This document shows, one piece after another, positions 1 to 64,000 of a stretch of 64,000 nt of DNA. Below the pieces are notes generated by a model. The model did not search any database, had not been told where the DNA came from, and worked only from the letters and a program-made list of their open reading frames with translations. Source of the stretch: Marivivens donghaensis (GTDB taxonomy: Bacteria > Pseudomonadota > Alphaproteobacteria > Rhodobacterales > Rhodobacteraceae); the NCBI RefSeq assembly GCF_011806565.1, contig NZ_JAATOP010000004.1, positions 124,001 to 188,000 on the forward strand. Reading direction: 5' to 3'. Numbering within the stretch: the first letter of the stretch is position 1; each line of letters opens with the position of its first letter. The translations under genes and the position numbers were made by a program.

Positions 1-163
1 CCCACCACGGCTTTTCATTGTTCGCCGCAAGGTTGCGGAAAAAAGTTTGTGCGGTATTGATGAACCCAGCGTCCACATCGGTCTCCGATTTAGCGATCCC
101 CGCACAGTCCGGTCTGTTTTTGACTGTCTGGACGAAAATTTTAGTACAGCGTAAGGCTGCTTT

Positions 164-1540
164 ATGAGTCGAATTGTTCCTTCTTGGCGAGATGATTTCA
201 AGCCGCTGATCAGGCTGGGCCTGCCGCTTATCGGGACCTCCGTGATGGGGTTCCTGATGGTGATGATCGATTCCCTGATGCTGGGTTGGTACAACGTCAC
301 ATCGCTGGCGGCCGCCTCCATCGCGGGGTCGTATTTCTTTATCCTGTTCACGCTCGGCGCGGGTGTCGGCTATGCCGTGATGCCCATCGTTGCCGCGGCC
401 TCGGCCGTGCAGGACGAAGTCCGCGTGCGCCGCGTCACCCGCATGGCGTTCTGGTGGGCTCTGGTATTCTTCGCTCTGGCGTTCCCGCTGTTCTTCTACT
501 CGGGCAAGATCCTGCTGCTGATGGGGCAGGAGGAGCAGATCGCGGCCGAGGGCCAGATGTACCTGCGCATCATGTGGATCACGCTGCTGCCCGCGATGCT
601 GGCCAACGTGCTGCGCTCGTTCCTGTCCGCGCTCGACCGCACCGCCGTGCTGGTCTGGTCGACGATTGCGGCGGTCGCCCTGAACGGCGTTGTCAACTAC
701 CTGCTGATCTTCGGTAACTACGGTTTCCCCGAGCTGGGTATCCGCGGCGCGGCGATTGCCTCGTGCTCCGTCCAGACGCTGATGATGGTGATCATGGCGT
801 TCTATGCCAACTGGCGCCTACCGGCCTACAGCCTCTACCAGCGTCTGTGGAAACCCGACCGCGAGGTGTTCTTTGAAATCGCCCGCCTCGGTTTCCCGAT
901 CGGTCTGACCTCCGTGGCCGAGGTCGGTCTGTTCTCCGCCGCTGCGGTCATGATGGGCTGGATTGGCGAGGTCGAACTGGCCGCCCACGGGATCGCCCTG
1001 CAACTGGCCGGTCTGACCTTCATGTTCCACATTGGCATGAGCCAGGCGGCCACCATCCGCTGCGGTGTCAAATACGCTCACAAGGACGAGGTCGGCCTGC
1101 GCCGCACCGCCTATGCCTCGCTCGCCATCGCGCTGGCCTTTGCCGTCGGCGTCGTGACCATGTTCCTGACCGTGCCGTCGCATCTGGTCGGTATCTTCAT
1201 CGACCCAGCCGACCCGCGAGCCGATGCGGTGATCGCGTCCGGCGTCGCGCTGGTCTACCTCGCCGCGCTGTTCCAGTTCGTGGACGCGGGGCAGGTGACG
1301 GCCATCGGCGTGCTGCGCGGTGTGCAGGACACGAACGTGCCGATGTGGCTGGCGACCGTCAGCTACTGGATCATCGGTCTGCCCGCGAGCTACGTGATGG
1401 GCTTCATCTTCGGCTGGCAGCAGACGGGCATTTGGCTCGGCCTGACCGTCGGCCTCGGTGCGGCAGCCGTAACGCTCATGATCCGCTTCTGGACCAAATC
1501 CGTTAAAATCGGTGAAACCGTGGTGGCGGAGCCGGTTTAA
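164..1540 (+). CDS. MATE family efflux transporter
   Basis: A 458-residue, very hydrophobic inner-membrane protein with about twelve predicted membrane segments and the two-lobed layout of NorM/DinF-type multidrug and toxic-compound extrusion carriers, which exchange Na+ or H+ for cationic drugs. The first lobe opens with an L-R-L-G-L-P-L-I-G-T segment (about 17-26) and the second repeats the theme near 235 (A-R-L-G-F-P-I-G-L-T). Length is normal for the family. Its stop overlaps, by four bases, the stop of the convergent gene downstream. Substrate cannot be inferred. Confidence 0.9.
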   Translation: MSRIVPSWRDDFKPLIRLGLPLIGTSVMGFLMVMIDSLMLGWYNVTSLAAASIAGSYFFILFTLGAGVGYAVMPIVAAASAVQDEVRVRRVTRMAFWWALVFFALAFPLFFYSGKILLLMGQEEQIAAEGQMYLRIMWITLLPAMLANVLRSFLSALDRTAVLVWSTIAAVALNGVVNYLLIFGNYGFPELGIRGAAIASCSVQTLMMVIMAFYANWRLPAYSLYQRLWKPDREVFFEIARLGFPIGLTSVAEVGLFSAAAVMMGWIGEVELAAHGIALQLAGLTFMFHIGMSQAATIRCGVKYAHKDEVGLRRTAYASLAIALAFAVGVVTMFLTVPSHLVGIFIDPADPRADAVIASGVALVYLAALFQFVDAGQVTAIGVLRGVQDTNVPMWLATVSYWIIGLPASYVMGFIFGWQQTGIWLGLTVGLGAAAVTLMIRFWTKSVKIGETVVAEPV

Positions 1541-1926
1541 AGCCGGTCCGCTTTCTTCCTGACAAGCACAGTGCGCAGGTCGTGCATCGCGAGCAGCAGC
1601 TCGTCGGTGAACTGTTCCAGCTGCTCCGGAGTCGCCTTCGACTGCGCCCACTGGGTCGTCAGGTTCAGGTGGTCGATGGCACGGTGGATGTCGTCGATAT
1701 CCCGCTTGGCGAGCGTTTCCACCCGCGCGGCCATCCATTCCTTGATGGTCTTGAGGTCCGCCTCGCTCAGCTCGCGGTCACCCTGCGGCTTGATCTCGCC
1801 ATTTTTGACGTTGATCACCGCGATCTGGTCCATCTCGATCCGGCGTTGGCGGTTCTGGGTGTCGACACGGAAAACGCTGGCACCGTTTTCGCGAACGCGG
1901 AAGTAATATTCTGGCAGTTCGGTCAT
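1537..1926 (-). CDS. conserved hypothetical protein, 129 aa
   Basis: A small soluble protein with no signal peptide or membrane segment. The first ~50 residues look beta-rich (short strands around R-V-R-E-N-G-A-S-V-F-R-V and the I-A-V-I-N-V-K-N-G segment); the rest is charged and helical, with two amphipathic helices at about 55-125. I do not recognise the family and assign no function. It is convergent with the MATE gene, sharing four bases at the stops. Confidence 0.65.
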   Translation of the reverse strand: MTELPEYYFRVRENGASVFRVDTQNRQRRIEMDQIAVINVKNGEIKPQGDRELSEADLKTIKEWMAARVETLAKRDIDDIHRAIDHLNLTTQWAQSKATPEQLEQFTDELLLAMHDLRTVLVRKKADRL

Positions 1927-2015
1927 ACGCGTCCCTGAGGCTTTCCGTTTCTCCGCCCATACTTAACAGTCGCAGGGGCGGAGAAAAAGTCTTTCGATAC
2001 GTGCAGTGCGCGGGG

Positions 2016-3701
<1,686 letters not shown>

Positions 3702-3705
<4 letters not shown>

Positions 3706-3977
3706 CAGAGACCCGTGAAATCAGGATCAAACGTCTGAAAATGCGTTCCATGCGTCGCGGCATCAAGGAGATGGACCTCATCCTCTCCGATTATGCGGAC
3801 CGCGAACTGGTGAACATGTCCGACGCCGAGCTCGACCTTTATGAGGTCATGCTTGAAGAAAGCGATCTGGAAATGTTCAAGTGGGTGAACGGTCAGGAAC
3901 CGGCTCCCGAACGCTATTCGGCCCTGATTTCGCGTATCACGCAGGGCGCTCACGGGTTGACCGCCCCGCGTACCTAA
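3702..3977 (+). CDS. sdhE: Succinate dehydrogenase assembly factor 2 family protein
   Basis: A 91-residue SdhE/YgfY (DUF339) protein. The family helps attach FAD covalently to flavoproteins, chiefly the SdhA subunit of succinate dehydrogenase, in the cytoplasm. The signature R-G-x-x-E (R19-G20-I21-K22-E23) followed by M-D-L-I-L is intact, as is the Y-E-x-x-L-E-E-S-D helix. Size is typical. It overlaps the XRE gene by four bases (ATGA) and no sdh gene lies nearby, so its placement beside a regulator is unexplained. Confidence 0.9.
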
Positions 3978-3993
3978 GTTTTTCGGAAAAACT
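3977..3993. repeat. AT-rich inverted repeat ahead of the MarR gene
   Basis: A 7-bp stem AGTTTTT / AAAAACT with a three-base loop follows the sdhE stop. The stem is too AT-rich and the flanks lack the GC stem plus T-run of a usual terminator. It may be a weak terminator or part of the control region of the next gene. Confidence 0.3.
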
Positions 3994-4067
3994 GCATTTC
4001 GTTTACGATATGTTCTTCTTTTGGTTCTTATTCTGTTCTCAGATAACCGAAAGAGGAGATGGCCAAG

Positions 4068-4589
4068 ATGAGCCTCCATTCCGAACTCGGGGTCCAGAAG
4101 GATAATACCCTTACAAACGCGCAGAATGCGGTTTTCATGAACAATTACCTCGAGGCGCTGACGCTGGTCGAAAGGCTGCACCGTCTGCTCCTCGATGTGA
4201 TCAAGGACGAATTCGAACGCCTCGGCATTATCGAGGTGAACCCCGTCCAAGCTTTGCTGCTTTTCAACGTCGGCACGAACGAAGTCACCGCCGGAGAGCT
4301 GAAATCCCGCGGCTATTACCAAGGCTCCAACGTCAGCTACAATCTCAAGAAGCTCGTAACGCTGGACTATATGCACCACAACAGATGCATGGTCGACCGC
4401 CGCGCGGTTCGGGTGAGCCTGACCGAAAAAGGCCGCCGCATCCACGAAATCGTTGCCAAGCTGTTCGAACGCCATTCGCAGGGTCTACAGGATCGCGGTG
4501 TCGTCAGCCTCGACGGGATGGAGCATATCACCGCTTCGCTGCGCCGCATCGAACGCTACTGGGGCGACCAGATCCGCTACATTTACTGA
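4068..4589 (+). CDS. ldtR: MarR-family winged-helix regulator, LdtR type
   Basis: A 173-residue winged-helix protein. The N-terminal helices (Y-L-E-A-L-T-L-V-E-R-L-H-R) match the LdtR branch of MarR regulators in alphaproteobacteria, which control an L,D-transpeptidase and stress tolerance. The HTH is centred on T-A-G-E-L-K-S-R-G-Y-Y-Q-G-S-N-V (about 72-90) with a wing at M-V-D-R-R-A-V-R-V. An upstream ATG at 4059 is fused to the GAGGAG ribosome site (spacing zero), while the ATG at 4068 sits nine bases beyond it, so I chose 4068. No ldt gene is adjacent. Assignment to LdtR rests on recalled family similarity. Confidence 0.82.
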   Translation: MSLHSELGVQKDNTLTNAQNAVFMNNYLEALTLVERLHRLLLDVIKDEFERLGIIEVNPVQALLLFNVGTNEVTAGELKSRGYYQGSNVSYNLKKLVTLDYMHHNRCMVDRRAVRVSLTEKGRRIHEIVAKLFERHSQGLQDRGVVSLDGMEHITASLRRIERYWGDQIRYIY

Positions 4590-5263
4590 AGCGCGCCCAG
4601 CGCGAGGCTACGGACCTCGCGCAGCAACTTGCGCCGCATGGCTTTCTCGTAGTCTTCGAAACCGCTGGCGGTCTCCACAAACCGCTGCGGCCCGCGGATG
4701 ACGTTTGTTTTCCAGTAACTGATGAGTGCGTCATCGTTATCCGCGCCCAGCACCACGAGCCCGTTCACGGTCATATCGAACCGTTCGGGAATATCCTGAG
4801 GGCGGGGGCCGTTATTGTTCTGCCCGTCGCCCGACAGATCGAGCGTGTGCCGCCAGCACTCGGGCTGCTGATCCATCAGCGCCTCGCCCGTGAGGATGGC
4901 GGCCCCGATGGCCGTGGTCACATCCGACGGTGCGGTGTTGGTGGCCTCCAGCGTCGCGGCAACGTCCGCGATGGCAGCGGCGGAATCCAGTGCGGTCCAC
5001 GGCACAAGCAGCTTCACCGCTTCGGGGCCGCTCCACTGGTAAACCGCGAGCCTGATCGGCGCGATGGTGTCGGATAGAATCGCTTCGCTGACGTCCTGAG
5101 ATGTCAGCGCGCCCGCAAGCCCGTCCAGTTGCAGGCGGTATTCGGACGGGTCCACAGACCCCGATACATCAAGACCGAGCGCCAGCGCTTGCCGGCACTC
5201 GGACAGGGCAGGGGACGCCGCGAATAGCGCGGCGACCAAGGTCAGCTTACCAGTGACCGACAT
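4583..5263 (-). CDS. DUF1194 secreted protein with von Willebrand A-like fold
   Basis: A 226-residue protein with a signal peptide (residues 1-18, ending S-P-A-L-S) predicted to be exported to the periplasm. The mature part carries a VWA-type metal site: D-V-S-G-S-V (about 30-35) matches MIDAS D-x-S-x-S, with a later D-L-S-G-D-G-Q-N-N segment. DUF1194 proteins of this form are common in roseobacters; their role is unknown, perhaps protein binding. The chosen start overlaps the end of gloA by 17 bases. Its own 3' end overlaps the convergent MarR gene by seven bases. Confidence 0.8.
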   Translation of the reverse strand: MSVTGKLTLVAALFAASPALSECRQALALGLDVSGSVDPSEYRLQLDGLAGALTSQDVSEAILSDTIAPIRLAVYQWSGPEAVKLLVPWTALDSAAAIADVAATLEATNTAPSDVTTAIGAAILTGEALMDQQPECWRHTLDLSGDGQNNNGPRPQDIPERFDMTVNGLVVLGADNDDALISYWKTNVIRGPQRFVETASGFEDYEKAMRRKLLREVRSLALGALQ

Positions 5264-5675
5264 TTTCCATGCTTGCCCACGGTTCTGACGGAGCCAGCGA
5301 GTCGCCCGCTTGCAGCAGCTCGATCGAGATATTGTCGGGCGAACGGACGAACGCCATGTGACCGTCGCGCGGCGGGCGGTTGATTGTGACACCGTTGTCC
5401 ATCAGCAGCTGGCAGGTCTCGTAGATGTTGTCCACGCTGTAGGCGAGGTGGCCGAAATGGCGGCTGTCCGAGGGCAGCGCGTCATCGCCGTCCCAGTTAT
5501 AGGTCAGTTCGACAGGGCACTCTTCCTGTCCTTCGGGAGCCATGAAAATAAGGCTGAAGCGGCCGCCTTCGTTGTCGATGCGGCGGGTCTCTTTCAGGCC
5601 GAGCAGTTTGAAAAAGTCCATTGTCTTTTCCAGATCCTTAACGCGGACCATGGTGTGCAGATAGCGAAGGGTCAT
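5247..5675 (-). CDS. gloA: Lactoylglutathione lyase (glyoxalase I)
   Basis: A 142-residue VOC-fold enzyme that isomerises the methylglyoxal-glutathione hemithioacetal to S-lactoylglutathione in the cytoplasm. All four metal ligands of the class are visible: H7, E56, H76 and E119. The spacing and motifs R-V-K-D-L-E-K-T-M-D-F-F and D-x-I-S-I-E-L fit bacterial GloA. A ribosome site (AAGGAA) precedes the ATG at 5675. It is followed, with overlap, by the DUF1194 gene. Confidence 0.93.
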   Translation of the reverse strand: MTLRYLHTMVRVKDLEKTMDFFKLLGLKETRRIDNEGGRFSLIFMAPEGQEECPVELTYNWDGDDALPSDSRHFGHLAYSVDNIYETCQLLMDNGVTINRPPRDGHMAFVRSPDNISIELLQAGDSLAPSEPWASMENVGHW

Positions 5676-5731
5676 TTGAAATTCCTTTCCTTTGCGAGTG
5701 GCAACCTAGCAGGCGATCCACCCTTTGCCAG

Positions 5732-7075
5732 TCAGAAAGAGGACTCGATCCCGACCCCGACGCTCAGCTCTTCGGACCGGTAAAGCGCGACGTTGCTGTC
5801 GTTCCGGCTGGCTTGCAGGTTCAGCACGGGATGGAAGCCGTAGAGGTCCAGCGCAGGCAACCCCGCCGAGACCGTCAGCGTATCGCGGCTGTCATCGCGG
5901 CCATCCGGCGCGAGGAAGTTCGCCCCGTAAGCCCGCCAGTCGTGCCGATAGCTGAACGCGACATCCATGCCTGCGACGGGCTCGCTCAGGTCGAATGCCA
6001 ACCCGACTGCCTGCGCATCGACGCTGCGGGAGGCTGACGACGACACCGTGTCCTTCGCCTCCGCCCAGACGGTAAGGCGCCCCATGTCGGTGGGGTGGCG
6101 GAGCGCGGTGTGCAGGCTCCACGTCGCGGCGTCGATGTCGTCCGACATGTAGGTCGTCCAGTCGCGGCCCAGCTTGGCGGAGACCACGTTTTCGCCGATC
6201 CGCCAGCCGCGCGTCAGCGATACCGACTGGAAGCTGGTGAACGGATCGCCGCCGTAGGTCGAATAGACCAACTTGCCGCCCAGCGTGTAGTCGGCCTGGC
6301 CCAGCCGCCAGCTGTGGATCAGGCTGCCCGACACTTGGCGGTGCGCGTAATCGCTGCCCGATTTGCTCGGCGCTGCGGCCTGCGCTTCGTCCGAGAGGGC
6401 GACCGCCGTGCCGCCGAACGTCAGCTTTGCGGTCGTAGCGCTAGTGCGGTCCGCCTCCAGCCTGTAGCCCAAGCTGACCCGCGCCGAAGCGACCGTGCCT
6501 GAAAGCGCCTGCGCGTCCGCGCTCAGCGGCGCTTCAAACGGCATTCCGGGGATGGCGATGGAGCTTTCGGACGAGCCGTTGTTGACGTTGCTCGACGGGG
6601 AAATCGCGAGGTCCAGTTTCAGCGACAGCGGATTGCGCTGCCTTACAAAGCGGTAGTCCTCGGCCAGTTGATCGACCTTATTTTCAGGTGCCAAAGCCCG
6701 CGCACGCCGCAGCCAGAACTGCGCCCGCGTCGGATGATCCAGCCGCGCATGGGCGAGGGCGATTAGACGTGCGGCCTGAAACCGGACGTCGTCATTCTCG
6801 GACAGCCCGAAAGCGGTGGAGGCATGGTCCAGCGACACCGCGAAATCACCCATGGCCGATGCCGCCTCGGCCCGCAGCAGGTGGGCGGAAATGTCGTCCG
6901 GATCACGCGCCAGCAGCCCCTCTGCCAGCAGCGCCGTATCCTGCGGGTAGCCGTTCGCCAGCGCCTGCGCCGCCAGATCGCGGGCTTCCAGCGGCGAAAG
7001 CGTCTGCTCTGCCGCTGCCAATGGCGCCGCGAACGCAAGGAGCGCCGCTGCGGCAATCGCTGTCTTAGAAGTCAC
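5732..7075 (-). CDS. Surface lipoprotein assembly modifier (Slam)-type outer-membrane protein
   Basis: A 447-residue protein with a Sec signal (cleavage after A-A-A near residue 22), helical TPR-like repeats at about 28-130, then a long beta-rich part (150-447) of alternating hydrophobic strands ending in phenylalanine, as expected for an outer-membrane barrel. This TPR plus DUF560 barrel layout is that of Slam proteins, which move particular lipoproteins across the outer membrane to the cell surface. The gene directly upstream encodes a lipoprotein, and the two overlap by 11 bases. In Neisseria the Slam gene is likewise paired with its client. Confidence 0.8.
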   Translation of the reverse strand: MTSKTAIAAAALLAFAAPLAAAEQTLSPLEARDLAAQALANGYPQDTALLAEGLLARDPDDISAHLLRAEAASAMGDFAVSLDHASTAFGLSENDDVRFQAARLIALAHARLDHPTRAQFWLRRARALAPENKVDQLAEDYRFVRQRNPLSLKLDLAISPSSNVNNGSSESSIAIPGMPFEAPLSADAQALSGTVASARVSLGYRLEADRTSATTAKLTFGGTAVALSDEAQAAAPSKSGSDYAHRQVSGSLIHSWRLGQADYTLGGKLVYSTYGGDPFTSFQSVSLTRGWRIGENVVSAKLGRDWTTYMSDDIDAATWSLHTALRHPTDMGRLTVWAEAKDTVSSSASRSVDAQAVGLAFDLSEPVAGMDVAFSYRHDWRAYGANFLAPDGRDDSRDTLTVSAGLPALDLYGFHPVLNLQASRNDSNVALYRSEELSVGVGIESSF

Positions 7076-8087
7076 GGTAAACGATGAAACCGCCGGTTTC
7101 CTGCCAACCGATATCGAGGTTGCCCGAGTTCTCGACGACCAGCACGCCGACGATCTCGCCGCCGTCGTTCGGGTCGGTCGTGTCTCCCGCCATGATGGCG
7201 TAGTATGTGCCTTCCTCGTAGGTCTCGCCGTCGACGGCGTTGATCACGGTACCCATGACCTCGCCGTTGGAGTCCATGGTCACATCGGTTGCGATCACGC
7301 GGTAGAAGTCCGGCATCTCGATGTCGGTGACGATATCGCCGTTTTCGTCGAACGCTTCGCGGTTCGTCACGGTCAGACCCACCGTCGGGCCTTCACCAAA
7401 GCCTTCGAAGTCGATCGAGACCTGTGCATCGGCGCGGGTGTAGTTGATGCCGGTGGTACCGTCGAACACGCGCACGCCGCCGTAGTTACCGTTGAACACA
7501 GCCTGACCGTCAGTCGGGATGACCACTGCGCCTTCGCGTTGATAGACAAAGCCGCCGAAACCGTAGCCCATGTACCCGCCCGTCCGCACGATCGCGAACG
7601 AAGTCCGCGGGCGGTCGTTGGCGGTGTTCTGGGACATGCCGACCACAGCGCGATAGCGGCTGATCTGCGTCACGTCATCGCCGGTGATATCGTCGGTCAC
7701 CGTGGTATCGGCCTCGTAGATGGCGTAGCCGCCGATCGTACCGATGGCGGTGTTGCGCTCGTAAATATCGTCGCCGTCAAAGGCGAGGCCGCGCACCGTC
7801 AGCTCGTCCTTATCAGCGTCATAGCTGAAGTTGCGGGCATGGCCGCCGGTGCCGCTTTCGCTGTCCTGCGCTTCATAGCGGAAAATGCGGTATTCGGCCG
7901 TCGGTTCTTCGGTGCCCGGGGGCAGGGAGGTGCCGTCGGTCTCGAGCCCGCCTTCTTCCTCGGTTTCTTCGACGACCTCTTCAACGGGTTCTTCTACGAC
8001 TTCTTCTTCAACCTCGAACAAGGGCTGACCGCCCCCACATGCAGAGAGGAGCGCAAGAAATGCGCAAGTCGTGAGAAAGCGGGACAT
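7065..8087 (-). CDS. Lipoprotein, probable surface-exposed client of the adjacent Slam
   Basis: A 340-residue lipoprotein: signal M-S-R-F-L-T-T-C-A-F-L-A-L-L-S-A-C gives lipobox L-S-A-C with acylated C17. A glutamate-rich spacer (about 24-45) follows, then a glycine- and beta-rich body, ending G-G-F-I-V-Y-R-D-F. The plan (lipid anchor, flexible acidic linker, C-terminal beta-barrel-like domain) resembles TbpB/HpuA/fHbp-type Slam substrates, though I cannot name a ligand. The start at 8087 is preferred over an upstream in-frame ATG because it gives a proper lipoprotein signal. It overlaps the slam gene by 11 bases. Confidence 0.75.
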   Translation of the reverse strand: MSRFLTTCAFLALLSACGGGQPLFEVEEEVVEEPVEEVVEETEEEGGLETDGTSLPPGTEEPTAEYRIFRYEAQDSESGTGGHARNFSYDADKDELTVRGLAFDGDDIYERNTAIGTIGGYAIYEADTTVTDDITGDDVTQISRYRAVVGMSQNTANDRPRTSFAIVRTGGYMGYGFGGFVYQREGAVVIPTDGQAVFNGNYGGVRVFDGTTGINYTRADAQVSIDFEGFGEGPTVGLTVTNREAFDENGDIVTDIEMPDFYRVIATDVTMDSNGEVMGTVINAVDGETYEEGTYYAIMAGDTTDPNDGGEIVGVLVVENSGNLDIGWQETGGFIVYRDF

Positions 8088-8228
8088 GGCCGGACCTGTA
8101 TGTTTTTGTTTGGCTGCTCTTTTCCAAGACAATCATCGTGGAACGTCAGTTCTGTCAACCGTAACGGATAGCGTTGTTATCTGATTGTATCAAAGCAGCC
8201 ACGCGAAAGGGGTATCTGGCTAATTGCC

Positions 8229-8261
8229 GCGAAGGGCCCGAAGACAGTTGTCGCCCTTCGC
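8229..8261. repeat. Inverted repeat in the thyX leader
   Basis: Arms GCGAAGGG (8229-8236) and CCCTTCGC (8254-8261) are separated by 17 bases. The hairpin lies about 40 bases ahead of the thyX start in the 214-bp divergent gap. It lacks a T-run, so it is more likely an mRNA leader structure or protein-binding site than a terminator. Confidence 0.35.
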
Positions 8262-8301
8262 CTTTGAAGGTTAAAAAGCCTGCGAAGCCAGAGGAGTCAT
8301 C

Positions 8302-9210
8302 ATGCCCATTACGCCCGAACAGGAAGCCGAAGTCGCCGAACTGCGCGCCGAAACCCGTCAGACGCTCCGCGCCGTGTCGGAGGGCATGGAAAAGCACCTC
8401 TACACCATCAAGCCGGTGCTCGATCACGGTTTCATCCGCGTCGTTGACTACATGGGCGACGATGCCGCGATCTGTCAGGCGGCCCGCGTGTCCTATGGCC
8501 GTGGCACCAAGTCGGTGAAAAACGACGAGGGCCTGATCCGCTACCTGATGCGTCACTGGCACTCCAGCCCGTTCGAGATGTGCGAGATCAAACTCCACGT
8601 CAAACTGCCCGTTTTCGTGGCCCGCCAGTGGATCCGTCACCGCACCGCGAACGTGAATGAATACTCGGGCCGTTACTCGATCCTCGACCGTGAGTTCTAC
8701 ATCCCGCAGCCCGAAGTGCTCGCCGCGCAGTCGGTCGTGAACAATCAGGGCCGCGGTGAAGTGCTGCAAGGCGAAGAGGCAGAGCGCGTGCTCGAATACC
8801 TCAAGGCCGACGCCGCCCGCGCCTACGACCACTACGAAGAGATGATCAGTCAGAACGGCCAGCAGGGCCTCGCCCGCGAACTGGCCCGCATGAACCTGCC
8901 CGCGAACATCTATACCCAGTGGTACTGGAAGGTGGACCTGCACAACCTGCTGCACTTCCTGCGCCTGCGCGCAGACAGCCACGCCCAGTACGAAATCCGC
9001 GTCTATGCCGAAGAGCTGTGCAAAGTGGTCGCCGACTGGGTGCCCGCAGCTTATGGCGCGTTCGAAGACTACCGCATGGGCGGCGCGACCCTGTCCGAAA
9101 AGGCGCTGGGCTGCATTCGTGCGATGCTGAAAGGCGAAGAGGTCACGCAGGAAACCAGCGGCATGTCCGTCGGCGAATGGCGTGAGTTCCAGCAAGTGCT
9201 GGAAGGCTGA
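8302..9210 (+). CDS. thyX: FAD-dependent thymidylate synthase
   Basis: A 302-residue ThyX, which makes dTMP from dUMP using methylenetetrahydrofolate, NADPH and FAD. The signature R-H-R-x7-S (here R112[14 protein letters not shown]126) is complete and carries the FAD/dUMP-binding arginines and histidine. An in-frame N-terminal ~35-residue extension before the core is usual in alphaproteobacteria. The start has GGAG upstream (8291-8294). No thyA is seen in the window. Stand-alone transcription unit. Confidence 0.95.
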
Positions 9211-9303
9211 TTTTTGCGACGCTGCTGCCGGTCCTTTCAGATCGGCAGTTCGCCCTGTTTAACGAAGGATGGACGCGGTCGTGAAAGCCACCGCGTCGTC
9301 AAA

Positions 9304-9513
9304 TCAGTCCATCTTGGTCAGGTTGCCGGCCATCTGGCGACCGTCACGACCCTCGATCAGTTCGAACTCGATTTTCTGGTTGTCGGCAAGGCCGGTCATG
9401 CCGGAACGTTCCACTGCCGAAATATGAACAAACACATCTTTGCCGCCCCCATCGGGTGCGATAAATCCGTAGCCTTTAGTCGTATTGAACCATTTCACGG
9501 TGCCAGTCGGCAT
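9304..9513 (-). CDS. Cold-shock domain protein
   Basis: A 69-residue OB-fold RNA/DNA-binding protein of the CspA family. RNP1 (K-G-Y-G-F-I, 13-18) and RNP2 (V-F-V-H, 27-30) are intact, so it should bind single-stranded RNA and act as an RNA chaperone. The start at 9513 is set by GGAG eight bases upstream; the longer reading frame lacks support. An unusually long, A-rich 178-bp gap separates it from the divergent reductase gene, consistent with a long regulated csp leader. Confidence 0.93.
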   Translation of the reverse strand: MPTGTVKWFNTTKGYGFIAPDGGGKDVFVHISAVERSGMTGLADNQKIEFELIEGRDGRQMAGNLTKMD

Positions 9514-9691
9514 CCTAGTACTCCTTTGTTTAGTCTCTCCCAAATTCGGAAGAACGCGACACCGCAAGATGCCCCAGCACAGGCACGTCGAAGGGTCACG
9601 CAATAAAAAGACTAACACGATTCTAGAAAACTCAAATGACAACCTTGCAGGTATGGGGATTTCCGTTCCACATGCCGAAAACGGAGGCATT

Positions 9692-10018
9692 ATGAAGGTA
9701 TTTTCCCTTTCTACGTGCGACACTTGTCGCAAAGCTGTGCGTGAAATGACCGAAGCGGGCCTGAACGTGGAGGTCACTGACATCCGCAAGGACGGCATGT
9801 CCGCCGAGGACATCGGTCAGATCGTTTCCGCTTTCGGTGACAAAGCGGTTAACAAGGCGTCGGCGACGTGGCGCAACCTCTCGGACGAAGACAAGGCCCG
9901 CGATCCCGCCGATCTGATCGCCGACAATCCCACAGTCATGAAGCGGCCCGTCATCGTCAAAGACGGTCTGTGGTTTCAGGGCTGGACCGCCAAGACAAAG
10001 GCCGAAGTGCTCGGCTAA
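9692..10018 (+). CDS. ArsC/Spx-family reductase-like protein
   Basis: A 108-residue thioredoxin-fold protein of the ArsC/Spx/YffB group. It has C9-D-T-C12 near the N-terminus, D-I-R-K-D-G in the second strand region and the K-R-P-V-I-V segment typical of the family. It lacks an ars context, so arsenate reduction is not implied; YffB-like glutathione-linked reductases of unknown substrate are equally possible. The ATG at 9692 has GGAGG at a good distance. It ends just before a bidirectional terminator shared with thrS. Confidence 0.8.
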   Translation: MKVFSLSTCDTCRKAVREMTEAGLNVEVTDIRKDGMSAEDIGQIVSAFGDKAVNKASATWRNLSDEDKARDPADLIADNPTVMKRPVIVKDGLWFQGWTAKTKAEVLG

Positions 10019-10021
10019 CGA

Positions 10022-10050
10022 AAAAGGCCCGCCAGAACGGCGGGCCTTTT
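10022..10050. terminator. Bidirectional Rho-independent terminator
   Basis: A perfect 12-bp stem AAAAGGCCCGCC / GGCGGGCCTTTT with a five-base loop, A-run on the left and T-run on the right. It lies between the convergent ArsC-like gene and thrS and can serve both. Confidence 0.9.
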
Positions 10051-10068
10051 CAATTCCGATGAGCGCGA

Positions 10069-12015
10069 TCAGCGCAGGTCCGGCGGGGTGGTCGAAAGCT
10101 TCAGCTCTGCCACGATATCGTCCAGCGACATGGTGGAGGTCTTCTGCTCGCCCAGACGGCGGACCGAAACGGTGCGCTCTTCGACTTCGCGGGCGCCGAT
10201 GGCCAGAATGAACGGCACCTTGCCCAGCGAGTGTTCGCGGATCTTGTAGTTGATCTTCTCGTTGCGCTTGTCGGCCTCGGCGCGGACGCCAACGGCTTTC
10301 AGAGCTTCGACAACCTCGTCAACGAAACCGTCCGCATCCGACACGATCGACGCGACAACAACCTGACGCGGCGCGAGCCAGAACGGCAGCTTGCCTGCGT
10401 GTTCTTCGATCAGGATGCCGATGAAACGCTCGAACGAGCCGAGGACCGCACGGTGCAGCATGACGGGGCGGTGCTTCGCGCCGTCCTGACCGATGTAAAC
10501 CGCGTCCAGACGCTCGGGCAGGTTCGGGTCGACCTGAAGGGTGCCGCACTGCCAGTCACGGCCGATGGCGTCGGTCAGAACGAACTCCAGCTTCGGACCA
10601 TAGAAGGCGCCTTCGCCTTCCTGAATCTCGTAGTCGTAGCCCGCCGCCTTACACGCATCGCCCAGTGCCGCTTCGACACGGTCCCAGCTCTCGTCCGAAC
10701 CCACGCGCTTTTCGGGGCGGGTCGACAGCTTGATGGTCCAGTTGTGGAAGCCAAGGTCGGCGTAGATGCCGGCGAGGAAGTCGATGAACTTCTTCGTTTC
10801 CGCTTCGATCTGGTCGTCGGTGCAGAAGATGTGCGCATCGTCCTGCGTGAAGCCGCGCACGCGCATGATGCCGTGCAGGGCGCCCGACGGTTCATAGCGG
10901 TTGCACGAACCGAATTCGGCCATGCGCAGCGGCAGGTCACGGTAGGACTTGAGTCCGTGGTTGAACACCTGCACGTGGCACGGACAGTTCATCGGCTTCA
11001 GGGCGTTCACGGTCTTTTCGCGGGCGTGGTCTTCGTCCACTTCCACGATGAACATGTTTTCCTGATAGTTTTCCCAGTGGCCCGAGGCTTCCCACAGCTT
11101 GCGGTTCACGACCTGCGGGGTGTTCACCTCCACATAGCCGTCACGGTACTGCTGGCGGCGCATGTAGTCTTGCAGCTTGGTGTAGATGGTCCAGCCGTTC
11201 GGGTGCCAGAACACCTGACCCGGCGCTTCTTCCTGCATATGGAAGAGGTCCATTTCCTTGCCCAGCTTGCGGTGGTCACGCTTCGCCGCTTCCTCCATCA
11301 TGGTTTCCCATGCCTTGAGGTCTTTGCGGTTCTTGAACGCAACGCCGTAGATACGCTGGAGCATCGGACGAGAGCTGTCACCGAGGAAGTAAGCGCCCGC
11401 AACGTGGGTCAGCTTGAAGCCGTCGGCAGGCACCTGACCGGTGTGCTGGAGGTGCGGACCACGGCAGAGATCCTGCCAGTCACCGTGCCAGTACATACGG
11501 ATGTCTTCGCCTTCGGGGATGCGGTTGACCAGCTCGACTTTGTAGTTTTCGCCGCGGTCCTCATAGAACTTGATCGCGTCGTCGCGGCTCCAGACTTCGG
11601 TCTTTACGGCGTCGCGTGCGTTAATGATCTCTTTCATCTTCGCTTCGATCTGGCCGAGGTCTTCGGGCGTGAACGCTTCTTCGCGGTCGAAGTCGTAGAA
11701 CCAGCCGTTGTCACGGATCGGGCCGATGGTGACTTTGACGTCCGGCCAGATCTCTTGCACGGCGCGCGCCATGATGTGCGCAAGGTCGTGACGGATCAGT
11801 TCCAGCGCGGGCTCGTCGTCCTGCATGGTGTTGATCGCGATCTTCGCATCACCGTCGATCGGCCACTGGAGGTCCCAGTGTTCGCCGTTCACGGTCGCGG
11901 AAATGGCCTTCTTCGCCAGCGAGGGAGCGATGGACTCGGCCACCTGCGCAGGGGTTACACCTGCGTCGTACTCGCGCGAGTTACCATCGGGGAATGTCAG
12001 GGAAATCTGGCTCAT
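10069..12015 (-). CDS. thrS: Threonyl-tRNA synthetase
   Basis: A 648-residue class II aminoacyl-tRNA synthetase. An N-terminal TGS domain (1-65), an editing domain with H-x3-H (near 80-200), the catalytic core with the zinc cysteine in M-N-C-P-C-H, and motif 3 ([15 protein letters not shown]) are all present, followed by the anticodon-binding domain. Upstream ATGs exist; the ATG at 12024 is only one base from the AGGAG site, whereas 12015 is at ten, so 12015 is preferred. Confidence 0.96.
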
Positions 12016-12170
12016 CTTGGCCATGCTCCTCGTCGTTTTGGCGCCCACGGAACGCCCGGTTGCGGGTTATGTGTGTGCGCCTAATTGATGCGCTGTTCGC
12101 AGGGTGTCAAGACAAACCCGAAATCCGCCCTAAATCCATGAAGCGATCTGGATGTGAGACGGAATTGAAT

Positions 12171-13448
12171 ATGAGCGACACGGCAGCGGAAGAGCTTTTC
12201 GAGAAGGTAGTGAACGACCCCGATAAGGACGGCGGACTGAAATCGGACGCCCGCGATGCCGAGCCGCGCAACTTCTTCCACCACGTCATTGCGCTCTCCA
12301 GTTCCAAGGTCGCCGACGGTCTGATCGACCCCAAACTGGTGCTCAGCTGGCTTCTGACCAACCTCGGCGCGGGCGCGTTTTTGGTCGGTCTTCTGGTGCC
12401 CGTGCGCGAAGCCGGATCGCTCCTGCCGCAGATTTTCACCGCAGGCGCAATCCAAGGAATGCCCCGCCGCAAATGGGCGTGGGCGGCAGGCTCCGCAGGG
12501 CAGGGGATCGCCGCCGCTGGTATCGTTCTGTCGGCGGTGTTCCTTGAAGGCCAAGCCGCAGGCATCGCCATCGTCGCACTGCTCGCGCTCCTCGCCATTA
12601 GCCGCTCCGTCTGTTCTGTCAGTTTCAAAGACATCCTCGGCAAAACCGTCGGCAAAAGCCGCCGCGGCACCGTCACGGGCGGCGCTGCCTCGGTCGCCTC
12701 GGTTGCCGTCATCGTCTTTGCGGGCCTTCTGCTGTCGGGCCTCATCGACCGCTTCAACCTTGTGATCGGTGCCATCACACTCGCCGCGCTGGGCTGGTTC
12801 CTTGCCGCCGTCACCATGGCCTCGCTCAAGGAATTTTCCGACGAAGGCAAAGCTGGAAACGGTATGCCCAAGCCGTGGGCCACGATGAAGCAGAACCCGC
12901 AGCTCGCTCGTTTCATCCTCGTCCGCTCGCTCCTCGTTGGTACCGCGCTCGCCCCGCCGTACCTTGTGATGCTTGCCTCTTCGGGCCAGCAGGAAACGGC
13001 AGAGCTTGGCGGCCTCGTCCTTGCCTCCGCCATCGCGTCGTTCATCTCCAGCTACGTCTGGGGGCGCCTGTCCGACAAATCCTCCCGCCGCGTGATGATC
13101 TACGCGGGCCTCGCCGCCGCTATCGCGCTGGGCCTCGCGATCTTCACCAGTTACGCGGGTCTCGCCTCGACCGTCTGGGCCATGCCGCTCGTACTTTTCG
13201 GCCTCATGGTTGCCTACCACGGCGTGCGTCAGGCGCGCTCGACCCACCTTGTCGATATGGCCGGCCCCGACCAGCGGGCCGAGTTCACCGCCGTCTCCAA
13301 CACCCTTGTCGGCGTCTTCCTCCTGATCGCGGGCGCTGCCGCTGCCGCGCTCGCCAACTTCGGTGCGGGGCTTGTCATCGGGGTCTTTCTTGTGATGTCT
13401 GTCGCGGGGGCCGTTCTGGCTCTGGGACTGGACGAGGTGCAAGAATGA
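12171..13448 (+). CDS. Major facilitator superfamily transporter
   Basis: A 425-residue inner-membrane protein with about eleven to twelve hydrophobic helices after a ~35-residue polar, acidic N-terminus. The family is not precise enough to name a substrate. S-Y-V-W-G-R-L-S-D-K-S-S-R-R in the second half is the MFS loop motif (D-R/K-x-G-R-R-like). A start at 12138 is also open. The stop overlaps by four bases the ATG of the following hydrolase, suggesting a transport-hydrolysis pair. Confidence 0.82.
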   Translation: MSDTAAEELFEKVVNDPDKDGGLKSDARDAEPRNFFHHVIALSSSKVADGLIDPKLVLSWLLTNLGAGAFLVGLLVPVREAGSLLPQIFTAGAIQGMPRRKWAWAAGSAGQGIAAAGIVLSAVFLEGQAAGIAIVALLALLAISRSVCSVSFKDILGKTVGKSRRGTVTGGAASVASVAVIVFAGLLLSGLIDRFNLVIGAITLAALGWFLAAVTMASLKEFSDEGKAGNGMPKPWATMKQNPQLARFILVRSLLVGTALAPPYLVMLASSGQQETAELGGLVLASAIASFISSYVWGRLSDKSSRRVMIYAGLAAAIALGLAIFTSYAGLASTVWAMPLVLFGLMVAYHGVRQARSTHLVDMAGPDQRAEFTAVSNTLVGVFLLIAGAAAAALANFGAGLVIGVFLVMSVAGAVLALGLDEVQE

Positions 13449-14197
13449 CCGACTATATGACAACCGCGCAAGGCCGCCGGATCGCCTACAACCTGACCGA
13501 AGGCAAAGCGCCCTACGTCGTGTTCTGCGGCGGTCTGAAATCGGACATGGAAGGCACCAAAGCGCTCGCCCTCGAAGAATGGTGCAAGGCGCGCGGTCAG
13601 GGTTTCCTGCGTTTCGACTACTCCGGCCACGGCATCAGCTCCGGCAATTTCGAGGACGGCTGCATCGGCGACTGGAACGAAGACGCCTCCGCCGCGATTG
13701 ACCTTGTGGATGGCAAAGTGCTCCTCGTCGGCTCGTCCATGGGCGGCTGGCAGGCGCTGCTCCTTGCCCGCGAACGCCCCGAAAAAGTCGCGGGCCTCGT
13801 CACCATCGCGGGCGCGCCCGACTTCACCGAGGACGGCTATTGGGCCAGTTTCACCGAGGAGCAGCGCGCCACCGTCATGAACGAAGGCCGCATCGAGATC
13901 TCGAACGAATACGTCGAGCCCTACGTCATCACCCGCCGCCTGATTGAAGACGGCCGCTCCCGCCTGATGCTCCGCACGCCGCTGACCTTCGATTTCCCTG
14001 TCCGCATCCTGCAAGGCAGCGCGGATGACGTGGTGCTCCAGTCGGTCGCGGAAAAGCTCTTTGCCCACGCCAGCGGCGACGACATCCGCCTGACGGTCGT
14101 CAAAGGCGCAGACCACCGTTTCTCCGACGATGCCTGCATCAAACTGATCAACGATACCGTCGCGGAAATTCTCGCGCTGGTCGGGGCAGGGGACTGA
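13445..14197 (+). CDS. Alpha/beta hydrolase (ABHD10-like)
   Basis: A 250-residue serine hydrolase. The nucleophile elbow is G-S-S-M-G-G with S98; the acid is in the Q-G-S-A-D-D segment and the base is H in G-A-D-H-R-F-S-D. F-D-Y-S-G-H-G at 57-63 supplies the oxyanion loop. Similar small proteins are ABHD10/palmitoyl-thioesterase-like carboxylesterases in proteobacteria. Coupled by a four-base overlap to the MFS gene. Confidence 0.85.
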   Translation: MTDYMTTAQGRRIAYNLTEGKAPYVVFCGGLKSDMEGTKALALEEWCKARGQGFLRFDYSGHGISSGNFEDGCIGDWNEDASAAIDLVDGKVLLVGSSMGGWQALLLARERPEKVAGLVTIAGAPDFTEDGYWASFTEEQRATVMNEGRIEISNEYVEPYVITRRLIEDGRSRLMLRTPLTFDFPVRILQGSADDVVLQSVAEKLFAHASGDDIRLTVVKGADHRFSDDACIKLINDTVAEILALVGAGD

Positions 14198-14279
14198 TCT
14201 TTCTCTTTTCCTTGGCCCCTCGCACGCTAAGGTGAGGGAAGAGCAAATGAAGTCGCCTCCGCGCGGCAACAGGTAGTCC

Positions 14280-14987
14280 ATGTTAGAGCCATTGGTGTTT
14301 TTGCCCGACATCGCCACCGATGTCCGGCTGTTCCTGCCGCAGATCACGGCCATGACGCACGAACGTCCGGTCATGGCGGCTCCGGTCGGGCAGGGCGACC
14401 GCGTGGACGACATCGCCTCCGCTCTGATGCAGTCGCTTCCCGCCAAATTCGCGCTCTGCGGTCAGGGCCTCGGCGGTATGGTCGCGATGGAGGTCATGCG
14501 CCGCGCCCCCGAGCGTGTCATGCGCATCGCCCTGATCAACACCTCGCCGTTGCAAGAAACCCCGCAGGACGCTGCCGAGCGCGAGGTTCACGTCATGGCC
14601 GCCCGCGCGGGCCGTCTCGAAGACGCCGTGACGGGTGAAATTCCGATCTCCAGCCTTGCGCCGGGGCAGCACCGTCAGGACGTGATGAACAAGCTCATGG
14701 CGATGGCCCGCACCGCAGGGGCCGACCTTTTCGTCCGCCAGTCCCGCGCCATGCAGCGCCGCCGCGACCAGCAAAGCACCCTGCGCCGCGTCCGCCAGCC
14801 TGCCGTGGTCATCTGCGGCGAACATGACACCGTTTTCCCGATGCGCAGGCAGGAAACGATGGCGAGCCTCATCCCCGATGCAAAGTTCGTCGTGATGCCC
14901 GACGCAGGCCACATGCCCAGCCTCGAAGCGCCCAGCGCCCTCACCAAACACCTGCGCGACTGGCTGGCCATGCCGCAGGCGTGGTGA
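14280..14987 (+). CDS. Alpha/beta hydrolase-fold protein lacking the nucleophilic serine
   Basis: A 235-residue alpha/beta hydrolase-fold protein. The elbow reads C-G-Q-G-L-G-G: in G-x-S-x-G the serine is replaced by glycine (G63). The later acid (G-E-H-D-T-V-F-P) and histidine (D-A-G-H-M-P-S-L-E) positions remain. Either it is a non-catalytic binding protein or it works by another route. It starts 82 bases after the previous hydrolase and ends next to the convergent WYL regulator. Confidence 0.8.
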   Translation: MLEPLVFLPDIATDVRLFLPQITAMTHERPVMAAPVGQGDRVDDIASALMQSLPAKFALCGQGLGGMVAMEVMRRAPERVMRIALINTSPLQETPQDAAEREVHVMAARAGRLEDAVTGEIPISSLAPGQHRQDVMNKLMAMARTAGADLFVRQSRAMQRRRDQQSTLRRVRQPAVVICGEHDTVFPMRRQETMASLIPDAKFVVMPDAGHMPSLEAPSALTKHLRDWLAMPQAW

Positions 14988-15710
14988 CTATTTCGGGATG
15001 GCGCTGCTGTAGGGCGTGACGTCTTCCTTGAACGGGACGTAGCGTTTGCGGAACGGCTTGTCGGCCAGCACTTCGGGCGCGCTCAGACGGTCCATGCGGA
15101 AATAGCGGAAATCGTTGCGCATCGGGTCCCAGCTCACCAGATACCACAGTGGCGGCAGGATCAGGATCGCTTGGGGCTCCACCTCGCGAAGGGTCTCGCG
15201 CTCGTTCTTGTCGCGGTAGGCAAAGCGCAGCATCCGCCACTCCAGAAACGCCAGTTCGAACGCGGGCAGCAGCGCGTCGTCCATCTCCCGCATGTCCGAC
15301 AGATCAAAACCGGGGGCGAGGTTGCCGACGTGGAGGCAATCCAGCATCCGCCGCAGGTCCTTTACGCGGTCGGCGGGCAGGGACTTTTCGATCTTCGCCA
15401 GCCCCGCGTCCGCCAGTCCCGAAAACGGGATCGCACCTGCGGCCTTGGCCGCGCCCACCGTCACGATTAGCGAAAACACCTCCGCCACCGACAGGCGGGA
15501 GGCTTTCTGCACCGACTGCGGATCAAGCTGCAAACCGCCTCCGCGTCCGACCTCCGAATAAATCGTGTACCCCTCGTCCCGCAGGGCGGAGATGTCCCGC
15601 AGCACCGTCCGCCGCGACGCGCCGACTTCTTGGGCCAGTGCATCGATGGTCGCCGAGCCGTTCCGCAAAAGGGTGCGCAGGATGGTGTCTTGTCTGAGTC
15701 TGACGTTCAT
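14988..15710 (-). CDS. HTH/WYL-domain transcriptional regulator (YafY type)
   Basis: A 240-residue regulator. An N-terminal DeoR-like winged helix (1-60, with A-S-R-R-T-V-L-R-D-I as recognition helix) is followed by a WYL domain, seen at P-L-W-Y-L-V-S-W-D, which senses a ligand, and a WCX-like C-terminus. It is divergent from a RidA gene across 85 bases and is a likely controller of it, as YafY-like genes commonly act on their neighbour. Confidence 0.88.
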   Translation of the reverse strand: MNVRLRQDTILRTLLRNGSATIDALAQEVGASRRTVLRDISALRDEGYTIYSEVGRGGGLQLDPQSVQKASRLSVAEVFSLIVTVGAAKAAGAIPFSGLADAGLAKIEKSLPADRVKDLRRMLDCLHVGNLAPGFDLSDMREMDDALLPAFELAFLEWRMLRFAYRDKNERETLREVEPQAILILPPLWYLVSWDPMRNDFRYFRMDRLSAPEVLADKPFRKRYVPFKEDVTPYSSAIPK

Positions 15711-15795
15711 GAAGCCACTCTAGCATTAATGGTGACACTTTATGGCACTGTTTTTGGCTACCCCTGTCTCAGCAACTCGAAAACAGGAGAATCCC

Positions 15796-16212
15796 ATGAA
15801 CATCCAGACCAACACCGCCGCCCAGTACATCAACCCCGCTGACATGGTGGAGACCACCCGCAACGGCTATTCCCAAGCCGTCATCGCCCCTGCAGGCAAG
15901 CGCATGGCCTATATCTCGGGCCAGACCGCGAACTACCACGAAGGCGCGATCACGCCCGATTTCGACGCGCAGGTGCTGGAGGCATACGCCAACCTCGCCA
16001 AGGTGCTCGACGCGATGGACGCCCGCCCCGATCAGGTGGTCAAACTGACGACCTATGTCGTCGATCATGACCCGAGCAAGTTCCCGATCCTCGTCAAAGC
16101 GGTCATGGATCTGTTCGGTGATGCCCGCCCCGCGCAGTCGCTGGTTCCCGTGCCGTGCCTTGCCGTGCCGGGTCTGAAGTTCGAAGTCGAAGCCGTCGTC
16201 GCGATCGACTGA
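15796..16212 (+). CDS. RidA/YjgF-family protein
   Basis: A 138-residue Rid-family protein. RidA enzymes hydrolyse reactive enamine/imine intermediates; other subgroups have unknown amidohydrolase-like roles. I-S-G-Q-T-A-N near 42-48 and the P-A-Q-S-L-V-P-V segment are family motifs, but the classical arginine in the R-x-x-V-x-V-x-x-L motif is not seen (it reads A-Q-S-L-V-P-V), so it is not clearly canonical RidA. ATG at 15796 has an AGGAG site. Divergent from the WYL regulator. Confidence 0.83.
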   Translation: MNIQTNTAAQYINPADMVETTRNGYSQAVIAPAGKRMAYISGQTANYHEGAITPDFDAQVLEAYANLAKVLDAMDARPDQVVKLTTYVVDHDPSKFPILVKAVMDLFGDARPAQSLVPVPCLAVPGLKFEVEAVVAID

Positions 16213-16214
16213 CC

Positions 16215-18611
16215 CTAGGCCAACCCCGCCTCGGCCATGAGGCGGGCGGCTTCTTCTTCCTCCAGCCGTTCCCGCGCCGCGCCCATGACGGGCACCTTGC
16301 CGACTTCCAGAAGCATCGGCGCGGCAAGCGGGGGCAGGTGATCGGTCACCACATGGTCGATCCGGCCCTTGGTGCGGGTCAGCATTTCCTCGATCCGGCC
16401 AAAGTCCACGAGCCCGCGCATCGCTTCCTCGCGGGTGATCCGCAGCAAAAGGTGCTCGGGGTCGTACTTGCGCAGCGTGTCGTAAAGGATGTCGGACGAG
16501 AACGTCGCCTGCTTCCCGTTTTTGCGGGCGGCGGGCGCGTTACGTTCGATCAGCAGCGCGATATTCGCCACCGCGCGGAAGGTCCGCTTCATCACCGCAT
16601 TGCCTTGCAGCCAATTGTCCAGCCCGTCCCGCAGCCCCTCGGGCGCCAGCAGCGGGGCAGGGTCGTGGACGTCCTGCAAGCCCCAGATCAGCGTGGCATA
16701 GTCGGTAGAGACAAATCCCAAAGGCTCCAGCCCCGCAGCCTCCATCCGCTGCGTCAGGATCAGCCCGAGCGTCTGCTGCGCATTCCGCCCCGCAAAGCCG
16801 TAAAAACACGTGTGTGCACGGCCATCCCAGCGGAAGCTCTCCACCAGTAGACGATCCGTCTGCGGCATATGGGAGCGTTCCCGCTGAAGGCCCAGCCACT
16901 CCGCCGTATGCGCGGGAAGCTCCGGCCACGACGGCTGGTTCAGCATGTGAACGATGCGTTCCGATAGCTGCGTCGATGTTGCGAATTTCGTCCCGCCGAA
17001 CGTGGCGACCTTGGGCTTGTCGGAGGCAGAGCGCGTCACCTCCACCGTCATCTCCTTCAGCCCCTGATAGCGCACGATCTGTCCGCCCATCAGGAACGTA
17101 TCCCCTGGCGTCAGCGTCGCGGCAAAGCCTTCCTCCACCTCGCCCAGCGGTTTGAAGCTGCCCTTCATCCGCACCTTCAGCGTATCGGTGTCCTGAATGG
17201 TGCCGATATTCATGCGGATACGGAGCGCCGAGCGCGGGTCGCGCAGGTTCCAGATGCCCGCAGGCCGCTCCACCAACCGCTGCCAGCGATCATAGGCCCG
17301 CAGCGCGTAGCCGCCGGTCGCCACGAACTCCAGACAGTCGTCGAAGGCCGCCCGCGTCAGGCTCGCATAACCGCCCGCGCTGCGCACCTCGTGGAACAGG
17401 TCCTCGGCGTTGAACGGCCCCGCGCAGGCGACCGTCAGGATATGCTGGCAAAGGACATCCCGCGGCCCCGGACCGCGCGGATCGCCGTCGAGATCATGCG
17501 CCAGCACAGCCTCCAGCGCGGCAACGCACTCGATCACCTCGAAACGGTTGGCAGGGACCAGCAGCGCCTTCGACGGCGCGTTATAGCGGTGGTTCGCCCG
17601 CCCGATGCGCTGCACCAGACGTTTGACGTTCTTGGGCGCACCCACCTGAATGACCAGATCAACGTCGCCCCAGTCGATGCCCAGATCGAGGCTCCCTGTG
17701 CACACAACCGCCCTCAGCTCGCCACGCACCATCGCCCCTTCGACCGCCTCGCGCTGATCGCGGGACAGCGATCCGTGGTGGATGCCGATGGGCAGGCCTT
17801 CGTCATTGGCGAGCCACAGATGGTGAAAGAAAATCTCGGCTTGCGCGCGGGTGTTGTGGAAAATCAGCGTGGTGCGGTGCTTGCGGACTTCATCCAGCAC
17901 GGCGGGGATCGCATAGCGCGCACCGCCGCCCGCCCAAGGCGGCGGCTCGTCCGTCACCAGCATCGAGATATCAGGATCGGGGCCGGGGTCGGCCTCGACG
18001 ATCGTGCAGCCATGCGGATGCGGCGCCATCAAATCGGCGAGGGCAGGCGGGTTCTCCACCGTCGCGGACAGCCCGACCCGCCGCATCTGCGGGGCCAGCC
18101 GCTCCAGTCGCGACAGCGCAAGAAACAACTGGTCGCCCCGCTTACTCTCGGCCAAGGCGTGGATTTCGTCGATCACCACTCGCTGGAGCGTCGCGAACAT
18201 CGTCTCCGCCTCTGGATAGGACAGCAGCAGCGCGAGGCTTTCGGGCGTCGTCAGCAAAATCTGCGGCGGATCGACCCGCTGGCGTTTCTTGGCCGCACCT
18301 TTGGTGTCGCCCGTCCGGTCCTCGATACGGATCGGCAGGCCCATTTCCTCGACAGGGCGGGTGAGGTTGCGGCGGATGTCGCTCGCCAGCGCCTTCAGCG
18401 GCGAGACATAGAGCGTGTGCAGACCCTTATGCCCGTCCATCAGTTCCACCAGCGTCGGCAGGAACCCCGCCAGCGTCTTGCCCCCGCCCGTCGGTGCGAT
18501 CAGCAGCAGGGATTTTTCCGACGCACGGTCCAGCAGTGCCGCTTGGTGCGGGTGGATGCTCCAGCCTTGGGCAGAGAACCAGTCGGTGAACAAAGGGGGA
18601 AGATCGCGCAT
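16215..18611 (-). CDS. Lhr-like DEXH-box helicase (ligase-associated type)
   Basis: A 798-residue superfamily 2 helicase. Walker A A-P-T-G-G-G-K-T is at 39-46; Walker B is D-E-I-H; motif III S-A-T, and motif VI Q-R-I-G-R-A-N-H follow, then the Lhr winged-helix and beta-rich core. The size fits the bacterial DEXH helicase that is usually found with an ATP-dependent DNA ligase, an exonuclease and a PdeM-type endonuclease in a DNA-repair cluster. None of these neighbours is present; RidA lies directly downstream, convergent. Confidence 0.85.
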   Translation of the reverse strand: MRDLPPLFTDWFSAQGWSIHPHQAALLDRASEKSLLLIAPTGGGKTLAGFLPTLVELMDGHKGLHTLYVSPLKALASDIRRNLTRPVEEMGLPIRIEDRTGDTKGAAKKRQRVDPPQILLTTPESLALLLSYPEAETMFATLQRVVIDEIHALAESKRGDQLFLALSRLERLAPQMRRVGLSATVENPPALADLMAPHPHGCTIVEADPGPDPDISMLVTDEPPPWAGGGARYAIPAVLDEVRKHRTTLIFHNTRAQAEIFFHHLWLANDEGLPIGIHHGSLSRDQREAVEGAMVRGELRAVVCTGSLDLGIDWGDVDLVIQVGAPKNVKRLVQRIGRANHRYNAPSKALLVPANRFEVIECVAALEAVLAHDLDGDPRGPGPRDVLCQHILTVACAGPFNAEDLFHEVRSAGGYASLTRAAFDDCLEFVATGGYALRAYDRWQRLVERPAGIWNLRDPRSALRIRMNIGTIQDTDTLKVRMKGSFKPLGEVEEGFAATLTPGDTFLMGGQIVRYQGLKEMTVEVTRSASDKPKVATFGGTKFATSTQLSERIVHMLNQPSWPELPAHTAEWLGLQRERSHMPQTDRLLVESFRWDGRAHTCFYGFAGRNAQQTLGLILTQRMEAAGLEPLGFVSTDYATLIWGLQDVHDPAPLLAPEGLRDGLDNWLQGNAVMKRTFRAVANIALLIERNAPAARKNGKQATFSSDILYDTLRKYDPEHLLLRITREEAMRGLVDFGRIEEMLTRTKGRIDHVVTDHLPPLAAPMLLEVGKVPVMGAARERLEEEEAARLMAEAGLA

Positions 18612-18710
18612 GTGGCTAATCTGGGTGATTGGGCCCTGCCGTCAAGTCCTGCGACGAAGGGTACAGGTGTTCCGTCTGGACACAGGTTCGTCAGCCGCTA
18701 GAAAGTTGGT

Positions 18711-19706
18711 ATGAGAAAACCCGTCGATATTCCCGCTCTGGCCGCCAGCCTCAAGGCAGGCGAGCGCCGCGCATTGGCCCGCGCGATCACCCTCGTGGAA
18801 AGCGGCCGCGCCGACCACCGCGCCGATGCGCTGGCTCTGCTCGATGCGCTGGGCAATGACCGTCAGGCGCTGCGGATCGGTCTGTCGGGCACGCCGGGTG
18901 TCGGCAAATCCACCTTTATCGAAGCCTTCGGCCTGTTCCTCGTAGAAAAGGGTCTGAAGGTCGCCGTGCTGGCCGTCGATCCGTCTTCTGCCCGTTCGGG
19001 CGGCTCGATCCTCGGTGACAAAACGCGGATGGAGCATCTCTCGCGCCACCCGCAGGCATTCATCCGTCCGTCCCCGTCGCAGGCCCAGATGGGCGGCGTG
19101 GCCCGCCGTACCCGCGAGGCGATCGCGCTCTGCGAAGCTGCGGGCTATGACGTTGTGCTCATCGAAACCGTGGGCGTCGGTCAGTCCGAAACCATGGTGG
19201 CAGAGATGTGCGACCTCTTTACGCTGCTCCTCGCGCCTGCGGGCGGGGACGAGCTGCAAGGCGTGAAGCGCGGCATCATGGAGATCGCGGACATCATCCT
19301 TGTGAACAAGGCCGACGGCGATCTGAAATCCCAAGCGACCCGCACCTGCGCCGATTACGCGGGCGCACTGCGTCTGCTGCGCAAACGCCCGCAAGACCCC
19401 GAGAGCTTCCCCAAGGCGATGACCGTTTCCGCTTACGAGGGCAGGGGCCTTCCCGAAGCGTGGGACGAGATGACCGCACTGGCCGACTGGCGCAAGGATC
19501 ACGGCCATTTCGCGGGCCGCCGCGCCGAACAGGCCCGCTACTGGTTCCATGAGGAGGTCCGCCTGCAACTCCTCGAACGGCTGCAACGCGACCCCGTGCT
19601 GGCCGCCACGCTGGAGGCCGAGGAAACCAAGCTCATCAACGGCGAATCCACCCCGACCGTCGCTGCGGCCAACGTCCTCGCCAGCTTTGCCGGAGGCACG
19701 CGGTGA
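18711..19706 (+). CDS. meaB: Methylmalonyl-CoA mutase-associated GTPase
   Basis: A 331-residue G3E GTPase (MeaB/ArgK). The P-loop G-T-P-G-V-G-K-S-T is at 60-68, D-P-S-S-A-R-S-G-G-S-I-L-G-D-K-T-R-M (about 86-103) is the family switch region, E-T-V-G-V-G-Q-S-E the G3 motif, and N-K-A-D gives guanine specificity. MeaB loads and protects the adenosylcobalamin of methylmalonyl-CoA mutase. The mutase itself is not in the window; prpE at 33-35 kb belongs to the same propionate route. GTGA overlap with the next gene. Confidence 0.93.
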   Translation: MRKPVDIPALAASLKAGERRALARAITLVESGRADHRADALALLDALGNDRQALRIGLSGTPGVGKSTFIEAFGLFLVEKGLKVAVLAVDPSSARSGGSILGDKTRMEHLSRHPQAFIRPSPSQAQMGGVARRTREAIALCEAAGYDVVLIETVGVGQSETMVAEMCDLFTLLLAPAGGDELQGVKRGIMEIADIILVNKADGDLKSQATRTCADYAGALRLLRKRPQDPESFPKAMTVSAYEGRGLPEAWDEMTALADWRKDHGHFAGRRAEQARYWFHEEVRLQLLERLQRDPVLAATLEAEETKLINGESTPTVAAANVLASFAGGTR

Positions 19707-20512
19707 CCCCAGCAGAGCCGGTGGTCGAACGCCTCTTTGACGGCAAACGCCTGCGGCTGACGCTCTTCTGCTATGGCCACCGCAAACTGCTGGTGAGCTT
19801 CGACAACCGCATGGCCAGCCGCAAAGGCTTTGCCGAGGTCGCCCCGCTCAAAGCTTTCGCCCGCTCCGGTTTCGACCAGCTGGCCCTGCGCGTGTCGAAG
19901 AACGACTGGTTCATCAACGATGAAACCGAGGCCGTCGAGGCCATCATGTCCCAGCTTGCGGGTGAGTACGACGAGGTCATCACCTTCGGGTTTTCCATGG
20001 GCGGATACGGCGCGTTTCGCTTTGCCAAACCGCTGGGCGCGAGCCGAATCCTCGCTGTCTCTCCGCAGTGGTCGATCCACCCCGAGGACGTCCCGAACGA
20101 CCCGCGCTACCGCAAGGACGCCCATCACTTCGACCGCACGCTCGGAGCCATCCCGCCCACAGGTGCGCAGGGCATCATCATGGTCGATCCGTTCAACCGC
20201 CTCGACCTCTGGCACTCCGAGCGCCTGCTAGAAATGTTTCCCAATGTCCGCCGCGCCCGTGTCGGCTTTGCTGGCCACCCAGCCGGGAAGGTGCTCACGA
20301 AAACAGGGCGTTACCCGCTGCTCCTCAGGGCGATCACTGCGCCAACGCCCGACCGCGATCTGATCTGCCACGCCCACCGCGAGGCCCGCAGGGACTCCCC
20401 CGACTACTTCCGCAACCTCGCCAGATACGCCGATACCCGCAGGCCCGAGGTCGCATCCAAGGCCCGCCGCCTCGCGCGGCGCACCGAACGTCAGGCCGCC
20501 GAAGACCAATAA
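19703..20512 (+). CDS. Alpha/beta hydrolase-like protein
   Basis: A 269-residue protein with a hydrolase elbow G-F-S-M-G-G (S98) after a beta-strand T-F. The C-terminal ~70 residues are arginine-rich and helical. It starts with GTG overlapping the meaB stop by four bases, so it is co-translated. Proteins of this type in roseobacters are annotated only as hypothetical hydrolases; no substrate can be proposed, and the acid/base residues are not clear beyond the serine. Confidence 0.72.
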   Translation: MTPAEPVVERLFDGKRLRLTLFCYGHRKLLVSFDNRMASRKGFAEVAPLKAFARSGFDQLALRVSKNDWFINDETEAVEAIMSQLAGEYDEVITFGFSMGGYGAFRFAKPLGASRILAVSPQWSIHPEDVPNDPRYRKDAHHFDRTLGAIPPTGAQGIIMVDPFNRLDLWHSERLLEMFPNVRRARVGFAGHPAGKVLTKTGRYPLLLRAITAPTPDRDLICHAHREARRDSPDYFRNLARYADTRRPEVASKARRLARRTERQAAEDQ

Positions 20513-20585
20513 ATGTTGACCGCTGGGGGGAAACTGCCTAAAGGCTCCACCTCATGACGGAACCTGCAATGACAGGGGCCGCATC

Positions 20586-20623
20586 GGGCTATGCCCGCAA
20601 CCCAAGCCGGCCCTGGTGGCCGG
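20586..20623 (+). promoter_or_regulatory. Structured leader of rpmB (two hairpins)
   Basis: Two short hairpins, GGGC-TAT-GCCC (20586-20596) and CCGGCC-CTGGT-GGCCGG (20607-20623), precede the rpmB ribosome site. There is no T-run. Ribosomal-protein leaders can be autoregulatory, but no known motif is recognised here. Confidence 0.3.
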
Positions 20624-20644
20624 GACAACAAAATAGGTGATACT

Positions 20645-20926
20645 ATGTCGCGCAAATGCGAACTGACCGGTAAAGGCCCCATGTCGGGCAACAATGTCAG
20701 CCACGCCAAAAACAAGACCCGTCGTCGCTTCCTGCCGAACCTTCAGGACGTTACGCTCGGTTCGGACGCTCTTGGCCGTACCTTCCGCCTGCGTATTTCT
20801 TCGGCTGCCCTGCGCACCGTTGACCACCGTGGCGGTCTGGACGGTTTCCTTCTGAAAGCCAAAGACGCCGATCTCTCGGCTCAGGCTCTGAAGATCAAGA
20901 AAGAAGTCGTCAAGGCAACTGCCTAA
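20645..20926 (+). CDS. rpmB: 50S ribosomal protein bL28
   Basis: A 93-residue basic ribosomal protein. It begins [10 protein letters not shown] and has the conserved [13 protein letters not shown] core. No zinc CxxC pair is complete (single C5). It sits alone, not with rpmG, and is followed by a strong terminator. The C-terminal K-rich extension past residue 75 is normal in alphaproteobacteria. Confidence 0.97.
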
Positions 20927-20952
20927 TCGTCTTTTGACTGACTGACTTTATT

Positions 20953-20978
20953 GCCCGGCCATCTTGGCCGGGCTTTTT
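20953..20978 (+). terminator. Rho-independent terminator of rpmB
   Basis: A perfect 9-bp stem GCCCGGCCA / TGGCCGGGC with loop TCT, followed by TTTTT. Confidence 0.93.
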
Positions 20979-21043
20979 CGTTTCTTGGCCCTGCGACCAA
21001 CAGGCGCTTCACCCTGCCGCGAGGGGCTGCTAAAGATCGCGCC

Positions 21044-21391
21044 ATGCTGATGCTCCGCCGATATCTGGCTATCGCCCTCGTTCTGCTGGTCGCCCTGACC
21101 TCGCAGCAGATGGCGATGCTCCGCGGAGAGCCAAAGGCCGTCGCCGCCGCCGTCTACTGTCTGGACGATGTCGCCACGCACACGCTGGTGGACAAGGACG
21201 GAAACCCCGTCGGCCCCTCGCACCTGTGCCCCGATTGCGCGCTGTCGCTGTTCGTCGATGCGGGCACCGCCGTTCAGATGGCCGTCCGGATCGAGGGCCG
21301 CGCCCTTTCTCTGACGTTTGCCGAAAACGCGCTGCCCGTCAGCGCCGCCAGCCCCACCGCGAATGCCCGAGGTCCGCCGCTGTTCGTCTGA
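21044..21391 (+). CDS. Small membrane-anchored protein with CPxC motif, DUF2946-like
   Basis: A 115-residue protein. A hydrophobic N-terminal helix (about 5-20, Y-L-A-I-A-L-V-L-L-V-A-L) acts as signal or anchor; the rest is periplasmic with an L-C-P-D-C motif and a cysteine at Y-C-L. The layout and its position ahead of a copper chaperone resemble the short DUF2946-type proteins often found near copper genes. I chose the ATG at 21044 because the longer frame starts inside the rpmB terminator. Confidence 0.6.
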   Translation: MLMLRRYLAIALVLLVALTSQQMAMLRGEPKAVAAAVYCLDDVATHTLVDKDGNPVGPSHLCPDCALSLFVDAGTAVQMAVRIEGRALSLTFAENALPVSAASPTANARGPPLFV

Positions 21392-21433
21392 TTTCCCATC
21401 CATAGAAACAGACAAACCCAAAGGACTTTACAG

Positions 21434-21940
21434 ATGAAAACCATCCTTTCGCTCGCCGCTGCCGCAACCCTTTTCGCATCGGCCGCTGCCGCTGACATCG
21501 AAGTGCACCACGCTTACGCGATCCAGTCGAGCCCGGTTGCCCCCGCTGGCGCGGCCTTCATGGTCATCATGAACACCGGCGATGCCGACGACCAACTGAT
21601 CGCGGCGTCCTCTGACGTATCGGCCCGCACCGAACTGCACACGCACATCATGGAAGACGGCGTCGCCAAGATGCGCGAAGTCGAAGGCGGCTTCACCATT
21701 CCTGCGCAGGGCCACCACGAGCTCGCGCGCGGCGCCGATCACGTCATGTTCCTCGGCATCAATGAACCGTTCGAGGACGGCGACATCCTCCACGTCACGC
21801 TGACCTTCCGCGATGCGGGCGACGTCGAGGTCGAAATCCCCGTGGACCTCGGCCAGCTCTCCAACATGAACGCCATGAGCCATGACGAGATGATGGAAAG
21901 CGAAGAGCACAAGATGGAACACGGCTCCGACAGCCATTAA
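21434..21940 (+). CDS. Periplasmic copper chaperone PCu(A)C
   Basis: A 168-residue protein with a Sec signal (1-20, cut after A-A-A-A). It has the PCu(A)C copper motif: the H-T-H-I-M segment, an M eleven residues on, and H-V-M about 20 further. These proteins hand Cu(I) to the CuA site or CuB assembly of cytochrome c oxidase. A His/Met-rich tail (M-S-H-D-E-M-M then H-K-M-E-H) is extra copper-binding sequence seen in some family members. It starts 42 bases after the CPxC protein. Confidence 0.9.
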   Translation: MKTILSLAAAATLFASAAAADIEVHHAYAIQSSPVAPAGAAFMVIMNTGDADDQLIAASSDVSARTELHTHIMEDGVAKMREVEGGFTIPAQGHHELARGADHVMFLGINEPFEDGDILHVTLTFRDAGDVEVEIPVDLGQLSNMNAMSHDEMMESEEHKMEHGSDSH

Positions 21941-21950
21941 CCATCACGAG

Positions 21951-21973
21951 CGGCGGGGGAGACCCCGCCGTTT
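21951..21973 (+). terminator. Probable terminator after the copper genes
   Basis: An 8-bp perfect stem CGGCGGGG / CCCCGCCG with loop GAGA followed by a short T-run (TTTCC). Confidence 0.65.
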
Positions 21974-22012
21974 CCGTTTGCGCCCCGCGCCGCCGCGATT
22001 ATGGTGCGGCAC

Positions 22013-22432
22013 ATGACCCAGCCTTCCGTTCTTTTCGTCTGTCTCGGCAACATCTGCCGCAGCCCCGCCGCCGAAGCCGTCGTCCGTTCGCTCGCGCCCC
22101 ACTGGACGCTCGATAGTGCAGGGACGGGCCGCTGGCATATCGGAGAGCCGCCCTACACCCCCATGCAGGACGCCGCCCGCAAGCGCGGTATCGACATGAG
22201 CGACCTACGCGCCCGCCAGTTCACCCGCGCGGACTTTGGCAGGTTCGATCTGATCCTGTGCATGGACAGTGATAACCTCGAAACCGTGCTCGACATGCAG
22301 CCGAAAGGCGACACCACAGAGGTGCGCCTTTTCGCGGATGGTCCCGTGCCGGACCCTTATTATTCGCGTGATTTCGAAGGCTGCCTGAACATCATCCAGC
22401 AAGCAGCCGAAACGCTCGTTAGCGGCAGATAG
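22013..22432 (+). CDS. Low-molecular-weight protein-tyrosine phosphatase
   Basis: A 139-residue LMW-PTP. The catalytic loop C-L-G-N-I-C-R-S is at 10-17 (C10 nucleophile, R16) and the acid D is in D-P-Y-Y near the C-terminus. Such enzymes act on tyrosine phosphate, or on arsenate in the ArsC-like branch; the D-P-Y-Y motif favours phosphatase. An alternative ATG at 22001 adds four residues; neither has a clear ribosome site. Its end overlaps the convergent lipoprotein gene by 14 bases. Confidence 0.88.
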   Translation: MTQPSVLFVCLGNICRSPAAEAVVRSLAPHWTLDSAGTGRWHIGEPPYTPMQDAARKRGIDMSDLRARQFTRADFGRFDLILCMDSDNLETVLDMQPKGDTTEVRLFADGPVPDPYYSRDFEGCLNIIQQAAETLVSGR

Positions 22433-22727
22433 CCTCGGCGGTCGCAACGAAAGCCTTATAGCGCAGCCAGAACGCCTCGTGGCCCGAGTTGTCCGACTGG
22501 CGCATGTCCTGCGCTTTCTGCGGATCGACAAAGAACTCTGCCGCGCGCGCCTGATCCGACCCGCGCAGGGTCACGTTGGCGGCGCGCTGGACGCAGGAAC
22601 ACAGCTCGGGATTTGCTTGTGATCGGCCCGCGCTCATACATGCCTTGCCGACGTCACCACTCACACGGCTTCCGCCACATGATGTCAGAGTCAGTACAGC
22701 CAAAGCTGCAAAAATGAAGCGCGTCAT
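22419..22727 (-). CDS. Small lipoprotein of unknown function
   Basis: A 102-residue protein with lipobox L-T-S-C (C17). The mature part has three further cysteines (C30 and C43-x-C45, plus C101), so disulphides are likely in the periplasm. No family is recognised. It overlaps the phosphatase gene tail to tail. Confidence 0.7.
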   Translation of the reverse strand: MTRFIFAALAVLTLTSCGGSRVSGDVGKACMSAGRSQANPELCSCVQRAANVTLRGSDQARAAEFFVDPQKAQDMRQSDNSGHEAFWLRYKAFVATAEAICR

Positions 22728-22861
22728 GGATCGTCCTGCTGATGTCGTGACCTGCGCCCGCGTTATCCGGTGTCATCAGGTCTAATGCCTTACTTAACAC
22801 TGCCAGAACGTGTGGCCACTGTCTACGTGCGCAAAAGGATGCCTCACATCCGCGCGAGCGC

Positions 22862-23470
22862 TCAGCGATCCTGCATTCCTTTGCCAGCGCGGATCTTGTC
22901 TTCGTACTTGTCTATTCTATTTGTGCGGGTCTGGGATTGCTTGGCCCCTACGAAAAAGATCAGATATCCGCGCCTCCGGCCCGGCGTAAGTGCTTCGAAC
23001 GCTTCGGCAAAATCGGGATCGGCTTCCATTTTCGCGATCAGTTCCTCGGGATAGTCGACCTCGCGATTCTGTTGGAAGTCCACCTTCTTCCCGTCGCGGT
23101 GCAGCCCGAAAACCTCCTGAATCGTCGCGCGGATCAGCGCGTCGTTTTCATGGATCGCCTCTAAGCTTGTGAAGCGCAGGAAACGACCGGCGCGCGAGTG
23201 CTCGCCCGGAACGATCAACACACCCTCGGGATCGGACAGCAGCGCACCGCGAAACAGGTTCAGCGTGGCCCCGTCCTTGAAGCTGCTCACCACAATCATA
23301 TTGGTCGCATCAGGGTCCCACGTAAAACACGGCTGCGACCACTTCAGCGCCTGCGACACAGGCTCGCCCTCGGCCTCTTCCTGAACGATCCTGTAGAGCG
23401 CCAGCATCTCTTCGCGCCACGTGTTCGCTTTCTCGAAATACTCTGCAATGCTCTTGATGGACCTGTCCAT
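22862..23470 (-). CDS. YdeI/OmpD-associated family protein (DUF1801-like)
   Basis: A 202-residue cytoplasmic protein. The N-terminal ~120 residues match the DUF1801 fold (L-K-W-S-Q-P-C-F-T-W ... N-L-F-R-G-A-L-L), and the C-terminus has A-F-E-A-L-T-P-G-R-R-R-G-Y-L, the hallmark of the YdeI family; function is unproven (peptide-stress sensitivity in some bacteria). The start at 23470 is chosen because homologous sequence begins M-D-R-S-I; a longer frame is open to 23578. Confidence 0.8.
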   Translation of the reverse strand: MDRSIKSIAEYFEKANTWREEMLALYRIVQEEAEGEPVSQALKWSQPCFTWDPDATNMIVVSSFKDGATLNLFRGALLSDPEGVLIVPGEHSRAGRFLRFTSLEAIHENDALIRATIQEVFGLHRDGKKVDFQQNREVDYPEELIAKMEADPDFAEAFEALTPGRRRGYLIFFVGAKQSQTRTNRIDKYEDKIRAGKGMQDR

Positions 23471-23614
23471 GTGGCGCGCCCCCCTGTCTTTGGCCGTACA
23501 ATGATCGCCAATCAGGGCCAAGGCAACAGAACGCTGTGCGGTTCTGCGGATTGACAGAATCCGGCCTTTGTCTACCACTGGTTGTCGCGCCCGTGAGCTG
23601 GAGGGGGCGGAGCT

Positions 23615-24766
23615 ATGACGATGACCGCCCCGATGATGGACGAAAGCGCCGTCCGCCGCCGTATGCTGATGGTGTTTGCCGTGCAGGGCATTATGGCCGC
23701 TGCGCTCAACATGCGTATCCCCGATATCCAGCTTGCGCTCGGCCTGTCGGAATCGCAGCTCGGCTACATCCTCGCCTGCGGCACCGTCGGCGCGGTGATC
23801 GTCTTTGTGCTGTCGACCTCGCTTGTGGACCGTTTCGGCACCCGCCGCCTGATTATCGGCACCAACCTCATCATGCTGGGCGCGATCATGGCTGCGGCCT
23901 CAGCGACCTCGGGCGCGGTGCTGGCCGCATCGCTGCTGGTCTTCGGCGCGATGATGTCGCTGTCCAACATCGGTATCAACGTCGAGGCCGACAGGGTCGA
24001 GGCTGCCACCACGGGCCGCCTGATGAACCGCTGCCACGGGCTGTGGAGCGTTATGTTCTTCGCCTCCACCGCAGCCTCCGCTGCGATCCGTGCGCAGCAT
24101 ATCTCGCCCTTCATCCATTTCCTGATCTTCGGCGTGATCTACGCGGTCCTTACCGTCGTCCTCACCGGTCCCATGACCGAATGCCCGCCGCGAGAGGTCC
24201 AGTCCGGCCCCAAGCGCCGCTTTGTCCTGCCCACGCTCGCGGTCTTCGGCCTGCTGGCCTACGCGGTCGGCGGCGACCTTCTGGAAGGCGCGAGCCGTAC
24301 GTGGTCCACCATCTACATGCGCGATGAATTCGACATCTCTCGCGCGCTCGAAGGCGTCGCGGCCCCGACCGTCGTCCTCGCGATGGCGCTCGTGCGCCTG
24401 ACCGCCGACCGTCTGGTCGAACGGATGGGCGCGCCCGCGATGGGCCGCCTTGCCGCGATCACCGCTTTCGTGGGCCTGCTGATCGTCACCATCGCCCCGA
24501 ATGCCTACGTCGCGATCCTCGGTTTCGCGCTTGTCGGCATGGGCATCGCGCCCGTTTATCCGCTGACCATTTCCGCTGCCGCGCGCCTTGGCGACCGCCC
24601 CGCAGCCGATAACGTGGCCGCGGTTGCGCTGGTGTTCCAAGGGGTCATGCTCTTCGCGCCGCCCGTCATCGGTTTCGTCGCCGAAGGCTTCGGTATCCGC
24701 ACCGCTTTCGGGCTCTTCCTGCCGCTTCTGCTGCTCAGCATCCTCATGGCCCGCCGCCTGAAGTAA
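23615..24766 (+). CDS. Major facilitator superfamily transporter (FucP/YbjJ-like)
   Basis: A 383-residue MFS carrier with about twelve hydrophobic helices and the D-R-F-G-T-R-R loop between helices 2 and 3. The compact size and the Q-L-G-Y-I-L-A-C-G-T-V-G-A helix are like YbjJ-type putative sugar/drug carriers. Substrate unknown. Start is preceded by GGAGGGGG (23600-23607). Ends before lepA, separated by 113 bases. Confidence 0.83.
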   Translation: MTMTAPMMDESAVRRRMLMVFAVQGIMAAALNMRIPDIQLALGLSESQLGYILACGTVGAVIVFVLSTSLVDRFGTRRLIIGTNLIMLGAIMAAASATSGAVLAASLLVFGAMMSLSNIGINVEADRVEAATTGRLMNRCHGLWSVMFFASTAASAAIRAQHISPFIHFLIFGVIYAVLTVVLTGPMTECPPREVQSGPKRRFVLPTLAVFGLLAYAVGGDLLEGASRTWSTIYMRDEFDISRALEGVAAPTVVLAMALVRLTADRLVERMGAPAMGRLAAITAFVGLLIVTIAPNAYVAILGFALVGMGIAPVYPLTISAAARLGDRPAADNVAAVALVFQGVMLFAPPVIGFVAEGFGIRTAFGLFLPLLLLSILMARRLK

Positions 24767-24879
24767 GGGCAGGGGAATACCGCGCGTCACAGCGCCCGTA
24801 TTCCGCGTTCACCCCTTGCAAAAAGTGGCGTTCGGCCTCATAGGAGGCCGTTAATTCACCCCCTATAGGGCCGACTACG

Positions 24880-26679
24880 ATGACCGAGCTGAAGAACATC
24901 CGCAACTTCTCGATCGTTGCGCACATCGACCATGGTAAATCCACTCTGGCAGACCGTCTGATCCAGATGACGGGCACCGTGGCCGAACGCGACATGAAGG
25001 CACAGATGCTCGATGCGATGGACATCGAACGCGAACGCGGCATCACCATCAAGGCGAACTCCGTCCGCATCGAATATCCGGCCAAGGACGGTGAAACCTA
25101 CATCCTCAACCTGATCGACACGCCCGGTCACGTCGACTTTGCCTACGAAGTCTCCCGCTCCATGCAGGCGGTCGAAGGCTCGCTGCTGGTCGTCGATGCC
25201 TCGCAGGGTGTCGAAGCGCAGACCCTCGCGAACGTCTATCAGGCGATCGACGCAGGCCACGAAATCGTGCCCGTCCTGAACAAGGTCGACCTCCCCGCCG
25301 CCGAGCCCGAGCGCGTGAAGGAAAACATCGAGGACGTCATCGGCATCGACGCGTCCGAAGCGATCCCGATCTCCGCCAAAACCGGCCTCGGCATCCCCGA
25401 AGTGCTCGAAGCCATCGTCCAGAAACTGCCCGCTCCCACCGGCGACCGCAACGCGCCGCTCAAGGCCATGCTGGTCGACTCGTGGTACGACCCGTACCTC
25501 GGCGTTGTCGTCATGATCCGCGTCATGGACGGCGTCATCAAAAAGGGCGACCGCATCAAGATGATGCAGACCGGCGCTGTCTACGGCGTCGATAAACTCG
25601 CCGTCCTCAAGCCCAAGATGGTCGACATCCCCGAGCTTGGCCCGGGCGAAATCGGCATCTGGACCGGCTCCATCAAGCAGGTCCGCGACACCCGCGTCGG
25701 CGACACCATCACCCACGAGAAAAAAGGCACCGACAAGCCGCTGCCGGGCTTCAAGCCTGCCCAGCCGGTCGTCTTCTGCGGCCTCTTCCCCGTGGACGCC
25801 AACGACTTCGAAGACCTGCGCGACGCCATCGAGAAGCTCGCCCTCAACGACGCCTCCTTCTCCTACGAGATGGAAACCTCGGCCGCTCTGGGCTTCGGCT
25901 TCCGCATGGGCTTCCTCGGTCTCCTCCACCTCGAAGTCGTCCGTGACCGCCTCGAACGCGAATACGACCTCGACCTGATCACCACCGCGCCGTCGGTTGT
26001 CTTCAAGATCCACCTGCGCGACGGCGAGGTCCGCGACCTGCACAACCCCGCCGACATGCCCGACCTCACACTGGTCGAACACATCGAAGAGCCGCGCATC
26101 AAGGCCACCATCATGGTGCCCGACGAATACCTCGGCGATGTGCTCAAGCTCTGTCAGGACCGCCGCGGTGTGCAGCTCAACCTCACCTACGCGGGCACCC
26201 GTGCTATGGTGGAATACGACCTCCCGCTGGCCGAGGTCGTGTTCGACTTCTACGACCGCCTCAAGTCGGTGACCAAGGGCTATGCCTCCTTCGACTACCA
26301 GATGCTCGAATACCGCGAGGACAACCTCGTGAAGATGTCGATCCTCGTCAACGAAGAGCCTGTGGACGCGCTGTCGATCATGGTCCACCGCGACCGCGCC
26401 GAAGCCCGTGGCCGCGTCATGTGCGAAAAGCTCAAAGACCTCATCCCCCGCCACATGTTCAAGATCCCCGTGCAGGCCGCCATCGGTGGCCGCGTCATCG
26501 CCCGCGAGACGATCGCCGCCATGCGCAAGGACGTGACCGCCAAGTGCTACGGCGGCGACGCCACCCGTAAGCGCAAACTGCTCGATAAGCAGAAGGCCGG
26601 TAAGAAGAAGATGCGCCAGTTCGGCAAGGTGGAGATCCCGCAGGAAGCCTTCATCAACGCGCTGAAGATGGATAACTAA
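24880..26679 (+). CDS. lepA: Elongation factor 4 (back-translocating GTPase)
   Basis: A 599-residue translational GTPase. G1 is A-H-I-D-H-G-K-S-T (14-22), G3 is D-T-P-G-H-V-D-F, G4 is N-K-V-D. The LepA-specific C-terminal domain replaces EF-G domain IV, ending with the lysine-rich [16 protein letters not shown]. LepA acts on stalled or assembling ribosomes. Length is exactly typical. A strong terminator follows. Confidence 0.97.
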
Positions 26680-26685
26680 ACAAAA

Positions 26686-26713
26686 AAAGCCCCGCCTAGA
26701 GCGGGGCTTTTCG
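26686..26713 (+). terminator. Terminator of lepA
   Basis: A perfect 10-bp stem AAAGCCCCGC / GCGGGGCTTT, loop CTAGA, T-rich right flank. The A-run on the left also lets it serve the short minus-strand gene beyond. Confidence 0.9.
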
Positions 26714-26868
26714 TTACTTTTCTTTCCGGACACCTTCGAAGGGCGTTTTGCTAGAGGTCTTCTGATCCATAAAACGTCCGGTTTTGGTGTCTCGCTTCAC
26801 CCAATTGCCCGAAGGTGTCTTGGTCTGTGAGCGGGATTTGACCGCACCTTTTCGCGCGTTGTCGCCAT
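26714..26868 (-). pseudogene. Small basic protein gene broken at its start
   Basis: The minus strand encodes G-D-N-A-R-K-G-A-V-K-S-R-S-Q-T-K then T-P-S-G-N-W-V-K-R-D and ends G-V-R-K-E-K-stop, a compact ~50-residue basic peptide recalling small conserved proteins of bacteria whose sequence runs K-G-A-V-K-x-R-S-Q, W-V-K-R-D-T, G-R-F-M-D, G-V-R-K-E-K. No start codon lies in this frame: the ATG at 26868 is one base out of frame, and an in-frame ATG at 26887 is followed four codons later by TAG. Inserting one G after the 26868 ATG would restore M-G-D-N-A-R-K-G. Recent inactivation or a sequencing error. Confidence 0.6.
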
Positions 26869-27166
26869 ATGGCTAATTGGTTGCCATGGGTGATCACCGG
26901 CTATGGTAAAGGGGCGAAACGTGCTTACAACACTCGGCGTTATAGCCGAGTAATACGCCCGATCTCACAATGTCAAAGATAGTAATTCGATAAAAGTGGA
27001 CCCAATAATTTGTCGCGGTCACACCTCTCATGTATGCTTCTCAGAAGCACCGAGAATCATTCTGTTGCAACAAATTGATATCGGGGCTGAGCGTAACACG
27101 CAAGACATCTGTAGGAAAATCTCCAACAAAACCGACAGGTGCTTGATATCAATAAGGATATTGCAA
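26869..27166. other. AT-rich stretch without a confident gene
   Basis: About 300 bases of markedly lower GC than the surroundings, beginning just past the broken small gene. I see no confident gene, RNA or terminator here; the composition suggests acquired sequence. Confidence 0.4.
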
Positions 27167-27295
27167 ATGCGATACTGTGAAGTTGAAGAGTTTGAGCTGT
27201 GGTGTAGCTCTCGTGGGTTCGAGAAGCCCGACATTTTGTGCGAGGTTGTAAACGAAGCCTATCTGGATGAACTGAAGGCTCGTTCTGGCTTCTAA
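27167..27295 (+). CDS. Possible 42-aa hypothetical peptide
   Basis: A short acidic reading frame beginning M-R-Y-C-E-V-E-E-F and ending L-K-A-R-S-G-F. The start has AAGGA eight bases upstream, which favours translation; there is no family evidence and base composition is unlike the core genes. A longer frame (from 26996) exists but lacks a ribosome site. Confidence 0.3.
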   Translation: MRYCEVEEFELWCSSRGFEKPDILCEVVNEAYLDELKARSGF

Positions 27296-27345
27296 AGCAG
27301 GGATCAAAGCTCAGGAAGTCCTGAACACTTCCTGAGTGTTTGAAC

Positions 27346-27669
27346 TCACTCCCCACTCAGCGCCTGTCTCACCCTGAACTCTCGTAAGACTCTCTCGGCC
27401 TCTTGGGTCAGTTCGTAGTGTTCGATGTGGAGTTTGGCGAAGCGCCAGTCCTGTAGGATGCGTTGCATTTCGCTTTCGTGCTGGTCCATCGGTTTGCCCA
27501 TCATCCGGTCGAGCGCGCGCATGTGGTGGGCGGGGACGACGCCTGCGGCGGGGCGGCCGTGTTTGAGCAGCCAGATGTGGGCGTTGTTCTCTATGACCCA
27601 GTTCACATTTTTTGACGCGTGGATGCGAAAATCTGTCAGCGAAAGCTTGCGTAACGGTGCCACGCCCAT
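27346..27669 (-). CDS. Phd/YefM antitoxin-like protein without a toxin partner
   Basis: A 107-residue protein. After a short basic N-terminus comes R-I-H-A-S-K-N-V-N-W-V-I-E-N then H-I-W-L-L-K-H-G-R-P-A-A-G-V-V-P, which has the shape of the Phd/YefM DNA-binding fold (helix, then the G-R-P-x-A-V strand turn). The C-terminal half is helical, as in the toxin-neutralising tail, but no toxin gene is adjacent. The ATG at 27669 is six bases past an AAGGAG site; an upstream ATG abuts that site. Palindromes in the upstream 130 bases suggest autoregulation. Family call is tentative. Confidence 0.5.
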   Translation of the reverse strand: MGVAPLRKLSLTDFRIHASKNVNWVIENNAHIWLLKHGRPAAGVVPAHHMRALDRMMGKPMDQHESEMQRILQDWRFAKLHIEHYELTQEAERVLREFRVRQALSGE

Positions 27670-27694
27670 GGGCATCTCCTTTTGCGGCCTGTGA

Positions 27695-27802
27695 TCGCAC
27701 CTTTTTCGGGGGCGATTAGGGTGCGAAGTGTCGGATTCAGGTGCAATCGCCCGATTCACAATCCTTCCAACCGCACCCTTTTCGCCCCCCGATAGGGTGC
27801 GG
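27695..27802. promoter_or_regulatory. Cluster of palindromes upstream of the Phd-like gene
   Basis: Three inverted repeats at a ~38-bp pitch: TCGCACC...GGTGCGA (27695-27701 with 27720-27726), AATCGCCCGATT (27745-27756) and CCGCACCC...GGGTGCGG (27771-27778 with 27795-27802). The first and third are near copies, each holding a TTTTCG followed by a G- or C-run. They sit 26 to 133 bases ahead of the start codon, as expected for multi-dimer repressor binding. Confidence 0.55.
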
Positions 27803-27926
27803 ACTCAACGTATCGCACCCCCGCGAAAACGTGGTTAAGGCACCGTGCGCAGGGCTGGTTGACATGGCTCAAGGCGGGGGATGTTAATTTATGAGAATAT
27901 CGGGATGTAACAGGAAAGTGCCCCAA

Positions 27927-28109
27927 ATGCTCCGTCTCGCATCCGTTTTGTACTCCCTGATCTCCACCACGCTCGCCGGCACCTTCGTCGTGGCGGCACT
28001 TGTGATGGGGCAGGACGCCCTGCAACCCATTGTAATCGCAGCAGCTTTGGGCTTCGTCGCAGCACTGCCGGTCACGTGGCTCGTCGCCAAAGCGATGTAC
28101 GCGCGCTAA
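27927..28109 (+). CDS. Small two-helix membrane protein (cassette copy 1)
   Basis: A 60-residue protein made of two hydrophobic helices (about 3-23 and 30-52) with a short basic C-terminus (V-A-K-A-M-Y-A-R). Ribosome site AGGAA ten bases upstream supports this start over an ATG at 27891. The second helix L-P-V-T-W-L-V-A-K-A matches I-P-V-S-W-A-V-T-R-A of the protein at 28923, so the two are paralogues. A 26-residue membrane peptide follows. Role unknown. Confidence 0.6.
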   Translation: MLRLASVLYSLISTTLAGTFVVAALVMGQDALQPIVIAAALGFVAALPVTWLVAKAMYAR

Positions 28110-28166
28110 CCCGCGACGGAAACCCCGCGCACGCCCGTATCACTCCCAAGCCAAAGGAGTTAACAG

Positions 28167-28247
28167 ATGACCTACGTTTCAGCCACCTACTTGATTTTCC
28201 TAGGATTCCTCACCACCACCGCCCTCATTTCGGGCGTCGGTATCTAA
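28167..28247 (+). CDS. 26-aa hydrophobic membrane peptide (cassette copy 1)
   Basis: A tiny frame, M-T-Y-V-S-A-T-Y-L-I-F then a short T-T-T-A-L-I-S-G-V-G-I end, with a good AAAGGAG site 5-11 bases ahead. It is one membrane-spanning segment. Same length and arrangement (downstream of a two-helix protein) as the peptide at 29146. Confidence 0.5.
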   Translation: MTYVSATYLIFLGFLTTTALISGVGI

Positions 28248-28271
28248 AAAGGCCGCCCCAATGGGACGGCC
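28246..28271 (-). terminator. Terminator of the minus-strand flavin-oxidase-like gene
   Basis: On the minus strand the stem GGCCG-TCCC / GGGG-CGGCC (one internal mismatch) is followed by TTTTT. Confidence 0.7.
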
Positions 28272-28287
28272 CTGAAAAAGGTAAACG

Positions 28288-28794
28288 TTAAGCCGCGAAG
28301 CGGAAGGTTTTGTGGATGCCCACATCCGGCAGATGGTCCTCATCCATGTTCGCGCGCGCGATCTCGAAGCCGAACCGCAGCGCGCTTTCCGTCGAGCCCC
28401 AGACCGAGGCGTCAGCCAGCGTCAGGCGCAGCAGCGTGACCTTCGGGTCTTCGCGGCCCTTCTCGAACCACGCACCGGCCACGGGCGACCAGAGCTCGTC
28501 CAGTTTGGCCTCGTCCTCGACCTGCTCGAGCGTACCTGCGAGACAGGCGTGGAAATCCTGATCCTTGCCGACAACGCAGTAATGCGCGCGGCCACCAAGG
28601 CCCACGGCACGCACCAGATCGGTGTCCGAAGATGTAATGAAATAAAGGGTATTGGTGTCCCAATCGGTGAAATGGGTCATCGGCTGCATGTGCTGCGACG
28701 AGCCTTCGACACCCAGCATACCAACGCGGGTATCGTCCATTTTCTCGATGAGAGCGTGGCGCGGATCGTGTTCGATTTCTTTGCGGATAGACAT
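28288..28794 (-). CDS. Pyridoxamine 5'-phosphate oxidase-fold protein (general stress protein 26-like)
   Basis: A 168-residue split-barrel flavin-binding-fold protein. M-L-G-V-E near 27-31, P-M-T-H-F-T-D near 38-44 and the L-Y-F-I-T-S-S-D-T-D strand are those of general-stress FMN/F420-type proteins rather than true PdxH. The ATG at 28794 lies nine bases past AAGGA. It separates the two small-membrane-protein cassettes and points the other way. Confidence 0.85.
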   Translation of the reverse strand: MSIRKEIEHDPRHALIEKMDDTRVGMLGVEGSSQHMQPMTHFTDWDTNTLYFITSSDTDLVRAVGLGGRAHYCVVGKDQDFHACLAGTLEQVEDEAKLDELWSPVAGAWFEKGREDPKVTLLRLTLADASVWGSTESALRFGFEIARANMDEDHLPDVGIHKTFRFAA

Positions 28795-28922
28795 GGTTTT
28801 GCATCCTTTCAATTGCTTGCCAATCCAACGCCTAAGCCGCCGCGCGGTTCCGTCACGAACACGTCAGGGAACGAAGCCCGCCTTTTGCACGTTACTCTCC
28901 AAAGCTTGATGAGGAGCAAGTT

Positions 28923-29141
28923 ATGCGTGCTTTACTTTGGGTCGTCGCCCTGATGACCGCTTCCGCCCTTGCTGGCGCCGCCATCATCATGGTTCTCGCG
29001 CTGGGATTTTATACGGGCTACGCGTTAACGCTGGCTGTAGTGACCGGCCTGATCGTTTCCATTCCGGTAAGCTGGGCCGTCACCCGCGCCATCGGCAAAT
29101 CCGACCCGCACTGGTCGGTCAGACGCGACGAAAAGGTCTAA
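28923..29141 (+). CDS. Small two-helix membrane protein (cassette copy 2)
   Basis: A 72-residue paralogue of the protein at 27927: helices at about 3-30 and 34-58, then a polar tail S-D-P-H-W-S-V-R-R-D-E-K-V. The start has GAGGAG eight bases ahead. The stop is followed after four bases by the ATG of a 26-residue peptide. Proteins of this kind are common, unnamed membrane proteins in roseobacters. Confidence 0.65.
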   Translation: MRALLWVVALMTASALAGAAIIMVLALGFYTGYALTLAVVTGLIVSIPVSWAVTRAIGKSDPHWSVRRDEKV

Positions 29142-29145
29142 CACT

Positions 29146-29226
29146 ATGAAGACACTGTATTTTAGCTACATCGTCGCCATGGTGGGCCTCACCAGCCTCG
29201 CACTGATGACATCGAACTTCGCCTAA
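29146..29226 (+). CDS. 26-aa hydrophobic membrane peptide (cassette copy 2)
   Basis: M-K-T-L-Y-F-S-Y-I-V-A-M-V then G-L-T-S-L-A-L-M-T-S-N-F-A: a single membrane helix, 26 residues, as in copy 1. It starts four bases after the upstream stop and ends just before a terminator, so it is inside the transcript. Confidence 0.5.
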   Translation: MKTLYFSYIVAMVGLTSLALMTSNFA

Positions 29227-29231
29227 ACGAA

Positions 29232-29253
29232 AGGGCCGGATCACTCCGGCCCT
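29232..29253 (+). terminator. Terminator of small-membrane-protein cassette 2
   Basis: A perfect 9-bp stem AGGGCCGGA / TCCGGCCCT with loop TCAC; short T-run at 29258-29260. Confidence 0.75.
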
Positions 29254-29259
29254 CCGCTT

Positions 29260-30003
29260 TTATGCATTCAGGAAACTGCGCACAGCTGCCTCGAATTCCC
29301 GAGGCTTCTCGGCATGAAGCCAGTGCCCTGTACCAGGAATTTTCGCGAAAACGGCGTTCGGAAACAGTTCTTTAATCCGCGCACGATATTCAGGCAGAAC
29401 ATAAGTCGACTCTGCGCCCGACAGGAAAAACGCGGGCCCTTCGAACTGGCCGCTCATTTCGGGAAAACCGATGATCGCGTCCATGTTCGCTTCCAGCGCG
29501 TCCAAATTCAGCTTCCAGCGTTTCTCTTTCAGATCAAGGCTCTGGAGGAAGAACGCCTTTAGCCCGTCGTCAATATCGCCAAGCTGCGCGACCGCATCAG
29601 ACCGCTGGTTCACGACCGACAGATCAACGCCCCGCATCCGCTCGATATTGTCGCTTTGGGTATGCGCGTAGCCCACAGGCGCGATGTCAGCGACCACAAG
29701 CTTGCGCACTTTCTCAGGATACGTCAGGGCCAGCATCATCGACGCCTTACCGCCCATCGAATGCCCCAGCACATCCCACTGCCCGTCAATCACCTCGGCC
29801 AGATCACCCGCCAGATGCGGATAGTCGTGCACGTCCGACCATTCGCTACTCCCGTGGTTGCGCATATCGACAGCCACAACGCGCCGCTCGTCAGACAGCC
29901 GCTTTGCAATGACGCCCCAGTTGCGGCCCGACCCGAACAGGCCATGGGCGATCAGAAGATCGGGATTACCGGTTTTTTCACCGTGGAGAATGGTATTCAG
30001 CAT
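29260..30003 (-). CDS. Alpha/beta hydrolase (YbfF-like esterase)
   Basis: A 247-residue serine esterase. H-G-L-F-G-S-G-R-N-W near 20-29 and D-M-R-N-H-G-S-S near 46-53 are YbfF landmarks; the nucleophile elbow G-H-S-M-G-G is near 81-86; the base is H in G-T-G-H-W-L-H-A-E-K. The start has GAGGTG upstream. Probably a short-acyl or acyl-CoA esterase in the cytoplasm. Confidence 0.88.
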   Translation of the reverse strand: MLNTILHGEKTGNPDLLIAHGLFGSGRNWGVIAKRLSDERRVVAVDMRNHGSSEWSDVHDYPHLAGDLAEVIDGQWDVLGHSMGGKASMMLALTYPEKVRKLVVADIAPVGYAHTQSDNIERMRGVDLSVVNQRSDAVAQLGDIDDGLKAFFLQSLDLKEKRWKLNLDALEANMDAIIGFPEMSGQFEGPAFFLSGAESTYVLPEYRARIKELFPNAVFAKIPGTGHWLHAEKPREFEAAVRSFLNA

Positions 30004-30071
30004 CGTTCACCTCTTCCCCGCAGCTATACCAGCCAAAGGACAAAGCAACACCCCGCCGCCCTTCATTCTGA

Positions 30072-30137
30072 CCAAAATACCTCGGGGGTGAATGCCCGCA
30101 GGGCAGAGGGGGCAGCGCCCCTCCCTAGCGCCGCGCC
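30072..30137 (+). repeat. GC-rich intergenic repeat, copy A
   Basis: AAATACCTCGGGGGTG followed by a G/C inverted stretch (GCAGAGGGGGCAGCGCCCC). It has the same order of blocks as the reverse complement of 33190-33248. Such AAATA-CCC-GGGGG intergenic elements recur in roseobacter genomes. Confidence 0.5.
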
Positions 30138-30148
30138 AGCGGCCAACG

Positions 30149-30178
30149 AAAAAGGCCGCAGCGTGATGCTGCGGCCCT
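30149..30178 (-). terminator. Terminator of glyA
   Basis: On the minus strand a perfect 9-bp stem GGCCGCAGC / GCTGCGGCC, loop ATCAC, followed by TTTTT. Confidence 0.92.
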
Positions 30179-30200
30179 TCTCAATTAAGTCCAGAACAGA

Positions 30201-31490
30201 TCAGAGGGTCGGGTAGACCGGGAACTGCTTGCAGAGGGCTTCGACCTCGGCTTTGACCTTTTCTTCGATCTCGGCGTTGCCCTCAGCGCCGTTGGCAGCA
30301 AGGCCGTCGACGACTTCGACGATCCAGCGAGCAATCTGGCGGAACTCTTCTTCCTTGAAGCCGCGGCTGGTGGCAGCCGGCGAGCCCAGACGGACGCCCG
30401 ATGTAACGGTCGGCTTTTCGGGGTCGAACGGGATGCCGTTCTTGTTGCAGGTGATGTGCGCACGGCCCAGAGCTGCCTCGGTCTCGTTGCCCTTCACGCC
30501 TTTGGGGCGCAGGTCGACGAGCATCAGGTGGCTGTCGGTGCCGCCGGTAACGATGTCGAGGCCACCCTTCATCAGTTCGTCAGCCAGCGCCTGAGCGTTG
30601 GCGACAACCTGCTTCTGGTAGTCGACGAATTCCGGACGCAGCGCTTCACCGAAAGCAACGGCCTTCGCAGCGATGACGTGCATCAGCGGGCCACCCTGGA
30701 TCCCCGGGAAGATGGCCGAGTTGACCTTCTTCGCGATGTCGGCGTCGTTGGTGACGATCATGCCGCCACGCGGACCGCGCAGGGTCTTGTGGGTGGTGGT
30801 GGTTGCAACGTGAGCGTGCGGGAACGGCGACGGGTAGATGCCTGCGGCGACGAGACCAGCGAAGTGCGCCATGTCGACCATGAGGTAAGCACCGACCTTG
30901 TCAGCGATTTCGCGCATACGGGCGAAGTCGATGATACGCGGGATGGCCGAGCCACCAGCGACGATCAGCTTGGGCTGGTGCTCTTCAGCGAGGGCTTCGA
31001 TCTGGTCGTAGTCGATCTGCTGGTCCTGCTGGCGAACGCCGTACTGGACTGCGTTGAACCACTTGCCCGACTGGTTCGGACGTGCGCCGTGGGTCAGGTG
31101 ACCACCTGCGTCGAGCGACATGCCGAGGATGGTGTCACCCGGCTTGATCAGCGCCTGGAACACACCCTGGTTCGCCTGCGAACCCGAGTTCGGCTGGACG
31201 TTGGCGAATTCACAGCCGAACATCTTGCAGGCACGTTCGATCGCGAGGTTCTCGGCGATGTCGACGTACTGGCAGCCACCGTAGTAGCGCTTGCCTGGAT
31301 AGCCTTCGGCGTACTTGTTGGTCATGACGGAGCCTTGGGCTTCCATCACGGCTTTGGAGACGATGTTCTCCGAAGCGATCAGTTCGATCTCGTGACGCTG
31401 ACGACCCAGTTCCTTCTGGATGGCGTCGAACAGGTCGGGGTCGCGGGTTTCAAGGTTTTCGGTGAAAAAGCCGTTATCGGTGGCGGTCAT
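30201..31490 (-). CDS. glyA: Serine hydroxymethyltransferase
   Basis: A 429-residue PLP enzyme that converts serine and tetrahydrofolate to glycine and methylene-THF. The PLP lysine is K235 in [19 protein letters not shown] at 205-209 binds the cofactor; E-N-I-V-S near 41-45 is the family start. It supplies the one-carbon units used by thyX. No riboswitch motif was seen in the 5' region, which has a 210-bp gap to the divergent nadK. Confidence 0.96.
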
Positions 31491-31702
31491 GAAGCGGGAC
31501 CTCTGACAAGCGTTGCGTTGGGCCTGTGTTTAGTGGGGCGGCGTCGTTACGTAAATGCGCGAAAGCGTCATAATGAATATGAAAACGAAGCGAATAGGTG
31601 TTCCGCCGCCGAACCGGCGGATTTTTCGCTTTGAAAGGGTTTTCGGCACTGTACCTTCGCTAAACCTTTGTTACCCATAGGGGCGAAGACACGGAGTGCC
31701 CG

Positions 31703-32461
31703 ATGAACAGGATCGCGTTTGTTGCCAGCGAAACGCCGACCGCGCAAAACGCGCTGGACCGGCTTGTGGGGCGTTACCGCAACCGACCGATGGAAGAGGC
31801 CGAGGTCATCGTCGCCTTGGGCGGTGACGGGTTCATGCTCGAAACCCTTCATGCGACCGAGCATCTGACTGTGCCTGTCTATGGCATGAACCGCGGCACC
31901 GTCGGCTTCCTGATGAACGAATACCACGAGGAAGACCTGTTGTTCCGTCTGGCGGCGGCGGAGGAGGAACACTTCAATCCGCTCTCCATGACCGCGTGGA
32001 ACAACAAGGGCGAGGTGCGCAAGGCGCTCGCCATCAACGAGGTCTCCCTGCTGCGCGAAGGCCCGCAGGCAGCCCGTCTGCGCATCACCGTCGATGGCCG
32101 CATTCGCTTGCCCGAACTGGTCTGTGACGGCGCATTGGTTGCCACGCCTGCAGGTTCGACCGCCTATAACTATTCCGCGCACGGTCCGATCCTGCCGATC
32201 GGTGCCGATGTTCTGGCGCTGACCGCCGTCGCCGCGTTCCGCCCGCGTCGCTGGCGCGGTGCGCTGCTGCCGAAAAAGGCGGTGGTGCAGTTCGATGTGC
32301 TCGACCCCGTGAAGCGCCCCGTCATGGCCGACGCCGATGGCCGTTCCTTCCGTGATGTCAGCCGCGTCGAGATCCGCAGCGAGAACAGCGTGACCCACCG
32401 TATCCTCTTTGATCCCGGGCACGGGCTGGAAGAGCGTCTCATTCAGGAGCAATTCGTCTGA
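31703..32461 (+). CDS. nadK: NAD kinase
   Basis: A 252-residue ATP-NAD kinase that makes NADP. A-L-G-G-D-G-F at 38-44 is the G-G-D-G motif; N-R-G-T-V-G-F and [10 protein letters not shown] are the NAD-binding segments. It is short, as in alphaproteobacteria. The stop shares one base with the ATG of the following VOC gene (TGATG). Confidence 0.95.
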
Positions 32462-32874
32462 TGCTACGCGGCGTCCACCATATCGCGATCATCGTCTCGG
32501 ACTACGAGCGGTCGAAGGCATTCTATAGCGAAAAGCTTGAACTGCGCATCGTGGCCGAAACCCACCGCGCGGAGCGGGACAGCTGGAAGCTGGACCTCGA
32601 ACTGCCCGACGGCACCCAGCTGGAGATGTTCACCTTCCCCGGCGCGCCCGAACGCCCCAGCTATCCCGAGGCGCAGGGCCTGCGCCACATCGCGTTCCGC
32701 GTCGGTGATGTGGCCGCTACGAAGGAGTGGCTGGAGGCAAAAGGCATCGATGTCGAAGATGTGAGAATTGACCCTGTAACCCGCAAACGCTTTGCTTTCT
32801 TTGCCGATCCCGATGGTTTGCCGCTGGAAATCTACAGCGACGAGAAAGCATTCGACGGAACCATTGCGCCCTGA
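32461..32874 (+). CDS. VOC-family metalloprotein (GloA2/YaeR-like)
   Basis: A 137-residue glyoxalase-fold protein: V-H-H-I-A-I at 5-10, L-E-M-F near 56-59, L-R-H-I-A-F near 75-80 and L-E-I-Y near 121-124 give two H/E pairs in metal-ligand positions. The sequence resembles E. coli YaeR rather than glyoxalase I; its substrate is unknown. Translationally coupled to nadK. Confidence 0.85.
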   Translation: MLRGVHHIAIIVSDYERSKAFYSEKLELRIVAETHRAERDSWKLDLELPDGTQLEMFTFPGAPERPSYPEAQGLRHIAFRVGDVAATKEWLEAKGIDVEDVRIDPVTRKRFAFFADPDGLPLEIYSDEKAFDGTIAP

Positions 32875-32929
32875 AACGGTTGTCTCTCCAAGCGCGGCAA
32901 GGAGCCGCATTAGCATTGGAGGATCAGTT

Positions 32930-33133
32930 ATGAACTGGAACCAGATCGAAGGTAATTGGAAGCAATTCAAAGGTTCGGCTAAGGCCCAGTGGGGCGACCT
33001 GACCGATAACGAGCTGACCGAAGCCGAAGGCAATCGTGACAAGCTCGTCGGCAAGATTCAGGAGCGCTATGGTATCGCTCAGGAAGAAGCCGAGCGTCAG
33101 GTAGATAGCTTTGCAGCTGGCCTGAAGCACTAA
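32930..33133 (+). CDS. CsbD-family stress protein
   Basis: A 67-residue hydrophilic protein, M-N-W-N-Q-I-E-G-N-W-K-Q-F-K-G then helices rich in E and K. CsbD proteins are abundant stress-induced proteins of unknown mechanism. GGAGG precedes the start. Confidence 0.92.
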   Translation: MNWNQIEGNWKQFKGSAKAQWGDLTDNELTEAEGNRDKLVGKIQERYGIAQEEAERQVDSFAAGLKH

Positions 33134-33153
33134 CGCTTTCGTGCCTAGAATAG

Positions 33154-33188
33154 AAAAGACCTCCCGGTTTGTTCCGGGAGGTCTTTTT
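33154..33188 (+). terminator. Terminator of csbD-like gene
   Basis: A 14-bp perfect stem AAAAGACCTCCCGG / CCGGGAGGTCTTTT with loop TTTGTT and a T-run. Confidence 0.95.
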
Positions 33189-33189
33189 G

Positions 33190-33248
33190 TTTTGGCGGGG
33201 TGGGGGCTCTGCCCCCGCGGCGTTGCCGCTCCCCCGGGATATTTTCAG
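33190..33248 (-). repeat. GC-rich intergenic repeat, copy B
   Basis: Read on the minus strand: AAATATCCCGGGGGAG, then GGGGGCAGAGCCCCC-type inverted bases. It matches copy A (30072-30137) in order and spacing of blocks. Confidence 0.5.
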
Positions 33249-33260
33249 CACAAAGGCAGG

Positions 33261-35153
33261 TCAGCCCTTCGCGTAGCCGAGGCCTTGGAGTGAGACTTTG
33301 ATCTCGTCGAGGATGGTGGGATCGTCGATCGTGGCGGGCACTTTGAAGTCCTGATTGTCGGCGATTTTCACCATCGTGGCGCGCAGGATTTTGCCCGAGC
33401 GGGTTTTCGGCAGGCGGTCGACAACAGTGGCCAGTTTGAAGGCCGCGACGGGGCCGATCTGCTGGCGGACCATGGTGACGACATCTTTGACGATGTCGGC
33501 GTGCTCGCGGTTGCAGCCTGCGTTGAGGCACAGAAAGCCGAGCGGGAGTTGGCCCTTGAGGTCGTCGCCCACGCCGATCACGGCACATTCTGCCACGTCA
33601 GGGTGGGAGGCGAGGACTTCTTCCATCGCGCCTGTCGAGAGGCGGTGGCCCGCGACGTTGATGACGTCATCAGTACGGGCCATGATGTAGAGGTATCCGT
33701 CCTCGTCGATCATGCCAGCATCGCCGGTCTCATAGTGGCCTGCGAAGTTGGTGAGGTATGCTTTCTTGAAGCGGTCCTCGGCGTTCCACAGGGTCGGCAG
33801 CGTGCCGGGTGGAAGCGGGAGCGGGGTGACGATGGCACCCAGTTCGCCGCGCGGCAGTTCCTTGCCCTCGTCATCGACAATCTTGAACGCATAGCCGGGG
33901 AGGGACACGGACGGGGAGCCGATTTTGACGGGCAGGAGTTCGATGCCGACGGGGTTGGCGACGGCGGGATAGCCAAGCTCGGTCTGCCACCAGTGGTCGA
34001 TGATCGGCTTGCCCAGCTTTTCCTGCGCCCATTTGATCGTATCGGGGTCGGCGCGTTCGCCTGCGAGGTAGACGGTGCGCAGGTTCGACAGGTCGTACTT
34101 CTTCACATATTCGCCGGTCGGGTCTTCGCGTTTGACAGCGCGGAAGGCGGTCGGGGCAGTAAAGAACGAACGGACTTTGTATTCTTCGATGATGCGCCAG
34201 AATGTGCCTGGATCGGGGGTGCCGATGGGCTTGCCTTCGAAGACGATGGTGGTGTTGCCGTGCACCAGCGGGCCGTAGGTGATGTAGCTATGGCCGACGA
34301 CCCAGCCTACGTCCGAAGCGGCCCAGAAGGTCTCGCCCGGATTGACGTTGTAGACGTTTTTCATCGTCCAGTTCAGCGCGACGAGGTGGCCTGCGGTGTC
34401 GCGGACGACGCCCTTGGGCTGGCCGGTCGTGCCGGAGGTGTAGAGGATGTAGGCGGGGTGGTTGCCTTCGACGGGAACGCACTCAGCGGGTTCGACGCCG
34501 TACTGAAAGCCGTGCCAGTTGTAGTCGCGGCCTTCGACGAGCTGGGCGACTTCCTGTTCGCGCTGGAAGATCACGCAGAAGTCGGGCTTGTGCGTGGCCT
34601 GATCAATGGCGGCGTCGAGGAGCGGCTTGTAGTGGACGACACGGCCCGGCTCGAGGCCGCAGGAGGCCGCGATGATCGCCTTGGGCTTGGCGTCGTCGAT
34701 GCGGATGGCAAGTTCATGCGCCGCAAAGCCGCCGAAGACGACCGAGTGGATTGCACCGAGGCGGGCACAGGCCAGCATGGCTTCGAGAGCTTCGGGAACC
34801 ATCGGCATGTAGATGATGACGCGGTCGCCCTTTTCGATGCCCTTGGCGCGCAGTGCGCCCGCGAGGTTGGCGACGCGGTTGCGCAGTTCCAGATAGGAAA
34901 TCTGGCGCTTGGTCTGTGTGATCGGGCTGTCGTAGATGATTGCGGTCTGTTCACCGCGGCCGTTTTCGACGTGGCGGTCCACGGCGTTATAGCAGGCGTT
35001 CACCTTTGCATCGGCGAACCATTCGTACATCGGAGCATTGTCGTCCCAGAGAGCCTTGCTCGGTGGCTCGACCCAGTCGATGGCCTTGGCCTGCTCCATC
35101 CAGAACCCCTCGGGGTCCGATTTCCAAGCGTCGTAGACGTCCTTATATGCCAT
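33261..35153 (-). CDS. prpE: Propionyl-CoA synthetase
   Basis: A 630-residue AMP-forming acyl-CoA ligase. The P-loop-like A5 segment Y-T-S-G-T-T-G-Q-P-K-G lies near 255-265, Y-E-T-G-D-A-G-M is the ATP-binding motif, and the C-terminal lysine is in K-T-R-S-G-K-I-L-R. The N-terminal sequence and the H-W-W-Q-T-E-L-G-Y motif are of the PrpE branch more than acetyl-CoA synthetase. The ATG at 35153 has GGAGGAG upstream. Feeds propionyl-CoA into the methylmalonyl route that meaB serves. Confidence 0.9.
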   Translation of the reverse strand: MAYKDVYDAWKSDPEGFWMEQAKAIDWVEPPSKALWDDNAPMYEWFADAKVNACYNAVDRHVENGRGEQTAIIYDSPITQTKRQISYLELRNRVANLAGALRAKGIEKGDRVIIYMPMVPEALEAMLACARLGAIHSVVFGGFAAHELAIRIDDAKPKAIIAASCGLEPGRVVHYKPLLDAAIDQATHKPDFCVIFQREQEVAQLVEGRDYNWHGFQYGVEPAECVPVEGNHPAYILYTSGTTGQPKGVVRDTAGHLVALNWTMKNVYNVNPGETFWAASDVGWVVGHSYITYGPLVHGNTTIVFEGKPIGTPDPGTFWRIIEEYKVRSFFTAPTAFRAVKREDPTGEYVKKYDLSNLRTVYLAGERADPDTIKWAQEKLGKPIIDHWWQTELGYPAVANPVGIELLPVKIGSPSVSLPGYAFKIVDDEGKELPRGELGAIVTPLPLPPGTLPTLWNAEDRFKKAYLTNFAGHYETGDAGMIDEDGYLYIMARTDDVINVAGHRLSTGAMEEVLASHPDVAECAVIGVGDDLKGQLPLGFLCLNAGCNREHADIVKDVVTMVRQQIGPVAAFKLATVVDRLPKTRSGKILRATMVKIADNQDFKVPATIDDPTILDEIKVSLQGLGYAKG

Positions 35154-35355
35154 GTTTCGAGCTCCTCCTCTCGTTACCTCATAGGTGTAGGCGACGAGCG
35201 AAGAGGCGGGCAACATTGTTAGCGATAAGTGCGGCGCTTTGAGCCAAAAAATTTGCATAAAGACGCTTTCCGGTCTGCAAATTTTTGCAAACTGACGCGT
35301 TCTATGCGGAATGACAGAAAAAAGGCCCGACTTTGCAAAGTCGGGCCTCGGTGTC

Positions 35356-37635
35356 TTAGCTGTAGTGGGCGACTGGCGTGCCCGCGATGGCCGACATATT
35401 CAGGAGGCCTCGTGGGGTGATCGACGGCGTCACGATGTGCGCCTTGTTCTGCATCCCCATGAGGATCGGGCCGACTTCAAGGCCGCCGCCTTTCATCTTG
35501 AGGATGTTGCGCACGCCCGATGCCGCGTCGGTGTTGGCGAACACGAGCGTGTTGGCCGGACCGGTCATGCGGCTATCAGGGAAGATGCGTTCGCGCAGGG
35601 CGACGTCGAAGGCCGCGTCGATGTGCATTTCGCCCTCATAGCAGAAGTCACGCGGCTGGCTGTCGAGGATTTCGAGAGCGGCGCGCATATTGCGACCCGA
35701 CGCGGTGTCGAGGTTGCCGAACTGCGAGTGCGAGCAGAGCGCGACGTTCGGGTTGAGGCCGAAGCGGCGGACGTGACGGGCACAGCCGACGACGGTTTCC
35801 GCAATCTGCTCGGGCGTCGGTTCAGGGTGACACTGGGTGTCGGCCACGAACAGCGGGCCGTCTTCGAGGATCATCATCGACAGCGCGCCAACGGGGTGGC
35901 GACCTTCGCGGCCAAGGATCTCGTTGACGTATTTGAGGTGCCACAGGAACTGGCCGAAGGTGCCGCAGATGAGGCTGTCGGCTTCACCGCGCTGCACCAT
36001 GACCGCGCCGATGGCGGTGGTGTTGGTGCGCATAATGGCCTTGGCGAGGTCGGGGGTGACACCGCGGCGGGCCATCAGGGTGTGATACGTGGTCCAGTAA
36101 TCGTAATAACGCGGGTCGTTTTCAGGGTTCACGACTTCAAAGTCGATGCGCGGGCGGATTTTCAGGCCGGCACGTTCACAGCGGGTCTCGATAACCTCGG
36201 GACGGCCGATAAGGATCGGCGAGTCCGTGGTTTCCTCAATGATCGCCTGAGCGGCACGCAGCACGCGCTCGTCTTCGCCTTCGGAGAATACGATGCGGCG
36301 GGTGACGGTGCGGGCGGCCTCGAACACAGGGCGCATAAGGAGGGCGGACTTGAACACCGAGCCATCGAGCGACTTCTTGTATTCGGCCATATCCTCGCGC
36401 GGACGTTCGGCAACGCCGGTTTCCATTGCGGCCTTCGCCACGCTGGAGGCGACGACGCCCATGAGGCGCGGGTCGAACGGTTTGGGGATCAGGTAGTCTT
36501 CGCCGAACGCCAGCTTTTCACCTTGGTAGGCGGCGGCAGCTTCGGCAGAGGTCGTCTGGCGGGCGAGGGCGGCGATGCCCTCGACGCAGGCGATCTGCAT
36601 GTCATCGTTGATCTCGGTCGCGCCGACGTCCAGCGCACCGCGGAAGATGAACGGGAAGCAGAGCACATTGTTCACCTGGTTCGGGTAGTCCGAACGGCCG
36701 GTGGCGATAATTGCGTCGGGTTTTACCGCGCGGGCTTCGTCGGGCAGGATTTCCGGCGTCGGGTTGGCGAGGGCGAAGATGATCGGGCGATCCGACATCT
36801 TGGCGACCATTTCCGGCTTCAGAACGCCGGGGCCGGAGAGGCCGAGGAACAGGTCAGCGCCTTCGATCACATCCGACAGGGTGCGCGGCTCGCTGCCTTG
36901 GGCGTATTCGGCTTTCTGCGGGGTCATGTCGAGTTCGCGGCCGTTGTAGACCAGCCCCTGAAGGTCGCAGAGGAAGACGTTTTCACGCTTCACACCAAGT
37001 TTCAGCAGCATGTTGAGGCAGGCGATGCCCGCCGCGCCGCCGCCGGTGGAGACGACCTTGACGTCTTCGAAATTCTTGCCCGCAACGTATAGCGCGTTAG
37101 TCGCTGCCGCGCCGACGACGATAGCGGTGCCGTGCTGGTCGTCGTGGAATACGGGGATGTTCATGCGCTCGCGGCAGATCTTCTCGACGATAAAGCAGTC
37201 AGGTGCCTTGATGTCTTCGAGGTTGATTGCGCCGAAGGTCGGCTCCAGCGAGCAGACGATTTCAGCGAGCTTGTAGGGGTCGGGTTCGTTAAGTTCGATG
37301 TCGAAGCAGTCGATGTTCGCGAACTTCTTGAACAGGACAGCCTTGCCTTCCATGACCGGTTTGGAGGCGAGCGCGCCGATGTTGCCAAGGCCCAAAACCG
37401 CCGAGCCATTGGTTACAACGCCGACGAGGTTACCGCGCGCAGTGTAGTCGCGGGCGGTGCTGGCATCGTCCTTGATCTCGATACAGGCTTCGGCCACGCC
37501 GGGGCTATAGGCGCGTGCAAGGTCGCGTCCGTTGGCCATCGGCTTGGTCGCGCGGATCTCCAGTTTTCCCGGCTTGGGGTACTTGTGGTAGTCCAGCGCG
37601 GCTTGGCGCAGGTTGTCTTTGCTCTTATCGGTCAT
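35356..37635 (-). CDS. maeB: NADP-dependent malic enzyme with phosphotransacetylase-like domain
   Basis: A 759-residue two-domain protein. Residues ~15-430 are malic enzyme (Y-S-P-G-V-A near 43-48; [20 protein letters not shown]), which decarboxylates malate to pyruvate with NADP. Residues ~440-759 are a phosphate acetyltransferase-like domain that in MaeB enzymes serves regulation by acetyl-CoA rather than transfer. Length fits. It stands alone, divergent from the nucleoside operon. Confidence 0.94.
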
Positions 37636-37812
37636 CGGGCACCTGATAGTTTAATGCTAAACTAATTTTCTGATTGCGGGTTTCCCTTCCTTACATGCCT
37701 TTGCGCCTTACTTGCAAATTCATTCGGTGAGGCGCACCCTCGGACGCAGGGTTCCGCTTGCAGCCGCCGTCCGCTCGGCTCATATTTTACTGATTGGTCA
37801 AAAGGAAATCAG

Positions 37813-38205
37813 ATGTCGCTACTCGATCACGCGCTCAAGGTCCGCGAAAACGCATATGCGCCTTACTCCAACTTCAAAGTCGGGGCTGCGCTGCGCACTG
37901 CGGATGACACTGTATTTGTGGGCTGCAACGTCGAGAATGTCGCCTATCCCGAAGGCACCTGCGCCGAAGCGGGTGCCATTGCGGCGATGTGCGCGGCAGG
38001 CGATCGCGAGTTTGTCGAAATCTCCGTCGTGGCGGACAGCCCGTCGCCGGTGACGCCCTGCGGCGGTTGCCGCCAGAAGATCGCGGAATTCGCGAAGCCC
38101 GACACCAAGGTCAACATGCACACCACCGACGGCAAGGTCATGACCCTGACCGTAGCAGAACTGCTGCCGGGTGTGTTCGATGCCGGACACATGGCCCGCA
38201 CCTGA
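37813..38205 (+). CDS. cdd: Cytidine deaminase
   Basis: A 130-residue homotetramer-type cytidine deaminase, turning cytidine/deoxycytidine into uridine forms. Zinc ligands C50, C83 and C86 and the catalytic E52 (C-A-E and P-C-G-G-C) are intact, as is N-V-E-N-V near 39-43. First gene of the salvage operon; its stop shares one base with the next ATG (TGATG). Confidence 0.95.
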   Translation: MSLLDHALKVRENAYAPYSNFKVGAALRTADDTVFVGCNVENVAYPEGTCAEAGAIAAMCAAGDREFVEISVVADSPSPVTPCGGCRQKIAEFAKPDTKVNMHTTDGKVMTLTVAELLPGVFDAGHMART

Positions 38206-39506
38206 TGGATACCCGCACGATCATCGCCAAGGTCCGCGACGGTATTGCGCCGAGCGTGGACGAGCTTCGTTGGTTTGCTAGCGGGCTTGCCTCTGGCGCT
38301 GTGTCCGATGCGCAGGCTGGAGCCTTCGCGATGGCCGCATTGCTGAACGGTCTGGGCGAGGAGGGCCGCGTGGCCCTGACGCTGGGAATGCGCGACTCCG
38401 GTGATGTGCTGAAGTGGAAGCTCGACGGGCCGGTGATGGACAAGCACTCCACCGGCGGTGTCGGTGACTGCGTGTCATTAATCCTTGCGCCTGCGCTGGC
38501 GGCCTGCGGTGTCTTTGTGCCGATGATTTCGGGCCGCGGCTTGGGTCACACGGGCGGAACGCTCGACAAGATGGAAGCCATTCCGGGTGTCAGCATCAAC
38601 GTGTCCGAAGATAACCTGCACCGTATGGTCAAGAACGTCGGCTGCGCCGTTGTCAGTGCCACGGGGCAGATCGCGCCTGCGGACAAACGGCTTTATGCAA
38701 TCCGCGATGTGACGGCCTCGGTCGAGAGCGTCGATCTGATCACCGCATCGATCCTGTCCAAGAAACTCGCCGCTGGCCTTGAGGGGCTGGTGCTTGATGT
38801 CAAGGTTGGCACGGGCGCGTTTATGAAGTCCGCCGACGATGCCCGCGCGCTGGCGCAGTCGTTGGTATCGACCGCAAATGGGGCAGGGTGCCCGACGGCG
38901 GCGATGATTACCGACATGAACGAACCGCTCGCGCCTGCGCTGGGCAATGCGCTGGAAGTGGCGATCTGTCTGGAGGTCATGAGCGGCAACCGTCTGGCCG
39001 CGCCGCGTCTGCACGATCTGACCGTAGCCTTGGGCGGCCGCCTGATGGCTCTGGCTGGCGTGGCCGAAGGCGAAGGCGAGGAAAAGATCGCCGCCGCGAT
39101 TGCCTCGGGCGCTGCGATGGAGCGCTTTGCCCTCATGGTGCGCGAAATGGGCGGTCCCGCAGATTTGACCAAAGGGTGGGACATGCTGGCCAAAGCGCCC
39201 GTAATCCGCCCTGTGCCTTCGCAGCAGAGCGGTGTAATGTCCGGCTGGGACGGGCAGGCGCTGGGTATGACAGTCGTCGGTCTGGGCGGCGGGCGGCGTG
39301 TGGAAACGGATCGCATCGACCCTGCTGTTGGAATCTCGGACGTGACCCGGCTGGGGCGCATGGTGAACGAAGGCGACCCGATCGCGTTTGTCCACGCCGC
39401 CAGCGATGAGGCCGCCGACAATGCAATTGAACAAATCCAGCGTGCGGCAGAGATCGGAGGCACGGACCCCGATACCCCGCTGGTACATGAAAGGATTGAT
39501 CCATGA
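38205..39506 (+). CDS. deoA: Thymidine phosphorylase
   Basis: A 433-residue nucleoside phosphorylase II. K-H-S-T-G-G-V-G-D near 81-89 is the phosphate loop and M-I-S-G-R-G-L-G-H-T-G-G-T-L-D-K near 114-129 the signature. It splits thymidine to thymine and deoxyribose-1-phosphate for DeoB. An upstream open frame exists but the ATG at 38205 overlaps the cdd stop. Followed by deoB with a four-base overlap. Confidence 0.95.
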   Translation: MDTRTIIAKVRDGIAPSVDELRWFASGLASGAVSDAQAGAFAMAALLNGLGEEGRVALTLGMRDSGDVLKWKLDGPVMDKHSTGGVGDCVSLILAPALAACGVFVPMISGRGLGHTGGTLDKMEAIPGVSINVSEDNLHRMVKNVGCAVVSATGQIAPADKRLYAIRDVTASVESVDLITASILSKKLAAGLEGLVLDVKVGTGAFMKSADDARALAQSLVSTANGAGCPTAAMITDMNEPLAPALGNALEVAICLEVMSGNRLAAPRLHDLTVALGGRLMALAGVAEGEGEEKIAAAIASGAAMERFALMVREMGGPADLTKGWDMLAKAPVIRPVPSQQSGVMSGWDGQALGMTVVGLGGGRRVETDRIDPAVGISDVTRLGRMVNEGDPIAFVHAASDEAADNAIEQIQRAAEIGGTDPDTPLVHERIDP

Positions 39507-40693
39507 GCCGAGCATTCTTGGTCGTCATTGACTCTGTCGGCATCGGGGGCGCCCCTGATGCCGACAAGTTTTTCAACGACGGAAAGCCCGACACCGGAGC
39601 GAACACCATCGGCCATATCGCGCAGGAGCGAGCCAAGAGCGGGAAGGGGCTGGTGCTGCCGCTCCTTGACGGGCTGGGCCTCGGTGCTGCGGTGAACCTC
39701 GCCTCAGGTCTGGAGACGCCCGATCTGGGCGCCGCACCGCTGGGTGCTTGGGGTGCTGCGACCGAAGTTTCGATGGGCAAGGACACCCCTTCGGGCCACT
39801 GGGAACTGGCAGGTGTGCCAGTGCCGTGGGAGTGGGGCTATTTCACCGATGAAGAGAACAGCTTCCCCGACAACGTGATCGCCAAGGTCTGCGAAATCGC
39901 GGGCACTGACGGTATCCTCGGGAATTGCCACGCCTCGGGCACGCAGATCATCGCCGAGCTGGGCGAAGAGCACCAGAAGACCGGCAAGCCGATCTGCTAC
40001 ACCTCTGCCGACAGCGTGTTCCAGATCGCGGCACATGAGGACACGTTCGGCCTCGAAAACCTCTACGATCTGTGCAAGGGCCTCGCGCCGATGCTGCACG
40101 AGATGAAGATCGGCCGCGTCATTGCGCGTCCATTCGTGGGCGAACCGGGGAATTACACCCGCACCGCCAACCGCAAGGACTACGCCATCAACCCGCCGTC
40201 GCCGACGCTTTGCGACTGGGTGAGTGCGGAGCATCGCAAGGTCTATGCCGTGGGCAAGATCGGCGACATTTTCTCGATGCAGGGCATCGACGAGGTGCGC
40301 AAAGGGCGTGACCACATCCTGATGGACCACCTCGACGATCTGGTGAACGAGGCCGAGGACGGCTCGCTGACCTTCGCGAACTTTGTCGAGTTCGATAGCG
40401 AATACGGTCACCGCCGCGATGTCGATGGCTATGCCGAGCATCTGGAGTGGTTCGACGAACGTATGTCGCAGATCATCCCGCGCCTCCGCGAGGATGACCT
40501 GCTGGTGATTACTGCCGACCACGGGAACGATCCTACGTGGTTCGGCACCGACCACACCCGCGAACGGGTGCCGGTCCTGATGTATGGTGTGGGGGCAAAA
40601 GAGCTGGGCCATATGGCCTTTGTCGATGTCGCTGCGTCGGTTGCGGCCCACCTTGGGGTTCCGTCGCAGGGTGAAGGGAAAAGCAAGATATGA
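39503..40693 (+). CDS. deoB: Phosphopentomutase
   Basis: A 396-residue alkaline-phosphatase-fold enzyme that moves phosphate between C1 and C5 of (deoxy)ribose. D-S-V-G-I-G-G-A-P-D-A near 10-20 gives the first metal aspartate; T-A-D-H-G-N-D-P and T-D-H-T-R-E near 335-355 give the remaining ligands. It takes the product of deoA. Overlaps both neighbours by four bases. Confidence 0.96.
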   Translation: MSRAFLVVIDSVGIGGAPDADKFFNDGKPDTGANTIGHIAQERAKSGKGLVLPLLDGLGLGAAVNLASGLETPDLGAAPLGAWGAATEVSMGKDTPSGHWELAGVPVPWEWGYFTDEENSFPDNVIAKVCEIAGTDGILGNCHASGTQIIAELGEEHQKTGKPICYTSADSVFQIAAHEDTFGLENLYDLCKGLAPMLHEMKIGRVIARPFVGEPGNYTRTANRKDYAINPPSPTLCDWVSAEHRKVYAVGKIGDIFSMQGIDEVRKGRDHILMDHLDDLVNEAEDGSLTFANFVEFDSEYGHRRDVDGYAEHLEWFDERMSQIIPRLREDDLLVITADHGNDPTWFGTDHTRERVPVLMYGVGAKELGHMAFVDVAASVAAHLGVPSQGEGKSKI

Positions 40694-41676
40694 GCTGGCA
40701 ATCACTGCCCAAAGTCGAACTGCACCTGCATTTCGAAGGCGCCGCGCCGCCGTCGTTTATTCGCGGACTGGCCAAGGAAAAGAACGTCGACCTGTCGAAG
40801 ATCTTCGACGAGAACGGCGGTTATCGCTACGAGAACTTCGACCACTTCCTCGAAGTGTACGAGGCCGCGACCTCGGTGCTGCAAACGCCCGAGGATTTCG
40901 CCCTTCTGTGTGACGCCGTGCTCGAACAGAGCCGCGAGCAGGGTGTGGTCTACACCGAAACCTTCCTGTCGCCGGAATTCTGCGGCGGTGCTGACGTTGC
41001 CGCGTGGAAAGAATACCTCCACGCCATCGAAGAGGCCGCCGCGCGCGGCGAGGCGCAGGGCATCACGCTCAAAGGCTGCGTGACCGCGATCCGCCACTTC
41101 GGACCCGACCGCGCCAAGAAAACCGCTGCCTGCGCCGCCGAGACTGTTGGCGATTTCATCACCGGCTTCGGTCTGGCCGGAGCCGAGATGATGGGCCGTC
41201 CGGGTGATTTTGCCTACAGCTTTGACATGGCGCGCGAAGCCGGTCTGCGTCTGACCGCCCACGCGGGCGAGTGGGGCGGGCCGGACATGGTTGCCGACAC
41301 GATCCGCGACCTGAAGGTCGAGCGCATCGGCCACGGCATCAATGCGATTAAGGACGCCTCGCTGGTCAAACAGATCGCGGAGCAGGGCATTACGCTTGAA
41401 GTCTGCCCCGGATCGAACGTGTTCCTCAACGCGGTCGAAAGCTGGGACAAACACCCGATCCAGCGTCTGCGCGATGCGGGCGTGAACGTGACCGTTTCGA
41501 CCGATGATCCGCCGTTCTTCCACACGACGATGACCGAAGAATACAACATGCTGGAGAAGACCTTCGGCTGGGGCGAGGACGACTTCCGCGAAGTGAACCG
41601 TGTTGCCCTGAACGCTGCCTTCTGCGACAGCGCCACCAAAGAACGTATCGCCAAACGACTGGAGCCCGAGACATGA
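40690..41676 (+). CDS. add: Adenosine deaminase
   Basis: A 328-residue TIM-barrel deaminase. The metal histidines H12 and H14 are in E-L-H-L-H-F-E-G, the substrate-binding H-A-G-E-W near 197-201, and S-T-D-D-P-P-F-F gives the aspartates. E in H-A-G-E is the proton donor. It makes inosine from adenosine. Part of the overlapping operon. Confidence 0.94.
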
Positions 41677-42305
41677 CCGAACACCTGACCGTCGTGAACC
41701 ACCCGCTGGTGCAGCACAAGCTGACCCTGATGCGCGAAAAGGACACCTCCACGGCGTCGTTCCGCCAGCTGCTCAAGGAAATCTCGTTGCTGCTCGCATA
41801 CGAGATCACTTCCGAGCTGCCGATGACCACGCAGAAGATCGAAACGCCGCTGTGCGAAATGGATGCGCCGGTGATCGAGGGCAAGAAGCTCGCGCTCATC
41901 TCGATCCTGCGTGCGGGTAACGGTCTGCTGGACGGTATCCTCGAACTGATCCCCGCCGCTCGTGTCGGTTTCGTCGGCCTCTACCGCGATCACGAGACGC
42001 TCCAGCCGGTGGAATACTACTTCAAGGTTCCGCAGAACCTCGAAGACCGCACGGTCATTGTTGTCGACCCGATGCTGGCGACCGGTAACTCGTCTGCTGC
42101 TGCGATCGACATGATCAAGAAGGCCGGCGCGAAGGACATCCGCTTCATGTGTCTGCTGGCCGCGCCCGAAGGCGTCGCCCGCATGAAAGAGGCGCATCCC
42201 GATGTTCCGATCGTTACCGCGTCGCTGGACGAGAAGCTCAACGAGCTCGGTTACATCGTTCCGGGTCTAGGTGATGCGGGCGACCGCATGTTCGGCACGA
42301 AATAA
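41673..42305 (+). CDS. upp: Uracil phosphoribosyltransferase
   Basis: A 210-residue UPRTase: the PRPP-binding motif [10 protein letters not shown] (about 130-139) and the uracil-binding [13 protein letters not shown] end are complete. It rescues uracil released through cdd and a phosphorylase. Last gene of the operon; a terminator lies ~120 bases downstream. Confidence 0.96.
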
Positions 42306-42425
42306 GGCCGAAATCAGGCACCTAAATGGCTTAGCCCAGGTGACGGTCACCGCATGCCTTTTCCAGAAATCACACCAAACGTTTTCCATGAGCCGGTTTC
42401 AGGGCTCGTCGAGGAATTGAATAAC

Positions 42426-42453
42426 GGCGCAGGATGATCCTGCGCCTTTATTT
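42426..42453 (+). terminator. Terminator of the nucleoside operon
   Basis: A perfect 9-bp stem GGCGCAGGA / TCCTGCGCC with a three-base loop, followed by TTTATTTTC. Confidence 0.88.
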
Positions 42454-42474
42454 TCTTCATTCAATGTCAGATGC

Positions 42475-44353
42475 TTAGCCGAGAATGCGATCTGTCGCAT
42501 CCCGCAGGTAGACATTCCCGAAAGCACCACGCTCGTTGGTGAAGGGTTTGATGCCCGCATCCCGCAGACGTCGAACCAATGCTTGCCAGGGCTCCCCATA
42601 GGTTTTTGAGAGCAGTTTGGGTGTGGTGTAGCGCTTTCTGAAGGCGGTGGCGTCTTCGGCCGTGAAGTAGGCCTGATCGAATTGAGTGAATGGGTTTTTC
42701 AGGATCGTTGTCTGGACATGCCCCTCGTCGATCATGCGCTTCAGGTTTGAGGGCTGTTTGATGCCGACCGACTTCGCGAAGGTTTCGATGTTCTCTGCGT
42801 TGACAGGATCAGGGCGGAGCACCGCCGCTACCTCGTCGTGATATACGTAAATTGCCGCATAACCTTCACATTCCATGTGATTGCCGACTTTTCTAATCCT
42901 ACCGTCGCGGATGGCTTCGATTATTTTTGCCGGACGGACCTTCAGGCGTTGTACAGCTTTCGAAAGGTGCTCCCAGCCATGTTGTGCTTGCCGAAGTTGC
43001 TGTGCTCCGGTCAGGATGCTATCGAGAAACCGCTGACCTTGGACTGGATGCCAGACAGCTTTGACATCAGTAGTGTCGAGATATGGCACCAAAACACCAT
43101 CCGCGACCAGTAAGTCGAATTGAGAGCGCGTTGCGTTGATAGAGGCCGCCATATCCTTGGCAGTGAGCAATTCGGTCATGCTTTCCAGGATTGGCGCCGC
43201 TGCCGTCGCATCGAAGACCTCCCATGCATCGGGCAAGCCATGGTCGGCGTCACGGACAACCCCTGCTGCGACGAGAACCTTACGCAGTCGGCGTTGGTCA
43301 ATTCCCGTTGCCTGTGCCGCGGTGCGGACGGAGTGAAGCCGCCGCACCTTTACCGCTTCTCCAAGCAGTTCGTCCCCTGGCCCTAAGGGCCAAGTGTCCA
43401 GCATGTGCGCGCGCAGTAGATCCCGAAACGGGGCGTAGTCGGGATGATCGTGGTAGTCATAGGCAAGCCGCTCATACAATCTTGGAAAAATGGCTTTGGG
43501 CCCATCTTGCGGAAAACCGGGTCTTCGTTGGAGTGCATCGAAGGTCGCGAGGATGTCGTCTTTGCCATTGCGCGCCACTTTAAACCCCATCTCGTAAAGG
43601 ATGGGGCGATCCTCGGGCGTCATGCGGGACTGAGGGATATCTTCAAGGCGCAGCCGCGCACTTCCGAGCAGGTGGCAGAAATTACACGCAGCATGGAGCG
43701 GAAGGTCGTCGAGCCATGTCGTGGGAAACTCCGACTGCGCCAAGCGCGCTTCGAGCCATCGGTCGAAGGGCAGGAGTTTCCGCGGTTTTCCATCGATCTC
43801 CCGAGCCATGATTTCCGAAGTGAGACCGTCCAGAAGAGGCGAGGAGTCGAACCTTTTCAGCGGTTTGGCTTCCCGCCACAGGGGCGCGAGCGCAGTCTGG
43901 TGAATGACGCAGACCGTGACATGAGGAACCAGCCAGTGGCCGCGCATCCTCATCGCGCCCGTTGTTTCGAAGTCTTGCCGCAGGCAATGGGCACATCCCC
44001 GCATTGACTGGTGTCTGCAGCGATCTGGTTGGGAATGTATGGCCGCGGAATGATCGGATTCCATTCCCGACTTGCCGAGGCGACCATTGCCTAACCTCCT
44101 CAGGAACAGGTTCGCCAAGCTCTTCCAGAGCCGAGATTGCCTTGTCTGAGTACTGCAAAACCGCCGTGAAAGAGGTTCCCTTGTCCATACAGAATGTGGC
44201 GGCATCCACCCAGAAATGGCCGGCGCGGCGGGAGATCCAAGAAGCGATGGTCTCTCTTATGGGCGATAGGTTGATATGGGCGATAGGTTGATCGGTGGTA
44301 TTTTCGGCTGGCTCACTGATGTTGTCGCTCAAATATGCCAGTTGCCCTGACAT
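42475..44353 (-). pseudogene. TniQ-family transposition protein, frameshifted
   Basis: Two overlapping minus-strand frames make one TniQ-like protein of about 625 residues. Frame one carries the N-terminus (I-N-L-S-P-I-R-E-T-I-A-S-W-I-S-R-R-A-G, typical TniQ start) to about S-F-R-G-H-T-F-P-T-R-S-L; frame two resumes at M-R-G-C-A-H-C-L-R-Q-D, the TniQ zinc C-x2-C motif, then H-W-L-V-P-H-V-T-V-C-V-I-H-Q-T. The switch lies near 44003-44020. TniQ helps select the target in Tn7/Tn5053-type transposition. No tniA or tniB is present. The C-terminal half looks intact and may have helix-turn-helix repeats. Confidence 0.75.
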
Positions 44354-44388
44354 GCAAGGCATCTTCCCTATTGGATGGTACAGTAATA

Positions 44389-44416
44389 CCTGTGATCCAC
44401 CATCGTATTTCGGCCC
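44389..44416 (+). repeat. 28-bp direct repeat, copy 1
   Basis: Begins CCTGTGATCCACC and ends TATTTCGGCCC; identical over 28 bases to 58658-58685 in the same orientation. It lies just upstream of tniQ. Confidence 0.85.
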
Positions 44417-44537
44417 TCTGCGGACATTCATGCAAATCGCGGCGAACGGCAGCTCTGAACCCAAATTGATCCATTCTGCGAAGACGGCAGTTGTCCGCTC
44501 TCGTCGTGCTGCGGTCTGGGTCAACAGCAGAGTGGTG

Positions 44538-44563
44538 GCCGGGACCCTGTATCGGGTCCCGGC
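44538..44563 (-). terminator. Hairpin after the haloperoxidase gene
   Basis: A perfect 10-bp stem GCCGGGACCC / GGGTCCCGGC with loop TGTATC, 11 bases past the stop of the minus-strand gene. No T-run; terminator or mRNA-stabilising hairpin. Confidence 0.6.
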
Positions 44564-44573
44564 GGCTTTGGCT

Positions 44574-45533
44574 TTAGCTCTGCACGAAGCTGAGCAGGTC
44601 TGGGTTCACCACATCAGGATGCGTGGCAAAGAAGCCGTGCGACAGGCCCTTGTAGACCTTCAGCGTCCCGTTCGGCAGAAGTTTGACCGCCTTCTCGGCC
44701 GAGTTTGCGATCGGGACGACCTGATCGTCATCGCCGTGCATGACCAGGGTCGGCACGTTCATTGCCTTGAGGTCCTCGGTCTGGTCGGTCTCGGAGAACA
44801 CCGCGATACACTGGTAGTGGGCGGACGCGCTGCCCATCATGCCCTGACGCCACCAGTTGTTGATCAGACCCTGGCTGACATCCGCACCTTCGCGGTTGAA
44901 GCCATAGAAAGGACCCGACGGCACATCGAGGTAAAACTGCGCGCGGTTTGCGGCCAGTGCGGCCCGGAACCCGTCGAACACCTCAAGCGGCACACCGTCC
45001 GGGTTGGCGTCGGTCTTCAGCATCAGGGGCGGGATGGCCCCCAGCAGCGCGGCCTTGGCGACACGGCCCGGCTCGGCCTTGGCCACGTAAGCCGCGACTT
45101 CGCCGCCGCCTGTCGAATGGCCGATATGGACCGCGTTCTTCAGGTCAAGCGCCGCAGCAAGATCGGCAACGTCGTTTGCATAGGTTGCCATATCATGGCC
45201 AAGGTCGGTCTGGTCCGACCGTCCATGTCCACGCCGGTCGTGTGCGATCACGCGGTAGCCGTTGGCGAGGAAGAACAACATCTGGTTGTCCCAGTCGTCG
45301 CCGCTCAGCGGCCAGCCGTGGTGAAAGACGATAGGCTGCGCATCGCGCGGGCCCCAGTCCTTGTAGAAAATCTTGGTGCCGTCGCGTGTTTCAATGGTGG
45401 ACATGATGATGTCTCCTTCTTGTTGAGTAAGGGTTTGAGCCGCAAGCGCGGCGGGCATCGCCGAGAGCAACGCAGTTGCTGCACCCACCTGCAAAACGGC
45501 GCGTCTGGTGGGTTCGTATTGGGTCATGGTCAT
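44574..45533 (-). CDS. Alpha/beta hydrolase, non-haem chloroperoxidase type, with Tat-like signal
   Basis: The core (from M-S-T-I-E-T at 45404, 276 residues) is a cofactor-free haloperoxidase/esterase: H-H-G-W-P-L-S-G-D-D-W oxyanion loop, nucleophile elbow G-H-S-T-G-G-G, acid in G-D-D-D-Q-V, and base H in S-H-G-F. In frame upstream lies T-R-R-A-V-L-Q-V-G-A-A-T-A-L-L-S, a Tat-like signal ending A-L-A-A. An AAGGAG site stands eight bases before the 45404 ATG, and GGAG before the 45533/45527 ATGs. So both an exported long form and a cytosolic short form can be made. Divergent from the GlxA-type regulator. Confidence 0.85.
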   Translation of the reverse strand: MTMTQYEPTRRAVLQVGAATALLSAMPAALAAQTLTQQEGDIIMSTIETRDGTKIFYKDWGPRDAQPIVFHHGWPLSGDDWDNQMLFFLANGYRVIAHDRRGHGRSDQTDLGHDMATYANDVADLAAALDLKNAVHIGHSTGGGEVAAYVAKAEPGRVAKAALLGAIPPLMLKTDANPDGVPLEVFDGFRAALAANRAQFYLDVPSGPFYGFNREGADVSQGLINNWWRQGMMGSASAHYQCIAVFSETDQTEDLKAMNVPTLVMHGDDDQVVPIANSAEKAVKLLPNGTLKVYKGLSHGFFATHPDVVNPDLLSFVQS

Positions 45534-45621
45534 TGGCTCCGCAGTGCTTGTTCGATGAGACCAATATTGCAATTTGGAGGGCAATCCGCGATTGTCGCAA
45601 ATGACAAAGGAAGGTTCAAAA

Positions 45622-46605
45622 GTGACAACCTCGAAAAAAGATTGGGTCTGCGAGATCGGCCTGCTGATTTATCCCGACTGCCAAATGTCCGCGATCTACG
45701 GGCTGACCGATCTGTTCCGGATTGCGGGCGAATGGGCAGACGGTGACAACGCGCGACAGGTCCGGGTTTCGCATTGGCGAGCCGAGGAAGACGGCGAGCT
45801 CATCTGCGTCTGGGACAGCCATCCAAACAAGCTTCATCACTTGGGGTACGTGATCACACCGCCCAGCGTCGTCATGCCCGAAAAGATGCAGTCCATGCCA
45901 AAAGAGGCCGCGTGGCTTCGCGCGCAACACAAAGATGGCAGTCGCGTATGTTCGATCTGTGCTGGTGCCTTCGTTCTGGCTGAAAGCGGATTGCTCAAAG
46001 GCAGGCGTGTCACGACGCATTGGGCTTTCGCCAAACACCTTGCTGAAAGCTACCAGGAGATCGAGGTTGCCGACCGTAATTTGGTGCTGGACGATGGTGA
46101 CGTCATATCAGCGGGCGGCATCCTTGCCTGGACCGATCTCGGCCTGACCCTTGTAGAACGTCTCTTTGGACGCAGTACAATGCTGTCGACGGCCCGATTT
46201 CTGGTCATCCAGCCACCGCGAGCCACGCAGCTTCCCTTTACTGAATTTATTCCGAATTTCGATCATGCGGACCAGGCAATCTTGCGGGTTCAGCACCATA
46301 TCCATGCCGATCTGACGGCATCGCTGAACCTCGACGATCTCTCTGATCTTGCAAATCTGGGAAAACGGACCTTCATGCGCCGTTTTGCCAAAGCGACCTC
46401 GCTCACCCCCACCGAGTACATCCAACAGGCCCGAGTTGCCAAAGCCCGAGGTATTCTGGAGCTGACCAACCGTCCCGTGGATCAGGTGGCGTGGGAGGTC
46501 GGATACAAGGACCCCTCTGCCTTCAGCAAGATCTTCCAGCGTATCTCTGGAATTTCAGCCTCAGAGTATCGGCACCAGTTTGGTGTCTCGCCGACAACAC
46601 CGTAG
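45622..46605 (+). CDS. GlxA/FtrA-family AraC-type regulator with DJ-1-like domain
   Basis: A 327-residue regulator. Residues ~8-185 form the DJ-1/PfpI (glutamine amidotransferase-like) domain, with S-I-C-A-G-A-F-V-L near 110-118 at the nucleophile-elbow position; ~215-315 carry two HTHs of the AraC type (L-A-N-L-G-K-R-T-F-M-R-R-F and V-A-W-E-V-G-Y-K-D-P-S-A-F-S-K-I-F). I place the start at the GTG (45622), seven bases after AGGAAGG; an ATG at 45601 adds seven residues. It probably controls the divergent hydrolase. Confidence 0.85.
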   Translation: MTTSKKDWVCEIGLLIYPDCQMSAIYGLTDLFRIAGEWADGDNARQVRVSHWRAEEDGELICVWDSHPNKLHHLGYVITPPSVVMPEKMQSMPKEAAWLRAQHKDGSRVCSICAGAFVLAESGLLKGRRVTTHWAFAKHLAESYQEIEVADRNLVLDDGDVISAGGILAWTDLGLTLVERLFGRSTMLSTARFLVIQPPRATQLPFTEFIPNFDHADQAILRVQHHIHADLTASLNLDDLSDLANLGKRTFMRRFAKATSLTPTEYIQQARVAKARGILELTNRPVDQVAWEVGYKDPSAFSKIFQRISGISASEYRHQFGVSPTTP

Positions 46606-46675
46606 CCGTCAGCGAAGACAAAAGCAGACCTTGTATCCCTTGATGACCCCGCCGCTCTAGGTGGTCGCCACGGCC

Positions 46676-47074
46676 CTAGGACCTTGAGCCAAATCGCGCC
46701 TTCGCGGCGTCGGTTTCCGGCATGTACAGGCTGACGAGGTTCCCCTCAGGGTCACGCAGTTGGAATGTCCGGTTTCCCCAAGGCAGAAGTTTTGGCGCGT
46801 GGACGAGATCCAGCGTGTTCAGGCGCGCGAATTCGGCGTCAATATCCTCAACCTGAAGTTCGATGATCGACGTCCGGTTTGCCCCGGCTTCGGCACTCCC
46901 TTCCTTAAAAAGCGCCACGGTGTCTTCCGAACCGATGGCCAGCGACGCGCCCGGCGTCACGATCTCCGCAAAAACAGGGGCCAGCCAGTCGGCCTTGGTG
47001 CCGGTGACGGTTTCATAGAAGGCCACAAGAGCCCGGACATCCCGCGCAATGAGGCGGACAGAAGCAAGTTTCAT
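46676..47074 (-). CDS. VOC-family (glyoxalase/bleomycin-resistance-like) protein
   Basis: A 132-residue two-module VOC protein: V-R-L-I-A-R-D-V near 6-13 and L-R-D-P-E-G-N-L-V-S-L-Y near 108-119. The H/E metal set is incomplete (no histidine at the first position), so it may be a binding rather than a metal-using form. The start has AAGGAA six bases ahead. Divergent from a WYL regulator. Confidence 0.83.
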   Translation of the reverse strand: MKLASVRLIARDVRALVAFYETVTGTKADWLAPVFAEIVTPGASLAIGSEDTVALFKEGSAEAGANRTSIIELQVEDIDAEFARLNTLDLVHAPKLLPWGNRTFQLRDPEGNLVSLYMPETDAAKARFGSRS

Positions 47075-47161
47075 TTTATATTCCTTTTCCGCCGGCACTT
47101 GACCGGCCACGCGCGCTTGTAGTGGGGTGCTGCTGACAGCATTGTGGCAACAGGAAACAGC

Positions 47162-47869
47162 ATGCGCAGCACAGACCGTCTTTTCCAGATCATCCAGATT
47201 CTGCGACGCACGCCCCGCGCCGTTACCGCCGCCGCCATCGCGGAGGAACTCGAAGTGTCGCGCAGGACAGTCTACCGCGATATTGCCGACCTCATCGGTC
47301 ACCGGGTCCCGATCCATGGAACGGCGGGATTCGGCTACACGCTTGACGATGATTACGAGATGCGCCCGCTGGCCCTGTCACCCGACGAGACCGAAGCCCT
47401 TGCCCTGGGCGCACAATGGGTGAGCCGTCACCCCGATCAGGCGCTTGCCCGTCTTGCCCTGGACGCCTTGTCGAAGATCCGGCTGTCACTGCCCGAGCCC
47501 AGCCGCACCGTGTTGGAGCAGCCCGCTTTGGGTGTGAAGTCGATTGCAACCGCCCCGGGCGCGATGCTCGATACCACGTCCCTGAGGGAGGCCATACGTC
47601 GTTGGCGCGTGGTGACATTCAGCTACCGGGCGCTCGACGGGACAATCAGCCAGCGCCACGTTTGGCCGATCCTGCTCGGCTACGAGGATACCCGCTGCCT
47701 GTTGATTGCCTGGTGCGAGAAAAGGAGCGCCCTCCGCCATTTCCGCCTAGAGCGCATGTCCCACATCGAGGTACTCGAACGAAGGCCGGCCAAACGGCGG
47801 GCGGATATGATGCGCCACTGGCATGTGCAACGTGAAAGCGAAATGGAGGCCGGGAACCGTAACGTGTAG
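47162..47869 (+). CDS. HTH/WYL-domain regulator (YafY type)
   Basis: A 235-residue regulator: N-terminal winged helix (S-R-R-T-V-Y-R-D-I near 36-44), a middle linker, then a WYL domain (R-V-V-T-F-S-Y-R-A-L and C-L-L-I-A-W-C). It is a second, distinct member of the family seen at 14988. The 87-base divergent gap to the VOC gene suggests that it controls that gene. Confidence 0.88.
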   Translation: MRSTDRLFQIIQILRRTPRAVTAAAIAEELEVSRRTVYRDIADLIGHRVPIHGTAGFGYTLDDDYEMRPLALSPDETEALALGAQWVSRHPDQALARLALDALSKIRLSLPEPSRTVLEQPALGVKSIATAPGAMLDTTSLREAIRRWRVVTFSYRALDGTISQRHVWPILLGYEDTRCLLIAWCEKRSALRHFRLERMSHIEVLERRPAKRRADMMRHWHVQRESEMEAGNRNV

Positions 47870-48340
47870 CGCCCTGATGGGCACGTCGACTATACCAACC
47901 TGCTCGATCGAGCGGCAACGTCGGGGCAACAAGCGGTCATTGACTGTGGTCGCGCACGCGACAGTAAGTTTCCGCGATGCGGCCCCTTTTTTCGGGGTGC
48001 AACGAAGTTCCGCTCTCCTCGGTGTCGATCAAGCGGGCCTCGGTCTTGGTTCTCGTCTGCATGTCCGCTTCCATGGTGCGGCCGGGGCGACTTCGCGCCC
48101 GCAGCGAACGGCCGCTCTCCGCCCCTGCCTGCTAAATGTCGCGACCGGCCTATACCGGCCGGTCGAAGCGACCGTCGATGCGGCAACGCACCGTCACCGA
48201 AGCAGCCATTCGTGCATCGCGCAGCATTTTCGCGGGCGAAGGTCGGCCGTCGGGACGGAGCTGACATCGGCACCGCTCAGTTCAACGGCCGCTTTCGCGG
48301 GTTTCCGACTTCCATCATCTGTCAATGAGGGCCGGTTCGG
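47870..48340. other. Gene-poor gap with an inverted repeat
   Basis: No convincing gene is seen. It holds an inverted repeat GACCGGCC-TATACC-GGCCGGTC (48143-48164) and degenerate GC-rich patches including ATGTCCGCTT-like words. Open frames here look like chance. Confidence 0.5.
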
Positions 48341-48883
48341 CTAGCTTAGAACGACTTCGGGTGCAATGACCTGACTGATCAGGCCACCAGTGTTCACCGC
48401 ACTATAAATGGATCGCGGCGGGCGAGCGGCCCCGTCCACGCTGCGGCAAACCCAGTTCCTTGCTTCCATTGATTTCAATGACTGAGACAGCGCACGATCC
48501 GTAATCATCGGCAGGTGTCGCTTGATGTCGATGAAGTGGCTGGGCCTGTGGAGCGAGGTCAGAACCGGCAAGGTCCATGACCGGCGCAGCAAGGGCCAAT
48601 CTTCTTCTGTCGAAACATCGCGAATTTTGTCGGCGATGGCCGCGACCGACTTTCCCAGGCCTGTAAGCTGGAATTCTGGGCGCAGCGGATGACCGTAACC
48701 CGGATTCCGTTCAAGCAAGCCCAGCTCGATCAGGTGATCCATGCTTTGTGCAAAGGCTGTCCTGCTTGCGCCCGTCGCAGACAGGAGGGGCGCTTGCCGC
48801 CCGGCGACACCCGAATGCAGGCTTGACAATATGGGTATCGCCCAAGCCCTTGAAGTGACGTTGACAAACAGCTTCATGTCCAT
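48341..48883 (-). CDS. HxlR-like regulator with two tandem winged helices
   Basis: A 180-residue DNA-binding protein. The two halves are alike: S-R-A-W-A-I-P-I-L-S-S-L-H (about 11-23) matches R-R-S-W-T-L-P-V-L-T-S-L-H (about 99-111), each followed by a recognition-helix region (R-T-A-F-A-Q-S-M and R-A-L-S-Q-S-L). A single HxlR regulator is one such domain, so this looks like a fused duplicate. Only 39 bases separate it from the divergent VOC gene. Ends immediately before the empty gap. Confidence 0.72.
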   Translation of the reverse strand: MDMKLFVNVTSRAWAIPILSSLHSGVAGRQAPLLSATGASRTAFAQSMDHLIELGLLERNPGYGHPLRPEFQLTGLGKSVAAIADKIRDVSTEEDWPLLRRSWTLPVLTSLHRPSHFIDIKRHLPMITDRALSQSLKSMEARNWVCRSVDGAARPPRSIYSAVNTGGLISQVIAPEVVLS

Positions 48884-48922
48884 AAAGTATAGTTAGTATA
48901 TTTTCATTAAAAAGGAAAGCCC
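48884..48922. promoter_or_regulatory. Compact divergent promoter with doubled AGTATA
   Basis: AGTATA occurs at 48886-48891 and 48895-48900, nine bases apart; read on the minus strand each is TATACT, a good -10 box. This 39-bp gap is A/T-rich and must hold both promoters and any operator. Minus-strand transcripts would be very short-leadered or leaderless. Confidence 0.45.
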
Positions 48923-49303
48923 ATGTCGCTCGTTACCTTGGATCACACCATCACCATCGCCATGTCGGTCGCAGATCGCCATGCAAGTGCAACATGGTAC
49001 GAAAGCATGCTGGGGTTTGAGCTTCTCTACCATGCCGATGAAGCAGGCTGGTCCGAGCTTCGGACGAACACGCCCGGCGTCGTCATTGGTCTTGGCGAGC
49101 ATACCAAGCCAGCACCCGGCAACTGTGTGCCCGTCTTTGGGGTCGTTGATCTGGATGCGGCCCGGCAGAAGCTGGAGCAGGCCAAAGTCAAATTTGATGG
49201 CGAGACGGATGTCGTCGAGGGCATGGTCAAGACCGCGACATTCTACGACCCCGACGGCAATGCGTTGATGCTTGCTCAGGATTTGACCGGAGGAATTGGG
49301 TAA
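48923..49303 (+). CDS. VOC-family protein
   Basis: A 126-residue glyoxalase-fold protein: L-D-H-T-I-T-I near 6-12, F-E-L-L-Y near 31-35, and T-A-T-F-Y-D-P-D-G-N-A-L-M near 105-117. AAGGAAA is at a good distance before the ATG. Divergent from the HxlR-like regulator, which likely senses a related small electrophile. Confidence 0.85.
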   Translation: MSLVTLDHTITIAMSVADRHASATWYESMLGFELLYHADEAGWSELRTNTPGVVIGLGEHTKPAPGNCVPVFGVVDLDAARQKLEQAKVKFDGETDVVEGMVKTATFYDPDGNALMLAQDLTGGIG

Positions 49304-49667
49304 CACCTTAATTTTTCGTGGCTCCTGCGCCGTGTCTGCCTCTGGCAGGCACGGCTTCAACTGCTCCTTATCGCACTTCTTCGGGGCTGTATGTTCAGCC
49401 GCAGTCGCCAGATCTGTCACCATAGCGGTCTTTTGAAGCCTTCGCAGCATTTGTCGGAATGGGCTCGAAGCGGTCATGCGGCGTTGCAGTAGGACGCACG
49501 CCCGGACTTATCCCCGCGTCCGTCGCTCCCGGCCCAAAGCCGACCTTCGCGCCAAGGGCGGCGGATGGCCGCTCCCAGCCCTTTCACGGCATTCGGACCA
49601 TTTCACCGATGTCCTCTGTCTCACGATCATGAGCGCGGATGTCCGCCCTTCCGATGGCTGTCTGCGC
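49304..49667. other. Gene-poor gap between VOC gene and Nit1C cluster
   Basis: A hairpin (49329-49355, GCCGTG-T-CTGCC / GGCAG-G-CACGGC) without T-run follows the VOC gene. The word GGCCCAAAGCCGACCTTCG at 49531-49549 resembles the tail of the 28-bp repeat region at 58682. No gene recognised. Confidence 0.45.
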
Positions 49668-50933
49668 TCAGATCTGGAGCACGCGCTGCCTTTCCACGAT
49701 CTGATCGGCGAGATGACGGCTGTCTTCTTCGATCCCGAGGAAGCGGCCCGAGCCCCACGTGTTCAGCCAGCCGAGACCGATGAAATACAACCCCGGATGA
49801 TCGGTGACGCCGCGATCAAAGACCGGCTTGCCGCGAGCGTCGAAGGCATCCGCCTCGATCCATGAATAGTCAGGCCGGAAACCGATGGCCCAGAGGACGG
49901 AGGTGATGCCAGCCTCGGCGAGGTTCAGGTCTGTCCGCTCTTGTTCCGGCTCCCAGACCTTGACGAAGGGCGGCGGGGCGGGCGCGTCGATGCCTTCGCG
50001 TGCGATGAAGGCGTCGATCTGGGTGCGGATGCCAACGTAGGAGCGGTCCGCATCGTCGAGGTTCTTTGCAAGATCCGGCAGGAAACGGACCTCCGTGCCC
50101 GCCATATCCGCCAGTGAGCCATAGAGCTCGACGCCATGATCGACGTGGAACTGGCGCAGGTCGATCTCCTTGCCGCCATCGCGGCCCGACATGTAGTGGT
50201 TCGTCTGGGTCAGCGCCTTCACCGGGTCGGGATGGGTGTCGATGGTAATGTCGTAGTGGCCGGCGTCATACAGCCAGTCCGTCGCATCGCGGCCCCGGTA
50301 CTTGCGCGGGCTGCGCGGGGCCGGGCCGACCGCCAGCGACACAGGGCGACCGGCGCGCACGAAGTCCTCCATCAGCTGCACGCCAGACTGGCCGGTGCCG
50401 ACGATCAGCACGCCGCCTTCGGGCAGCTGCTCGGGGCGGCGGTAGTCGACGGAATGCATCTGCACAATCTCGGGCGACAGGTTCTTCGCATAGGGCGGCT
50501 CGATCGGCGTGTCGTAGCCGCCGGTCGCGATGACGACCTGATCGCAGGTCCACTTGCCGATGGATGTCTCGACGGTGAACCCCTCGGCCGATGGCGCAAC
50601 GCGCGTCACTTCTACCCCTTCGCGCAGGTCGGGCTGGGACATGGCGCAGAAGGCGTCGAGGTAGTCGGTGATCTCGCCCCGCAGCATGAAGCCGTCGGGA
50701 TCGGTGCCGCCGTACTCCCGGTCGTAATGGAAATCCGGCAGGCGGCACTGCCAGTTCGGCGTCACGAGGCAGAAGCTGTCCCAACGGTTCACGCGCCACG
50801 AATGGAACCGGTGATGGCGCTCGAAGACGATGCTCTCAACGCCCTTTTGCTTCAGGCAATACGCGACGGACAGGCCGGCCTGGCCGCCGCCGACGATGAC
50901 GACGGGGATGTGCTGTTCACGGGTGTCTTTCAT
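49668..50933 (-). CDS. MSMEG_0569-family flavin-dependent oxidoreductase (Nit1C cluster)
   Basis: A 421-residue FAD/NADPH enzyme of the flavin monooxygenase type. G-G-G-Q-A-G-L-S at 15-22 binds FAD; a second G-T-G-Q-S-G-V-Q near 185-192 binds NADPH. It is the terminal gene of the nitrilase-1C cluster and matches the family called MSMEG_0569. It likely oxidises a nitrogen-containing intermediate, by inference from the fold. Start at 50933 with AGGAGG six bases ahead; a longer frame reaches 51230 but overlaps the next gene. Confidence 0.88.
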   Translation of the reverse strand: MKDTREQHIPVVIVGGGQAGLSVAYCLKQKGVESIVFERHHRFHSWRVNRWDSFCLVTPNWQCRLPDFHYDREYGGTDPDGFMLRGEITDYLDAFCAMSQPDLREGVEVTRVAPSAEGFTVETSIGKWTCDQVVIATGGYDTPIEPPYAKNLSPEIVQMHSVDYRRPEQLPEGGVLIVGTGQSGVQLMEDFVRAGRPVSLAVGPAPRSPRKYRGRDATDWLYDAGHYDITIDTHPDPVKALTQTNHYMSGRDGGKEIDLRQFHVDHGVELYGSLADMAGTEVRFLPDLAKNLDDADRSYVGIRTQIDAFIAREGIDAPAPPPFVKVWEPEQERTDLNLAEAGITSVLWAIGFRPDYSWIEADAFDARGKPVFDRGVTDHPGLYFIGLGWLNTWGSGRFLGIEEDSRHLADQIVERQRVLQI

Positions 50934-50956
50934 GGTGAGCCTCCTCGGGGTGGGCT

Positions 50957-51244
50957 TCAATGGGTGATGGACAGGCAGACGACGGTCGCGCCGTCCTGTG
51001 CCGCGTAGGTGGGGACGCGCGCCTCGATGGCGTCGAGCTGCGCCATGGCGGAAGAGCAGGCGAAGCCGTATTTCTTGGCGACGCGGCCCGAGGCGCGCTC
51101 CATGGCGATGCGCGCGCGGGTAAGAAAGTCGTCGAGCGGGTAGCTTTCGCCGGGGGTAAACAGCTCGGCCACGACGGAGGAGGGCGAATAGAGCGCCTCT
51201 TCGCTGCCGTCGGGCCAGCGGACGGTCCAAGTGGTTTCAGGCAT
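50957..51244 (-). CDS. MSMEG_0570-family small protein (Nit1C cluster)
   Basis: A 95-residue protein of the MSMEG_0570 nitrogen-starvation-response family: T-W-T-V-R-W-P-D-G near 5-13 and S-P-S-S-V-V-A-E-L-F near 20-29. It has no recognised catalytic residues. It overlaps the AIR-synthase-like gene by eight bases and is followed after 23 bases by the flavin enzyme. Confidence 0.88.
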   Translation of the reverse strand: MPETTWTVRWPDGSEEALYSPSSVVAELFTPGESYPLDDFLTRARIAMERASGRVAKKYGFACSSAMAQLDAIEARVPTYAAQDGATVVCLSITH

Positions 51245-52214
51245 CTGTGACTCCGAGATCGAGATAGGGGTGCGCGGCGTGGTCCCAGAACAGGGTTTCT
51301 GCGCCGCTTTGGTGCAGGGTGATGGCGCTGCCGGGGGTGACGGTGCCGATGGCCGCGGCCTCGATGCCGCGTTGTGCAAAGCGTTGGCAGGTGGCGTTGG
51401 CGTTCTCCGGCGTGGTCGCCAGGAGGAAGCCGAAGCTCGGGAAGCTGCGCAGCCAGCGGTCCAGCGCGACACCGGCGGGCGGCGTGACGGCGTCGAGGTC
51501 GAGGGTCATGCCCACGCCGGAACATTCCGCCAGCATCAGCGCCGTGCCGACGATCCCGCCCTGGCTGATGTCCTTGCCTGCATGGACGAGGCCGTCTTCG
51601 GCGAGGGTCGGCAGGATCTCCAGATCGCCACGCAGGCGGGGGCCGGGGGCCTCCAGCGCGGCGCAGAAGTTGTCGAAGTTGCGGTAGCTGCCGCGATGGT
51701 CGATGGCGGCGATGAGCGTGTCGCCCGGCGCGGCGTCGAAACTGGTGATGAGCCTCTTCGCGCGCCCAAAGACCGAAGCGGCGATGCTCAGTTCCTTGGC
51801 GGCAAAGTTTGTATGCCCGCCGACGATGGGCACCCCATAGGCCGCCGAGGCATCGCGCAATCCTTGCATCAGCGGCTGCGCCGTCGCCGCATCCGGGGCC
51901 CAGACCTGATCCACCAGCGCCACGGCGCGTCCGCCCATGGCGGCGATGTCCGAGAGGTTCACCATCATCGCGCACCAGCCCGCGAACCACGCATCGTCGC
52001 TGACGAATCCGGGAATGAAGCCTTCGCCCGCAATCACGTCGAATCCGCCCTCGGCGCGGGGCAGGGGGGCGGCATCGTCCCCGGGCCGCCCTTCGGAAGC
52101 CTGCGTCAGGCCGAGGGCCTGAACCGCTTGCGCGATCCCCAGCTTCGACCGGATCGAAGGATGAGATCGCAGGGTCTCGGCGAGGTCGTCCAATGTCGAA
52201 ACCGCGACGGTCAT
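51237..52214 (-). CDS. Sll0787-family AIR-synthase-like protein (Nit1C cluster)
   Basis: A 325-residue member of the PurM/ThiL/SelD/HypE ATP-using superfamily: P-G-D-D-A-A near 43-48 binds Mg-ATP, M-V-N-L-S-D-I-A-A-M-G-G near 84-95 and G-G-H-T-N-F near 129-134 are landmarks. These enzymes phosphorylate amide or acid oxygen, so it may activate a carboxamide made by the nitrilase-linked pathway (inference). Overlaps the acetyltransferase gene by four bases. Confidence 0.9.
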   Translation of the reverse strand: MTVAVSTLDDLAETLRSHPSIRSKLGIAQAVQALGLTQASEGRPGDDAAPLPRAEGGFDVIAGEGFIPGFVSDDAWFAGWCAMMVNLSDIAAMGGRAVALVDQVWAPDAATAQPLMQGLRDASAAYGVPIVGGHTNFAAKELSIAASVFGRAKRLITSFDAAPGDTLIAAIDHRGSYRNFDNFCAALEAPGPRLRGDLEILPTLAEDGLVHAGKDISQGGIVGTALMLAECSGVGMTLDLDAVTPPAGVALDRWLRSFPSFGFLLATTPENANATCQRFAQRGIEAAAIGTVTPGSAITLHQSGAETLFWDHAAHPYLDLGVTDA

Positions 52215-52756
52215 GCCTGCACCTTGCGGGGCCGCAGATACCAGCCCGCCACGGGATCGGCGCAGGGCGGATAGTGGTCGAGGCTGGCCACCATCTTCAT
52301 ATGCGGCGTGCCGTGCAGCGAGACCTCTTCGAGCGCACGCCAGTGCAGCTTTTCGAACAGCGGCACGTTCTGCATCTGCACATGGGCGAGGAAACGCTCT
52401 GCGCCGCGTGCGTGGGCGGTGCAGACCGCCAGCCGGATCAGCTCGGCCCCCAGCCGTCCCACCGCGCGAAAGTCGCTGTCTACGGCCAGGCGCGACCCCC
52501 ACCACAGGCCGGAGGCCTCCTCGTGGATGCGCACGGTGCCGACCACCTGGTCCGCCTCGTGGGCATAGGTCGAAAGCGCCACGAGATGGGTGGCGATCAG
52601 GTCGATCTCGTCGCGGTCGTGGCGGGCAAAGATCCCCTGTTCCTCGACGAAGACCCGGTGGCGCAGCGCCTGCGCACCCACCGCCTCGAACCGTTTCGAC
52701 GCGGCGCGGATGTAGTAGCCGGGGCAGGTGAACGCCCGTGGATCGAGTTCGATCAT
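52211..52756 (-). CDS. MSMEG_0567/Sll0786-family GNAT N-acetyltransferase (Nit1C cluster)
   Basis: A 181-residue GNAT-fold protein. L-R-H-R-V-F-V-E-E-Q-G-I-F near 31-43 is the opening strand-helix, and R-L-A-V-D-S-D-F-R-A-V-G-R-L-G carries the acetyl-CoA pyrophosphate loop (R-x-x-G-x-G/L). Overlaps the radical SAM gene by four bases. Its substrate is unknown; the family is strictly tied to this cluster. Confidence 0.9.
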   Translation of the reverse strand: MIELDPRAFTCPGYYIRAASKRFEAVGAQALRHRVFVEEQGIFARHDRDEIDLIATHLVALSTYAHEADQVVGTVRIHEEASGLWWGSRLAVDSDFRAVGRLGAELIRLAVCTAHARGAERFLAHVQMQNVPLFEKLHWRALEEVSLHGTPHMKMVASLDHYPPCADPVAGWYLRPRKVQA

Positions 52757-53877
52757 GCCGCCTCTCCCCCGGCTGTCTCGGGAACCTTCAGCTTCTCGTA
52801 TGTCGCCAGCGCCGAGCAGGCTCCGCATTTGCCGCAGCCTGCCTTCATGTCCTTGGACAGAATGCGTTCGCGGGCGATCATCTGGCCCAGGGGCCGCAGG
52901 ATGGAGGCCATGAACTCCGACGACGGCGCCGGATGGCTTTCCAGCGGCGTGCCCGAGATCGGGACGAAGGGCACGACGAAGGGGTAGACCCCCATGGCGG
53001 TCAGCCGTTCCGACATGGACAGGATCGCCTCCGGCGTGTCGCCCAGGCCCGCGAGGATGTAGGTGGAGACCTGCCCGCGGCCGAAGACCTTCACCGCCGC
53101 CTCGAAGCTCGAAAAATATTTTTCCAGCGGGACCGAGGCTTTGCCCGGCATGATCCGCTGGCGCACCTCCGGCGTCACCGCCTCGAGATGCATCCCCAGC
53201 GTGTCGATCCCGGCGTCGAACATGCGCTGGTGCCAGGCGTCGTCCTCGGGCGGCTCGCACTGGCCCTGAAGCGGCAGGTCGACGGCGGCCTTGATCGCGC
53301 GGGCGCTGTCACACAGCACCTTTGCCCCGCGATCCTTGCCCGCAGGCGTGCCGGTGGTCAGCACCATGTGGGTCACGCCGTCGAGCTCGACGGCGGCCTT
53401 GGCGACCTCGGCCAGCTGTTCGGGCGTCTTGTGCGCGATGGTCCGGCCCGCGGCGAGCGACTGGCCGATGGAACAGAACTGGCAGGTCTTCTTGCGACTC
53501 TCGTAGCGGATGCAGGTCTGCAACACGGTGGTCGCCAGGACGTCCTTGGAATGCAGCGCCGCGATATGGCTGTAGGGGATGCCGTCCGCCGTCTTCCGCT
53601 GGTAGAACTTCGCCGCCGTCGGAAAGCGCACCACGGCGACCTCCTCGCCGTGCTTCGTCACGCGGGCTTCGCCGGTGGCATCCGGGGCCTCGACGAGGAA
53701 CGGGCTGTCGAAGGACGGCGCCGTATGCACCGGGATCATAACGGTGCGCGCGCCGATGGTGATCGCCTTGTGGTCCGACGGACCGGCCCCGCCGCGACGG
53801 CTTTCCTGCCCGGCGCGGGGGTCGACAAGGCGCATCCCGTGGGTCTGCAAGTCATTGATAAGCTGGGCGTCAGACAT
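52753..53877 (-). CDS. MSMEG_0568-family radical SAM protein (Nit1C cluster)
   Basis: A 374-residue radical SAM enzyme. The cluster cysteines are C122, C132 and C135 (C-x9-C-x2-C), a wider first gap than the usual C-x3-C-x2-C. A second cysteine group C348-x2-C351-x2-C354 near the C-terminus could hold an auxiliary iron-sulphur centre. The TIM-barrel body includes the G-x-I-x-G-L-G-D-type segment (Y-I-L-A-G-L-G-D-T). Related to BioB/lipoate-synthase-like chemistry only in fold. Overlaps the nitrilase gene by eight bases. Confidence 0.9.
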
Positions 53878-54829
53878 CCTGCTCTTCCTCCATCGGGGTC
53901 TCGATCACGTGGCGGGTGGGGGCGGGGCGCGTGTCGTGGTTCAGCGACAGCAGCTCCGGGCGGGCATAGTGGCCGACGCTGTCCATCATGCGCTTGCGCT
54001 TGGCCACGAGCTTCATGTCCAGATCGGCGATCAGGATGCCTTCGCCTGCCGTCAGCGGTTCTGCCAGATGACGGCCTTCGGGCGAGATGATGCAGGTCAT
54101 GCAGCCCGACCGCATCGCGCCCTGCAGCTTCGGATCGGGGTGGATCTGGGCGATCTGCTCCTCGGTCAGCCAGCCGGTGGCGTTGACGACGAAGCAGCCG
54201 GATTCCAGCGCGTGATGGCGCATGGTGACCTCGATCTGGTCGCGAAAGATGTCGCCCACGAGCGAGCCGGGGTAGTGCCCCGCGTGGATCTCCTCGTGCT
54301 GGGTCATCAGCGCGTAGCGGGCGAGGGGGTTGTAATGTTCCCAACAGGCCAGCGCGCCGACGCGACCGACGCGCGTGTCGACGACCTTCAGCCCGGCGCC
54401 ATCGCCCTGACCCCAGACCATGCGTTCATGGTAGGTCGGCGTGATCTTGCGGCGCTTGAGCGCGAGCGTGCCGTCCGCGTCGAAGATCAGCTGCGTGTTA
54501 TAAAGCGAGCCGTGGTCACGTTCGTTCACGCCCAGCACCACGACGACGCCGCGTTTGCGGCAGGCATCGGCGACGGCCTGCGTCTCCGGCGAAGGGACGA
54601 CAACGGCTTCCTTCATCAGTTCCAGGTGCGGCGCGCCCTGCTGCACCGGGGGCAGAACGAAGCTGAAATAAGGGTAATAGGGCACGAAGGTCTCGGGGAA
54701 GACGATGAACTGCGCGCCCTTGTCGGCTGCCTCGGCGATGGCGTTGAGGACGCGTTCGATGGTGCCGGCGCGGCCCGAGAGATCGGGCGCGATCTGCACG
54801 GCAGCGGCGCGGATGGTGTCGGTTCGCAT
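53870..54829 (-). CDS. Nitrilase, Nit1 subfamily (Nit1C cluster)
   Basis: A 319-residue C-N hydrolase. The catalytic triad is E46 (F-P-E-T-F), K128 (K-R-R-K-I-T-P-T) and C162 (A-C-W-E-H-Y-N-P-L). The C-W-E-H motif and size fit true nitrilases, close to Synechocystis Sll0784. Nitrilases hydrolyse R-CN to acid plus ammonia. In this cluster the substrate is not settled; small aminonitriles or cyanide-derived nitriles are plausible. It follows the Sll0783-like gene after two hairpins. Confidence 0.93.
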
Positions 54830-54849
54830 GGATTACCTCGCGTTGATCG

Positions 54850-54909
54850 AAAAGCCGGACCGGGGAGCCTCGGTCCGGCAGGGAGGGCGCCCGAGGGGAG
54901 CGGGCGCCC
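54850..54909 (-). terminator. Two tandem hairpins between the first two Nit1C genes
   Basis: Minus strand order: GGGCGCCCG / CGGGCGCCC (54885-54893 with 54901-54909, loop 7), then GCCGGACCG / CGGTCCGGC (54854-54862 with 54871-54879, loop 8) followed by TTTT. The second looks like a Rho-independent terminator inside the operon. It would let the Sll0783-like gene be expressed above the rest. Confidence 0.65.
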
Positions 54910-54917
54910 GGACGGCC

Positions 54918-55400
54918 TCAGACCGTCCAGGTGTCGAGCACCACGGCGTTGGCCTTTTGGTGCAGGAGGATGCAATCGAGCACGTCCTGCGGGGCAATCG
55001 GCGTGATGCCGGGGATCAGGGAGGGCTCGCCATGTCCATACAATGCCTGCAGGGCAAAACGGCAGGCGTAGACCTTGCCGCCCTCGGACATGAACTTCTC
55101 GAGGTTCTTGTTGAAGTTGAGGTGCCCCGGGAAGGCCTCGTCGCCCAGCGTCGGGAAACCGCGCTGGATGCCCAGCGTGACCCCCGGGCCGTAGAGCAGG
55201 ATCGAGGTCTCGTAGCCCTTGCGGTTCAGTCGGATGGCGTTGAGAATGTTGACCAGGCCGATGGAGCCTTCGAAGGCCACGGTGTGGAAGGTGACCAGCG
55301 CCTTCTCCCCTTCGTCGGCTTTCACATCCTCGAAAACCTTCTCCTCGTAGTTGACGAAGTAATCCCCGTCCTTGTGCGCTTCCTTGCTGACTTGCGGCAT
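54918..55400 (-). CDS. MSMEG_0572/Sll0783-family nitrogen-starvation protein (Nit1C cluster)
   Basis: A 160-residue soluble protein. It is the first gene of the cluster. [10 protein letters not shown] near 22-31, [10 protein letters not shown] near 112-121 and [11 protein letters not shown] near 142-152 suggest a DsrE-like alpha/beta fold, which is my inference. In Synechocystis the Sll0783 gene is induced by nitrogen starvation. GGAGG lies seven bases before the ATG at 55400. Confidence 0.9.
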
Positions 55401-55658
55401 CCTGCCCTCCTTGTCGTGCGGTGTCGTTGACGAGGTCAGGCTGACAGCCACACAAAGGGGCAATCAATTTGCAGTCCTTTTTGCATACAATAAAAGACGC
55501 ACGATCCATGCCTGACTGGGGCATTTTGCCCAATTTGCAGGCATCGGACCCCGCAGGGGCGCAGCGAACGGACGGAAAAACCGGCCGCTCCATACAATAA
55601 TGCCTTCATTGTCTGGATTGATTCGCATACACGCAAGGAAAAGACCGAAAGAGACCGC
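55401..55658. promoter_or_regulatory. Divergent control region of the Nit1C cluster and its regulator
   Basis: In 258 bases two 10-mers each occur twice, in the same orientation: CAATTTGCAG at 55465 and 55531, and CATACAATAA at 55484 and 55591. CATACAATAA contains a -10-like TACAAT. Such repeated words are typical binding sites of MocR-type regulators. Confidence 0.5.
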
Positions 55659-57026
55659 ATGCTCGACTGGACCCCGGACAGCCTCACCCCCGGCAAGCCG
55701 CGTTACCTCGCGATTGCCGATGCCATCGCCGCCGACATCAAGGAGGGGCGGCTGACCGACGGGATGCGCCTGCCGCCTCAGCGCCGTCTGGCCGAGGCGC
55801 TGGGGATCGACTTCACCACCGTCTCTCGCGCCTACGCAGAGGCGCAGGCCCGCGGTCATATCGAAAGCCACGTCGGGCGCGGCACCTTCGTCAAGGGGCG
55901 CGTGGTCACCGACCGGCCCGATCCGTCGCGCGCGGGCGAGGCCGATCTCGCGATGAACATGCCGCCCGAGAACATGCCGCTGGAGCTGACCCGCAGGATG
56001 CAGGAGGGGCTGGGCTATGTCTCCGCCAACCTGATCGACCTCTTGCGCTACCAGTCCCCGACCGGGTCCGAACGCGACCGGGTCGCTGCGTCGAGCTGGC
56101 TGTCCATGCGCGGCATGGTTCCCGCGTTGGAGCGCGTGGCCGTGACCCCCGGCGCCCATGCCACGATGACCGCGATCCTGTCGCTGATCGCGCGGGCGGG
56201 GGACACGGTGCTCTGCGAAGGGGTCACCTATCCGGGGCTGCGCAACATCGCCGGACGCCTGCGGCTCAACCTCGTGGGGCTGCCCGGCGACGCGGACGGC
56301 ATCCTGCCCGACGCGCTGGAAGCCGCGATCCAGGCGCATGGGCCAAAGGCGCTTTACCTGAACCCGACGCTGCAGAATCCGACGACGCAGACCATTTCGG
56401 CCTCCCGCCGGCTGGAGATCGCCGAGGTGCTGAACCGCCACGCCCTGACGCTGATCGAGGACGACGCCTATGGCTTCATCCCGGCCAAGGCACCTGCGCC
56501 CATCGCGCTGCACGCGCCGGAATTGACATGGCATATCGGGGGCTTGGCGAAATGCATCGGGGCGGGGCTGCGGCTGGCCTTCACCATCGCGCCGACGCCG
56601 CGCTGTGCGCATCACCTGACGCAGGCGATCCGGGCGCTGTCGGTCATGCCCTCGCCGCTGTCGATGGCACTGACGACGCAATGGATCGAGGATGGCACCG
56701 CCGACAGCATCCGCCGCTTCATCCGATCGGAGAGCGCCGCGAGGCAGGCGATGGCGGCGGAGGTGCTGCAGGGGGTGACCTTCGACGGGGCGGAGAACGC
56801 CTTCAACCTGTGGCTTACGCTGCCGAAGGGCGTGGGCCGCGCCGATGTGGTAGCCCGTATGGCGCGGCGGCCGATCGGGTTGATGCCCTCGGATGCCTTT
56901 ACCGTGCTGGGCCAGCCGGGCGAGCATCTGCGGGTCAGCCTCGGCGGGCCGACCTCGCGCGAGGCCCTGCGCGAGCACCTGCACCACCTGTCGGCGGCAC
57001 TGGTGCCCAATACCTTCATGGGGTGA
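55659..57026 (+). CDS. MocR-type GntR regulator with aminotransferase domain
   Basis: A 455-residue regulator: GntR winged helix at ~10-80 (D-F-T-T-V-S-R-A-Y recognition helix) joined to a fold-type I aminotransferase domain that binds PLP as a sensor. The PLP lysine is K298 in G-L-A-K-C-I-G-A-G-L-R, where the more usual serine before lysine is alanine. It is divergent from the Nit1C operon and probably regulates it in response to an amino compound. GGAAAAG upstream of ATG. Confidence 0.88.
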   Translation: MLDWTPDSLTPGKPRYLAIADAIAADIKEGRLTDGMRLPPQRRLAEALGIDFTTVSRAYAEAQARGHIESHVGRGTFVKGRVVTDRPDPSRAGEADLAMNMPPENMPLELTRRMQEGLGYVSANLIDLLRYQSPTGSERDRVAASSWLSMRGMVPALERVAVTPGAHATMTAILSLIARAGDTVLCEGVTYPGLRNIAGRLRLNLVGLPGDADGILPDALEAAIQAHGPKALYLNPTLQNPTTQTISASRRLEIAEVLNRHALTLIEDDAYGFIPAKAPAPIALHAPELTWHIGGLAKCIGAGLRLAFTIAPTPRCAHHLTQAIRALSVMPSPLSMALTTQWIEDGTADSIRRFIRSESAARQAMAAEVLQGVTFDGAENAFNLWLTLPKGVGRADVVARMARRPIGLMPSDAFTVLGQPGEHLRVSLGGPTSREALREHLHHLSAALVPNTFMG

Positions 57027-57401
57027 TCAGTCGGCCTTCGCGCCGAAGCCGTGCATGCCCTTGGCCCATTGGATGGCGACCATCATGCCTTTCACCGGCG
57101 GCAGCATCGCGAGGGACATCACGATGGCCACGGCGCTGAGGATCAGCGCCAGCATCAGCGGGTTGTCGAGGAACTGCTGGTAGAAGAGGTGCAGCGCCAC
57201 GCCGAAGATGTGGCAGACCAGCAGGATGACGATATAGGCCGGGCCATCGTCCGCGCGCTGCGGCGTGAAATCGAGCCCGCAGCGCTCGCAGGCGGGCGCC
57301 ACCTTGAGGTATCCGGAGAAGAGGTGGCCCTCGCCGCAGTTCGGGCAGCGCAGGCGCATCCCCTTGAGCACCGCGTCTTTCGTGTTTCTGGTCTCGCACA
57401 T
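57027..57401 (-). CDS. DUF983 membrane protein with zinc ribbon
   Basis: A 124-residue protein: a C19-P-x-C22 ... C38-x-x-C41 zinc ribbon (R-C-P-N-C and C-E-R-C) then two membrane helices (about 54-74 and 80-104). DUF983 proteins occur beside cytochrome oxidase genes in alphaproteobacteria, but here it lies with the Nit1C cluster. It ends exactly where the convergent MocR gene ends. Confidence 0.85.
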   Translation of the reverse strand: MCETRNTKDAVLKGMRLRCPNCGEGHLFSGYLKVAPACERCGLDFTPQRADDGPAYIVILLVCHIFGVALHLFYQQFLDNPLMLALILSAVAIVMSLAMLPPVKGMMVAIQWAKGMHGFGAKAD

Positions 57402-57605
57402 TGTGGATCTCCCTTGATCGGAATGGGGGCGTCATTGCATGGCATATGCGTGCAGTCAATCGGGTAATTGTATGTGCGACATCCAGTCAATTCGCGCACA
57501 TGCCTGCCGAGGTGCGCGTCCTCTCAGCTTTCATGGCACAGGTCAGGTCGGCGCTGCTCTGGCAATGGCAATTTTCAGCAGTACCTGCCGTCTCTCGGTG
57601 GTGGC

Positions 57606-58657
57606 GGTCTTGTTGCGCTAATCGGACGTCAGGATGATCCGCCCCTTTCCCCGTGGGCGTCAGGCGACGGGTTCGATCTCGGCCCTTTCCAGGGCCGAGC
57701 AGCGGTTCATGATGGCGATGCGGATCTGGATCTCGGCGGTCTGGCGGTCGGGGTCTCGTGACATGATCCGGTCGCCGAGGAGTTTGAGGCGGCTCATCTG
57801 CGCCTCGATGCGACTTCGCGCGTGATAGCCCGCCCATTTCTTCCAGATGGACCGGCTCAGACATCGTGTCGTCCGGAGGATCTCGTTTCGTGAGATCGCG
57901 GCAGGGCTGTCCGGCTTCCAGGCGCGCCCGTTACGACGGATCGGGATGATTGGTTGCGCACCGTGTGCAAGGATCGCGGCATGGCAGCGACGGGTGTCAT
58001 AGGCACCATCGGCGGTGACGGTTTCGATCTCTTCATCCGACGGGATCTGCGACAGCAGCTCCGGCAGGATCGGGCTGTCGCCCTGCCTGCTCGAGGTGAA
58101 CTCGACCGCGCGAATGTCGCCCGTTGCGGTGTCCATCGCTAGATGCACCTTGCGCCACTCGCGTCTGCGCGTTGCACCATGCTTGCGCGAGAGCCACTCT
58201 CCATCACCGCGAAAACGGATGCCGGTGATGGCGATCAGGAGGTTCAGAGGCTGGCTCGAGCGCCGATACGGGATCTGCACCTGGATCCGAGCCTGCCGTC
58301 GGCACAGCGTCGAATAGTCGGGCACGGGCCAGTCGAGCCCGGCCATCTCGATCAGGCTCGCGACCAGGCCGACGGTCTGGCGAAGCGGCAGGCCGAACAG
58401 GACTTTCAACGTGAGACAGGTCTGGATTGCGCTGTCGGAGAAGGTCTCGGGATGGCCACGCTTGCCGCTTTGCTCCGCCTGCCAGAGCATTTCAGGATCG
58501 AACCAGATGGACAACGATCCTCGCCGCTTCAGGGAGGCGTTATAGTCGGACCAGTTCGTCGTGCGGTAGCGGGTGTTGGCAGGCTTGGGCATGCCAGCGC
58601 ATCTAACCATCACGATTCCCGACGGGAATCCATCTCACCGATATGTGCAACAAGGCC
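57606..58657 (-). mobile_element. IS5/IS903-type insertion sequence, 1052 bp
   Basis: Imperfect terminal inverted repeats GGTCTTGTTGCGCTAATCGG (57606-57625) and GGCCTTGTTGCACATATCGG (read from 58657 down to 58638) flank one transposase gene. Size matches IS903-group elements. The 9-bp flanks differ (GGTGGTGGC left, CCTGTGATC right), so no target-site duplication remains. The right end abuts the 28-bp repeat. Confidence 0.88.
57660..58592 (-). CDS. IS5-family transposase
   Basis: A 310-residue DDE transposase of the IS903 branch: N-W-S-D-Y-N-A-S-L-K-R-R-G-S-L near 11-25, the first D region G-D-G-E-W, T-A-D-G-A-Y-D-T-R carrying the second D, and R-S-R-I-E-A-Q-M-S-R-L-K-x-L near the end carrying the Y-(2)-R-(3)-E-like motif. 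The frame is intact, so the element could still move. Confidence 0.9.
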   Translation of the reverse strand: MPKPANTRYRTTNWSDYNASLKRRGSLSIWFDPEMLWQAEQSGKRGHPETFSDSAIQTCLTLKVLFGLPLRQTVGLVASLIEMAGLDWPVPDYSTLCRRQARIQVQIPYRRSSQPLNLLIAITGIRFRGDGEWLSRKHGATRRREWRKVHLAMDTATGDIRAVEFTSSRQGDSPILPELLSQIPSDEEIETVTADGAYDTRRCHAAILAHGAQPIIPIRRNGRAWKPDSPAAISRNEILRTTRCLSRSIWKKWAGYHARSRIEAQMSRLKLLGDRIMSRDPDRQTAEIQIRIAIMNRCSALERAEIEPVA

Positions 58658-58685
58658 CCTGTGATCCACCATCGTATTTCGGCCC
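58658..58685 (+). repeat. 28-bp direct repeat, copy 2
   Basis: Identical to 44389-44416, same orientation, starting at the first base after the IS right end. Confidence 0.85.
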
Positions 58686-58983
58686 AAAGCGGACTTCGTC
58701 GACACCGCGAGGCGCTGCGCCACTGCCTCTCCAAAGCTGCCGTTCGCAAGGGTTAAGCTTGCCGGTTTCGTTGCAGTCTTTTCTGATCGGCGGAGTTTCC
58801 CAAGATAAGGCACCAATTATTCAGCGAGCTACACGAAGGTCTGAAACGCAGTGCCGCTGCTGTCCGAGATCTGACCCTCTCTTCTCGCATGGACGGCCTC
58901 AACACCCGAGATGGTCGCTTCGACCGAATGGAACGCCCTAAAGCCCATTGTCGAGCTGATAATCAGCTGATGTAGCAATAGTA
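58686..58983. other. Non-coding stretch beside the IS
   Basis: No gene recognised. GCGGACTTCG at 58688 extends weakly the similarity to the copy-1 flank and to 49531. Confidence 0.4.
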
Positions 58984-59200
58984 CTATCTAAGCGTCGTGT
59001 TGAAGAGTTTGACCTGCCGGACCTCGACGAAACGGGTATTATCGATAAGTTCAGGATGCCGTTCATCGCCTGAAGGCCGGCTAGGTTGGCACCGCTCTTG
59101 TTGATCATGAACCGGTTGGGTATGACCGTAAACTCGATCACGCCAAACGCCTCTCTCAAACTCTCTGACAACGCTGACAAATAACGCGCGCTTGGGGAAC
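58984..59200 (-). pseudogene. Fragment of an IS6-like DDE transposase, frameshifted
   Basis: Minus strand frame one gives E-F-T-V-I-P-N-R-F-M-I-N-K-S-G-A-N-L-A-G, matching the I-D-K-S-G-A-N segment of IS6-type transposases; after about 59075 the match continues in another frame (I-D-N-T-R-F-V-E-V-R-Q-V-K-L-F-N), like the R-Q-x-K-Y-L-N-N motif, then stops. Only the middle of the catalytic domain remains. Confidence 0.6.
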
Positions 59201-59403
59201 GCCGACAGTGTGCGACAGAACCGAAATGGCTGCGACTGAACGAGACGCACAAGCTGATGCTGAACAATAACCTCAATATGCCCAGCGTCTCTTTCGAACT
59301 CGACTACCACTGTCCGCCCGAGTTCAGCCGCGGCTATTCCCGCCAATTCGGCAAACTTCCTAGAAGCGAAGTCGGCCAGATACGCAGGGGTGCTGCCGCT
59401 TAA
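59185..59403 (+). pseudogene. C-terminal fragment of an AraC-family regulator
   Basis: The frame ends W-L-R-L-N-E-T-H-K-L-M-L-N-N-N-L then F-E-L-D-Y-H-C-P-P-E-F-S-R-G-Y-S-R-Q-F-G-K-L-P-R. This is the second AraC HTH (F-S-R-x-Y-x-R-x-F-G-x-x-P-R). Nothing upstream continues it, so the gene is truncated where the transposase fragment begins. Confidence 0.65.
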
Positions 59404-59631
59404 GGATCATCGTGCCACAGTTTGCTAGGAAACGATCGCAGGTTTCTTATCGCCGCGTAGAGGCGATCTGACCAAGGCTCCGACCTCCCAATCCGTGACG
59501 AAGTGGTGCGGAATTTGGTTATCTCGGCGAAACCTCTGGACATCGTTTTGCCACGGGACAATCGATGCGCTAAACGTCGAAACCCTACCGGCCTGTAATC
59601 GTACGGCACACCTGCTACATAAGATAAAAGT
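59404..59631. other. Gene-poor spacer before the LacI gene
   Basis: No recognisable gene. Composition is more AT-rich than the neighbours; possible further remnants. Confidence 0.35.
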
Positions 59632-60669
59632 CTATGCAAATGCCGCAGTGCCAAGCGCAGTAGTGGATTTTCGCGGAATCAGGCTGGGCGTGATCTTGAT
59701 GACTTTCGGAGAGTTCTCACTGTCAGCAAGCAATTGAAGAGCGACCTCTGCTACACGGTCGAATGGCACCCGAACCGTTGTCAAGGGAACCGGCAAACGG
59801 CTGACAATCGGAATATCGTTGTAGCCCACCAACGAAATATCCTGAGGAACGGACAGTCCGGCCTGTGCAATTGCCGACATGCTTCCAATGGCGGTGTTAT
59901 CGTTGATCGCGAAAATCGCAGTGGGTGGATCGTCAAGGGTAAGAAGTGCGTGGGCTGCGGTTTCTCCGGACTCGATACTGAATGTGGACGGGATAATCAG
60001 TTCGGGTGCTGCAGCTATTCGCGCTTCTTCCAATGCCTTCATATATCCGGCAAGGCGACCGAGAGAACTGGTCGCATAATCGGGACCAGCTATGATGCCT
60101 ATCCGCTTGTGGCCCAGGTCTACTAGGTGGCGCGTTGCCAGATATCCACCCAACTGATCGTCCCCGACCGAAGCTGAGGTTTTACCATTATGGCGCAGGG
60201 CTAAAACGAAGGGGATGCCGCGTTCGCGTAGTTCAGCGGCAAGATTGTCGCCTTCGCGCGCAGTCGTCAGGATCAGGCCATCCACCCCGCGACGGATCAG
60301 GGCGTCCGCAGCCTCGCGGCTGGCCTCGGGGTTGTCGTCGGTGGTGGCCACGATAGCGAAGCGCGATTGTTGCGCGGCGGCGGCGCTGACCGCTTCGTAG
60401 AACATGGCCATAACCGTATCGGTTAATCGCGGAACGATGACGCCGATGGTACCGGTCGAGCCGCGCCGCAGGTTGGCGGCAGATAGATCGCGCACATAGC
60501 CGAGCTTTCGAGCTACGTCGCGCACATGGCGCGCCTTGGGTGAGTCGGAACTAGGAAGCCGTTCATCCAGCATACGCGACACCGTCGACTTGGACACTCC
60601 TGCCTCACGCGCAACATCGTGAAGAGTTACCCGAGCCCTTAATCTCGTTGTGATTTCTTCTTCCGACAT
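59632..60669 (-). CDS. LacI-family transcriptional regulator
   Basis: A 345-residue repressor. The HTH is V-T-L-H-D-V-A-R-E-A-G-V-S-K-S-T-V-S-R-M (14-33) with hinge near 60-68; residues 73-345 form a periplasmic-binding-protein-like ligand domain (I-G-V-I-V-P-R-L-T-D near 76-85). It is divergent from the lyase/TRAP operon and a perfect LacI-type palindrome lies between them. Confidence 0.92.
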   Translation of the reverse strand: MSEEEITTRLRARVTLHDVAREAGVSKSTVSRMLDERLPSSDSPKARHVRDVARKLGYVRDLSAANLRRGSTGTIGVIVPRLTDTVMAMFYEAVSAAAAQQSRFAIVATTDDNPEASREAADALIRRGVDGLILTTAREGDNLAAELRERGIPFVLALRHNGKTSASVGDDQLGGYLATRHLVDLGHKRIGIIAGPDYATSSLGRLAGYMKALEEARIAAAPELIIPSTFSIESGETAAHALLTLDDPPTAIFAINDNTAIGSMSAIAQAGLSVPQDISLVGYNDIPIVSRLPVPLTTVRVPFDRVAEVALQLLADSENSPKVIKITPSLIPRKSTTALGTAAFA

Positions 60670-60741
60670 CTTGCGACCTCCGGTTCAAACTCTTGTGCAA
60701 CTAAAACTATCACTTGACAGCGGTCGTTGGCAATGCACTTC

Positions 60742-60767
60742 TGGGAACGTTCCCGCAATCGTTCCCA
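60742..60767. promoter_or_regulatory. LacI-type operator
   Basis: GGGAACGTTCCC (60743-60754) is a perfect palindrome; TGGGAACG at 60742-60749 also pairs with CGTTCCCA at 60760-60767. A TTGACA box is at 60714-60719. The centre CG and the G/C flanks are typical of LacI/GalR sites. Confidence 0.8.
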
Positions 60768-60825
60768 TAATGGACACAGGCGCGGGTCGAACGGATAATA
60801 AAACGCATCTGGAGGAGATCCCGAC

Positions 60826-61767
60826 ATGCAACCCATGGACCTTCGTGGCCTGAACCCGGCCCCCGTGACGGCCTTTAACCGCGACGGCTCGCTAGACATC
60901 GAAGCGAACGTACGCATTGCCAAATGGCTGGCTAGCTTTGACGAGGTGAAATCGCTGGTCATCCTTGGCCACGCCGGTGAAGGCACTTTCCTGACCACCG
61001 ACGAGCGTCTCGAACTGATCCGCGCCTACAAGGATGCGGTCGATATCCCGATCATTGCCGGTATCACTGGCGAAGGCACCAAGGTTGCCGCCGAAGAGTC
61101 GAAGCGGTCGCTAGATGCCGGCGCCACCGGCGCTCTGGTTTACCCGAACCACGGCTGGCTGCGCTTCGGCTTCCAAAAAGGGGCGCCGCAGGACCGTTAC
61201 AAGGCGATCTACGAAGAGGGCGGCCTGCAGACTATCCTGTTCCAGTACCCCGATGCGACCAAGGCGTCCTACGATCTGGACACCCAGCTAGAAATCGCCG
61301 CGCAGCCGGGCTGTGTCGCCACCAAGAACGGCGTGCGCAACATGAAGCGCTGGTACACCGAGATCCCTGCGCTGAAGAAAGCCCAGCCGGACCTACAGAT
61401 CCTGTCGTGCCACGACGAGTGGCTGCTGCCGACGATGTTCGACGTGGACGGGCTGCTGGTCGGCTACGGCAACATCGCGCCCGAACTGCTGATCGACCTG
61501 ATTGCCGCCGGCAAGGCGCAAGACTATCCCCGTGCCCACAAGATCCACGAGCAGCTACTGCCCGTCACCCGCACCGTGTATCATCGCGGCTCGCACATGG
61601 AAGGCACCGTTGCCCTGAAGATCGGTCTGCGTCATCGCGGCTTGCTGGACCACGCCACGATCCGCGAACCCCTGAAGGACCTCGGCGAAGCCGCCGAGCG
61701 TGAAATCGAAGCAGCCTTCGATGCCGCCGGTATCGGCCGGGTCGATCAGGCTATGGCCGCAGAATAA
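60826..61767 (+). CDS. DapA-family lyase/aldolase
   Basis: A 313-residue TIM-barrel class I aldolase of the dihydrodipicolinate-synthase family. The Schiff-base lysine is K167 in C-V-A-T-K-N-G and the catalytic tyrosine position is Y141 in L-F-Q-Y-P-D. The G-x-x-G-E motif is H-A-G-E-G-T-F (49-55), as in non-DapA members. Its LacI and TRAP neighbours point to catabolism of a sugar acid or keto acid, not lysine synthesis. GGAGGAG precedes the ATG. Confidence 0.87.
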   Translation: MQPMDLRGLNPAPVTAFNRDGSLDIEANVRIAKWLASFDEVKSLVILGHAGEGTFLTTDERLELIRAYKDAVDIPIIAGITGEGTKVAAEESKRSLDAGATGALVYPNHGWLRFGFQKGAPQDRYKAIYEEGGLQTILFQYPDATKASYDLDTQLEIAAQPGCVATKNGVRNMKRWYTEIPALKKAQPDLQILSCHDEWLLPTMFDVDGLLVGYGNIAPELLIDLIAAGKAQDYPRAHKIHEQLLPVTRTVYHRGSHMEGTVALKIGLRHRGLLDHATIREPLKDLGEAAEREIEAAFDAAGIGRVDQAMAAE

Positions 61768-61825
61768 GCCACGCAGGCTGTCTCCGGTCCTGCCGGGGTC
61801 AGCCACCAAAACAAGGGAGGAAACC

Positions 61826-62830
61826 ATGTTCAATTTTAAATTTAACGGTCTGCGCCAAGCCGCGACTGTCGTCATTGCAGGCGCCGTCCTAACCACGTCT
61901 GTCGCGGCTCAGGACATTCGCATCGGCGCGATGCGCGAGGGGTCGTCCTGGTACGTCTTTGCCGCCACGCTCGAGCAAATCATTGAGCCCATCCTGGGCG
62001 ACAATTCGGTCGAGGTCATCGCGCGTGGCGGCGGCATCGCCAACCCAATGGTCGTTCAGGGCGGCAAGGCGGAAATCGCCCTCTCCAACGTGGCGTCTGC
62101 TGTCTGGGCCAGCGAAGGCAACGAAGGCGTTTATGAGGGCATGAGCGCTCCTGACATCCGCGCCCTCGTCGGCGGGCTGAACGACGTCTACGTCGGCGCC
62201 ATGGCGCGCAAGGCCTTCACCGATCAGCTGGGCACCACCGACTTGGCCGAGATCATGGCCTCGGGCGAGCCCGTTCGCGTACTGATGAAGCCTGTAGGCT
62301 CTTCGGCCGTGCCGGTCGCGCAGATGATCTTCGAGGGGCTCGGTACTTCGGTGGATCAGATCAAAGCCAATGGCGGTGATATCATCCAGGTCGACACCGG
62401 CCAGATCGCGGACCAGATGCGCAACGGCAATGCCGACATCTACATCGATACGATGATCAAGGGTCACCCGACGATCACCGAGGTCGCTCTGACCGCCGAT
62501 GTTGTCTTCCTCGACGTGCCCGCCCCGGCCATGGAAGTGCTGGAACAGAATGGCCTGACCCCCGGTAGCTATGGTCCCGAATGGTACAAGGGCCAGTCTG
62601 AGGCCACTGCCGGTGCGAATTTGGGCACGGTCCTGATCGCGAGCGCTTCGATGGACGAAGAAGCCGCCTATCAGATCACCAAAGCCATCATCGAAAACGC
62701 CGAACAGCTCAAGGCCTCGCATGGCGCCTGGTCGGGCTTTGACCCGAAGACGGCCATGCTACCCGAAAACGTCGGGATCGAACTGCATCCCGGTGCGCTG
62801 CGCTACTACCGTGAAGCAGGCCTTATGTAA
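61826..62830 (+). CDS. TAXI-family TRAP transporter substrate-binding protein
   Basis: A 334-residue periplasmic protein with a Sec signal (1-28, ending S-V-A-A-Q). The body has R-I-G-A-M-R-E-G-S-S-W near 31-41, R-G-G-G-I-A-N near 67-73 and A-L-S-N-V-A-S-A, typical of TAXI (TRAP-associated extracytoplasmic immunogenic) binders such as those for glutamate or sugar acids. GGAGG precedes the start. Followed by the fused permease. Confidence 0.92.
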   Translation: MFNFKFNGLRQAATVVIAGAVLTTSVAAQDIRIGAMREGSSWYVFAATLEQIIEPILGDNSVEVIARGGGIANPMVVQGGKAEIALSNVASAVWASEGNEGVYEGMSAPDIRALVGGLNDVYVGAMARKAFTDQLGTTDLAEIMASGEPVRVLMKPVGSSAVPVAQMIFEGLGTSVDQIKANGGDIIQVDTGQIADQMRNGNADIYIDTMIKGHPTITEVALTADVVFLDVPAPAMEVLEQNGLTPGSYGPEWYKGQSEATAGANLGTVLIASASMDEEAAYQITKAIIENAEQLKASHGAWSGFDPKTAMLPENVGIELHPGALRYYREAGLM

Positions 62831-62835
62831 GGCCA

Positions 62836-62871
62836 AAAGGGCATGGCCGGCACTCTCCGGCCATGCCTTTT
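62836..62871 (+). terminator. Attenuator between binding protein and permease genes
   Basis: A 10-bp stem GCATGGCCGG / CCGGCCATGC extended by A-rich/T-rich arms (AAAAGG / CCTTTT), loop CACTCT, ending in TTTT. It would reduce permease expression relative to the binding protein. Confidence 0.75.
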
Positions 62872-62903
62872 CCAATAACGCGAAGTGTTGACTGGAGGAG
62901 AAC

Positions 62904-64000
62904 ATGAGCGCCTTGCTGACCCAGAGTCCCGCCCGGACCGTCGCCTTCGCGATAGGTATTATCCTGATCGCGTTCCAGGTCTGGCTGCTATTCGAACCGC
63001 AGCAACCCTTATTTGAACGCCCCGTCCACCTGGCCGCCACGCTGGTGCTGCTGTTTCTTTACAAACCGCTGAAGTCCAAGGCGCTGCCCCGCGCCCTGCG
63101 CATTGCCATCGACGGGCTGCTGATCTTGGGCGCCGTTGCGGTGCTGGGATACTACATCACTGGGTTCGAGCGTCTGACCACACGTATGGAGAACGTCTCG
63201 CCGGTCTTCGGTACCGACATCTTCTTCGGTGCGCTGCTGGTGTTTCTGCTGCTCGAAGGGTCGCGCCGCGCGGTCGGTATGATCCTCGTCTGGGTGCTGC
63301 TGGCATTCATCGCATATGCCTTCTGGGGCAACGCGCTGCCCGGATGGCTGAACTTCCGCGGGTTCGGGATCGAAGCCGCAACCGAAATTACCACGATGAC
63401 CACCGCTGGCGTATTGGGCATCACCACCTCGACCTCGGTCAGCTTCGTCTTTTATTTCATCCTCTTCGGGGCCTTCTATTCAGCGGTCGGCGGCGGTCAA
63501 CTGTTCATCGACCTCGCCATCCGCGCCGCTGGCCGCGCCACTGGCGGAACCGCTAAGGCTGCGATCATCGGGTCCTCGCTGATGGGGTCGATCTCGGGCT
63601 CGGCCGTGGCCAATGTTGTCTCCACTGGAGTCTTCACGATCCCGCTGATGAAACGCACTGGCCTGACGCCACATCGCGCCGCGGGTATTGAAGCCATCGC
63701 CTCGACCGGGGGGCAACTGATGCCGCCTATCATGGGTGTAGCAGCCTTTGTCATGGCCGAACTGCTTGGCATGCCTTATGCGCAAATCGCCTTGGCCGGC
63801 CTGATCCCGGCGCTGGCCTTCTACTTGGCGCTGATCCTAGTAGTCGACCTGTCGGCCCGGCGTGAAGGTGTGCGGGCGCTGAGCGCCGCCGAAGTCTCCG
63901 AGACCGAAGCCATCGGTCCCCGTCTGCACCTTATCATCCCGCCGATCTTGCTGATCGGTTTACTGGTAAACGGCTTCTCGGCCTCCTATTCCGCTGTGAT
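62904..64000 (+). CDS. TRAP transporter fused small-large permease (TAXI type), truncated by the window edge
   Basis: The first 365 codons are present with no stop. About four N-terminal helices (the DctQ-like part, to ~115) are followed by the large DctM-like part: the segment G-S-S-L-M-G-S-I-S-G-S-A-V-A-N-V-V (about 228-244) and S-T-G-G-Q-L-M-P-P-I-M-G (about 271-282) are its signatures. This fused 4TM-12TM form accompanies TAXI binders. GGAGGAG lies six bases before the ATG. Confidence 0.93.
   Translation, partial: MSALLTQSPARTVAFAIGIILIAFQVWLLFEPQQPLFERPVHLAATLVLLFLYKPLKSKALPRALRIAIDGLLILGAVAVLGYYITGFERLTTRMENVSPVFGTDIFFGALLVFLLLEGSRRAVGMILVWVLLAFIAYAFWGNALPGWLNFRGFGIEAATEITTMTTAGVLGITTSTSVSFVFYFILFGAFYSAVGGGQLFIDLAIRAAGRATGGTAKAAIIGSSLMGSISGSAVANVVSTGVFTIPLMKRTGLTPHRAAGIEAIASTGGQLMPPIMGVAAFVMAELLGMPYAQIALAGLIPALAFYLALILVVDLSARREGVRALSAAEVSETEAIGPRLHLIIPPILLIGLLVNGFSASYSAV

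Follow-up and report, generated by a model that had tools for sequence, protein, structure and literature searches.

A 2017 study reported homologues of Slam, the outer-membrane translocon of type XI secretion systems (T11SS), from every clade of the Proteobacteria (PMC5449769). Slam1 of Neisseria meningitidis consists of a TPR N-terminal domain followed by a 14-stranded DUF560 barrel, and the fold described for Slam clients combines a handle domain with a barrel (PMC5449769). Closest to the system treated here is a syntenic locus found in 11 marine Roseobacteraceae/Rhodobacteraceae (Grossman et al. 2025, Fig. 8; PMC12282271), which encodes ThyX, a cargo lipoprotein, a cluster 3 T11SS outer-membrane protein (OMP), a glyoxalase and a DUF1194 protein, the predicted cargo being 282-375 amino acids in length with a C-terminal eight-stranded barrel in all but one case. 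In the same study DUF1194 was found beside cluster 3 OMPs in 102 of 145 cases, the discussion treated the neighbouring genes as potential partners in function and the locus as being in transition, and no experimentally verified cluster 3 system was reported (PMC12282271).

The window, i.e. the whole 64,000-nucleotide stretch of Marivivens donghaensis DNA analysed here, corresponds to this published marine cluster 3 locus gene for gene, in the order ThyX, cargo, OMP, glyoxalase and DUF1194 (Table 1). Aspartate aminotransferase, an HTH regulator, a cold-shock protein and threonyl-tRNA synthetase, all reported to co-occur with the published locus, are also found here, and the further neighbours of the pair include a MarR-type regulator, Sdh5, an HTH protein and an aminotransferase. 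The first-pass annotation had proposed a Slam-type pair and presented it as unexpected in an alphaproteobacterium; the pairing itself is upheld by family profiles in relatives and by both predicted folds, but the implied novelty is not (PMC5449769, PMC12282271). Its reading of the lipoprotein as a lipobox, an acidic spacer and a beta-rich body was borne out (LSA-C17, an E/V-rich tether and modelled strands, respectively), as was the 11-base overlap of the two genes. The Slam-lipoprotein pair of marine Rhodobacteraceae is already published, and what is new is evidence for its joint loss and replacement at one fixed chromosomal spot.

Table 1. Features of the cargo-translocon locus, in positions of the 64,000-nucleotide window.
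Feature	Position	Strand	Remarks
DUF1194 gene (vWA-like, DVSGS MIDAS motif)	4583..5263	-	Pfam DUF1194 3.7e-63; frequent neighbour
Glyoxalase-family protein gene	5247..5675	-	Pfam Glyoxalase 3.3e-17; fixed left flank
Putative exchanged block	5690..8287	.	No DNA alignment to four of five ThyX-keeping congeners; flanks align on both sides
Probable Slam/type XI secretion outer-membrane translocon (OMP) gene	5732..7075	-	447 aa; GTG start at 7075
14-stranded barrel domain of the OMP, residues 150-445	5741..6628	-	14 long strands in model
Periplasmic TPR domain of the OMP, residues 28-147	6635..6994	-	Seven helices in model; TPR folds Z 18-20
Overlap (11 bases) of the cargo stop with the translocon GTG start	7065..7075	-	
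Cargo lipoprotein gene	7065..8087	-	340 aa; predicted Slam-dependent surface lipoprotein; protein begins MSRFLTTCAFLALLSAC
C-terminal eight-stranded barrel of the cargo, residues 178-338	7074..7556	-	AF2 strands; part common to Slam clients
Handle domain of the cargo, residues 58-177	7557..7916	-	AF2 strands; beta-rich, putative ligand-binding part
Tether of the cargo, residues 18-57	7917..8036	-	Acidic E/V-rich linker modelled at low confidence, preceded by a GGGQPLF motif
Lipoprotein signal peptide and lipobox, residues 1-17 (LLSAC17)	8037..8087	-	From sequence; C17 invariant in 44-row alignment, which is partly built in as relatives were picked by having a lipobox
ThyX (flavin-dependent thymidylate synthase) gene	8302..9210	+	Pfam Thy1 1.6e-57; fixed right flank

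Judged from sequence, the cargo and barrel genes are real and not chance open reading frames. Homologues of the barrel protein occur in 79 of 149 genomes of the family, an open reading frame with a lipobox lies directly upstream of the barrel gene and in the same orientation in 28 of the 29 relatives inspected, and the sister species (G149) carries both genes in an identical arrangement, each at ~91% amino acid identity.

Structure prediction was run on both proteins and gave TPR helices joined to a 14-stranded barrel for the one (AlphaFold2, pLDDT 94.5) and a handle with an eight-stranded barrel for the other. The barrel domain of the former matched 14-stranded porin-like barrels (CymA, Z 21.8; OmpG, Z 20.5); the matches to the OMP were thus to generic 14-stranded barrels and TPRs, no solved Slam structure being among them. 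Against the Pfam SlipAM/DUF560 profile (PF04575) the window protein scored 16.6 bits over its last 79 residues, below the curated cut-off of 22, and we assign it to DUF560 because its relatives match the profile (22 of 30 aligned homologues at E<=0.01, best 1.7e-10) and the fold fits. The first-pass annotation had let its reading stand or fall with this domain, which is accordingly present at the level of the family. TPR Pfam matches were also found in relatives of the barrel protein. Over-threshold SlipAM members were detected in 37 of 100 family genomes, partly at the same places as the barrel-protein homologues; a SlipAM search of the genome itself missed the window gene, so that the lack of any match in the 14 control genomes is uninformative.

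Among the top Foldseek matches of the whole barrel protein were BcsC and PelB, which likewise join TPRs to an outer-membrane barrel, so that the protein might be taken for a polysaccharide exporter of this type and the lipoprotein for an unrelated periplasmic accessory. Such exporters have a long TPR superhelix, a 16-stranded barrel and a linked synthase, whereas the window protein combines a barrel of 14 strands with a TPR domain that is short, its family matches SlipAM, its partner has the fold of a Slam client and no polysaccharide synthase was present among the neighbours tested. We regard an exporter as extremely improbable.

The AlphaFold2 model of the cargo (pLDDT 84.8) comprises a disordered acidic tether, a beta-rich handle and eight strands between residues 178 and 338, with an E/V-rich acidic stretch at about residues 25-49 and pLDDT values <50 at residues 27-49. 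Its best solved match was fHbp (Z 15.0, rmsd 2.6 over 168 residues), other solved matches being hemophilins (Z ~13) and TbpB (Z ~11), and in structural alignments the cargo aligned with the handle and the barrel of both fHbp and hemophilin. The C-terminal barrel of the cargo matched that of fHbp (4ayn) with a Z of 11.0 (rmsd 2.4 over 112 residues). No Pfam or NCBIfam family matched the window cargo when searched alone, and direct PDB sequence searches with each single protein as query found nothing useful. Its aligned homologues (44 in total) did match, mostly weakly, the NCBIfam family NF041636 'Slam-dependent surface lipoprotein' (slam_lipo; 16 homologues, best 2.1e-6), FHBP_C (11) and TbpB_B_D (10). 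Close after the lipid-anchored Cys (within ~12 residues) an [NQ]P[FLVW] motif occurs in 34 of 49 cargos, here as CGGGQPLF, and possibly represents a candidate sorting or surface-retention signal.

The pair shares with Neisseria Slam1/Slam2 and their clients TbpB, fHbp and HpuA a translocon built of TPRs and a 14-stranded barrel (probably DUF560 in the window protein), and a lipobox-bearing client built of a handle and an eight-stranded barrel, although the cargo is remote from the Neisseria clients in sequence (~10-17% identity to fHbp and TbpB in structural alignments). Unlike in the Neisseria systems, no TonB receptor gene was recognised in the immediate neighbourhood of the pair. The genome encodes two TonB-dependent receptors, both on other contigs, and the pair may thus be linked to nutrient uptake. 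Hemophilin (HphA) and its Slam form a second comparable system, the modelled cargo being similar in fold to hemophilin over ~200 residues (Z ~13) and, like it, a client with a single lobe. Hemophilin is a secreted haemophore, whereas the window cargo has a lipobox.

On the strength of the family profile matches, both folds, the likeness of the lipoprotein to fHbp and hemophilin, the match to the published locus and the coupling of the two genes described below, we consider it very probable that the two genes form a Slam (type XI secretion) module, the barrel protein carrying its partner lipoprotein to the cell surface. Reconstituted Slam1 provides the model for such a route (PMC9090332). The lipoprotein would be made with a type II signal, exported by Sec and lipidated at Cys17, then released by the Lol system and kept unfolded in the periplasm by Skp (an OmpH/Skp gene is present in the genome). 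The TPR domain of the barrel protein would recognise it and the 14-stranded barrel would pass it to the surface, where it would fold and stay lipid-anchored on its acidic flexible tether, displaying the handle and the eight-stranded barrel for a putative ligand. Translocation, surface location and ligand binding are all expected here by analogy with characterised Slams.

Relatives of the locus were collected via ThyX, because a search of genome contigs with the barrel protein yielded no relatives and alignment A1 proved too diverse for use as a query, and each of the 80 named loci with an adjacent ThyX was scored for the partner genes. Cargo and OMP were both present in 51 loci and both absent from 22, with only the OMP in five and only the cargo in two (Fisher p 7e-13, kinship ignored). 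In contrasts on the ThyX tree the two genes changed alike in ~4 of 5 independent pairs and never in opposition, although such pairs are few. The spacing between ThyX and glyoxalase is ~2.5-2.8 kb in loci with both genes, but does not exceed 700 bases in 19 of the 22 loci lacking both, most of these having 93-277 bases. These pair-less loci are empty or emptied sites, the direction of change being possible either way. Since ThyX and glyoxalase remain next to each other in loci that lack the pair, they look like fixed neighbours, and their published co-occurrence with T11SS looks positional and need not be functional.

The two proteins also diverge together. Pairwise distances of cargo and OMP were correlated (r 0.69; permuted maximum 0.18), whereas the respective correlations with ThyX distances were 0.04 and 0.16, and the partial correlation was 0.695 given ThyX and 0.63 given five flanking genes (0.64 for the TPR domain and 0.54 for the OMP barrel). 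Within class 2 of the pairs the correlation was 0.67, a value reached in 0 of 2000 permutations; within class 1 it was weak (0.26). Such co-divergence is what client recognition through the periplasmic domain would be expected to leave, but two neighbouring genes inherited as one block would yield an identical pattern.

The frequency of DUF1194 beside cluster 3 OMPs raises the alternative that the system has diverged, the translocon serving another client, e.g. DUF1194, and the lipoprotein being a vestige. DUF1194 was found in 35 of the 45 full-length loci that have both genes and in 9 of the 22 that lack the pair (Fisher p 0.016), and the five loci that retain an OMP without cargo point the same way, though they also count against the Slam-pair reading. 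Pairing on the tree removed the association of DUF1194 with the pair, leaving none that is phylogenetically independent, and DUF1194 persists in loci without an OMP; the cargo, in turn, follows the OMP in both presence and divergence. A change of client thus seems very unlikely to us, and we retain the lipoprotein as the cargo of its adjacent translocon. Widely reported neighbours, then, need not be functional partners, as illustrated by ThyX and glyoxalase, which are adjacent without the pair, and by DUF1194, which has no phylogeny-corrected link to it.

Within the genus Marivivens there is evidence, from sequence comparison, that the pair has been replaced as a block while its flanks remained homologous. 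The DNA alignment of the window with four of the five ThyX-keeping congeners ends at about 5666-5689 and resumes at 8288-8302 (in G151 the left-flank alignment comprises 4585 plus 5247-5666), whereas the sister species aligns throughout at 93%. The class to which the window cargo belongs is common to relatives in Oceanicola, Limimaricola and Loktanella (42-47% identity), and four congeners carry another cargo class, with ~23% identity to the window cargo in the two that were aligned. The window OMP is 29-30% identical to those of congeners and 31-33% identical to those of other genera. Five flanking genes group the six Marivivens rows in one clade (97% support), yet monophyly of these six rows was rejected for both the cargo (AU p 3.2e-4) and the OMP (p 2.5e-4), in tests for which the group was chosen once the difference in identity was known and which involved long branches and quick tree searches. 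A seven-row test had given p 1.1e-5 for the cargo and 8.6e-5 for the OMP, and G152 was dropped from the second, six-row test because its flanking genes place it apart from the other congeners.

Very fast evolution of the pair in place, with no exchange between lineages, would account for an OMP about equally far from congeners and from other genera and for the long branches in the OMP tree; it bears on the history of the pair and not on its Slam identity. The closeness of the cargo to other genera rather than to congeners, together with the rejection of congener monophyly for both proteins, renders it rather unlikely, and replacement is the history that we prefer. In contrast to the published view of the neighbours (PMC12282271), ThyX and glyoxalase are here adjacent without the pair, and the pair appears to be replaced as a unit. 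A broader proposal, to which we would give somewhat less than an even chance, is that the ThyX-glyoxalase gap of marine Rhodobacterales serves as a site of exchange, where recombination in the conserved flanks swaps cargo and translocon as a matched unit, the two being locked together by recognition. With phages, grazers or changing ligands as the driving force, this would give free-living bacteria a form of surface variation similar to the exchange of antigens by pathogens. Our literature search, with most subscription journals outside its reach, found no paper on the exchange of such cargo-translocon pairs. Fold, family profiles and co-divergence lend independent support to a marine type XI system described until now by bioinformatics, and the naturally matched cargo-translocon pairs, which number in the dozens and fall into two or three classes, offer material for the study of Slam-client specificity.

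Several loci depart from the complete arrangement. An orphan cargo-like gene (L046:4875-5912; ...VASFGGVAGTNPF...) occurs at a site with no OMP and has its lipobox Cys missing; lipidation may have been lost along with the translocon, or the metagenome-assembled genome may contain an assembly error. Partial cargo and partial OMP sequences share one shortened frame at the slot in L080 (4571-5752), and L061 (4968-5735) retains no more than a fragment of an OMP, remnants which suggest in-place decay of the pair. The OMP adjoins ThyX with no recognisable cargo nearby in L035, L036 and L050 (Yoonia or near) and in L038 (Silicimonas), and a search elsewhere in the OMP-only genomes gave nothing beyond two weak cargo-like matches (L117 and L118). 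Congener G152 (L116) has no ThyX match, yet retains cargo, OMP and glyoxalase in unchanged order. The glyoxalase and DUF1194 genes of the window share 17 bases (5247-5263) and may also be translationally coupled. Finally, the acidic E/V tether (7940-8012) is not of the same length in the window cargo, which comprises 340 amino acids, and in that of the sister species, which comprises 348.
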